26,466 nt of DNA from a virus, in IMG/VR virus record IMGVR_UViG_3300046385_000120, positions 1 through 26,466 of that record; one strand, written 5' to 3'. Below are positions 1 through 26,466 of this stretch, in pieces (the first letter of the stretch is position 1; the number at the start of each line of letters is the position of its first letter). The position numbers were made by a program, and so were the translations under genes. The notes under the pieces were generated by a model. That model was not told the origin of the DNA, searched no databases, and was given only the letters and a program-made list of their open reading frames with translations.

Positions 1-409
1 CTGCTTCGCCTTCGCGAATATAACGAAACATGGAACTGATGATTTCAGGACTACGCCACACTTCCACATAGTCAATTGAGTTGGCAACAGGATTATGCAC
101 CTTTACACGCCAAATCAAGTTGCCATTATCACGGCTTGTTTCAAAGATTTGATTGTGTGGGTTCCATGCAGTTTGCATGTGAGCAGTCTGCTTGCGTAGG
201 TTCAGTCCAGTACCAGTGGCATTATTTCCACCGTTGAAATAATTGGCAACAAAGTCATCGTTACGATCACGGTGCTTACACCAAATGTAACGCACTGCCC
301 AAGGACCTTGGCGGTCGGGAATAACCAATGGTGGTAATTGTTCACCGTCGGGTAATGTCCATTGTGGATCTGCAATTGCCAAATATGTGCTGTTAAAATT
401 CAAACTCAT
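1..409 (-). CDS. Unknown phage protein, C-terminus outside window
   Basis: Open frame from an ATG at 409 running off the left edge, at least 136 residues, beginning MSLNFNSTYLAIADPQWTLP. It is rich in Trp, Tyr, Asn and Arg and has no signal peptide or membrane segment. I do not recognise a family. The ATG follows directly on the TAA of the upstream gene (410-412), and an AGGAG Shine-Dalgarno lies inside the last codons of that gene, so the two are translationally coupled. It is the visible end of the operon started at 2841-2869. Confidence 0.75.
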   Translation of the reverse strand, partial: MSLNFNSTYLAIADPQWTLPDGEQLPPLVIPDRQGPWAVRYIWCKHRDRNDDFVANYFNGGNNATGTGLNLRKQTAHMQTAWNPHNQIFETSRDNGNLIWRVKVHNPVANSIDYVEVWRSPEIISSMFRYIREGEA

Positions 410-694
410 TTAGTTCTCCTGTTGCTTGTAGTTATTGTATTCTGGAGAAGTATTTTGACCAAAGTACCAAATGAAACACTCATCGTTGTCGTGCCACGAA
501 ACATCTGTGGCGTATAATGGAATTTCCCAATGGTTCAAGACAGCGTTGGCCATCAGCAGCAACATGTCATGGTTGTTTTTATATTCGTCTAGTCCAAAGT
601 ACCAAGCAATACAAAAATTATCGCAGTCGGCTGCGTCTAGATAACACAGGATTAGATCCATTTCTGTCATTTCATTTACTTTTAAATTTATCAT
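410..694 (-). CDS. Hypothetical protein, 94 aa
   Basis: Acidic, aromatic-rich small protein (starts MINLKVNEMTEMDLILCYLD) with no recognisable domain. It contains two similar motifs, AWYFG and IWYFG, and the neighbour at 701-970 has IFWTFG in a comparable place, so the two may be distant paralogues; that is only a visual impression. It ends TAA, directly abutting the ATG of the next gene, and is 6 nt from the upstream stop. Member of the minus-strand operon. Confidence 0.6.
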   Translation of the reverse strand: MINLKVNEMTEMDLILCYLDAADCDNFCIAWYFGLDEYKNNHDMLLLMANAVLNHWEIPLYATDVSWHDNDECFIWYFGQNTSPEYNNYKQQEN

Positions 695-700
695 TTTATT

Positions 701-970
701 TTATTGAGAACTACCATGTAAACATAAACCGGACAATTTGAGCAGGACAGCAACCTCGTCGTCGACATCTGCCCAAATACAAATATCAAATTGATATTTG
801 ACACTATTACCAAATGTCCAGAATATTCGGTCAGCTGGAATATCAAACTCCTTTAGCATTTCAAATTCAGGTTTCTGCATCCAATTCCACACTGCGGCAC
901 CTGCATAAATTTCTACATCTGCATCACCTGCATCACCCAGCTTTAGATTGACCAGTTTTACTCGTTGCAT
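701..970 (-). CDS. Hypothetical protein, 89 aa
   Basis: Small acidic protein starting MQRVKLVNLKLGDAGDADVE, with no recognised domain, signal or membrane span. The ATG at 970 lies inside the last codons of the upstream gene (958-1268), so they overlap by 13 nt and are probably coupled. Ends TAA. Same operon as the serine hydrolase. Confidence 0.6.
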   Translation of the reverse strand: MQRVKLVNLKLGDAGDADVEIYAGAAVWNWMQKPEFEMLKEFDIPADRIFWTFGNSVKYQFDICIWADVDDEVAVLLKLSGLCLHGSSQ

Positions 971-1268
971 TTTAACACCAATTTGGCCATGACAAGATCT
1001 TCACGCGACTCAAATCCCAACGCAAGTTTATACACTCTTTCAAAAGATCTATGATCAAACATTTCGCCTGTTTGTGCATTAACAACTTTTATATGATGCT
1101 CTTGCAATTCAGCTGCAACCTGCAAGAATGTGCTGGTGAAGCAAGGTATAGTCATTGGCACTGGTGCCATCCAAAAAAAACAAACGTTTTGTAAACCAAC
1201 CAATGATGAGTTTTTATGTCGGTGCACCACGGCCCTTCTAGCAGGCTTCTGTTGAATGATTTGGCCAT
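958..1268 (-). CDS. Hypothetical protein with apparent -1 frameshift at a T8 run
   Basis: The ATG at 1268 directly follows the TAA of the hydrolase gene and opens a frame (MAKSFNRSLLEGPWCTDIKT...) that stays sensible up to a run of eight T (1173-1180 on the plus strand is A8). After the run the continuing protein-like frame is shifted by -1 and ends ...VMAKLVLKCNE at a TAA at 958, overlapping the next gene. Joined, the product is about 103 residues. The 90-residue version with a GTG at 1230 lacks a good start. Either transcriptional or ribosomal slippage on T8 or a homopolymer sequencing error would explain this. Function unknown. Confidence 0.5.
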
Positions 1269-2396
1269 TTAATTATTTTGCCAATTAACAAACAAGTCCC
1301 GTACTTTTGCTATATAAGATTCTTTGTAACTTGTAACTACCAGGATACGTTCTTTTTCTGGATCAACCCCTACCCGCTGGCCACCATAACCAACCCACCA
1401 ATATGATGGTCGTGGTCCACTTGTGCTAATCCAAGTTTGATATCCATATTCTCGATACAACCGACCAGTGTTGCCATTATTGGTAATCTGTGGGCTAGTA
1501 GCATCTTTAATAAACCGTTGCTGACACACAGTTCCCTTTTTAGATAAATGCACAGTGTACATTGCAAGTTTTGCCCAATCTCGAGTCGTTGCACTAAATC
1601 CTGCCTGTGCAATTGCCTTGTTATCTTTGTCCAACAACCAATACCCAGCACCTTCAGCACCAATTTTAGACCAAATGTGTTGTTCAAATTGCTTGATAAA
1701 ACCGCCATTTTTGTCAATGACATTGGCCAGTGCAAGAGTATCAGTGCCCGAGTATCTGAACTCTTTTCCACTGGTAATATCTCTCTCTTTAACCTTGTTT
1801 AAATACTCAACACCAGAAAGTCGTTGAGATCGTTCCAGTTCCCAACCGTCACAATCTGCGCCCTTGATGCAACCATCTTTCTTCCACAAATGGTCGCCAG
1901 ACGACAATGCTTTTCTTACTCCGGAGCTCATAGTGAGCAAGTTGCGCACTGTTGCTTCTCCATAAACTGTACCTTTAAGGTCGTCACTGTAATTTTGAGC
2001 TGGCTGGTTATAGTCAATTGAGTCTGTTTCACAATTCATCAAACCCAAGGTATAAGCTGTTAGACTTTTGCTCATTGACCAGCTAAAGTTTGGACGAGTA
2101 GCAGAAGCTGGCGAGTTGTATGCTTCAAATATAACTTCTCCTCGTTCAACCATAATGATACTAAGCAGTGGATTCTCGCTTGCCAACTGTTGTGCTTGTT
2201 TTACAATATCAACTTCTTTACCAGTGGGATTTCGGCTGGGAAGAATTAACGGATTAGAACCTGGCGGGTATCGATGATTTTTAAATTCAAATGACATGTC
2301 CCCTGATGCTCGGCGGGCTGATACTTCGGCAAATGTGTTTTGAGATAATGCATTATTAGAAATAACCAATAATACAATAAACAAGAATTTTTTCAT
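1269..2396 (-). CDS. Secreted serine beta-lactamase-like hydrolase
   Basis: A 375-residue protein with an N-terminal signal peptide (MKKFLFIVLLVISNNALS, cleavage near residue 18). It belongs to the serine beta-lactamase / penicillin-binding-protein-like hydrolases, closest in style to the class C / 6-aminohexanoate-dimer hydrolase group. Visible motifs are SxxK as SMSK at 107-110 (nucleophile S107), a tyrosine motif YSG at 215-217 in place of YxN, and a GYGGQ box near 336-340 where KTG/HxG is expected. An ATG at 2396 is chosen over the GTG at 2402 because the signal peptide starts there. It overlaps the upstream membrane-protein stop region. Substrate unknown: an ester, amide or peptidoglycan link is possible. 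A secreted enzyme of this class is unusual in a phage operon. Confidence 0.85.
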   Translation of the reverse strand: MKKFLFIVLLVISNNALSQNTFAEVSARRASGDMSFEFKNHRYPPGSNPLILPSRNPTGKEVDIVKQAQQLASENPLLSIIMVERGEVIFEAYNSPASATRPNFSWSMSKSLTAYTLGLMNCETDSIDYNQPAQNYSDDLKGTVYGEATVRNLLTMSSGVRKALSSGDHLWKKDGCIKGADCDGWELERSQRLSGVEYLNKVKERDITSGKEFRYSGTDTLALANVIDKNGGFIKQFEQHIWSKIGAEGAGYWLLDKDNKAIAQAGFSATTRDWAKLAMYTVHLSKKGTVCQQRFIKDATSPQITNNGNTGRLYREYGYQTWISTSGPRPSYWWVGYGGQRVGVDPEKERILVVTSYKESYIAKVRDLFVNWQNN

Positions 2397-2398
2397 AA

Positions 2399-2620
2399 TC
2401 ACTTTCGTTGTGAAAGATTAACAATTATTCCAAGAACCAGGGCAACTGCAATTAACCAAATGCCTTGAAAGACCCAAAACAACACCGGATAGTTTTCCCA
2501 AAAACTCAAGACCAGCAACTCAAAGCCAACTGCCAACGAAACAAGTCCAGACAACACCATCAAACCAACCACTGCAATCAATCGCTGTGTTGACTTTACT
2601 TCAGCTTGTGTGTTGCGCAT
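2399..2620 (-). CDS. Small two-TM membrane protein, 73 aa
   Basis: Starts MRNTQAEVKSTQRLIAV and has two hydrophobic segments (about residues 13-35 and 44-66) followed by a short basic tail (NLSQRK). The start at 2620 overlaps the end of the upstream gene by 20 nt; the stop is UGA, 2 nt before the hydrolase ATG. It sits beside a secreted hydrolase, so an envelope role is plausible, but no family is recognised. The GTG/ATG at 2728 that would give 109 residues lies inside the upstream gene and is rejected. Confidence 0.65.
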   Translation of the reverse strand: MRNTQAEVKSTQRLIAVVGLMVLSGLVSLAVGFELLVLSFWENYPVLFWVFQGIWLIAVALVLGIIVNLSQRK

Positions 2621-2819
2621 CAGTAAGCTCGCGGTGCTGAACGATATAACTGGCTTTGGGAAATGCAAGTCGCAAGGCCTTGTCCATTTTGCGTTCCAGT
2701 TCTTCACGCCGATTGGCCTGGATCTCATTTGGCAAAATTACTTCACTTTCCTGTGGTACCCACCGTCCTACCCACTTGCCATTTTCTTTTGCTACGCCAA
2801 CTTTGATATGTACGATCAT
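2601..2819 (-). CDS. Hypothetical protein, 72 aa
   Basis: First gene of the leftmost operon, starting MIVHIKVGVAKENGKWVGRW, with AAGGAG 5 nt before the ATG. The centre (NRREELERKMDKALRLAFPK) looks helical and charged. It has no known domain. UGA stop, overlapping the next gene by 20 nt. Transcribed from the consensus promoter at 2841-2869. Confidence 0.7.
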   Translation of the reverse strand: MIVHIKVGVAKENGKWVGRWVPQESEVILPNEIQANRREELERKMDKALRLAFPKASYIVQHRELTDAQHTS

Positions 2820-2840
2820 AAAGTCTCCTTGTGTTTATCT

Positions 2841-2869
2841 ATTATAAGCTAAGTTTACTTCGTTGTCAA
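2841..2869 (-). promoter_or_regulatory. Sigma-70 promoter (P1)
   Basis: On the minus strand TTGACA, 17-nt spacer, TATAAT, then AGATAAACACAAGGAG running into the Shine-Dalgarno of the 72-residue gene. Perfect consensus. Confidence 0.9.
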
Positions 2870-2887
2870 CCTATTTATAAATACCGT

Positions 2888-3532
2888 ATGAGCTACTATA
2901 AAACTGTACAATTTAAATTTTCAGATCAGGCCTGGACTTGGTTGCAGGATTTTTTCAATCCAATCATGTTAGAATACCAAAAGTCTGCACCTGCTATTTC
3001 GGCACTGGTCGCATTCAAAGAGCCAGAACATCAACAGCTACTACAAAGTTCAGCCTGGCACGAACTTACAAAGTTCTTACAAACCTACAACATCAATGAT
3101 CCTTATCCACAACTGTTCATTTATAAAAAATTGTCAAGACCACGTGAAATAGTTTTAGGGAATCCTCACATTGACACAACAGGCAAAGGTGGTACTGCTG
3201 TTGATGTTCCTACACGTTTTAACATTTTAATGCAAGGTGACGAAAACACCGAAATGGTTTGGTGGAACTATGATCGCCACAGTAGCGTGGTTGCACAGTC
3301 TAGTTTTGTAAGGCCTGACGGACAAAGTGTAGGGAGACTACAGGCTGCTGGAGAAACATTGAAAGAAAAATGGGATTCGATTGGCGATCCAATCGCGCAA
3401 AGTAACTCATTGGTTAAACAACAACAATTTGCCAGCTTTGTAAGAACTGACAAGTTGCATGCATTGAACTGGACTGGTGCCAACTCAAGACTTATACTAA
3501 GTGTGCGATCCTTAGAAGCTTGGCAATTTTAA
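2888..3532 (+). CDS. 2OG-Fe(II) oxygenase-like protein
   Basis: A 214-residue protein (MSYYKTVQFKFSDQAW...). The pattern fits the double-stranded beta-helix 2-oxoglutarate/Fe(II) oxygenases: HxD at H94/D96 (NPHIDT), a distal H191 and R201 ten residues later (HALNWTGANSRLILSVR). No substrate can be inferred. The chosen ATG at 2888 is the first in a clearly protein-like stretch, but it lacks a Shine-Dalgarno; a T4-late-like TATAAATA lies at 2876-2883, too close to drive this start with a normal leader. It is one of few plus-strand genes and converges on the GNAT gene. Confidence 0.65.
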   Translation: MSYYKTVQFKFSDQAWTWLQDFFNPIMLEYQKSAPAISALVAFKEPEHQQLLQSSAWHELTKFLQTYNINDPYPQLFIYKKLSRPREIVLGNPHIDTTGKGGTAVDVPTRFNILMQGDENTEMVWWNYDRHSSVVAQSSFVRPDGQSVGRLQAAGETLKEKWDSIGDPIAQSNSLVKQQQFASFVRTDKLHALNWTGANSRLILSVRSLEAWQF

Positions 3533-3580
3533 TTACTTTGGTTTACTGTTGGCTCAAGGTACACCAAGACAACCACAAAC

Positions 3581-4093
3581 TTACTGATCAAATGACTGAT
3601 ACATTCTGTAGAATTGTGGCTTTAGCCCAACTCGTTCACTACTTTTCAATCTCGAGGCATTATCAACGTGCACATGAGAAGCAATGTGATTGCCGCCTCG
3701 CATCTTTACAAACTTGACCACGTACTTGTGTAGCAGTTGGTTAATTCGTTTGCCTCGTTCGTTGGGATGCGTAAATGACAGTGTGATCCAGCCACCGCGA
3801 GAAAACGGCCGGTATTCAAACACAATGCCACCAACCACACAATTGTTGCTGTCAGTGGCATAAACACAATGAGACTTGTTGACGTCGGCCCACACAACCA
3901 TTGGGGCTGCAAAACCAGTTTCAATGATTTCTGCGTAAGTCTTTAAAAACAGTGTCATTGCATTACTGCCTGCAATAACATCTGTAAACGAAATTTTAAG
4001 TTCGCGGCCAGTTGCGTCTGTTTCAGTGCCCACTATTTGATCGCAGGCCGGAACAAGCAACGGCGCTTTGGGAATAGGTAAATTTGTAAACAT
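3581..4093 (-). CDS. GNAT-family N-acetyltransferase
   Basis: A 170-residue protein matching the GNAT fold. After an N-terminal helical part come beta-strand segments (VVGGIVFEYRP, GWITLSFTHP), then motif A (NERGKRINQLLHKYVVKFVK), where the R/Q-x-x-G-x-G/A loop binds acetyl-CoA, then a strand with HIASHVHVDN and a C-terminal GLKPQFYRMYQSF. Substrate unknown. The promoter at 4099-4127 places the transcription start at about 4092, on the ATG itself, suggesting a leaderless mRNA. Ends near, and convergent with, the oxygenase-like gene. Confidence 0.75.
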   Translation of the reverse strand: MFTNLPIPKAPLLVPACDQIVGTETDATGRELKISFTDVIAGSNAMTLFLKTYAEIIETGFAAPMVVWADVNKSHCVYATDSNNCVVGGIVFEYRPFSRGGWITLSFTHPNERGKRINQLLHKYVVKFVKMRGGNHIASHVHVDNASRLKSSERVGLKPQFYRMYQSFDQ

Positions 4094-4098
4094 GTTTT

Positions 4099-4127
4099 AT
4101 TTTAGTATATTTTGTTACTGGTGTCAA
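4099..4127 (-). promoter_or_regulatory. Sigma-70 promoter (P2) for the GNAT gene
   Basis: Minus strand TTGACA, 17 nt, TAAAAT. The -10 box ends 6 nt before the ATG at 4093, leaving essentially no leader. Confidence 0.75.
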
Positions 4128-4245
4128 GCTCAAGTGCTTCAAATATGTTGTTGTATGCATCTACGCACTTGATGAGTTTGCAACAGCATGATTCATATAA
4201 CAAAACGCATAGCACCCTCAGCTCGTTGTTGAACAAGTTGTTGCG
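4102..4245 (-). CDS. Possible small ORF without good start
   Basis: A stop-free, protein-like frame follows the terminator at 4267-4302 on the minus strand and ends ...YNNIFEALELDTSNKIY at a TAA at 4102. There is no ATG; only TTG or GTG starts are available and no clear ribosome-binding site. It may be a degraded gene end left between the terminator and promoter P2. Weak call. Confidence 0.25.
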   Translation of the reverse strand, partial: RNNLFNNELRVLCVLLYESCCCKLIKCVDAYNNIFEALELDTSNKIY

Positions 4246-4266
4246 TAATTCAAGTAAATTTAAGTC

Positions 4267-4302
4267 AAAAAAAAAAGGATCCCTTAGGGATCCTTTTTTT
4301 TT
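4267..4302 (-). terminator. Bidirectional rho-independent terminator
   Basis: Perfect hairpin GGATCCC-TTA-GGGATCC flanked by A10 on one side and T9 on the other, so it can stop transcription from both directions. It directly follows the CCA end of tRNA-Arg and ends the small tRNA unit. Confidence 0.9.
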
Positions 4303-4378
4303 GGTACCACTGGCGAGATTCAAACTCACATCGTACGCTTTAGAAGAGCGTTGCCTTATTCAATTAGACCACAGTGGT
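4302..4378 (-). tRNA. tRNA-Arg(TCT)
   Basis: Seven-bp acceptor stem ACCACTG/CAGTGGT, T-arm, and anticodon loop CTTCTAA (anticodon TCT) on a 5-bp stem. CCA is encoded, with discriminator A. It decodes AGA. Last gene before the terminator. Confidence 0.93.
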
Positions 4379-4390
4379 ATTATTTGGCAA

Positions 4391-4555
4391 TTACTTGCGA
4401 GCTTCTTTTGGCTCGCGCTTGATAACAACTGCGGCTGCAAGTTCCGCTTGAATCATTGCACGTTTAAAAGCATTGCGAGCATGTGCGTCCACAATGGAAC
4501 ACATCAGACGCTTTGATTGCTTGCTTAGTTTGAATGTTTTGCCTGGTTTGATCAT
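4391..4555 (-). CDS. Basic 54-aa protein between two tRNA genes
   Basis: Starts MIKPGKTFKLSKQSKRLMCS and ends VVIKREPKEARK with a TAA stop. Strongly basic, with a helical Ala-rich middle (RAMIQAELAAAVV). It sits exactly between tRNA-Ser and tRNA-Arg in one transcript from the promoter at 4702-4730. The ribosome-binding site is weak (AAGAAAG about 8 nt upstream). It resembles short conserved phage proteins I have seen with the same KTFKLSKQ start; no function is known. RNA binding is possible from charge and position. Confidence 0.65.
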   Translation of the reverse strand: MIKPGKTFKLSKQSKRLMCSIVDAHARNAFKRAMIQAELAAAVVIKREPKEARK

Positions 4556-4576
4556 AAGTTTCTTTCTTTGGTTAAT

Positions 4577-4668
4577 TGGCGGAAACGGTGAGATTCGAAC
4601 TCACGGGACGGTTTAAAGCGTCCGACTCCTTAGCAAGGAGCTGCCTTCGACCACTCGGCCACGTTTCC
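4577..4668 (-). tRNA. tRNA-Ser(GCT)
   Basis: Class II tRNA with long variable arm. Acceptor GGAAACG/CGTTTCC, anticodon loop TTGCTAA on a CTCC/GGAG stem, encoded CCA, discriminator G. Decodes AGC/AGU. First gene after promoter P3. Confidence 0.93.
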
Positions 4669-4701
4669 TAAATCTTTATAGTAATTGCTTGCTATGTATC
4701 T

Positions 4702-4730
4702 ATTATAACATAGTTATCACTTGTTGTCAA
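4702..4730 (-). promoter_or_regulatory. Sigma-70 promoter (P3) for tRNA-Ser/tRNA-Arg unit
   Basis: TTGACA, 17 nt, TATAAT, followed by AGATACATAGCA. The -35 box overlaps the UGA stop of the 61-residue gene upstream. Confidence 0.9.
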
Positions 4731-4912
4731 CACTGACTTTGAGATAAACGTTCAATTAAATTGGCAGCTTCTTCCAATAGGTCAGCAATGCGATCTGGCC
4801 GACCTTCCTGCACTGATAGCCGGCCTGGAATCTGCCGCCTGATCTCTGCACGTTTGCGTAAGCGAAAGACTAGACTTTGTTCAGAGACAGGTAAGTGGTT
4901 TTCGTCAATCAT
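4727..4912 (-). CDS. Conserved short phage protein, 61 aa
   Basis: Starts MIDENHLPVSEQSLVFRLRK. The core RLRKRAEIRRQIPGR followed by RPDRIADLLEEAANLIERL is a sequence type common in short phage proteins of unknown role; it is basic then amphipathic-helical. The ATG overlaps the UGA of the preceding EHFGVEE protein (ATGA) and uses the GGAG inside that protein's last codons as ribosome-binding site. Ends UGA inside promoter P3. Confidence 0.75.
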   Translation of the reverse strand: MIDENHLPVSEQSLVFRLRKRAEIRRQIPGRLSVQEGRPDRIADLLEEAANLIERLSQSQC

Positions 4913-5169
4913 TCTTCAACTCCGAAATGTTCTTTGATCTGTTTAATGATTGTGTCTGTAATAATGCCCTCTGGTTCACCATCGCAGCACCCACACTTAC
5001 ATGGCTCCACAATTTCAATACATTCCTTGACAATCAATTCAGCGAATTTTTCAAAGTCAATCTTTTCAGTGCTAGTAATTGCAGGAAACCACTCACCAAA
5101 ATAGTCTTGGGTTACGCTACCGAAATCTACGCCAGCCTGTCGAGCAAGTTCTTTAATTCGTTCGTTCAT
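4909..5169 (-). CDS. MNERIKEL...EHFGVEE family protein, 86 aa
   Basis: One of a set of paralogues here (others at 7012-7204, 7201-7455 and 7452-7670). The family pattern is MNERIKEL at the start, KFAELIV(K/R)EC in the middle and EHFGVEE at the end. This copy has an insert with CKCGCC that might bind metal. ATG 5169 is preferred over 5181: it gives the family start and a GGATGG ribosome-binding site 8 nt upstream. Its last codons carry the GGAG used by the next gene. Function unknown; such proteins are frequent in aquatic phages. Confidence 0.8.
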   Translation of the reverse strand: MNERIKELARQAGVDFGSVTQDYFGEWFPAITSTEKIDFEKFAELIVKECIEIVEPCKCGCCDGEPEGIITDTIIKQIKEHFGVEE

Positions 5170-5170
5170 T

Positions 5171-5254
5171 TTAGAATCCATCCTTGATAATGATTGCCAG
5201 ACCCATGATGACCACAGGCAAGAGGACCCATGCTAGGTTGATAATTGCGGTCAT
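5171..5254 (-). CDS. 27-aa single-TM microprotein
   Basis: MTAIINLAWVLLPVVIMGLA then IIIKDGF: almost entirely one membrane-spanning helix. AAGGA lies 6 nt before the ATG. It starts 9 nt after the stop of the upstream gene and its TAA is 1 nt from the ATG of the next gene, so it is locked into the operon. No function known; small phage membrane proteins often act on envelope or superinfection, which is only a guess. Confidence 0.65.
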   Translation of the reverse strand: MTAIINLAWVLLPVVIMGLAIIIKDGF

Positions 5255-5263
5255 TTCTTTTCC

Positions 5264-5563
5264 TTAAGCTGATACAAAACCAAGTTTGTCGAGTTCGTTA
5301 CGGTCGACAAACTTCATACCAATCACCTGTAGAAACTTGTTCCATGCTTCGGCTTCGGTGTCGCAGTCAAACTCCATACCACAGTCATCATTGCCCCAAA
5401 CACAAGTGCGCCAGACGGGTGGATGAGCAGGGATGTGGGATGTGATGTTGCCGTTGAAAACGCATTGAACAAACATCTGTTTTTCAACACCATTGTACCA
5501 GCCTTCAATGTTGTAAGACCCGCACCAGTCATCTTGTGTTGGCTTCAATACTTCTACTCTCAT
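5264..5563 (-). CDS. Hypothetical protein, 99 aa
   Basis: Starts MRVEVLKPTQDDWCGSYNIE with GGAG 8 nt upstream; ends TAA. Five Cys residues (including WCGSY, CVFNG, CVWGND, DDCG, DCDTE) and many aromatic and acidic residues. It contains a DTEAEAWNKF helix typical of short phage proteins. No family recognised. First gene of the operon from the promoter at 5590-5618. Confidence 0.7.
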   Translation of the reverse strand: MRVEVLKPTQDDWCGSYNIEGWYNGVEKQMFVQCVFNGNITSHIPAHPPVWRTCVWGNDDCGMEFDCDTEAEAWNKFLQVIGMKFVDRNELDKLGFVSA

Positions 5564-5589
5564 ACCAGTTCTCCATTTGCTATGTGTTT

Positions 5590-5618
5590 ATTATAGCAAA
5601 AAGATCCTGGTCGGTCAA
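5590..5618 (-). promoter_or_regulatory. Sigma-70 promoter (P4) inside a terminator dyad
   Basis: TTGACC, 17 nt, TATAAT, then AAACACATAGCA. The -35 box lies in the loop of the terminator at 5598-5637, so terminator and promoter share DNA. Confidence 0.85.
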
Positions 5619-5637
5619 CCGAAATCAGGATCTTTTT
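5598..5637 (-). terminator. Terminator after the RNA ligase gene
   Basis: Stem AAAAAGATCCTG/CAGGATCTTTTT with a loop of about 15 nt, able to work both ways. On the minus strand it would end the operon that closes with the RNA ligase gene. Confidence 0.75.
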
Positions 5638-5746
5638 GCTTCTAAATTGTAACACTAAAGTACTACTTCAATGGACTTGTGAAATATGCAACAAATCCGG
5701 CAAAGGAAAAGGCATATTCACACGATTTCACGGAAATAATTGCAAA

Positions 5747-6634
5747 TCACTTACTCAAAAATGATCGGATATAGTCTAGCCGAGACTGTTCGTCCATGTT
5801 ATTGAACTCCTCACGCATTGCTGATAAATGGTCCACTAAAGGAAAATACTCTTCCTCAACAAGTTCTTTGTTCAGAGAAAGAATATCTTTCCTTCGTGCT
5901 AGTGCCTTTTGAACCAGATAAGCAGGACTCTTGATCTTAAATGCTTGACCGTCAATGGCATAAGCAACATAACCCTCATGCTTACACGACTTGCTCAATT
6001 TGACTAGTTCGCCTACTGTTGTAGTGAATCCTTCTACCTTGTGACAATTAAACATATCTGCCATCTGAGATAGTACTTCAATATCGTGTCCAATTTTGCT
6101 TCCCCAGGTTTTTTCACGATATCCCAACAAGTGAAGGCCTTCCTCTTCTTGGATAATATGTGGATCACTCTTGTGACATGCTTCAAACATAAAAGTCATG
6201 TCGCGGCAGTCATCGGCCATCAATGCCATTTGCCAGTCTGCCCAAGGCATGTGCTCGAGCATCATTTCTTTTGCCATAGCAACAAAGTCACCCGAGGTAG
6301 ACCCAGTTGTGGACACTAGAACATCACCTGCATGCCATGTTAAGCTCACCATGAAACCGTTAACCTTACGGAAAGCAGTTACGATAGTATCAATCTCAGA
6401 AAACACAGGTGCACGGTCTTCAATTTGATAATTATAGATTTTCTGAAACGGATAAGAGATTAGATTAAAGTCTTTATCAATCACTGATCCGCGGCAGTGT
6501 TCCAGATACTCGTCCCAAAGATTATCATAAAAAACACGCTTTTTATATTTGAGTACATAGATACCTTCTCCAGCCTCTTTCATGTTCACAAGGCCCGAAG
6601 TCTCTACATACTTTTTCAATTCTTCTTTAAACAT
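5747..6634 (-). CDS. rnlA: T4 Rnl1-type RNA ligase
   Basis: A 295-residue ATP-dependent RNA ligase. Nucleotidyltransferase motifs are in order: motif I KVNG with K90 as the AMP-accepting lysine, an upstream CRGSVID (R48) typical of Rnl1, motif III TFMFEA at 147-152, motif IV HEGYV at 219-223 and motif V KIKS at 233-236. T4 Rnl1 (374 residues) repairs tRNA anticodon loops cut by host nucleases; the shorter C-terminal domain here may change tRNA specificity. No polynucleotide kinase is visible in this window. The ATG overlaps the stop of a 9-codon ORF (TAATG). The UGA stop is followed by 27 further sense codons in frame. Confidence 0.9.
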   Translation of the reverse strand: MFKEELKKYVETSGLVNMKEAGEGIYVLKYKKRVFYDNLWDEYLEHCRGSVIDKDFNLISYPFQKIYNYQIEDRAPVFSEIDTIVTAFRKVNGFMVSLTWHAGDVLVSTTGSTSGDFVAMAKEMMLEHMPWADWQMALMADDCRDMTFMFEACHKSDPHIIQEEEGLHLLGYREKTWGSKIGHDIEVLSQMADMFNCHKVEGFTTTVGELVKLSKSCKHEGYVAYAIDGQAFKIKSPAYLVQKALARRKDILSLNKELVEEEYFPLVDHLSAMREEFNNMDEQSRLDYIRSFLSK

Positions 6635-6663
6635 TATTCAACTCCGAAATGTTCTTTAAACAT
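6634..6663 (-). other. Nine-codon ORF, remnant EHFGVE coupling module
   Basis: Encodes MFKEHFGVE and ends TAA. Both ends overlap neighbours as TAATG: its start overlaps the stop of the 78-residue gene and its stop overlaps the RNA ligase start. It carries the same CGGAGTTGAA core as the C-termini of the paralogous family and so provides the Shine-Dalgarno for the ligase gene. Confidence 0.6.
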
Positions 6664-6899
6664 TATTTCAACATCCGTTTGAAAATAGGAAGTACCCTAC
6701 GATACAATTTTTCACATCGAGCATCAATCTGTTGCAAGCCTAGGTTCTGGTGCATCATGTAGTAATTTTCATTGCTACGATTTGCGTAAAACTTTGCTGC
6801 CGCCGATGCATTCCGAAATGACTTGGTACGATATGAACCGGCATTGACCAAAACACTTTTTACCACTGTGGCTTTGATTTTTTCTTTAAACATTTTCAT
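6663..6899 (-). CDS. Basic hypothetical protein, 78 aa
   Basis: Starts MKMFKEKIKATVVKSVLVNA and ends VLPIFKRMLK with a TAA stop. Highly basic, with Tyr and Asn in the middle (FYANRSNENYYMMHQN). The ATG overlaps the UGA of the 38-residue membrane protein (ATGA). Possibly nucleic-acid binding from charge and its position just before the RNA ligase; no family recognised. Confidence 0.65.
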   Translation of the reverse strand: MKMFKEKIKATVVKSVLVNAGSYRTKSFRNASAAAKFYANRSNENYYMMHQNLGLQQIDARCEKLYRRVLPIFKRMLK

Positions 6900-7012
6900 C
6901 CCATGTAATCTTGAGGGTAATCTAAAGGATTGGTTCTAACTTTGTCTACCCAACGCAAAAGCAAAATCAAACCAATCACTCCGATGACAAATTCTAGAAT
7001 TTCAAGTAACAT
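6896..7012 (-). CDS. 38-aa single-TM microprotein
   Basis: MLLEILEFVIGVIGLILLLR then WVDKVRTNPLDYPQDYMG: one membrane helix and a short hydrophilic tail. AAGGA lies 7 nt before the ATG. The start overlaps a UGA (TGATG) that closes the shifted frame of the upstream gene, and the stop overlaps the next ATG. Function unknown. Confidence 0.65.
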   Translation of the reverse strand: MLLEILEFVIGVIGLILLLRWVDKVRTNPLDYPQDYMG

Positions 7013-7204
7013 CAATGGTCCTTGTAGTGTTCAATTACAGCACGGGCTACATCAAGATACTGATTGCTGGGCAATTTGGTTAGCAACAACTTGCATTGTA
7101 TCTTTCACAATCAACTCGGCAAACTTTTCGGCAAACCCGATTGGCACATTGCCATCTAAATCTTTGTTAGCCTCAAAAGCAAGTTCGTGAGTTCGTTCGT
7201 TCAT
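7012..7204 (-). pseudogene. Frameshifted MNERxxEL-family protein
   Basis: The ATG at 7204 overlaps the UGA of the upstream paralogue and begins MNERTHELAFEANKDLDG...EKFAELIVKD, a clear family member. In frame it stops early at 7052 after ...QQSVS. A +1 shift around 7060-7110 gives NQYLDVARAVIEHYKDH ending at a UGA that overlaps the next ATG (TGATG), the expected place and type of family C-terminus. So one base is missing or extra, by mutation, sequencing error or recoding. Confidence 0.6.
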
Positions 7205-7455
7205 TCTTCAACTCCGAAATGTTCTCGAATCCCGATTTCAACCGGTCCTTTCTGAGGTGCCCAACATTCTTCTTTGATAGCAATGTCTAAACACTCTCGC
7301 ACAATCAACTCGGCGAACTTTTGTTCAAAAAATTGTGAAACGGTATATCCAATTGGATTGTCCCAGTGAGATGTGAACTGATTGTTTTGCTTCTTGTAAG
7401 AGTCGTCTGCCCAAGCCCGGGCCTGTTCGGCAAGTTCTTTAATTCGTTCGTTCAT
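7201..7455 (-). CDS. MNERIKEL...EHFGVEE family protein, 84 aa
   Basis: MNERIKELAEQARAWADDSY at the start, KFAELIVRECLDIA in the middle and IREHFGVEE at the end. The centre (QFTSHWDNPIGYTVSQFFEQ) is unlike the paralogues, so only the ends are conserved. Starts inside the UGA of the upstream paralogue (ATGA) and its own end carries GGAG for the next gene. Function unknown. Confidence 0.8.
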   Translation of the reverse strand: MNERIKELAEQARAWADDSYKKQNNQFTSHWDNPIGYTVSQFFEQKFAELIVRECLDIAIKEECWAPQKGPVEIGIREHFGVEE

Positions 7456-7670
7456 TCTTCAACTCCGAAATGTTCTTTAATCTCTTCAGCAGTTCCTTTA
7501 AGAGTCACACACCATTCGTCGCCACTGTCTTCTGTAGGTTCAACAATTTTCAAACATTCCCGCACAATCAACTCGGCGAACTTCATTGCTGTAGGCATTT
7601 CACCAAGAGATTCTACAGCCTCAACATCAATGCCGGCTTGATCCATAAGTTCTTTAATTCGTTCGTTCAT
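7452..7670 (-). CDS. MNERIKEL...EHFGVEE family protein, 72 aa
   Basis: First gene of the operon from the promoter at 7704-7732. Starts MNERIKELMDQAGIDVEAVE, with KFAELIVRECLKIVEP in the middle and IKEHFGVEE at the end. The ATG at 7670 matches the family start; the longer 94-residue reading would begin inside the promoter. The ribosome-binding site is weak (GAGCAGACG). UGA stop overlapping the next ATG. Confidence 0.8.
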   Translation of the reverse strand: MNERIKELMDQAGIDVEAVESLGEMPTAMKFAELIVRECLKIVEPTEDSGDEWCVTLKGTAEEIKEHFGVEE

Positions 7671-7703
7671 CGTCTGCTCAAGTGTGTTGCTGTCTATGTA
7701 TGT

Positions 7704-7732
7704 ATTATAGCACCAAACCCAATTTGTGTCAA
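7704..7732 (-). promoter_or_regulatory. Sigma-70 promoter (P5)
   Basis: TTGACA, 17 nt, TATAAT, followed by ACATACATAGAC. Drives the paralogue/RNA ligase operon. Confidence 0.9.
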
Positions 7733-7734
7733 CC

Positions 7735-7759
7735 AAAAGGTTAGGGCCGAAGCCCTAAC
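7735..7759 (-). terminator. UUCG-loop rho-independent terminator
   Basis: Minus strand GTTAGGGC-TTCG-GCCCTAAC followed by CTTTT; 8-bp stem with a stable UUCG loop, right after the HD-protein stop and just upstream of promoter P5. Confidence 0.88.
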
Positions 7760-7768
7760 ACTAAAGCA

Positions 7769-8326
7769 TTACATTTGTAAAGCCTTCTCTGAATTGTCAA
7801 GAACCCTGTAAGCCTCGGCAAGAACATCAGGGTGTGCCTTTGTAAGCACTGCAAGGAGTTCACGCTTTTCAGCAAGATACACACGGGCAAACTCAGGATC
7901 ATGTGCCACGATACTCTTGGTATTTGACAAAAGATCGCAAACCTTCACGGTCTGTGCTTCAGCAGGTGCCTCAGCAGTGTGAGCACGATCTATTGCCTTG
8001 CGAACAGCACGATTGCCGTCTTCGGGCTTGGAAACGTCAGTCAACCACTGAACCAAGGTAGCGATATCGATGCCAAAAGCCATATGGATGTCAGTAAATG
8101 TGCAATCAGTGTCTTCTACAACATCGTGCAACCAGGCAGCCGCAACCATGTCAGGAGTCGATCCAGGAACGCCTGCTACGATCCTTGCAACTTCTGCAGG
8201 GTGAACAAAGTAGGGCTCTCCGGTATACTTGCGTTTTTGCTGAACAGCACTGTGAGCCGCGATAGCGAACACTTGTGCTTTTTGCACAACGTCCATACCT
8301 GTCAATTCCATAGTGAAACCTTCCAT
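7769..8326 (-). CDS. RelA/SpoT-type HD hydrolase (alarmone hydrolase-like)
   Basis: A 185-residue stand-alone HD-domain protein of the SpoT/Mesh1 hydrolase type. Metal-binding and catalytic residues are present: H42 (FVHPAE), H67-D68 with E71-D72 (LHDVVEDT), and D131/N135 (CDLLSNT). Bacterial relatives remove pyrophosphate from (p)ppGpp; there is no synthetase domain. GGAG lies 8 nt before the ATG. In a phage it could keep growth going when the host raises an alarm nucleotide; that is inference. A second copy type lies at 18370-18813. Confidence 0.83.
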   Translation of the reverse strand: MEGFTMELTGMDVVQKAQVFAIAAHSAVQQKRKYTGEPYFVHPAEVARIVAGVPGSTPDMVAAAWLHDVVEDTDCTFTDIHMAFGIDIATLVQWLTDVSKPEDGNRAVRKAIDRAHTAEAPAEAQTVKVCDLLSNTKSIVAHDPEFARVYLAEKRELLAVLTKAHPDVLAEAYRVLDNSEKALQM

Positions 8327-8327
8327 T

Positions 8328-8441
8328 TTATCGCTCCTTCAAACGCTTCATGATTGCAACGAACCAGTGCTCTCGGAGAACACGTTGGAACTCAACATCT
8401 GGGTCATACTGACGACCAGTTTTTCTGCAAGTAACCAACAT
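8328..8441 (-). CDS. Basic hypothetical microprotein, 37 aa
   Basis: MLVTCRKTGRQYDPDVEFQR then VLREHWFVAIMKRLKER; basic and partly helical. AGGAG lies 8 nt before the ATG, and its TAA is 1 nt before the start of the HD gene, whose ribosome-binding site it contains. First gene after promoter P6. Function unknown. Confidence 0.6.
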   Translation of the reverse strand: MLVTCRKTGRQYDPDVEFQRVLREHWFVAIMKRLKER

Positions 8442-8473
8442 ATTCGACTCCTGTGTTGCTTTGCTATGTGTAT

Positions 8474-8502
8474 ATTATAGCAAATTGGGCAATTTGAGTC
8501 AA
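8474..8502 (-). promoter_or_regulatory. Sigma-70 promoter (P6)
   Basis: TTGACT, 17 nt, TATAAT, followed by ATACACATAGCA. Drives the 37-residue gene and the HD hydrolase. Confidence 0.88.
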
Positions 8503-8533
8503 CCGAAAAAAGTAGTACTTGAGTACTACTTTG
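8503..8533 (-). terminator. Rho-independent terminator
   Basis: Minus strand AGTAGTACT-CA-AGTACTACT followed by T5-6; 9-bp perfect stem. It separates promoter P6 from the endonuclease/phosphoesterase region. Confidence 0.85.
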
Positions 8534-8605
8534 ATAGGTAAATAAAGGTGTAGTTCGCGATACTGGAAATATCCAACTACTCTATGATTGAAAAGGAATC
8601 ACAGC

Positions 8606-9391
8606 ATGAATATTTACTACGTTTACGCCTATCTGCGTAAATCAGATCTAACACCGTATTACATTGGCAAAGGAAACAGAGCCTGGACCAAGCACGAAGG
8701 CATTACTCTTCCAACTGACAAGAAAACTAATATTGTTATACTCGAATCAAACCTAACTGAAATTGGAGCGTTTGCCCTTGAGAGACGATATATTGAGTGG
8801 TGGGGTCGCAAGGACGCTGGCACTGGTATTTTACTAAATCGTACGGATGGCGGCCCAGGCGGCGGCGGGTATATTACCAAGGAAGAAACCCGCATCAAAC
8901 AAAGTGTTGCTAAACAAGGGAAACCAGGAAAAAAGAAAACTCCCAAACAAATTCAGAAAATGATCCAACTGCATCTTGGTAAAAAGCGCAGTGAAGAAAC
9001 CAAAGAACGTATGAGAAAAGAACGGTCAAGAAGAACTGCACTGCTTTGTCCGCATTGCGGGAAATCTTGCTTGCCCGGGAACTACCATAGATGGCACGGT
9101 GATTATTGCTTGTCTAATCCCAATGGTCTTCCTAGACTACCTTTGACATCAGTCGATCGGGATCCTAGCAAGTCAGCTATCGGGATAGAAGTAAACGGTA
9201 TTCTTTACCGATCATTGGTTGTGGCCTATACGACATTAAATCTTCCACGCAATCTATTGGGCAGCATGATCAAAGCAGGAAAGACTTATAATAATAAATG
9301 GGGAATCTTTAGTATTAAAGTGATGGATTACCATGATGATACATGTGCGGAATTTGTTGCATTTTCTGAACAATCCTGTCTAACGACATAG
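8606..9391 (+). CDS. GIY-YIG homing endonuclease (Seg-like)
   Basis: A 261-residue free-standing homing endonuclease. The GIY-YIG core is YYVYAYL...YYIGKG near residues 4-22, with the catalytic-type ERRYIEWWG helix. Then come lysine-rich NUMOD3-like repeats ([14 protein letters not shown]), a Cys/His zinc-finger-like part ([21 protein letters not shown] has four Cys and His) and a C-terminal helix-turn-helix-like DNA-binding part. AAAGGA precedes the ATG. Opposite strand to its neighbours; the last 77 nt overlap the 3' end of the phosphoesterase gene, a mark of insertion. Cuts near its own locus to spread itself. Confidence 0.88.
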
Positions 9392-9872
9392 CAATCTCTC
9401 CAGTAGCATCCATTCCAACATCCATAATTCGACCAGGAATGTTGTGTGGATTGCCATGTCGGTGGCCATGAAGCATGATTGAACCTCTGCCTGCGCCATC
9501 ATGGTCAAAAATAGGATAATGACTCATCACAACCTTGGTACCATTGTAGTTCACATCCAGGTAGTGATGGATTTCTTCAAAGCAGTCACGGAAGTTGGCA
9601 TCTTGTAACAGCTTGCGATCGTGATTGCCTTGCACCAAAATCTTGCGACCATTCAGTCGGCGCATGTATTCCACTGCCTTCGGAGCTGGCAAGAATGCCA
9701 CGTCGCCTAGAATGTAAACCAAGTCTTCTGGTTGCACTCGGGCATTCCATTCTTCTACCATGGCGTTGTTCATGTAGTCAACGTCATCTCGAAATCGTGC
9801 TCGTGTTTGGGGGCAGAACTTCATAATGTTCTTGTGCCCAAAATGTAAATCCGAGGTGATCCATGTTTTCAT
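9315..9872 (-). CDS. Calcineurin-like metallophosphoesterase
   Basis: A 185-residue protein with all metallophosphatase motifs: D8-x-H10 (SDLHFGH), GD at 56-57, GNHD at 82-85, SHYP (H118) and HGHRHG (H135-H139), which bind two metal ions. Phage relatives are called phosphatases or phosphodiesterases; substrate unknown. Promoter P7 lies directly upstream; the ribosome-binding site is weak. Its last codons (HHGNPSL) lie in DNA shared with the inserted endonuclease gene, so the native C-terminus may have been replaced. Confidence 0.85.
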
Positions 9873-9898
9873 TTTTGTTCTTTCTGTCTGTTGATGCT

Positions 9899-9927
9899 AT
9901 TGTACAAGGTTTTGGGCGTCTTGTCAA
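9899..9927 (-). promoter_or_regulatory. Sigma-70 promoter (P7) for the phosphoesterase gene
   Basis: TTGACA, 17 nt, TACAAT on the minus strand, followed by AGCATCAACAG. Confidence 0.82.
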
Positions 9928-9968
9928 CTGTTTTCTGTGTTTATTTCAGTGTTGTCATAAGTAATAGT

Positions 9969-10643
9969 ATGGAAACTTTATTTAAATCTAACAAATACTC
10001 AAATTGGTATTCTAACATAATACAGAATGCTGTTGATTCAAATCGTTCTAAAAGTGATAGATACTATGAGGCCCATCATATTGTGCCAAAATCATTTGGT
10101 GGCTCGAATACAAAATCTAATCTGGTGCTGTTAACTCCAAGAGAACATTTTTTATGCCACTTGCTACTACCAAAGATGATGATAGATCCAATTAAGGCAG
10201 GAAAGATGGCATATGCTTTTTTCCGTATGAAGCATAAACATACAAACAGCCGACTATTTGATCGATTTAGAAACTCATATGGAGAACTTACTAAAGGAGA
10301 AAATAATCCATTTTACAGAAGAACACATACTGCTGAAACTAAACAGAAAATATCAAGACTTGGCAAATATCACTCTGACGAATCTCGCAAGCGAATGAGC
10401 GAAGTTAAAAAAGGAAAAGCTACCGGAAAAGATAATTCAATGTTTGGAAAAACACACCCTCAAGAATGGAGGGACGCTCACTCTAGAAAATTAAGCGGTG
10501 AGAATCACTTTAACTTTGGTAAACCGAGTTTTGTTAAAGGAAGAATTTGGATCAATGATTCTAAAATTTCCAGAATGATTGATCCAACTCTATTATCTAA
10601 TTTTATTGAGCAAGGCTGGACCAAGGGAAGATTACCAAAGTAA
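9969..10643 (+). CDS. HNH homing endonuclease
   Basis: A 224-residue protein starting METLFKSNKYSNWYSNIIQN. HNH core: EAHHIVPKSFGG (H-H), KSNLVLLTPREHFLCHLLL (N...H). It is followed by NUMOD3-type repeats (AETKQKISRLGKYHSDES, GKDNSMFGKTH, GENHFNFGKP) used for DNA binding. The ATG at 9969 is preferred; the longer frame from 9891 would run through promoter P7. It lies on the plus strand between two minus-strand genes and its stop overlaps the release factor stop by 12 nt. Typical selfish insertion. Confidence 0.85.
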   Translation: METLFKSNKYSNWYSNIIQNAVDSNRSKSDRYYEAHHIVPKSFGGSNTKSNLVLLTPREHFLCHLLLPKMMIDPIKAGKMAYAFFRMKHKHTNSRLFDRFRNSYGELTKGENNPFYRRTHTAETKQKISRLGKYHSDESRKRMSEVKKGKATGKDNSMFGKTHPQEWRDAHSRKLSGENHFNFGKPSFVKGRIWINDSKISRMIDPTLLSNFIEQGWTKGRLPK

Positions 10644-11300
10644 GTCAAAGTTTCCTGCCAAAACTTTTTTAGCAGATACTTTTTTTCCAGTATTGTGGTC
10701 TTGTACCGTGTCGTCTTGGAAACGATAGGTACGAATTTTGTCACCTCTCATGCCAGATCCAACTTGCTTTTTTCGATTAGCAGAAACTTTGGCATTTATT
10801 TCTGCATTGATTCCATCATTTACTGCTTTGCACAATTCCTTGTAAGCAAGATCATAACTGGTTATTCTACTTCTTGTTTGTGAAGATCGAACTATTCCAC
10901 TAGGAAAATGTGTTAATCTACAAGAACACATTACTTTATTCCTATTCTGCCCGCCTGCGCCTGTTCCTGAATACCATTCAATGCGAAGATCGCTGTCTTT
11001 GATACTTGCGGTAACTACGGCAGGATCAACTACGGCAACGGTGACGGTGCTGGTATGCACTCGACCTTTGCGCTCAGTTGGTGGAACACGCTGTATTCGG
11101 TGTCCACCGGGCTCGTTGTATAAGCCAGATAAATCAGCACCCTCGACTAGAATATGAACTTCGCCAAGATACTCATTTATCAGGCGGGTAGCTCAGCCTT
11201 TGCTTTGGGCGAACTTAATATAGGCTTGTGCCAAATCTTTTACAAATAGTTTTGAGTCTTCGCCACCTTCGGCAGCACGGACTTCAATGATTCTACGCAT
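10632..11300 (-). CDS. RF1-like peptide chain release factor with in-frame UGA
   Basis: A 222-codon class I release factor lacking domain 1. Visible are the start of domain 2 (RRIIEVRAAEGGEDSKLF), the codon-recognition loop GGHRIQRVPPTERKGRVHTS with PPT at 73-75 in place of RF1 PxT (so UAA/UAG specificity is expected), the catalytic GGQ at 116-118 (SGTGAGGQNRN), and the RF1 tail GSGMRGDKIRTYRF. Codon 36 (11193-11195) is UGA with no change of frame afterwards. In bacterial RF1/RF2 this place holds Trp or Phe (ARRW, SRGF). A good AAGGA precedes the ATG at 11300. The 3' end abuts the HNH gene. Could be read through, a pseudogene, or a sequencing error. Confidence 0.75.
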
Positions 11301-11361
11301 GATTTTCCTTTCGTTTGCGTTGCGCTTCGCGCCTTGCTTCTGACCAACCTCTGTTTTTCAT
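11293..11361 (-). CDS. Possible 22-aa basic leader peptide
   Basis: MKNRGWSEARREAQRKRKEN HA, ending TAG just inside the release factor start (overlap 8 nt), with the release factor ribosome-binding site inside its last codons. No strong ribosome-binding site of its own was seen. It might be a coupled leader peptide for the release factor gene, or chance. Confidence 0.3.
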   Translation of the reverse strand: MKNRGWSEARREAQRKRKENHA

Positions 11362-11463
11362 AGCAGCAGATTTTGCCGCTTTTTACTTCTTAAATAAGCA
11401 TAAACGTAGTAGATATTCATAATAGCCCTCGTGCTATTTATCAATCTACTTCAATAACACGCT

Positions 11464-11691
11464 TCATACACGAACACGCTTGGGCGCACCAATTCTACTG
11501 GCTTTGTTCCAATCGTATTTAACACCGTCGGGGCACTTGCCGTCTATTATGCTGTCTACTCCAAACATTCCCACTATCTCAAAATCAGGGCTCTGGATAG
11601 TTACAAACTCGTTTAAGGACTTTGCAACATTCATGGCCTCTGCTAATGTTAATACCTTAAATGTTTCTTCTTTACCTATTACTTTATACAT
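11464..11691 (-). CDS. Conserved short phage protein, 75 aa
   Basis: Starts MYKVIGKEETFKVLTLAEAM. The motif FVTIQSPDFEIVGMFGVDSI then KCPDGVKYDWNKASRIG is a sequence type I recognise from short uncharacterised proteins of marine myoviruses. Follows the 57-residue gene by 8 nt in one operon from promoter P8. UGA stop. Function unknown. Confidence 0.75.
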   Translation of the reverse strand: MYKVIGKEETFKVLTLAEAMNVAKSLNEFVTIQSPDFEIVGMFGVDSIIDGKCPDGVKYDWNKASRIGAPKRVRV

Positions 11692-11699
11692 GTATTCTT

Positions 11700-11873
11700 T
11701 TAATACGTCTCTTTGATGATGTCAAATTCGGCAGCTGGCCATTGAGCTTTGAACTCGTCTGACTTGACATACTCATTAAATGATTTGGCATCAAAAAATA
11801 CTTTTTTAAATTCAGTTCGAAACTGACCTTTTTTGGTAATTGTCAAATAAACCGATTTTGCTTTGCCACTCAT
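11700..11873 (-). CDS. Hypothetical protein, 57 aa
   Basis: Starts MSGKAKSVYLTITKKGQFRT with AAAGG 7 nt upstream; ends FDIIKETY with a TAA stop. The ATG at 11873 is preferred over an upstream GTG/ATG because it fits the ribosome-binding site and lies about 22 nt downstream of the transcription start from P8. Basic then acidic; no family recognised. Confidence 0.7.
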   Translation of the reverse strand: MSGKAKSVYLTITKKGQFRTEFKKVFFDAKSFNEYVKSDEFKAQWPAAEFDIIKETY

Positions 11874-11901
11874 TTGATGCCTTTCGTTGTATGGTACGCA
11901 T

Positions 11902-11930
11902 AGTATAACACACAACTACTCGGCTGTCAA
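11902..11930 (-). promoter_or_regulatory. Sigma-70 promoter (P8)
   Basis: TTGACA, 17 nt, TATACT. The -35 region lies 4 nt below the TAG of the tyrosine phosphatase gene. Confidence 0.85.
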
Positions 11931-11934
11931 GTGA

Positions 11935-12402
11935 CTAATCTACGCTTCTGAAAGTTCTCCAGTCATCGACATTAGGTTTCTCATCCTCTGAATAAGTCCA
12001 ACCCAAAGCCTTCATCATGCGGTGCTTGACCAGTAAGTTGGGACTACGGAATCGACCAGTGTCTTCAAAGCCCATCATAACGCCAAGCTCACAAACTGCA
12101 CCTGATCGGCAAATACCTGCAAAGCAATGAACAACTACGTTCATTTTGTTTTCCAGTGCATGTTGCAACAATCGAACCAGCTCATCGGCTTGCTCTTGGC
12201 TGCACTTCATTGACTCTTCAAGCACATGATCGTTCTTTTCAACATCCAAGAACTCAAAGTTATGACGCTCTTTGAATTCATGTGCGGCTTCAGGTCGCCG
12301 GCTACCTGGGTCAACAATGCTGATCAGCATTGAGTTGGGACCAGCTTCGTGATGGAAGCGAGTTGGGATATCTGCGGCTGCTACGTTTTCAATCCATGGC
12401 AT
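11935..12402 (-). CDS. Dual-specificity-type protein tyrosine phosphatase
   Basis: A 155-residue protein with the signature loop VVHCFAGICRSG: nucleophile C93, phosphate-binding R99 (CX5R), preceded by H92. A plausible general-acid Asp lies in VDPGSRRP or the FLDVEKNDH region. Phage homologues are annotated as tyrosine phosphatases of unknown target. AAGGA precedes the ATG; expressed alone from promoter P9 with a TAG stop. Confidence 0.83.
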   Translation of the reverse strand: MPWIENVAAADIPTRFHHEAGPNSMLISIVDPGSRRPEAAHEFKERHNFEFLDVEKNDHVLEESMKCSQEQADELVRLLQHALENKMNVVVHCFAGICRSGAVCELGVMMGFEDTGRFRSPNLLVKHRMMKALGWTYSEDEKPNVDDWRTFRSVD

Positions 12403-12423
12403 AAGTTGTTTCCTTTATGTGTA

Positions 12424-12452
12424 ATTATACGGGATTTTTGAACCGTTGTCAA
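12424..12452 (-). promoter_or_regulatory. Sigma-70 promoter (P9) for the phosphatase gene
   Basis: TTGACA, 17 nt, TATAAT, followed by TACACATAAAGG. Confidence 0.9.
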
Positions 12453-12513
12453 GTCATACTTTAGTACACATTATTTTCTCGGCAGTTCATTTAAGTATTG
12501 CAAGGAGAGTGCA

Positions 12514-12762
12514 ATGAGTACAGAGCTATTAAGAAAGTATATCGACATCATCAATACCACAAATGAAGCATGGGATGCCACTACCCGGGTCAATCCAGAA
12601 GAGCGCGGCAAGTATGCAGGCAAGACAAAATCAGAGTTACTTGCACAGTATAACGCACTCAAGAAAACAGGGGCGTACCCGCAGGGTACGCCCCAATATG
12701 GTCGTATGCGTGAACTGGCTTTTGCTATTCGTGCCAAAAGCAACTGGGGCCGGGTACAATAG
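12514..12762 (+). CDS. Conserved phage protein, 82 aa, possibly virion-related
   Basis: Starts MSTELLRKYIDIINTTNEAW with AAGGAG 6 nt upstream; ends TAG. The C-terminal part (KSELLAQYNALKK, YGRMRELAFAIRAKSNWGRV) resembles tails of small structural or scaffold-type proteins of aquatic myoviruses, from memory only. Plus-strand orientation would fit late genes. An 11-bp perfect hairpin (12670-12694) lies within the coding region. Confidence 0.75.
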   Translation: MSTELLRKYIDIINTTNEAWDATTRVNPEERGKYAGKTKSELLAQYNALKKTGAYPQGTPQYGRMRELAFAIRAKSNWGRVQ

Positions 12763-12764
12763 GT

Positions 12765-12911
12765 TTTCGAGAGACCAGCTATCTTTCTCAAGGACTCACT
12801 GGCTTGTCTCGTATGAAGGAGTTTATGCTACCCAATGTTGCTACTGGTGTGTCAGGCACAAGAACAGGGCCCTAGCGCATCAGGGACTCAACTTCTACGT
12901 CTATCTCGAAA
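12765..12911 (-). ncRNA. Stem-closed non-coding element
   Basis: Gene-free stretch closed by the inverted repeat TTTCGAGA/TCTCGAAA (8 bp, about 130 nt apart) with internal short dyads around GGGCCC. It lies at the downstream end of the tRNA array. Orientation follows the tRNAs. It lacks the CACAUU/AGUGUG core of the main element family. The remaining 12912-13107 shows only an open frame of doubtful value. Confidence 0.35.
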
Positions 12912-13107
12912 CTTGGTGTGTGGAAGTGGGTTCGCTCACTCTATCACCGAACCATATTCCAGGAAATTACCGGCACCATCACTAATCTGGCTCTCACACA
13001 TAAACTGATCGTCGTTACGGGTTTTTACCGTACCTGAGGCTTGTTCCATCACCCGAAGGATTTTATAATGGCGCCCCCGTGCATTCTCATTACACCATGA
13101 CAAAACT

Positions 13108-13186
13108 TGGTGGAAAGTAATGGAGTTTAACCATTGCCCGGCTTGAGTTACAAACCGCTGTCTCCCATATGTGACAGTGACTTCCC
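13108..13186 (-). tRNA. tRNA-like, anticodon AAC (nominal Val), atypical
   Basis: Acceptor GGGAAGT/ACTTTCC (one wobble), 5-bp D stem CTGTC/GACAG, anticodon stem GGTTT/AAGCC with loop GTAACTC, encoded ACCA. The T-loop TTAAACT lacks the usual C56, and an A34 Val anticodon is rare in bacteria, so it may be a decaying tRNA. Confidence 0.5.
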
Positions 13187-13191
13187 ATAAT

Positions 13192-13268
13192 TGGCCGGCC
13201 CTGCAGGATTTGAACCCACGACTCCCTGTTTCGAAAACAGGTACTCTATCCAACTGAGTTAAGGACCG
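13192..13268 (-). tRNA. tRNA-Arg(TCG)
   Basis: Acceptor CGGTCCT/AGGGCCG with one wobble, anticodon loop TTTCGAA on stem CCTGT/ACAGG, encoded CCA, discriminator G. Decodes CGA. Confidence 0.92.
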
Positions 13269-13274
13269 AAATAT

Positions 13275-13350
13275 TGGCTCCCCAGGTATGGATCGAACAT
13301 ACGACATCTTCATTAACAGTGAAGCGCAACTACCTCTGTGCTACTGGGGA
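13275..13350 (-). tRNA. tRNA-Asn(GTT)
   Basis: Acceptor TCCCCAG/CTGGGGA, anticodon loop CTGTTAA on stem TTCA/TGAA, encoded CCA, discriminator G. One of two full tRNA-Asn(GTT) genes. Confidence 0.93.
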
Positions 13351-13357
13351 ATAAAAC

Positions 13358-13432
13358 TGGTGGTAACGGTGAGAATCGAACTCACTTAGGACACCGTATG
13401 AAGGTGGCGCATTGCCTTAATGCTACGTTACC
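13358..13432 (-). tRNA. tRNA-Met(CAT), elongator type
   Basis: Acceptor GGTAACG/CGTTACC like the elongator GGCTACG type, anticodon loop TTCATAC on a 4-bp stem, encoded ACCA. Pair 1-72 is G-C, so it is not initiator-like. Confidence 0.88.
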
Positions 13433-13443
13433 ATAAATTGTTA

Positions 13444-13517
13444 TGGCGTGCGTTGGAATCGAACCAACATTTCCTGTACTAGACGACAGGTATCCTACCA
13501 TATTAGATGACCACTAA
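13444..13517 (-). pseudogene. Degenerate tRNA with 8-nt anticodon loop
   Basis: T-arm GTTGG-TTCGATT-CCAAC and encoded CCA are intact, and the D-arm resembles Glu/Asp types, but only four bases (GCAC) lie between T-stem and discriminator, and the 5' acceptor strand pairs poorly. The anticodon loop is eight nt (CGTCTAGT) on stem CCTGT/ACAGG, readable as CTA or GTC. Probably a broken tRNA-Asp-like gene. Confidence 0.5.
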
Positions 13518-13642
13518 CCATATTGAAACACACTCTCGGAATCAAGATCTTTTTCATCGCGCTGGTTAGGCTGCTTCGTAGTGTGGTCCAGGCTACCAAC
13601 CTCTCAAGGCCAACTACCAATGATGAATGTGTTTCAATATGG
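13518..13642 (-). ncRNA. Terminal-helix RNA element, copy 1
   Basis: Closed by a perfect 15-bp inverted repeat (CCATATTGAAACACA). On the minus strand the core reads CACATT ... AGTGTG. The 95-nt interior contains further pairs (TTCATC/GATGAA, GGTT/AACC). No open frame. Directly abuts the degenerate tRNA downstream. Confidence 0.6.
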
Positions 13643-13722
13643 AATCCATTGTGTGTAGGGCATCGAAACCTACATTAAGCCCCATAATGGGCCTTTCTTA
13701 CCACTTAGAAGAACACGGATTC
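13642..13722 (-). pseudogene. tRNA-like degenerate element
   Basis: Outer stem GAATCC/GGATTC plus GTGT/ACAC with a 3-nt bulge, a D-arm-like TTCT/AGAA hairpin with GTGGTA in the loop, an anticodon-like hairpin with central TTA, and a T-arm GTAGG/CCTAC whose loop is 9 nt. Cloverleaf-shaped but with several irregularities; not a normal tRNA. Confidence 0.4.
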
Positions 13723-13771
13723 TTCGGAGTCATGACTTCCGAACATGGACAGGTTAATTACTCCTGTTTTT

Positions 13772-13892
13772 ACCATATAGAAACACACTAGCAAGCATCG
13801 CCGGTGTATTGCTACACCTCCTAGTCTGTGCCGTCAAACCATATCCTTCCCGGGTGATATGGAGTTTCTTCTCTAATGTGTTTTTATATGGT
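13772..13892 (-). ncRNA. Terminal-helix RNA element, copy 3'-adjacent to tRNA-Lys (copy 2)
   Basis: Sixteen-bp closing stem ACCATATAAAAACACA/TGTGTTTCTATATGGT (minus strand, one mismatch), core CACATT ... AGTGTG. The interior has hairpins CCATATC/GATATGG and GGTGTA-GCAA-TACACC, a GNRA tetraloop. Its first four bases are the ACCA end of tRNA-Lys(TTT), so element and tRNA overlap. Confidence 0.62.
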
Positions 13893-13964
13893 GGATCCAC
13901 TCGGATTCGAACCGAGAATTTACAGGGTAAAAGCCTGATGTTATAGCCGTTTAACTATGAATCC
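13889..13964 (-). tRNA. tRNA-Lys(TTT)
   Basis: Acceptor GGATTCA/TGGATCC with one wobble, anticodon loop CTTTTAC on CAGG/CCTG, encoded CCA, discriminator A. Its 3' end is shared with the terminal-helix element at 13772-13892. Confidence 0.92.
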
Positions 13965-13969
13965 ATATA

Positions 13970-14044
13970 TGGTCCCCCCACACAGATTCGAACTGTGACT
14001 TCTCGGATTAAGAGTCCGGTATGCTACCATAACATCTTGAAGGG
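13970..14044 (-). tRNA. tRNA-Lys(CTT)
   Basis: Acceptor CCCTTCA/TGGGGGG with two wobbles, T-arm CACAG/CTGTG, anticodon loop CTCTTAA, encoded ACCA. Its 5' bases also take part in a long hairpin (AGGGTTG...CAACCCT, 14041-14080) just upstream. Confidence 0.87.
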
Positions 14045-14159
14045 TTGTGCATATTAAATTGTCTTTAATGTGCCAACCCTAGACCATATACGGGATCTAA
14101 AGTTGACACTATCGTTTACCTGATGGTTTCATGTCATTACCTCTTTTGTTTAAGTTTTA

Positions 14160-14188
14160 ATTATACAACCTTTTGCAGTAGTTGTCAA
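14160..14188 (-). promoter_or_regulatory. Sigma-70 promoter (P10) for the tRNA-Lys/Asn/Arg block
   Basis: TTGACA, 17 nt, TATAAT on the minus strand, reading into tRNA-Lys(CTT) and downstream tRNAs. Confidence 0.9.
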
Positions 14189-14197
14189 CTGTTTTTT

Positions 14198-14275
14198 TGG
14201 AGTACGGGGTCGGATTTGAACCGACGATTTTACTGGTTTGCAATCAGTTCCCTTGGGCCACTCGGGCACCCGTAC
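14198..14275 (-). tRNA. tRNA-Cys(GCA)
   Basis: Acceptor GTACGGG/CCCGTAC, anticodon loop TTGCAAA on stem ACTGA/TCAGT, encoded CCA, discriminator T. Lies upstream of promoter P10, hence in the previous transcription unit. Confidence 0.92.
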
Positions 14276-14363
14276 ATATCAAGTATACAGTACCACTTGT
14301 GTAGTACTGCACATAAAAAGTTCTGTTTTAAATAATTGTGTCAATAACACAAGGAGACATATC

Positions 14364-14723
14364 ATGTCATATTACAAATCACGTCAATCAATGGTACGTG
14401 GTCGCAATGGCTTATTCTATCGTCAAGATGAAACCAACGGTACTACACCTGAAGTCGAAACTGAAATCGAAACAGATGACGACACTATGGAATCTACACA
14501 ACCAACTGTATCATTCAACATTCCAACACTTATTCGTGTATTAGAATTGATTCGCGAAGATGTAGTATCAGATGATATGCTACACTTTGTTGTAGAAAAG
14601 ATTATCGAAGTTGGTGCTGATCAAGATGCTATCGATATGGATGACTACGAAGAAATTGCTTCAGTAGTACCAAAGCGTATGATGGCTGCTCAACGCAGAT
14701 TAAAAGACGGTCGTCGCATTTAA
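14364..14723 (+). CDS. Acidic hypothetical protein, 119 aa
   Basis: Starts MSYYKSRQSMVRGRNGLFYR with AAGGAG 7 nt upstream; ends TAA right before a tRNA gene. The middle is very acidic (EVETEIETDDDTMESTQ), followed by helical PTLIRVLELIREDVVSDDML and a basic end (AAQRRLKDGRRI). No family recognised. Lone plus-strand gene inside the tRNA array, so probably expressed at another time from the tRNAs. The longer frame starting 14238 would read through tRNA-Cys and is rejected. Confidence 0.72.
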   Translation: MSYYKSRQSMVRGRNGLFYRQDETNGTTPEVETEIETDDDTMESTQPTVSFNIPTLIRVLELIREDVVSDDMLHFVVEKIIEVGADQDAIDMDDYEEIASVVPKRMMAAQRRLKDGRRI

Positions 14724-14724
14724 T

Positions 14725-14798
14725 TGGTGCTCTTAGATAGAATCGAACTATCGTTACCTCCATACCAAGAAGGCGTTCTACCATTAAACTACAAGAGC
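14725..14798 (-). tRNA. tRNA-Thr(GGT)
   Basis: Acceptor GCTCTTG/TAAGAGC with one wobble, anticodon loop TTGGTAT on a 5-bp stem, encoded ACCA. Begins 1 nt after the stop of the plus-strand gene. Confidence 0.9.
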
Positions 14799-14803
14799 CG
14801 AAC

Positions 14804-14881
14804 TGGTACCCCGAGTCGGATTCGAACCGACACGATTCTCCTTTTGAGAGAGACGCCTCATACCAATTGGGCTATCGGGGC
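14804..14881 (-). tRNA. tRNA with CAA anticodon (nominal Leu) but short variable loop
   Basis: Acceptor GCCCCGA/TCGGGGT (G1-U72), stem TCTCT/GGAGA, anticodon loop CTCAAAA, T-arm GTCGG/CCGAC, encoded ACCA. The variable region is five nt, whereas bacterial tRNA-Leu has a long variable arm; the charged amino acid is therefore uncertain. The loop is one base away from tRNA-Trp (CTCCAAA). Confidence 0.8.
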
Positions 14882-14891
14882 ATTGATTGGA

Positions 14892-15057
14892 GTCTAGTGT
14901 CCTTGCGACAGGACAACATCCCTTGAGCGAGAGCGTAGGAACTGAATCTACGGGTTTAACACCTCTTGGGTTGAACAGTCAGGACAACTACTTGTATTCA
15001 CTCCGCATAACTTGTTCAAGGTTATGTTTCACTACTAACGTTCGTTTCCAACTAGAC
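14892..15057 (-). ncRNA. Stem-closed non-coding element
   Basis: Closed by GTCTAGT/ACTAGAC (7 bp) with inner hairpins GTCCT-GTCGCA-AGGAC and CATAAC/GTTATG. About 165 nt with no credible gene, exactly filling the gap between two tRNAs. It lacks the CACAUU/AGUGUG core. Confidence 0.45.
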
Positions 15058-15062
15058 ATAAT

Positions 15063-15140
15063 TGGTCTGCGTGGTAGGATTTGAACCTACAGCCTCCTCG
15101 TTCCAAACAAGGCCGTCTACCAGATTGACATTACACACAG
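15063..15140 (-). tRNA. tRNA-Pro(TGG), copy 1
   Basis: Acceptor CTGTGTG/CACGCAG with one wobble, anticodon loop TTTGGAA on CCTTG/CGAGG, encoded ACCA. Confidence 0.9.
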
Positions 15141-15147
15141 ATTAAAC

Positions 15148-15221
15148 TGGCAGAGGGTACAAGAATCGAACTTGTGTCAACGGAATCAAAATCCGTTGTT
15201 TTACCATTAAACTAACCCCCA
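15148..15221 (-). tRNA. tRNA-Gln(TTG), copy 1
   Basis: Acceptor TGGGGGT/ACCCTCT with weak U1-U72, discriminator G as in tRNA-Gln, anticodon loop TTTTGAT on ACGGA/TCCGT, encoded CCA. Confidence 0.9.
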
Positions 15222-15228
15222 ACAAAAT

Positions 15229-15302
15229 TGGTCTCCATACTAGGATTTGAACCTAGACCACACGGCCCCAAACCGCGAATGCAACCAGATAACACTTTAG
15301 AG
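15229..15302 (-). tRNA. tRNA-Pro(TGG), copy 2
   Basis: Acceptor CTCTAAA/TATGGAG with one mismatch, anticodon loop TTTGGGG as in T4 tRNA-Pro, T-arm CTAGG/CCTAG, encoded ACCA. Confidence 0.85.
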
Positions 15303-15311
15303 AGATAAACT

Positions 15312-15386
15312 TGGCGCTGTGAACGAGAATCGAACTCGCCTTGGTCTCCTAGACAGGGAGGTGTAATCCCAGATTACTACCACAGC
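15312..15386 (-). tRNA. tRNA-Asp(GTC)
   Basis: Acceptor GCTGTGG/TCACAGC with one wobble, anticodon loop CTGTCTA on CTCC/GGAG, discriminator G, encoded CCA. Confidence 0.91.
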
Positions 15387-15392
15387 ATTGTT

Positions 15393-15467
15393 TGGTGCGT
15401 CTGTATGGAATCGAACCACAATCCCCGGCTTCGTGGACCAGTGTATTCTCCATTATACTACAGACGC
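15393..15467 (-). tRNA. tRNA-Arg(ACG) with C33
   Basis: Acceptor GCGTCTG/CAGACGC, stem CTGGT/GCCGG, anticodon loop CCACGAA, encoded ACCA. Position 33 is C in place of the near-universal U. A34 would need TadA-type conversion to inosine. Confidence 0.82.
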
Positions 15468-15475
15468 AAATTGAA

Positions 15476-15700
15476 TTTGTAAGCATAGACCCTCAGGTTA
15501 GTTCTATGATTTAGATGTGCAACGCTAGCAATTCACATCGAGGTTTTCCAGGGTATGTTACTTGAGATACCGGTCCAGATTAGTCCCCATTACGGACGCT
15601 ACCCTTTCGAGTAGCTGGGAGTTGAACCCATTGCCTTCTACTGCGTTGGTCCTTCGAAGAAACCTCGACAGCGTGACTTTCTCTTGCTAACTCTTACAAA
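15476..15700 (-). ncRNA. Stem-closed non-coding element with T-arm-like hairpin
   Basis: About 225 nt closed by TTTGTAAG/CTTACAAA, with a second long-range stem TCGAGGTTT/AAACCTCGA inside. It contains a TTC-AACT loop on ATGGG/CCCAG like a tRNA T-arm, plus GTCC/GGAC and GATGTG/CACATC hairpins. No open frame of note. Fills the gap between tRNA-Ile and tRNA-Arg. Confidence 0.55.
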
Positions 15701-15703
15701 ACT

Positions 15704-15777
15704 TGGTTCCTCGAACAAGAATCGAACTTGTGATAAAGGCTTATCAAGCCTACGTTATACCATTTAACTACCGAGGA
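15704..15777 (-). tRNA. tRNA-Ile(GAT), copy 1
   Basis: Acceptor TCCTCGG/TCGAGGA with one wobble, anticodon loop TTGATAA on AGGC/GCCT, encoded ACCA. Confidence 0.9.
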
Positions 15778-15784
15778 ATATACT

Positions 15785-15860
15785 TGGTGCCACAAACTGG
15801 ACTCGAACCAGTAACACACGAATTTTCAATCCGCTGCTCTACCATTGGAGCTATTGTGGC
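15785..15860 (-). tRNA. tRNA-Phe(GAA)
   Basis: Acceptor GCCACAA/TTGTGGC, anticodon loop TTGAAAA on GCGGA/TTCGT with wobbles, T-arm ACTGG/CCAGT, encoded ACCA. Confidence 0.91.
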
Positions 15861-15866
15861 ATGATT

Positions 15867-15940
15867 TGGGGTGAAAGCGGGAATCGAACCCTGTCTAACT
15901 GTTTCACAGACAGTTGTGCAGCCACTACACTACTAACACC
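15867..15940 (-). tRNA. tRNA-His(GTG)
   Basis: Anticodon loop CTGTGAA on ACTGT/ACAGT; extra 5' G opposite discriminator C73 as required for tRNA-His; encoded CCA. The acceptor GTGTTAG/CTTTCAC has two U-U mismatches and the T-stem looks one base short, so folding may be weak. Confidence 0.8.
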
Positions 15941-15946
15941 ATAACT

Positions 15947-16020
15947 TGGTAGTTTCTGAAAGGATCGAACTTTCGTCGATGCAATGTCAATGCATCATTC
16001 TCCCATTGAACTAAGAAACT
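15947..16020 (-). tRNA. tRNA-Val(GAC)
   Basis: Acceptor AGTTTCT/AGAAACT, anticodon loop TTGACAT on a 5-6 bp stem ATGCA/TGCAT, encoded ACCA. Confidence 0.9.
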
Positions 16021-16024
16021 ATAT

Positions 16025-16098
16025 TGGCACGGGAACTAGGGCTCGAACCTAGAACGACACAGTCAAAGTGTGTTGTGTTACCATTACACCATTCCCGA
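16025..16098 (-). tRNA. tRNA-Gln(TTG), copy 2
   Basis: Acceptor TCGGGAA/TTCCCGT with U1-U72, discriminator G, anticodon loop CTTTGAC on ACACA/TGTGT, encoded CCA. Confidence 0.9.
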
Positions 16099-16106
16099 AC
16101 AAAACT

Positions 16107-16193
16107 TGGCGGAAGATATCGGAATCGAACCTATCAGCCCATCTCTGAGCGAAGGCTTAGCAAGCCCCTGTCGCACCTTGCAACACATCTTCC
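16107..16193 (-). tRNA. tRNA-Ser(GCT), copy 2
   Basis: Class II with long variable arm; acceptor GGAAGAT/ATCTTCC, anticodon loop TTGCTAA, discriminator G, encoded CCA. Same anticodon as the gene at 4577-4668. Confidence 0.9.
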
Positions 16194-16202
16194 TGAAATG
16201 AA

Positions 16203-16337
16203 TTTGTTTATCGTCACACAATGTCCAAGTCGTGCGCTGAACGTATTGACTACGCTTGCTACGGGCTTCAGGTACAATAACAAGTGTCTTGGGCGACTCG
16301 CTATTCACATATGGGTAACCGTACACACATAAACAAA
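16203..16337 (-). ncRNA. Stem-closed non-coding element
   Basis: Closed by TTTGTTTAT/ATAAACAAA (9 bp, 118 nt apart). A protein-like frame crosses it but runs on into tRNA-Ser, so RNA function is favoured. Lies between the two tRNA-Ser genes. Confidence 0.45.
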
Positions 16338-16341
16338 ACTT

Positions 16342-16432
16342 TGGCGGAAGGCTAGAGAGTCGAACTCTAAAGGGCCTATTAAGCCTCGACGGTTTTCAAG
16401 ACCGGTTCCATCGCCAATTGGATTGGCCTTCC
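16342..16432 (-). tRNA. tRNA-Ser(TGA)
   Basis: Class II; acceptor GGAAGGC/GCCTTCC, anticodon loop CTTGAAA on CGGT/ACCG, long variable arm, discriminator G, encoded CCA. Decodes UCA. Confidence 0.92.
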
Positions 16433-16441
16433 ATAAACTAC

Positions 16442-16515
16442 TGGTCTCCGATGCAAGAATCGAACTTGCGCTCCTTGGTCCCAAACCAAGAGTGATACCA
16501 TTTCACCAATCGGAG
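16442..16515 (-). tRNA. tRNA-Pro(TGG), copy 3
   Basis: Acceptor CTCCGAT/ATCGGAG, anticodon loop TTTGGGA on CTTGG/CCAAG, encoded ACCA. Confidence 0.91.
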
Positions 16516-16531
16516 ATAAAATACATTAAAC

Positions 16532-16605
16532 TGGCGTACCGACTAGGACTCGAACCTAGAATGTTGCTTTTGGAGAACAAAGTGTTGCCATTACACTATC
16601 GATAC
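16532..16605 (-). tRNA. tRNA-Trp(CCA)
   Basis: Acceptor GTATCGA/TCGGTAC with one wobble, anticodon loop CTCCAAA on TTGTT/AGCAA, discriminator G, encoded CCA. Its first 15 bases are also the last codons of the GIY-YIG gene upstream. Confidence 0.91.
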
Positions 16606-17214
16606 ATTTTTCTTTCGAGGAAGCCCACCTTTCGCCCACTCTGTATTTTCATATTTTACTAATTCATCATTTGATATTCGTTTAGCAATGATACCATTAT
16701 TGATTAATATCTTCCCTAGGTTCGCGTCTGCTACTCGGCTACGGTGTGTAGCAGAGCAAGTTCTACCGGTCAGCGACGTTGACACTTTCCTAGCAGTATC
16801 TTTATTTTTCATTCCGCTATTTACGGATAATTTTCTTCGTTTTTCATCTGTTGTAACTTGTTTCAAAGATGCTTGACGTTGTTTTTCTTTAGTTTCTTCG
16901 GAATGTTTCTTGCCTTTAAACGCTCCCACTATTCCAGGATTGCCGCCACTACCACCTATTTTTAAGTTATAAGTTTGCGTGTCTTTTACTAAATCTTCGT
17001 TTACTATGTTGCGTTCTAGTTCAAACATCTCTTCTTTTGAAGAAGCGCAATAAAGTATTTCAAATTTAAAATTTTCTTTACCATATTTTGTTATAGCATA
17101 CCGCAGATGTTTTCCAGAACCTAAATATCCATCTTTAAGATTATCAGTTTGGTGGCAACCTATATAATATTTGCCGTTTATCTCGTTTGTAGTTTTGTAA
17201 ATTATATAATTCAT
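16591..17214 (-). CDS. GIY-YIG homing endonuclease (SegB-like)
   Basis: A 207-residue protein starting MNYIIYKTTNEINGKYYIGC: the GIY-YIG pair appears as YIIYKT...YYIGCH, with the helix KEEMFELERNIVNEDL carrying the catalytic Glu. NUMOD3-type repeats (GKKHSEETKEKQRQASL) and a C-terminal DNA-binding tail (ILINNGIIAKRISNDELV) follow. The ATG at 17214 starts the motif; the 218-residue version is less likely. Its stop lies inside tRNA-Trp (15-nt overlap). T4 SegB likewise sits in a tRNA cluster and spreads it, which is an attractive parallel. Confidence 0.88.
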   Translation of the reverse strand: MNYIIYKTTNEINGKYYIGCHQTDNLKDGYLGSGKHLRYAITKYGKENFKFEILYCASSKEEMFELERNIVNEDLVKDTQTYNLKIGGSGGNPGIVGAFKGKKHSEETKEKQRQASLKQVTTDEKRRKLSVNSGMKNKDTARKVSTSLTGRTCSATHRSRVADANLGKILINNGIIAKRISNDELVKYENTEWAKGGLPRKKNVSIV

Positions 17215-17267
17215 ATCTTTATTTATACAAAACCGCCATGCTGCCATTACATTAGCAACCCTTATAC

Positions 17268-17343
17268 TGGCTCCATCTGAAGGATTCGAACCTTCCTCTT
17301 TCGGTTAACAGCCGAGGGTACTCACCAAGAATACTAAGATGGA
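17268..17343 (-). tRNA. tRNA-Asn(GTT), copy 2
   Basis: Acceptor TCCATCT/AGATGGA, anticodon loop CTGTTAA on TCGG/CCGA, discriminator G, encoded CCA. Confidence 0.92.
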
Positions 17344-17352
17344 ATAAAAAAT

Positions 17353-17426
17353 TGGTTCCTCCAACAAGAATCGAACTTGTGATGACCGGTTATCAGCCGA
17401 TTGTTATACCATTTAACTACAGAGGA
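17353..17426 (-). tRNA. tRNA-Ile(GAT), copy 2
   Basis: Acceptor TCCTCTG/TGGAGGA with wobbles, anticodon loop CTGATAA on a 5-bp stem, T-arm identical to the copy at 15704, encoded ACCA. Confidence 0.9.
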
Positions 17427-17432
17427 ATACAT

Positions 17433-17507
17433 TGGTGCACCAACTTGGAATTGAACCAAGACTCAATCGATTATGAGTCGAACGCTTTACCATTAAGCTA
17501 TTGGTGC
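17433..17507 (-). tRNA. tRNA(CAT), probably tRNA-Ile2
   Basis: Acceptor GCACCAA/TTGGTGC, anticodon loop CTCATAA on CGA/TCG; the anticodon arm CGACTCATAATCG matches the bacterial tRNA-Ile2 (lysidine) arm as I recall it. Encoded ACCA. Elongator Met is the alternative. Confidence 0.85.
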
Positions 17508-17514
17508 ATTAAAT

Positions 17515-17549
17515 TGGTGGAGTATCCTGGGATCGAACCAGGCGTACTC
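17515..17549 (-). ncRNA. CCA-tailed T-arm minihelix (tRNA remnant)
   Basis: Minus strand: GAGTA/TACTC acceptor-like stem, perfect T-arm CCTGG-TTCGATC-CCAGG, then C-ACCA. No D-arm or anticodon arm: only about 35 nt. It sits 5 nt after tRNA-Tyr in the transcript, so it would be processed as the next unit. Either the stub of a deleted tRNA or a deliberate minihelix. Confidence 0.6.
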
Positions 17550-17554
17550 AAAAC

Positions 17555-17642
17555 TGGTGGATGTGGTAAGATTCGAACTTACTAAGCCTTGCGGCAACCG
17601 GGTTACAGCCGGCAGTGACACTCCAACGTCAACCGCACATCC
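17555..17642 (-). tRNA. tRNA-Tyr(GTA)
   Basis: Class II; acceptor GGATGTG/CACATCC, anticodon loop CTGTAAC on CCGG/CCGG, long variable arm, encoded ACCA. Confidence 0.92.
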
Positions 17643-17644
17643 AA

Positions 17645-17677
17645 AATATTAAACACACTGTTTCCAATGTGTATATT
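17645..17677 (-). ncRNA. Terminal-helix RNA element, minimal copy
   Basis: Minus strand ATACACATT-GGAAAC-AGTGTGTTTAAT: the same CACATT ... AGTGTG helix as the larger elements but with a loop of only six bases. It lies 3 nt 5' of tRNA-Tyr and overlaps the next element by a few bases. Confidence 0.5.
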
Positions 17678-17765
17678 AAAGCACATACCAGTCCCGGGGA
17701 TTCGAACCCCTTTCTCTAGTAGTTTACCACGACTTTTACGGTCAGGCAAGTATATGCTTTAATAT
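17673..17765 (-). ncRNA. tRNA-like RNA with 16-bp closing stem
   Basis: Closing stem ATATTAAAGCATATAC/GTATGTGCTTTAATAT (one wobble). Inside are a perfect T-arm GGGG-TTCGAAT-CCCC, a hairpin GAC-CGTAAAA-GTC and a long variable-like hairpin, but no D-arm and no CCA. It looks like a tRNA-Leu(TAA)-type molecule rebuilt on a long helix. Confidence 0.55.
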
Positions 17766-17940
17766 CTAGTATTTTCTTCTCACATAAGAGAATGCCATCC
17801 ACTAGTCCGCCCGTTTGCCATATGTTTAGAGTGCATGGCCCAGTCCTCGTTACTGGAATACTTTACACTTTGCGATCAACGATGCTTGCTAACAAACACC
17901 TCCTGCGGTTTTAAAAACTCTACCATTCAATCCTATCAAG

Positions 17941-17970
17941 AAAAAACCCTAGGGTTTTTAGTCCTAGGGT
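17941..17970 (-). terminator. Rho-independent terminator in the tRNA leader
   Basis: Minus strand ACCCTAGG-ACTAAAAAC-CCTAGGGT followed by T6. It lies about 290 nt downstream of promoter P11 and 300 nt before tRNA-Tyr, so it would either end a short RNA or act as an attenuator. Confidence 0.75.
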
Positions 17971-18230
17971 CCTTGGAGTTTGTGTGTTACACCTTATGCG
18001 TAACCACTTCCTTCTTGGACCCTGATTCTAATATGACGGCTATAATTCATTTCAAAAGACGGGCTGAACGGCTTGCTCTGCAATGAGCACCATTGTTGCG
18101 ATTTTGATAATGAGGATATGTTTGTCATATTGTTTTGCATTGTACTTTTACTTAGTCTCTTAGATTGCTGCTGTTAGCTCTTATGCCTAAAAACTTGCGT
18201 TTTTGGACAAATTGCTTTTTGCTGCATCAT
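17971..18230 (-). ncRNA. Candidate short RNA or leader between P11 and its terminator
   Basis: About 260 nt transcribed from promoter P11 to the terminator at 17941-17970 with no gene that I can support on either strand. A hairpin CAAAAACG...CGTTTTTG-like dyad lies near its 5' end. Downstream, 17766-17940 shows nothing I recognise. Confidence 0.4.
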
Positions 18231-18236
18231 GTATCT

Positions 18237-18265
18237 ATTATAACGTACTTCCTTTAACTTGTCAA
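18237..18265 (-). promoter_or_regulatory. Sigma-70 promoter (P11) for the tRNA-Tyr/Ile/Asn block
   Basis: TTGACA, 17 nt, TATAAT, followed by AGATACATGATG. Confidence 0.9.
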
Positions 18266-18344
18266 GTCTTTTATGACTTATTTTAAAAACTTTTTTCTTA
18301 GTTGACAAGTAGCATCTCTACTACTTGTCTTCCTTCTTGTGTTT

Positions 18345-18373
18345 ATTATAGCATCAACTTGAACACTTGTCAA
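18345..18373 (-). promoter_or_regulatory. Sigma-70 promoter (P12)
   Basis: TTGACA, 17 nt, TATAAT, then AAACACAAGAAGG. The -35 box overlaps the UGA stop of the HD gene. Its only downstream sequence before P11 is a 9-bp hairpin (GACAAGTAG/CTACTTGTC, 18303-18330), so the two promoters may act in tandem. Confidence 0.85.
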
Positions 18374-18813
18374 GCTAATTTTGCTCTAATTTCCATATAA
18401 AACTGATGATACTTTGCCATACGTGCAATGTCTTTTTCAGTAACACCCTTTAGGCGTCGGATGTCTGTGTTGTGGCGCAGATCGGCCATCTTCACTCGCA
18501 TCGCATCTTCGCTGCCAAACACGCCTTCTTTGTACTCATCGTAAGTTTGACCTGGTTGCTTAGTTAGGCAACGGATGCCGGCAATAACTCTTTCAGAAAT
18601 GCCTGCTTCACGTAAGTCCTTGTAAGTAACACTAGTGTCTTCGATGACATCATGTCCCAATGCCATACACATCAGCTCTTCGTCATCTGACTTGAGATAA
18701 TGCATAACTTTCAGTGGGTGCAGAATGTAAGGGTTGCCACCTTTGTCAAACTGACCATGGTGAGCAGTGGTTGCAATGTGCAACATTTGGGCTAACATTT
18801 CACCTTTTCTCAT
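18370..18813 (-). CDS. SpoT/Mesh1-like HD hydrolase
   Basis: A 147-residue HD-domain protein: H32 (ILHPLK), H54-D55 with E58-D59 (GHDVIEDT), D111/N115 (KMADLRHNTDIRRLKG). These are the metal and catalytic residues of the (p)ppGpp 3'-pyrophosphohydrolase half of SpoT; no synthetase or ACT/TGS domain. The ATG at 18813 has AAAGG upstream; the GTG at 18822 is less likely. It differs from the HD protein at 7769-8326, so the phage has two. UGA stop inside the -35 box of P12. Likely lowers host alarm nucleotides (inference). Confidence 0.85.
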   Translation of the reverse strand: MRKGEMLAQMLHIATTAHHGQFDKGGNPYILHPLKVMHYLKSDDEELMCMALGHDVIEDTSVTYKDLREAGISERVIAGIRCLTKQPGQTYDEYKEGVFGSEDAMRVKMADLRHNTDIRRLKGVTEKDIARMAKYHQFYMEIRAKLA

Positions 18814-18843
18814 TTTGAACACCTTTCTACTTACTGTACTTAC

Positions 18844-18872
18844 AGTATACGACAGGTCGGGGTTCTTGTCAA
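18844..18872 (-). promoter_or_regulatory. Sigma-70 promoter (P13) for the HD gene
   Basis: TTGACA, 17 nt, TATACT on the minus strand. Confidence 0.87.
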
Positions 18873-18907
18873 GCTGTTTTTGACTTGTTGTAAAAATACA
18901 ACAGTAA

Positions 18908-19303
18908 TTATTTCGTATTACCTGCTATTTCTTTGTAACCGGCCCAGCTTGGGTGGATTTTGTCGGGCTGTAGTCGTGTGATGGGCAGTACTGTATCGCC
19001 AAAGTTTTTAGCAATGATTTTAACCATTTCTTGAATGTGCGGCTTAATAGCAGGCATGATCCAAAACACACGTTTGCCTTCGACTCGTTCTCGCATAGCC
19101 AACAATTCTTTAAAGCTGTTTACACCATCGTGATCGTTTGATCCTAAACTGATAATCGCTGTTTCAGCTGGCTCAATTTTTTGTGCATAGTTCTTGTTAA
19201 ACTGCTTAGAGTTGATTCCGCTTTTGCCCACCAAGACACATTCAGGCCTAAACTGTTGTGTGCCAACTGCAATGCTGTCACCTACGATCAAACAATCTAA
19301 CAT
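18908..19303 (-). CDS. SGNH/GDSL-type hydrolase
   Basis: A 131-residue single-domain SGNH hydrolase: block I CLIVGDSIAVG with nucleophile S10, block III SLGSNDHDG (N56), block V DKIHPSWAGY with D114 and H117 of the catalytic triad. The block II Gly is probably in GKSGINSKQ. Esterase or lipase-like enzymes of this fold remove acyl groups from sugars or lipids; the target is unknown. GGAG lies 6 nt before the ATG at 19303; no signal peptide, so cytoplasmic or virion-associated. The longer 144-residue frame begins in the promoter region and is rejected. Confidence 0.83.
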   Translation of the reverse strand: MLDCLIVGDSIAVGTQQFRPECVLVGKSGINSKQFNKNYAQKIEPAETAIISLGSNDHDGVNSFKELLAMRERVEGKRVFWIMPAIKPHIQEMVKIIAKNFGDTVLPITRLQPDKIHPSWAGYKEIAGNTK

Positions 19304-19318
19304 ACTATCTCCATAAGA

Positions 19319-19352
19319 AAAGCGATTACTGTTATTATACAATAATCGCTTT
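19319..19352 (-). terminator. Terminator after ahpF that embeds a promoter -10 box
   Basis: Minus strand AAAGCGATTA...TAATCGCTTTTCTT: 10-bp stem with U-rich tail. The loop contains TATAAT, the -10 box of promoter P14. Confidence 0.7.
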
Positions 19353-19362
19353 GGGCTGTCAA
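19334..19362 (-). promoter_or_regulatory. Sigma-70 promoter (P14) for the SGNH gene
   Basis: TTGACA, 17 nt, TATAAT. Overlaps the ahpF terminator dyad. Confidence 0.88.
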
Positions 19363-19371
19363 CCTAATTTA

Positions 19372-20865
19372 TCAGTTACGAATCAGGTAGTCAAACGCAC
19401 CAAGTGCGGCATTAGCACCAGAACCCATACTAATGATGATCTGCTTGTAGGCAGCATTAGTACAGTCACCTGCGGCAAACACACCCGGAACACTGGTAGC
19501 ACCGTGTCCGTCAACGATCACTTGTCCGAAACGATCTTTCTCAACGTCAAGGAACTCTGTGTTGGGCACTAGACCAATTTGAACAAACACACCTTCCAGG
19601 GCCAGTTGTTTCTCGGTACCAGTAGTACGGTCCACATAGGAGACGCCATTGACCTTATCAGCGCCGGTAATAGCTTTGACCTGAACGTTGGTATGTACTG
19701 TGACATTAGACAAACTACGCAGACGTTTCTGTAGCACAGCATCTGCTTTCATTTCTGGCATGAATTCAAACACAGTTACATGTCCAACAATACCTGCCAG
19801 GTCAATAGCAGCTTCTACACCTGAGTTACCGCCGCCTACCACTGCCACGTGCTTGTTCTTGAACAATGGGCCATCACAGTGCGGGCAGTAGGCAACACCT
19901 TTGTTCTTGAACTCTGCTTCACCAGGAACACCCAAGTTTCTCCAACGAGCACCAGTTGAGATGATCACAGTCTTACTCTTAAGAGTAGCACCTGACTCTA
20001 GTTCAACTTCAATCATGTCATTTCGTGTGATGCTTTTTGCTCGTTGTAAGTTCATTACATCCACAGCATACTCTTTGACATGTTCTTCCAACTGAGCAAC
20101 CAGCTCGGGACCTTCTGTGTATTTTGTACCAATAAGATTTTCAATACCCATTGTGTCCATAACTTGGCCGCCAAAGCGTTCAGCAACGATACCTGTACGG
20201 ATACCTTTACGAGCTGCATACACCGCCGCACTAGCACCTGCTGGTCCGCCACCGATGACTAACACATCGTACTCTTTGCCGTCGATGTCCGATACATCTG
20301 CTTGGCTACCCATCTTGGCCAGTATTTCTTCCAGTGTCATACGACCTGAGCCAAATGCTTCTCCGTTGAGTTCTACATAAGGAACAGCTAAAATATTCTT
20401 AGCAGTTACTTCCGCTTGGAACTCGGCACCGTCGACCATTGAGTGCTTGATGCCAGGGTTCAATACACTCATAATGTTAAGTGCTTGAACAACATCTGGA
20501 CAGTTGTGGCAGCTTAGGCTGATGTAGGTTGTGAAGCTGTAGTCGCCGCGAATGTTCTTGATCTGATCAATAACTTTGTCGTCTACTTTAGGCTTGCGTC
20601 CACTTACCTGTAACAAGGCCATGATCAAGCTGGTGAACTCGTGTCCCATAGGAACACCAGCAAAGGTCACACAATCCCCAATTTGGAAACTAGGTGTACG
20701 CGGTAGTTCAGCAGACTCAACATGAATCTTTGAGGACATGGCTGCTAGCTCATTAACAAGCTCTGTCATCTCGGTATTGCTGCCAGCACTAACTTTAATA
20801 GTGATGTCACCTTCCATCAAGGCAAGGTATTGTTCTAATTGTTGTTTAACTTGTGCGTCTAGCAT
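19372..20865 (-). CDS. ahpF: Alkyl hydroperoxide reductase subunit F
   Basis: A 497-residue flavoprotein that looks complete compared with E. coli AhpF (521). It has the N-terminal double-thioredoxin-fold domain with CHNC at 119-122 ([15 protein letters not shown]), FAD site VIGGGPAG near 204-210, NAD site VVGGGNSG near 342-349, and TrxR-like redox motif CPHC at 327-330 ([10 protein letters not shown]). Using NADH it would reduce the AhpC disulfide through its N-terminal CxxC. The ATG at 20865 lies 2 nt after the stop of a 42-residue membrane gene and uses a GGGGAT ribosome-binding site. Ends TGA TAA. Phage-borne full AhpF is unusual; recent gain from a proteobacterium is likely. Confidence 0.95.
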
Positions 20866-20867
20866 TT

Positions 20868-20996
20868 TTATCCCCAAAAAATCTTATACAGAATTACGCA
20901 TTGAAGCGTGATGATAATGACCGGCGCAATACTTCTCAGTAGTTCGAGCCTATAATGATACTTCTTGATTTTCTTTTCAAAGTCATTGCCGGTCAT
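20868..20996 (-). CDS. 42-aa single-TM protein between ahpC and ahpF
   Basis: MTGNDFEKKIKKYHYRLELL then a membrane helix (IAPVIIITLQCVILYKIF). GGAG lies 5 nt before the ATG. The stop is 2 nt from the ahpF ATG, and the ahpC stop is 9 nt upstream, so it is firmly within the ahpCF operon. No such gene is normally found between bacterial ahpC and ahpF; function unknown. Confidence 0.68.
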   Translation of the reverse strand: MTGNDFEKKIKKYHYRLELLRSIAPVIIITLQCVILYKIFWG

Positions 20997-21005
20997 ATTG
21001 TCTCC

Positions 21006-21569
21006 TTAGATCTTACCTACAAGATCAATGCTAGGTGCTAGAGTCTTGGCACCTTCTTTCCACTTGGCAGGGCAAACTTGTCCTGGGTTAGCGGCAGTGT
21101 ATTGTGCTGCCTTCAACTTACGAAGCGTTTCAGCCACGTCACGAGCAATTTCGTTTGAGTGTACTTCTGCTGTCTTGACAACGCCTTCTGGGTTGATGAT
21201 GAATGTGCCGCGTAGTGCCAGACCTTCAGCATCAATGTGAACACCGAACCCGCGTGTCAAGGTATGAGTTGGGTCGCCTACCAATGGGAAACGTGCCTTG
21301 CCTACTGCTGGACTTGTTTCGTGCCAGACTTTGTGGCTGAAATGTGTGTCTGTCGTAACAATATAGACTTCTGCGCCCATCTTTTCAAATTCGGCGTAGT
21401 TGTCTGCGGCGTCTTCAATTTCAGTTGGGCAGTTGAATGTAAATGCAGCTGGCATAAAGATGAATACGTTCCACTTGCCTTTTACACTTTCGTCGGTGAC
21501 TTCAACAAACTTACCATTGTGGTAGGCCTGTGTCTTAAAGACGGGGATGGATTGATTGATAATTGACAT
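21006..21569 (-). CDS. ahpC: Peroxiredoxin AhpC
   Basis: A 187-residue typical 2-Cys peroxiredoxin (Prx1/AhpC). Active-site motif PAAFTFNC with P40, T44 and peroxidatic C47; conserved R120 (ALRGTF); resolving C166 in GQVCPAKWK; ends DLVGKI as in proteobacterial AhpC. It reduces H2O2, organic peroxides and peroxynitrite and is re-reduced by AhpF. Unusual is MPAAFTFNCPTE where bacteria have YPADFTFVCPTE. AAGGAG precedes the ATG. First gene of an operon from promoter P15. Confidence 0.95.
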   Translation of the reverse strand: MSIINQSIPVFKTQAYHNGKFVEVTDESVKGKWNVFIFMPAAFTFNCPTEIEDAADNYAEFEKMGAEVYIVTTDTHFSHKVWHETSPAVGKARFPLVGDPTHTLTRGFGVHIDAEGLALRGTFIINPEGVVKTAEVHSNEIARDVAETLRKLKAAQYTAANPGQVCPAKWKEGAKTLAPSIDLVGKI

Positions 21570-21648
21570 GCTTATTTCTCCTTGTTAAGCGAGTTGTTTT
21601 CCAATCTCTCATTGAGCACTGGAATTCAGTGTTTATACTGATAGTTCA

Positions 21649-21677
21649 AGTATAACAGTATATATCTTAGAAATCAA
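21649..21677 (-). promoter_or_regulatory. Sigma-70 promoter (P15) for ahpC
   Basis: TTGATT, 17 nt, TATACT on the minus strand; weaker than the others. I saw no convincing OxyR site. Confidence 0.7.
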
Positions 21678-21744
21678 CTATTATTTGGTGATTTCCCATT
21701 GTATTTTTTAATGGACCCAATAGGTCTACGAATGTATATCAAAC

Positions 21745-21770
21745 GAAGAAAAGCCTGCTATTAGGCAGGC
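21745..21770 (-). terminator. Rho-independent terminator ending the right-hand tRNA block
   Basis: Minus strand GCCTGC-CTAATA-GCAGGC followed by TTTTCTT, downstream of the initiator-like tRNA. Confidence 0.82.
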
Positions 21771-21867
21771 ACTGGATTAAATCATGTTGGAAATTTGTAA
21801 CAGTTAGATCAAGCTGCATAGCAGTTGAGTACCGTCATGTGTTGACTTAACAACTTGGTAGCATTAT

Positions 21868-21946
21868 TGGTTGCGGGAGCAGGATTCGCACCTGCGATCT
21901 CCAGCTTATGAGACTGGCGGGGACGACTAGACTCCCCTACCCCGCG
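21868..21946 (-). tRNA. tRNA-Met(CAT) with initiator-type C1-A72
   Basis: Starts CGCGGGG and ends CCCGCA-ACCA, giving the unpaired C1-A72 that marks initiator tRNA. The anticodon loop CTCATAA is on CCAGT/GCTGG, lacking the three G-C pairs of E. coli initiator. T-loop TGCGAAT. Confidence 0.85.
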
Positions 21947-21949
21947 GTA

Positions 21950-22076
21950 ACTTTATAGGAACACACTTGATATTAGTTCGATGCTGGCACAAAGAACCTT
22001 TCGCCACTGCCAGGTGGTCGAAGAGATCGCCTGCTCTAATTGCAGGATCTGCCCGTCAAATATATTCTTATAAAGT
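21950..22076 (-). ncRNA. Terminal-helix RNA element, copy with wobble pairs
   Basis: Closing stem ACTTTATAAGAATATA/TGTGTTCCTATAAAGT (minus strand). The core helix GAATATA/TGTGTTC keeps pairing through G-U wobbles where other copies have GAAACACA. The interior holds the hairpin CCTGC-AATTAGA-GCAGG. It lies 3 nt 5' of the initiator-like tRNA. Sequence 22077-22286 upstream shows no gene and no tRNA I can support. Confidence 0.58.
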
Positions 22077-22286
22077 GTCCGTCTACTTGTCACCACAACA
22101 AGCCCCGAACTGAGCGGCCTACTCTGTCTACGTATTTTTATCTTCTGGAGATAGGTTAGCGTTCCTCACCTACGATTGTTTCCGTACCCCAAAACGAGGT
22201 CGTGTAGTCAAGTTCGTATGTACTAAGTTGAGGATATGGAGCTCAACCATCACCCACTTTATTAACGTAAAAGTGTAACCGGGGTT

Positions 22287-22362
22287 TGGTGGAGGATAAC
22301 GGATTCGAACCGTTTGCTCCTGGTTGCAAACCAGGTGTGTTAGCCAAGTATACCAATCCCCC
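22287..22362 (-). tRNA. tRNA-Ala(TGC)
   Basis: Acceptor GGGGGAT/ATCCTCC with one wobble, anticodon loop TTTGCAA on CCTGG/CCAGG, encoded ACCA. Confidence 0.92.
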
Positions 22363-22552
22363 AAATTTGTCCAACTGTGACCTTACATCCTCTCCGTTGG
22401 CGATTGGATAGCCGACATTCTTAAAGTCATCTCGGAACTGACTGTCAACAACTTGTCCTATTATACGCCGTTGACAAGGCGAGGCTTCTACAGTAGGCAT
22501 CTAATGCTCGGCTTGCGCGGAAATCATTAAATGTTTTGTCTTACTGCGTATA

Positions 22553-22631
22553 TGGTCTCGGGTGAGGGATTTGAACTCTCATTATTCCTCGTCCCAAACG
22601 AGGTGCCATGACCAGATTAGGCGAACCCGAG
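22553..22631 (-). tRNA. tRNA-Pro(TGG), copy 4
   Basis: Acceptor CTCGGGT/ACCCGAG, anticodon loop TTTGGGA on CCTCG/CGAGG, encoded ACCA. Its first 15 bases are also the end of the HNH gene upstream. Confidence 0.9.
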
Positions 22632-23063
22632 TCTAACTCTTACATACTCGTCTATTGTAGGTTGTACCTCGCCAACATAACGACTATGCACATAACTATG
22701 ATGCGTAGGACAAAGCGGAACTAAATTGTTAGGATCATTATTTTCATGATTGTGATCATAATGATGAACTGCTACAATCTTATCCTCACCACATACTACA
22801 CACTTCTTTTCGTGATGTAAGAAACAAATGGATTGATAGTTTTCACCTTTCCAATTACCGTTGTCTTCACCACTTCTAAAATGTTTGTTTGCACAACTTC
22901 GACTACAAGTACCTTTTGATCCTTTATAGTTTTTTATTGGCTTACTACAAACTGCACACCCGACTACATTAATAGGATTCAAAAAACATGATGTTTCATG
23001 CTTCTTTATATTGCCTACAGTAGTTTCTTTAGCACAATGTACGCAACCTATCTTACGATTCAT
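22617..23063 (-). CDS. HNH endonuclease in the tRNA array
   Basis: A 148-residue protein with zinc-binding Cys pairs (CVHC, CAVC, CSRSC, CVVC) and an HNH core VAVHHYDHNHENNDPNNLVPLCPTHH. The N-terminus (MNRKIGCVHCAKETTVGNIK) resembles a C2HC finger. The stop lies in tRNA-Pro (15-nt overlap). The ribosome-binding site is weak. Probably a homing endonuclease that targets a tRNA locus. Confidence 0.85.
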   Translation of the reverse strand: MNRKIGCVHCAKETTVGNIKKHETSCFLNPINVVGCAVCSKPIKNYKGSKGTCSRSCANKHFRSGEDNGNWKGENYQSICFLHHEKKCVVCGEDKIVAVHHYDHNHENNDPNNLVPLCPTHHSYVHSRYVGEVQPTIDEYVRVRLGFA

Positions 23064-23175
23064 TGCTAGTAGCCCAGGTTTTGTTACTCTGTTTTCATAC
23101 AGCTATTTAGCATAGCGATACAAAAACGAGCTGATTTCAAATGACCTGCGCTATGTGCCGCACTCCGAATAAAAC

Positions 23176-23249
23176 TGGTTGCGTAGCCTCGGAATCGAAC
23201 CGGCCCTCTGGGTTATGAGCCCAACGTGCTACCATCACACTCGCCCGCA
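23176..23249 (-). tRNA. tRNA-Met(CAT) with initiator-type GGG/CCC anticodon stem
   Basis: Anticodon arm TGGG-CTCATAA-CCCA carries the three G-C pairs of initiator tRNA. The acceptor TGCGGGC/CTACGCA has mismatches and T1-A72; encoded ACCA. Confidence 0.78.
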
Positions 23250-23256
23250 ACAAACT

Positions 23257-23330
23257 TGGTGCCCCCAGAGAGAATCGAACTCCCGTCCTCGGATTACAAA
23301 ACCGATGTTCTACCATTTAACTACAGGGGC
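23257..23330 (-). tRNA. tRNA-Thr(TGT), copy 1
   Basis: Acceptor GCCCCTG/TGGGGGC with wobbles, anticodon loop TTTGTAA, encoded ACCA. Differs by one base from the gene at 25837-25910. Confidence 0.9.
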
Positions 23331-23338
23331 AAAAACTT

Positions 23339-23572
23339 TTATCTTTGCATCAACTTTAGGTTGAGTACAAAATTTTCTACTGTCAACTTAACCACAGTGG
23401 CCAGCAGGATCATGTCTCTGCTGTCTGGATCAGTACCAAGGTAACTATCCAACACACCACCTGCTATCAGCAGATACGCATCATGCTCATTGATACTTAG
23501 CATACCCCAATCAATGGGATCACTTGATTCAATTTGCTGTGCAAGTTCAACTAATTGTTCTGTTAAGTTCAT
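23339..23572 (-). CDS. Conserved phage protein, 77 aa
   Basis: Starts MNLTEQLVELAQQIESSDPI; ends LNLKLMQR with a TAA stop. The pattern DWGMLSINEHDAYLLIAGGV then MILLATVVKLTVENFVLNL is one I recognise from short uncharacterised myovirus proteins. Acidic and helical. Lies between tRNA-Val and tRNA-Thr; no clear ribosome-binding site. Confidence 0.7.
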   Translation of the reverse strand: MNLTEQLVELAQQIESSDPIDWGMLSINEHDAYLLIAGGVLDSYLGTDPDSRDMILLATVVKLTVENFVLNLKLMQR

Positions 23573-23578
23573 ATATTT

Positions 23579-23654
23579 TGGTGGGTCCTACCAGGTTCGA
23601 ACTGATGACATTCACGGTGTAAGCGTGACGCTCTACCAACTGAGCTAAAGACCC
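23579..23654 (-). tRNA. tRNA-Val(TAC)
   Basis: Acceptor GGGTCTT/AGGACCC with one wobble, anticodon loop CTTACAC on TCACG/CGTGA, encoded ACCA. Confidence 0.92.
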
Positions 23655-23665
23655 GTTATTCTTAC

Positions 23666-23848
23666 TTAGCCACCTTGTTCTGAGTCTTTAACATCAGTAT
23701 CAGGTGATTCATATTCATTTTCAGACGGCACATACACATAAGGAACCCGCGGTGGCTTTTTACCAAAGATTGCTTCGTGATTATTGCCAAACTCTTCTGG
23801 AGTAACACTAAATGGACGAGGTGTATCGCCCTTGCCACCATGACTCAT
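23666..23848 (-). CDS. Conserved phage protein, 60 aa
   Basis: MSHGGKGDTPRPFSVTPEEF, then NNHEAIFGKKPPRVPYVYVP and an acidic tail. The GKGDxPRP...F...AIFG layout is common in short phage proteins of unknown role. GGAG lies 7 nt before the ATG. Ends TAA. Confidence 0.72.
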   Translation of the reverse strand: MSHGGKGDTPRPFSVTPEEFGNNHEAIFGKKPPRVPYVYVPSENEYESPDTDVKDSEQGG

Positions 23849-23867
23849 CTTTTGCTCCTATTGTAGA

Positions 23868-23941
23868 TGGAGCGGGTAGGGAGAATCGAACTCCACTCAG
23901 CGCAGCTTGGAAGGCTGGCGTCTCACCTCGAGCTTACCCGC
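23868..23941 (-). tRNA. tRNA-Gly(TCC)
   Basis: Acceptor GCGGGTA/TACCCGC, anticodon loop CTTCCAA on CAGC/GCTG, discriminator T, encoded CCA. Confidence 0.91.
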
Positions 23942-23950
23942 ATATAATTT

Positions 23951-24026
23951 AAAACACACTGATGTCCTACAGCTTTAGTAGGCCTCTCACTGTTGCCAAT
24001 GACGCAGTCACACGTCAATGTGTTTT
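23951..24026 (-). ncRNA. Terminal-helix RNA element
   Basis: Closing stem AAAACACA/TGTGTTTT with core CACATT ... AGTG. The interior (about 60 nt) contains CCTAC-TAAAGCT-GTAGG. It lies 9 nt 5' of tRNA-Gly and 7 nt after the gene upstream. Confidence 0.55.
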
Positions 24027-24033
24027 GTTGTTC

Positions 24034-24231
24034 TTACTTATTACCTTGTGCAATCAATTGATTAACCATGTTAAGATCAAATTGCAAATTTGCAATTTTC
24101 TCTTTCAAGTCTTGATATTCTTTGCTATGCACGTCGCCGCCACCTACTGCCAATGACAGATACATGTTTGCGGCTTCGTTGTGTGCCTTTTTAATTTCTT
24201 GCTCTAAAAGAGCTTTACGATCTCGTAACAT
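24034..24231 (-). CDS. Coiled-coil protein, 65 aa
   Basis: Starts MLRDRKALLEQEIKKAHNEA with AAGGAG 6 nt upstream; the ATG at 24231 is clearly better than the earlier start. Long charged helices (KEYQDLKEKIANLQFDLNMV) suggest a coiled coil with a glycine hinge (AVGGGD). Function unknown. Ends TAA. Confidence 0.75.
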   Translation of the reverse strand: MLRDRKALLEQEIKKAHNEAANMYLSLAVGGGDVHSKEYQDLKEKIANLQFDLNMVNQLIAQGNK

Positions 24232-24247
24232 ACCAACTCCTTTAAAA

Positions 24248-24341
24248 CTATTCTGAAACACACTACCACGGCGTTATACTGCTGTATCGCAAACAATACT
24301 ACCATGTCTACCCATTGTGCATGTAATGTGCTTTAGAATAG
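24248..24341 (-). ncRNA. Terminal-helix RNA element
   Basis: Closing stem ATTCTAAAGCACATTAC/GTAGTGTGTTTCAGAAT (minus strand, one mismatch, one wobble). Core GCACATT ... AGTGTGT. It marks the 3' boundary of the large RNA locus upstream. Confidence 0.58.
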
Positions 24342-24676
24342 TGGAGGACTGAGAATACATCCTTACCGAACAACACCTCGGACATTATTGTAAGCCTTGC
24401 GAGCCTACTTTCTTCCGACTTCCACTAAGCACCATTACTGGCTATCCTAGTCTGTTGTCAACATCGCCGTTTTTAATGACAGGCAGTAGTCATGTCGCCG
24501 TATGCTATTCTACGCTTTCTATCCCGTTGACCTTGCGAGCCATTCAAGTGCGCTAACACCTTACGAAACTTCTTGCATAAACCAATATCACCTTGCGAGC
24601 TTTACTGGACTTGATTACCTTGCGGCTCAAGTATTAGATGCTTTTCACATACGACCGAGTCAGTCTTTGCTTTTAT

Positions 24677-24746
24677 GTTAGATAGTGATTTTGAAGTCAC
24701 AGCCTATTCCTTAACAGGGAATTGCTCTACGATGAGCTATATCAAC
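24677..24746 (-). tRNA. tRNA-Asn(GTT)-like domain inside the large RNA
   Basis: D-arm GCTC/GAGC, perfect anticodon arm ATTCC-CTGTTAA-GGAAT, T-loop TTCAAAA with one extra base, acceptor GTTGATA/TATC-T-AAC with one bulged base, no CCA. Too irregular for a normal tRNA gene and held inside an outer stem. Confidence 0.5.
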
Positions 24747-25231
24747 CTACTGCGATGTGCTGACTCAGTTGCTGCATAAAGTTTTGCTCTACACAATACA
24801 ACACACCACGTACCTTTTGCCTCGCGAGCTACTCAGTCACGTTTCGCGATCAATGTCTACGTTTCACAACGTAGCCACCAACCACTAACATTGCATACGA
24901 GCCCTTAGGAGCGACCCTTCGGACAAATACGCTACCCTTTCTTGTACCAACTAACTGATTGGTTTTGCAGTGAAGGACAGCACCACCTGTTTCCTTTCCA
25001 TATGCTTGCGTTACCTTGCGGCGCTTGAGCACACGTTCTTTCCACTACTATCAGCTTTGCTGTTATCTCCGCCGGTCTTATGGACGAAGCGTACCTCACG
25101 GTACCAAGCAGGCTTGTCTAAATGAACTATTGCTAGCGGAGTTATGTAGGCATACCTCCTTTGGCTGTGTCACCACAGTTATTCTTCGTAAACTAGCAAG
25201 CTAGTCTACAGGATGTTAAACCACCCTTAAA

Positions 25232-25347
25232 TTCTTATACAACTGCACACTATACAGGAATCGAACCTGCCTCACACTGCCATCGGCAATGCTGAATACC
25301 ACATATCATCAGCGTGTACGTCGCTTTGATGTGCATGTGTATAAGAA
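25232..25347 (-). ncRNA. Terminal-helix element carrying a tRNA-like insert
   Basis: Outer stem TTCTTATAC/GTATAAGAA, then TGCACAT/ATAGTGTGCA, the same CACAT ... AGTGTG core. The insert has a D-arm GCTGA/TCAGC with GTGGT in the loop, anticodon arm CATTG-CCGATGG-CAGTG (C33, GAT) and T-arm GCAGG-TTCGATT-CCTGT, but no CCA. The inner acceptor GTACAC/GTGTGC competes with the outer helix, so two folds are possible. It lies near the 5' end of the large RNA locus. Confidence 0.58.
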
Positions 25348-25495
25348 CTTCTTATACTGTAAATTTTTAAAGAACGTTGACTAACAGTCCTATGCTCGTG
25401 GATTATAGTCGTTACCACGTACTTTCAAGGATAGCAGAAGTGTTTTCTTTACAGCGAACAACTTTTCTGTTTTGTTAATTTCTTAACATGTATCT

Positions 25496-25524
25496 ATTGT
25501 AGCAAACTTTTTAAGGTTTGTCAA
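25496..25524 (-). promoter_or_regulatory. Sigma-70 promoter (P16) for the large RNA
   Basis: TTGACA, 17 nt, TACAAT, followed by AGATACATG on the minus strand. Confidence 0.87.
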
Positions 25525-25534
25525 CAACTTTTTT

Positions 25535-25631
25535 AAAATTTATTGAAATGTTTTACTGCATGCTAGGGCCACTATCACTTACCGCGGAGTTGTGCGCCGG
25601 TCTGCTCCTTTAAAACACTTCAATAAAATTT
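25535..25631 (-). ncRNA. Long-stem element just upstream of P16
   Basis: Nearly perfect 20-bp inverted repeat (TTTATTGAARTGTTTTA-like arms, one wobble, one indel) enclosing about 55 nt. It lacks the CACAUU/AGUGUG core. It could be a processing stem or the end of the upstream transcript. Confidence 0.45.
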
Positions 25632-25634
25632 AAC

Positions 25635-25690
25635 TGGTGTAGCCATTGAGATTCGAACTCAACTAGTCTTGTCATTTTACAATGGGTAAC
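25635..25690 (-). pseudogene. D-armless, CCA-tailed short tRNA
   Basis: Minus strand: acceptor GTTACCCA/TGGCTAC with a bulge and one mismatch, a 4-bp hairpin TTGT-AAAATG-ACAA in place of D and anticodon arms, a perfect T-arm TTGAG-TTCGAAT-CTCAA, and ACCA. About 56 nt. Sequence 25691-25836 upstream holds only a CCGTATG/CATACGG hairpin. Confidence 0.5.
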
Positions 25691-25836
25691 GTTACTTCCC
25701 ACCGCCGTATGCCCCTTGGATAATTACTTCCTACTCACATACGGGCACAGATTTGTCCCTAGACTAACCACATAAACTAATCAAGAGCTTGTAGACTAAA
25801 CTACAATTTACCGGTTTCTAGACGAACTCTTAAACT

Positions 25837-25910
25837 TGGTGCCCCTAGAGAGAATCGAACTCCCGTCCTCGGATTACAAAACCGATGTTCTACCATTTAA
25901 CTACAGGGGC
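25837..25910 (-). tRNA. tRNA-Thr(TGT), copy 2
   Basis: Identical to the gene at 23257-23330 except one acceptor base (which converts a wobble pair). Anticodon loop TTTGTAA, encoded ACCA. Confidence 0.9.
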
Positions 25911-25916
25911 ATAATT

Positions 25917-26309
25917 TCATTTACGATAACTTCTTCCGTTACCTTTGTTCTTTGACTTATATGTATCAGTTTGACTATGACAATTTGGACATATAAGTCT
26001 TAAATTCTCTACTGCATTGTTTTGGTGGCGACCATCAATGTGATCACACTCCAATGCTAATACTTTTCCGTTGTGTTCACTAATTCCGCAAACAGCACAT
26101 TTATATCCGTGTACCCCAGCAAGATGGCGTTTTGCCCATCTTGGAATCTGTGTACCCCAATCTTTGCCTTCTTCTAACCAGGCTCTTATCTTTTCATTGC
26201 TTTGGTAAACAGCTTGGCACTTATTATCACAATATTTGTTTGCATAACTGTAGCCTTTGAATGCATGTTCCTTGCCACAGTGTAAACAGTTAAAATTTTT
26301 CTTATCCAT
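25917..26309 (-). CDS. HNH endonuclease in the tRNA array
   Basis: A 130-residue protein. N-terminal zinc finger (CLHCGKE...YCDNKC), then the HNH core CAVCGISEHNGKVLALECDH followed by IDGRHQNNAVENLRLICPNCHSQ: the two Cys pairs bind zinc and H-N-H is complete. AAGGA lies about 12 nt before the ATG. UGA stop 6 nt before tRNA-Thr. Presumed homing endonuclease. Confidence 0.87.
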   Translation of the reverse strand: MDKKNFNCLHCGKEHAFKGYSYANKYCDNKCQAVYQSNEKIRAWLEEGKDWGTQIPRWAKRHLAGVHGYKCAVCGISEHNGKVLALECDHIDGRHQNNAVENLRLICPNCHSQTDTYKSKNKGNGRSYRK

Positions 26310-26354
26310 TTGGTAGAGTTCCTTATATCTTTATTTAGCTCTACCATTCACTAT

Positions 26355-26441
26355 TGGTGCGGAAGGTCGGACTCGAACCGACACGCTCTTTCGAACCCGG
26401 ACTTCTAAGGACCGGAAGTCTACCAATTTCATCACTCCCGC
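26355..26441 (-). tRNA. tRNA-Leu(TAG)
   Basis: Class II; starts GCGGGAG and has the tRNA-Leu D-arm GAAATTGGTAGAC; anticodon loop CTTAGAA; long variable arm; acceptor GCGGGAG/CTTCCGC with one wobble; encoded ACCA. The anticodon stem has one T-T mismatch. Confidence 0.87.
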
Positions 26442-26447
26442 ATAACT

Positions 26448-26466
26448 TGGTGCCCTGAGCGAGACT
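26448..26466 (-). tRNA. tRNA 3' end, cut by window edge
   Basis: ACCA plus acceptor strand TCAGGGC and the start of a T-stem, same layout as the other genes. Identity cannot be seen. Confidence 0.6.

Follow-up and report, generated by a model that had tools for sequence, protein, structure and literature searches.

Large phages carry a short RF1-like release factor gene with a UGA in frame at codon 36, and comparison of relatives confirms that this UGA is real, conserved and selected. There is strong support for obligatory recoding, in which the full-length factor would require the UGA to be read as sense. We propose that the phage factor comes from programmed readthrough and is produced only under slow termination, a reading that we give a probability of roughly 0.8; its regulatory logic is inferred, since no expression, ribosome profiling or mass-spectrometry data exist. 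The gene lies in a stretch of viral DNA of 26,466 nucleotides, the whole of which is called the window below (Table 1). Three elements go beyond the original prediction for this DNA: the UGA is followed by a stem-loop, recoding is the rule in almost the whole family, and other branches of that family use +1 frameshifting.

An RF1-like gene with a conserved in-frame UGA

By its sequence, the window gene is an RF1-like class-I release factor gene without domain 1; release at UAA and UAG is predicted, without biochemistry. The original prediction had given the same coordinates, to which the minus strand must be added, and had described the frame as RF1-like and intact on both sides of the UGA, with no frame change. 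Indeed, the frame is open on both sides, and Pfam matches to PCRF (5.5e-21) and RF-1 (5.1e-19) make the two sides one protein, which reads in order MRRIIEVRAAEGGEDSKLF...KG-UGA-ATRLINEY...VPPTERKGRVHTS...GTGAGGQ.... The RF1 equivalog model also matches (4.4e-55, under its full-length cut-off), and relatives of the gene have AAGGAG-like sites. Domain 1 is considered absent because alignment with solved RF1 structures holds only from approximately residue 112 of E. coli RF1 onward. The same alignment puts codon 36 on the Trp of bacterial RF1, in agreement with the earlier placing of the UGA at a Trp/Phe position. An AlphaFold2 model (pLDDT 79) was closest to Thermus thermophilus RF1 on the ribosome (E 1.9e-17), and identity to bacterial RF1 was about 34% in the fold search.

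The factor thus shares the PCRF and RF-1 domains, PxT and GGQ with bacterial RF1 (prfA), but differs from it in being recoded and in lacking domain 1. PrfH is likewise short, with GGQ and no domain 1, whereas the window factor has the RF1-type recognition loop and matches the PrfH family model only weakly (40.4 bits, under the cut-off of 166.65). PPT and GGQ are invariant across 12 diverse family members. The PPT motif, together with the Q and T of the QR.PPT loop, predicts a UAA/UAG reader, though PPT alone is no proof that UGA is ignored.

Table 1. Features of the release factor gene and a candidate UGA-reading tRNA in the window.
Feature	Position	Strand	Remarks
Phage RF1-like release factor gene	10632..11300	-	222 aa, domain 1 missing, in-frame UGA at codon 36; start ATG at 11300, terminal UAA ends at 10632
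Shine-Dalgarno-like AAGGA 5′ of the ATG	11306..11310	-	Read from the sequence
Open frame before the UGA, 35 codons, first part of RF1 domain 2, RAAEGGEDSKLF	11196..11300	-	
In-frame UGA, codon 36, conserved Trp position	11193..11195	-	Next base is G in the window
PPT stop-codon recognition motif, codons 73-75	11076..11084	-	
GGQ catalytic motif, codons 116-118	10947..10955	-	
Conserved stem-loop	11124..11185	-	Starts 7 nt past the UGA; arms 11168-11185 and 11124-11141
Phage tRNA-Trp(CCA), candidate UGA reader	16532..16605	-	U11-A24 in the D stem, hand numbering

A first scan of viral contigs found 35 relatives, and TGA stands at codon 36 in all 34 complete genes, that of the window included, and in one truncated gene. 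A profile scan extended the set to 202 relatives, where the 115 loci with TGA include every relative above 62% identity; the codon is kept down to 47% identity (L119). After removal of duplicates, every clade gene that could be parsed, 117 unique genes, has it, and a sense codon at this position is absent from all close relatives. The peptide patterns used to fetch relatives did not span codon 36, so this invariance was not built into the search. Pairs of moderate divergence give a dN/dS of about 0.11 for the part before the UGA and 0.14 for the part after it, and neither flank is therefore decaying. Either UGG in close relatives or decay of the gene would have refuted the original prediction, and it survives on both counts, with an invariant UGA in the clade and purifying selection on both flanks. 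A nucleotide search of phage genomes gave no match. Matches in 'phage' records named after Listeria, Staphylococcus, Acinetobacter and others were excluded, as they look like carried-over bacterial prfA or prfB.

A single in-frame stop in one contig could have come from a genome-wide UGA=Trp code, a pseudogene or a sequencing error. These origins are ruled out, with next to no chance left to them, by the codon being common to 117 unique genes, by the low dN/dS, and by the use of UGA as the end of 95 of 338 and 205 of 452 long open reading frames in two relatives with large genomes, of which 354 kb and 400 kb were searched. The phages use the standard code. When these two large genomes were compared for in-frame UGA, the release factor gene, recovered as the positive control, stood alone as a clear case in which homology continues across a UGA shared by the two, while the other hits were weak and mixed in codon; the comparison covers one genome pair and is no census.

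Signals around the UGA and the residue inserted

Of 116 genes, 73% have A directly 3′ of the UGA, 23% have G and 3% have C, and none has U; a U at +4 is reported to lower readthrough (PMC5289835). Synonymous constraint rises about 2-fold over expectation in windows between codons -5 and +15 relative to the UGA; over most of the gene the ratio is near 1.1, with a weaker second rise at the 3′ arm of a stem-loop and another farther downstream. In this stem-loop, nucleotides 11-28 pair with 55-72, counted from the UGA. Compared with codon-preserving shuffles, the 75-nt window from the UGA has a mean folding z of -3.47, with 87% of values below -2, and no other window of the gene averages below -1.5. 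Among 20 diverse sequences, 96% of cells in this register pair, against 30-42% in slid versions, and two-sided changes occupy 24 cells against 8.9 in shuffles. The register was also the best of all tested among 100 sequences. Around 20 divergent clade members have other hairpins, not in the same register.

With this 3′ structure and no U at +4, the stimulatory context for readthrough is met as far as sequence can tell. The same holds for programmed stop-codon readthrough as such, for which the frame is the same, the stop is conserved and there is coding selection on both sides. As selection keeps both the UGA and the stem-loop just after it, we interpret the UGA as a site of programmed readthrough.

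Two genes nested in the UGA clade on the tree, L120 and L135, provide a natural control for the residue inserted: they have gone over to +1 shifting at CTT TAG C, and both have UGG at codon 36. The UGA is thus most likely read as Trp, and the original prediction that UGG, and hence Trp, is the residue restored gains support from these two natural revertants. A hairpin directly 3′ of a UGA might also be taken for a SECIS element, with selenocysteine (or Cys) inserted, and UGC and UGU do occur at UGA-aligned sites in a distant branch (L336). This appears highly improbable, given that the sense codon within the clade is UGG and that bacterial RF1 has Trp at the position; Sec or Cys at the aligned position was not found in close relatives.

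The window and its large relatives encode a tRNA-Trp(CCA), with A at position 24 (hand numbering) in the window copy, in both copies of the relative G001 and in one copy of G004. An A at this position also occurs in some ordinary bacterial tRNAs, and it is therefore only suggestive of a UGA-reading phage tRNA-Trp. The Hirsh UGA suppressor of E. coli is a G24A change in tRNA-Trp (PMC11805395). Separately, nine loci, including L203:14391-14465 in G001 and a site near 53129 in G004, hold tRNA genes whose anticodon is CUA and which ARAGORN labels Pyl; they are candidate amber suppressors, and the phages that carry them use UAG for termination.

Recoding modes across the family

The wider family comprises 206 unique genes, mostly from huge phages, together with metagenome-assembled genomes, an Achromobacter contig and Variovorax megaplasmids. 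In-frame stops are present in 144 of these (130 with a single UGA, 11 with a double UGA, 2 with UGA and UAG, 1 with UAG) and a frame change in 56, leaving 6 intact genes. Three of the six (L125, L127 and L128, from Patescibacteria and similar) belong to another family by their motif and sit on a long branch, and were not counted. Truly intact members therefore number 3 of about 203 (L392, L121 and L122), and their lack of an internal stop or shift probably reflects losses; they are useful for natural comparison.

CTT precedes the stop in 55 of the 56 frame changes, the stop being UGA in 37, UAG in 16 and UAA in 2. The base after the stop is C at 42 of the CTT-stop sites, and a Shine-Dalgarno-like word is found at 43 of the 55 (shuffled mean 28.8, maximum 34), mostly 3 nt before the CTT. 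The remaining gene, L345, has an in-frame UGA followed by CTT TAG C. The site in the Achromobacter anxifer contig, CTATCTTTGAC, is close to that of E. coli prfB. The family tree requires the type of recoding to change 26 times, and close pairs differ, as with L335 (double UGA) and L336 (CTT TAG), or L368 (UGA) and L325 (UAG). The family is thus almost always recoded, with close relatives switching modes. The original prediction had set the gene apart from bacterial RF2; this stands for the window gene, whose frame is unchanged, and fails for the family, where other branches use +1 shifting.

Judged from the Variovorax megaplasmid copies, the gene is not confined to phages. Plasmid 2 of Variovorax sp. 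WDL1 (NZ_LR594690) holds a member with an in-frame TGA (L409, 3800-4492), and the RefSeq protein WP_068673472 begins past this TGA, without the first part of domain 2. That annotation would fit a gene with two products, one a peptide of 35 aa and the other a factor with its start past the UGA. We find this very unlikely, however, as the first 35 codons encode a stretch of domain 2 that is conserved and held by purifying selection, and the relatives with +1 shifts need both halves joined. Standard gene callers truncate these release factor genes.

Proposed mechanism and relation to known systems

In the proposed mechanism, output of the phage factor would be proportional to the slowness of UGA termination. 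Ribosomes would stop after 35 codons as long as host RF2, or release capacity as a whole, is plentiful; once phage mRNAs exhaust that capacity, a near-cognate Trp-tRNA, perhaps the phage's own, would read the UGA and the full factor would be made. The new factor could then ease the shortage in one of two ways. If it terminates at UGA, the feedback loop would be direct. A factor that reads UAA and UAG only would, as its level rises, relieve RF2 of UAA, which is the most frequent stop codon in these phages, and the loop would close through RF2. Other branches of the family may reach the same end via a +1 shift at CTT-stop. Mutations in prfB raise UGA readthrough in Bacillus subtilis, according to PMC7918605, which cites Karow 1998; control by RF2 activity in the phages is nonetheless an inference, and RF2 is not marked out as the sensor by shift sites whose stops may be UGA, UAG or UAA.

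Since PPT predicts a UAA/UAG reader, strict autoregulation via UGA is not obvious. It would require the mini-factor to read all stops, or at least UGA, despite PPT, and to limit itself like RF2. An omnipotent factor could use any stop, and the internal stops of relatives with the same PPT loop are UGA, UAG or UAA, even differing between close relatives (L368 and L325). This mixture in the shift sites keeps a UGA-reading factor possible. The RF1-like motif and sequence, with the Q and T of QR.PPT, nevertheless predict UAA and UAG only, and the L325 loop differs as well, so we regard strict self-limitation as possible but doubtful. A tentative idea, which we would not favor on present comparisons, is an omnipotent phage factor balanced by recoding at its own internal stop, where stop and mode would swap freely and any stop would report its activity.

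Readthrough might also set a low constant level of a factor harmful in excess, with no sensing involved. Release factor overproduction harms bacteria, RF2 more than RF1 (PMC12421855), and the stem-loop could set a constant fraction. A weak start site would do equally well, however, and sensing is suggested by the way in which a factor for stop codons relies on stop-codon events again and again; a fixed dosage therefore seems unlikely to us. Programmed readthrough that responds to slow termination remains our preferred reading, and it turns the benefit to a phage of sensing termination into a directly testable question.

Control of RF2 by a +1 shift is textbook knowledge. As in the phage genes, prfB has an early internal stop and the full factor arises only after recoding (PMC12421855, PMC5009743). 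The frameshift branch of the phage family resembles prfB further in its CTT-stop-C site and the Shine-Dalgarno-like word about 3 nt upstream. Unlike prfB, the window gene is RF1-like and keeps its frame, such that the prfB-type CTT-stop-C signature is missing there and present in sister branches. A 2025 survey found UAG in none of 8,164 prfB sites and no programmed shift in prfA (PMC12421855), whereas UAG is used at 16 shift sites of the phage family, in which +1 shifting has been adopted repeatedly. A review recounts that, until release factor genes were sequenced, an early in-frame UGA was suspected to control RF2 by being read through; it finds this form in no sequenced bacterial RF2 gene, lists an RF1 counterpart as unknown, and names a giant-virus factor as the exception (PMC5009743). 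The arrangement once suspected now appears, as we read it, in large phages, where the gene of an RF1-like factor also carries an RNA element on the 3′ side.

The giant-virus case, Mimivirus R726 and Megavirus mg280, is likewise a viral release factor that combines UGA readthrough, for which Trp was proposed, with +1 shifting, the shift site being CUU UAG C or CUU UAA C (PMC3521657); the phage gene L345 joins the same two elements. There, as in the phages, the D arm of a Trp-tRNA has a Hirsh-like A. The giant-virus factor is of the eRF1/aRF1 type and from amoeba viruses, whereas the phage factor, a homologue of bacterial RF1, is a bacterial-type parallel, found in hundreds of genes and with a covarying 3′ stem-loop. 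We found no earlier report of such recoding in phages in the literature searched, which included few subscription papers and no bioRxiv; the passages located in a study of huge phages (PMC7162821) report RF1 and RF2 genes and do not mention recoding.

Several neighboring genes in the window were noted in passing. Homing-endonuclease-like genes (8588-9391, 9891-10643, 16591-17247 and 22617-23063; HNH/NUMOD3, or GIY-YIG-like by eye or weak match) stand among the 34 tRNA genes of the window and end no more than 12 bases from the release factor gene. Two HD-domain proteins (HD_4; 7769-8326 and 18370-18822, the second under the Pfam cut-off) are similar to ppGpp hydrolases. A serine hydrolase of the beta-lactamase family (1269-2402, Pfam PF00144) is assigned by fold family only, with no evidence of resistance. 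Lastly, an AhpF-like flavin disulphide reductase with a thioredoxin-like domain (19372-20877) adjoins an AhpC/TSA peroxiredoxin (21006-21569), possibly forming a phage peroxide defense pair.

Follow-up and report, generated by a model that had tools for sequence, protein, structure and literature searches.

The GOLLD RNA described here holds in its linker a tRNA-like domain that is very probably a maintained, non-translational tRNA mimic belonging to one lineage. The DNA analysed, called the window below, is the whole stretch of 26,466 nt that forms positions 1 to 26,466 of the viral IMG/VR record IMGVR_UViG_3300046385_000120. In it we found a member of the known GOLLD family with the linker at the place known for the family, stems that covary among relatives, a CCA end and outer acceptor pairs that have been lost, and an anticodon loop in which the unpaired bases are conserved around a variable wobble position. 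Our best explanation, to which we give a probability of about 0.7 apart from the identity of the partner, is that the RNA would assemble into a hollow cage, that the linkers would lie in its lumen, and that they may bind a factor that recognises tRNAs. GOLLD itself is known; what is new is the lineage analysis of the linker tRNA mimics over 97 loci (68 distinct linkers).

GOLLD identity and extent of the RNA

A preliminary description, made from the letters of the stretch 24342-25495, had guessed at a GOLLD-like structured RNA and had proposed a cmscan search of Rfam as the check, holding that the lack of an Rfam hit together with an expressed protein would speak against it. With cmscan and Rfam 15, the GOLLD model RF02032 matched at 24346-24809 (minus strand) over its complete length (model 1-416 of 416) with 196.7 bits and an E-value of 2.5e-54, which is 46.7 bits above the curated gathering cut-off of 150 bits and bears out the guess; it is virtually certain that the locus is a GOLLD RNA. 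The identities ROOL, HEARO, OLE and tmRNA were dropped, as none of these gave an Rfam match at the locus either at the gathering score or at E up to 5. In view of the RF02032 match and the published descriptions of GOLLD, what lies at the centre of this finding belongs to an established family. Its members combine a 3' domain that is conserved with a 5' domain that diverges, and their variable linker, in which phage tRNAs have sometimes been reported, lies inside the cage (PMC12286853); both an embedded tRNA and a setting in tRNA arrays are known for the family (PMC12286853, PMC6582537). The position beside tRNAs that had been described agrees with this context, the window having 34 tRNA genes.

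The other features named beforehand were also present. In agreement with a gene-free region, ORFs inside the stretch do not exceed 62 aa, and neither of the two that reach 60-62 aa has a Pfam match. Several dyads occur, and the GCAA-loop repeats are seen as five CGCAAGG copies from 24395 to 25020, all on the minus strand. Over the full 26.5 kb there are 10 copies, with 2.15 expected, and none of 100 shuffles reached 10. Single-sequence folding of the GOLLD RNA gave a z-score of -2.15, and 0 of 20 shuffles were equally stable. This signal is only modest, and the decisive evidence for a structured RNA is the covariance-model match.

The 1.15 kb RNA that had been proposed is a structured RNA, but its start at 25495 was not retained. 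The mature RNA probably starts near 25228-25235, because a promoter TTGACA..TATAAT ends just upstream of this point in many relatives (L006, L057, L061, L085, L127 and others). The 5' domain of GOLLD is kept across 58 representative relatives and starts there at AAGGG (25228 in the window), and a hairpin GGGTG/CATCC at the start of the conserved region covaries by eye. We therefore place the GOLLD RNA proper at 24346-25235 (minus strand), its 3' part being covered by RF02032 and its 5' end being the probable one given above. It is about 890 nt long, above 800 nt, and has the conserved 3' and the divergent 5' domain; the approximately 260 nt upstream of it are probably leader. Past the 3' end lies a large hairpin, ACTATTCT..CACA / TGTG..AGAATAGT (24248-24343, minus strand), of which short forms exist in relatives such as L012 and L022. 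By eye, AT-rich long hairpins of the AAAACAC..GTGTTT type recur at 24248-24343, at 25537-25630 and at about 23944-24025; they sit between tRNA genes and after GOLLD, and are possible processing or termination sites. The GOLLD region is flanked by two nearly identical tRNA-Thr(TGT) genes (23257-23330 and 25837-25910, minus strand), and an HNH endonuclease gene (25917-26309, PF01844) comes after the second.

The tRNA-like linker and its lineage

Positions 24676-24746 (minus strand) match the Rfam tRNA model with 49 bits as a cloverleaf with the anticodon loop CUGUUAA (Asn, GUU). The tRNA-Asn-like cloverleaf enclosed by a GAGTCAG/CTGACTC stem, as reported in the preliminary description, is thus present with its GUU anticodon, but it is degenerate: G18 of the D-loop is lost, the 53-61 pair is broken, the acceptor stem is bulged and CCA is absent. 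The window belongs to a subclade, with L034, L038, L063, L071, L102, L120 and near-identical copies, in which the GG of the D-loop is lost and the T-loop region is altered, the anticodon arm being intact. This degraded elbow weakens the idea of a faithful tRNA shape.

The closing stem consists of GAGTCAG at 24760-24766 and CTGACTC at 24657-24663 (5' and 3' strands, minus strand of the window), and its 7 pairs are all formed in 97/97 loci in five sequence versions, the window pair being replaced by GAGGCAG/CTGCCTC, GAGACAG/CTGTCTC, GAGGTAG/CTGCCTC or GAGGTAG/CTACCTC. In tRNA-less lineages (L008, L010, L013, L032, L046 and phage X1), different but fully complementary 7-mers, chosen by eye from the alignments, are found in the same place. 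The stem covaries in every GOLLD lineage checked and is a family-wide GOLLD helix. According to the Rfam structure line, the 5' strand of the stem falls within the first hairpin of the model, so that the stem would form a pseudoknot whose loop is the linker.

Relatives were collected with three pattern scans of IMG/VR, giving 97 loci with both linker flanks, the window included; one chance match was removed from this set. This selection by sequence pattern includes many near-duplicates; counts rest on distinct sequences (68 linkers) where stated. A homologous tRNA-like linker domain was found in 97/97 loci, and its insertion site and flanks are invariant. It is not an artefact of the search pattern, because loci found through the 3' flank alone also have tRNA-like linkers wherever the contig reaches. 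Jumbo phages carry this arrangement as well, since several of the contigs exceed 200 kb. A pattern scan of GTDB species genomes gave 9 matches, none with a tRNA-like linker or a resemblance to GOLLD, and a plasmid search gave no match. In L017, the linker domain (reverse strand, 1-60) has the anticodon loop ATTCAAA, without CCA, and its anticodon UCA would read UGA. Two GOLLD-bearing viral contigs, L032 (10134-10572) and L023 (7009-7397), also carry tmRNA, one of which scores as permuted, and L032 has a tRNA-Sec match in addition.

By BLAST, GOLLD DNA at 67-71% identity occurs in two isolated phages, Sinorhizobium phage Phosso (PV764938.1, L002 3031-3499) and Xanthomonas phage X1 (OQ427096.1, L164 2402-2831), and both are GOLLD by Rfam. 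Neither record has an annotation under the matched core; in Phosso, a short hypothetical CDS begins just past it. The Phosso RNA has the same tRNA-like linker arrangement, with the loop CTTCTAA and without CCA, and that of X1 is without it. The comparison is therefore a practical one, as both phages are isolated.

Changes in the linker were counted on a tree of the GOLLD RNA from which the linker domain had been left out. There were none at A9, A38 and A58, one each at T8, A14 and T33, two at A37, and up to 35 at stem positions. The wobble position 34 of the anticodon changed 23 times, position 35 six times and position 36 four times, so that Asn (GUU) and Lys (UUU, CUU) identities replace one another, the loop pattern Y-U-N-U-U-A-A being mostly kept. 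In the stems of the D, anticodon and T arms, pairs form at 84-100%, several pair types being found at their variable positions and compensatory changes exceeding those of shuffled controls.

The main rival to a maintained tRNA mimic is a purely structural spacer, for which any compact fold of that size would suffice and the tRNA shape would be kept for reliable folding. In other GOLLD lineages and in phage X1, the linker is unrelated and contains no tRNA, with the closing stem conserved in all; the tRNA is therefore not required for GOLLD as such. However, a spacer does not fit the unpaired bases U33, U35, U36, A37 and A38, which hardly change while the wobble base varies freely, nor an anticodon arm that stays perfect in the very subclade whose elbow has decayed. 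On balance we consider the spacer unlikely.

The acceptor end bears on the use of the domain in translation. None of the 68 distinct linkers has a CCA end, when 1272 of the 1304 free tRNAs in the same loci (97.5%) encode one. Acceptor pairs 1-3 are formed in 49-57% of linkers, which is chance-like, and pairs 4-7 in 88-91%; six or seven acceptor pairs exist in 1001 of 1007 distinct free tRNAs. Neither CCA with a seven-pair acceptor stem nor a stable anticodon identity, both expected of a functional tRNA, was found for the embedded domains. We accordingly rejected a working nested tRNA gene, freed by RNase P and 3' processing and supplying tRNA-Asn or tRNA-Lys during infection, as very improbable on account of the missing CCA and the random outer acceptor pairs, even though several relatives have an intact tRNA here according to ARAGORN, the core tRNA bases are conserved and the phage has a large tRNA array. 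The Asn/Lys switching and the window copy without G18 and the 53-61 pair also stand against it, as does the mycobacterial GOLLD, which is expressed and contains a pseudo-tRNA that is not expressed separately (PMC6582537). Occasional processing is conceivable, because about a tenth of the linkers (10/68) still keep seven acceptor pairs.

The embedded domains are 93% identical to their nearest embedded neighbour but only 71% on average, and 77% at most, to free tRNAs. Since similarity among them is so much higher than to any free tRNA, a single old capture is their most likely origin. Recurrent jumping of array tRNAs into the linker by recombination or homing, leaving recent functionless pseudogenes, would suit the tRNA arrays and homing endonucleases around GOLLD and the degenerate window copy, but it is already contradicted by this single lineage distant from all free tRNAs, by the constrained core bases and compensated stems and by the invariant insertion site, and is the least credible of the alternatives.

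The leader upstream of GOLLD

A sigma-70-type promoter lies at 25524-25496 (minus strand), exactly where it had been claimed, with the form TTGACA-17-TACAAT, 11 of 12 consensus positions and a TG before the -10 element. It sits 270 nt upstream of the conserved GOLLD start, and the interval contains, all on the minus strand, a boxB-like GNRA hairpin, GUUAA-GAAA-UUAAC (25474-25487), a boxA-like motif of the rRNA-operon antitermination type, CGTTCTTTAAAAATTTA (25360-25376), a palindromic hairpin, GTATAAGAAGTTCTTATAC (25339-25357), and a tRNA-like leader element, TLE (25240-25336). The palindromic hairpin competes with the outer stem of TLE, as its 3' half can alternatively pair across TLE.

The sequence GTTCTTTAAAAA occurs once in the window against 0.01 expected. 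A boxA-like motif is present in the GOLLD leader of 48/97 loci and also elsewhere in the arrays. In relatives, a boxB-like hairpin with compensatory changes lies just before boxA; the window has about 100 nt between them. Under one and the same permissive rule, a hairpin precedes the boxA-like motif in 32 of 35 distinct leaders and in 48% of shuffles; the convincing boxB-like hairpins are the GNRA-loop versions with at least 5 pairs. Such a hairpin and boxA motif follow the promoters of GOLLD/tRNA units in L012, L078, L106, L166, L169, L171 and others. Searching the literature for boxA or NusB in connection with phage tRNA genes gave no pertinent result.

TLE has a canonical T arm, a D-like arm, an acceptor-like stem and an extra hairpin, and 12 of its 20 predicted pairs show two-sided changes. 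The model R1, built from 19 copies with the window among them, gives the window 82.5 bits. Of 100 loci, about one third have a TLE by this model, and the usual distance to the GOLLD downstream is 5-70 nt; in roughly half of the TLE loci, boxA comes about 40 nt before it. TLE was observed directly upstream of GOLLD or tRNA genes in the window, L030, L068, L087, L093, L103, L120 and L165-L172. Because it also precedes tRNA genes in L167, L168 and L170, contigs where GOLLD was not found, TLE is a leader module of phage stable-RNA operons and not part of GOLLD. The latter identity was rejected because GOLLD conservation begins downstream of TLE and in some relatives a promoter lies between both. 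An ordinary tRNA was rejected too: TLE has no match in Rfam, the tRNA model included, and ARAGORN misses it at default settings, calling it Ile(GAT) in a relaxed run only. The leader hints at the way in which a phage could have a long untranslated RNA transcribed to its end.

Proposed role and comparison with known systems

In the mechanism that we propose, a strong host-type promoter would drive the GOLLD RNA, with a leader that carries candidate antitermination signals similar to those of rRNA operons. Going by homology, the transcript would then assemble into a hollow cage, such as the 14-mer solved by cryo-EM for GOLLD env-38 (PDB 9MEE), the only GOLLD for which 14-mer assembly is known (PMC12286853), and the linker of each subunit would point into the lumen. 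The linker here is a tRNA-like domain held on the covarying closing stem of the family. It keeps a tRNA shape and a readable anticodon loop but is not chargeable as it stands, and a cage would be lined with as many as 14 such uncharged mimics. Facing inwards, the domain may serve to bait or clamp a factor recognising NUU-type anticodon loops (Asn/Lys); candidate partners are the ribosome and enzymes that modify tRNAs or cut them as a defence. GOLLD binds ribosomes in pull-downs, and its expression rises during lysis (PMC12286853).

The conserved unpaired bases of the anticodon loop speak for a partner that reads them, and the loss of the acceptor end speaks against a role in translation; alternatively, the loop may be conserved for a contact within the RNA and not for a protein. 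A binding or sequestering role, in which the linker would bind a tRNA-recognising factor, is a tentative proposal with somewhat less than even odds. It is doubtful that the cages are traps, in which about 14 uncharged mimics with the conserved loop Y-U-N-U-U-A-A would line the lumen and sequester idle ribosomes or a host factor specific for Asn/Lys anticodon loops (a defence nuclease that cuts tRNAs, for example), the wobble base drifting freely or changing to escape cleavage. Whatever the partner, a conserved non-chargeable tRNA mimic that is expected to lie inside the cage points strongly towards it, and the anticodon loop, the elbow and the closing stem are precise targets for mutation.

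The leader can be compared with that of the E. coli rrn operons, where the order is promoter, hairpin and boxA and the boxA is TGCTCTTTAACAATTTA. The phage leaders appear to have the same order, the CGTTCTTTAAAAATTTA of the window is a motif that we take to resemble the rrn boxA, and L166 has TGCTCTTTAACAAT ahead of TLE. Unlike the rrn element, the phage element precedes GOLLD or tRNA genes and is followed by TLE. ROOL, encoded near tRNA islands, likewise forms a phage RNA cage whose inner linker is variable (PMC12286853), but its sequence and fold are unrelated, and the window has no Rfam match to it. The mycobacterial GOLLD, compared by its description, shares the tRNA array, an HNH endonuclease and a pseudo-tRNA within the RNA (PMC6582537). 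The closest correspondence is with GOLLD env-38 in the full-length model match, the conserved 3' and divergent 5' domains, the place of the linker, the tRNA-array context and the length of the RNA proper (about 890 nt in the window and 833 nt in env-38). On the other hand, the window RNA is preceded by a leader with a boxA-like motif and TLE, and its linker is a maintained tRNA-like domain, whereas that of env-38 is a short disordered loop.
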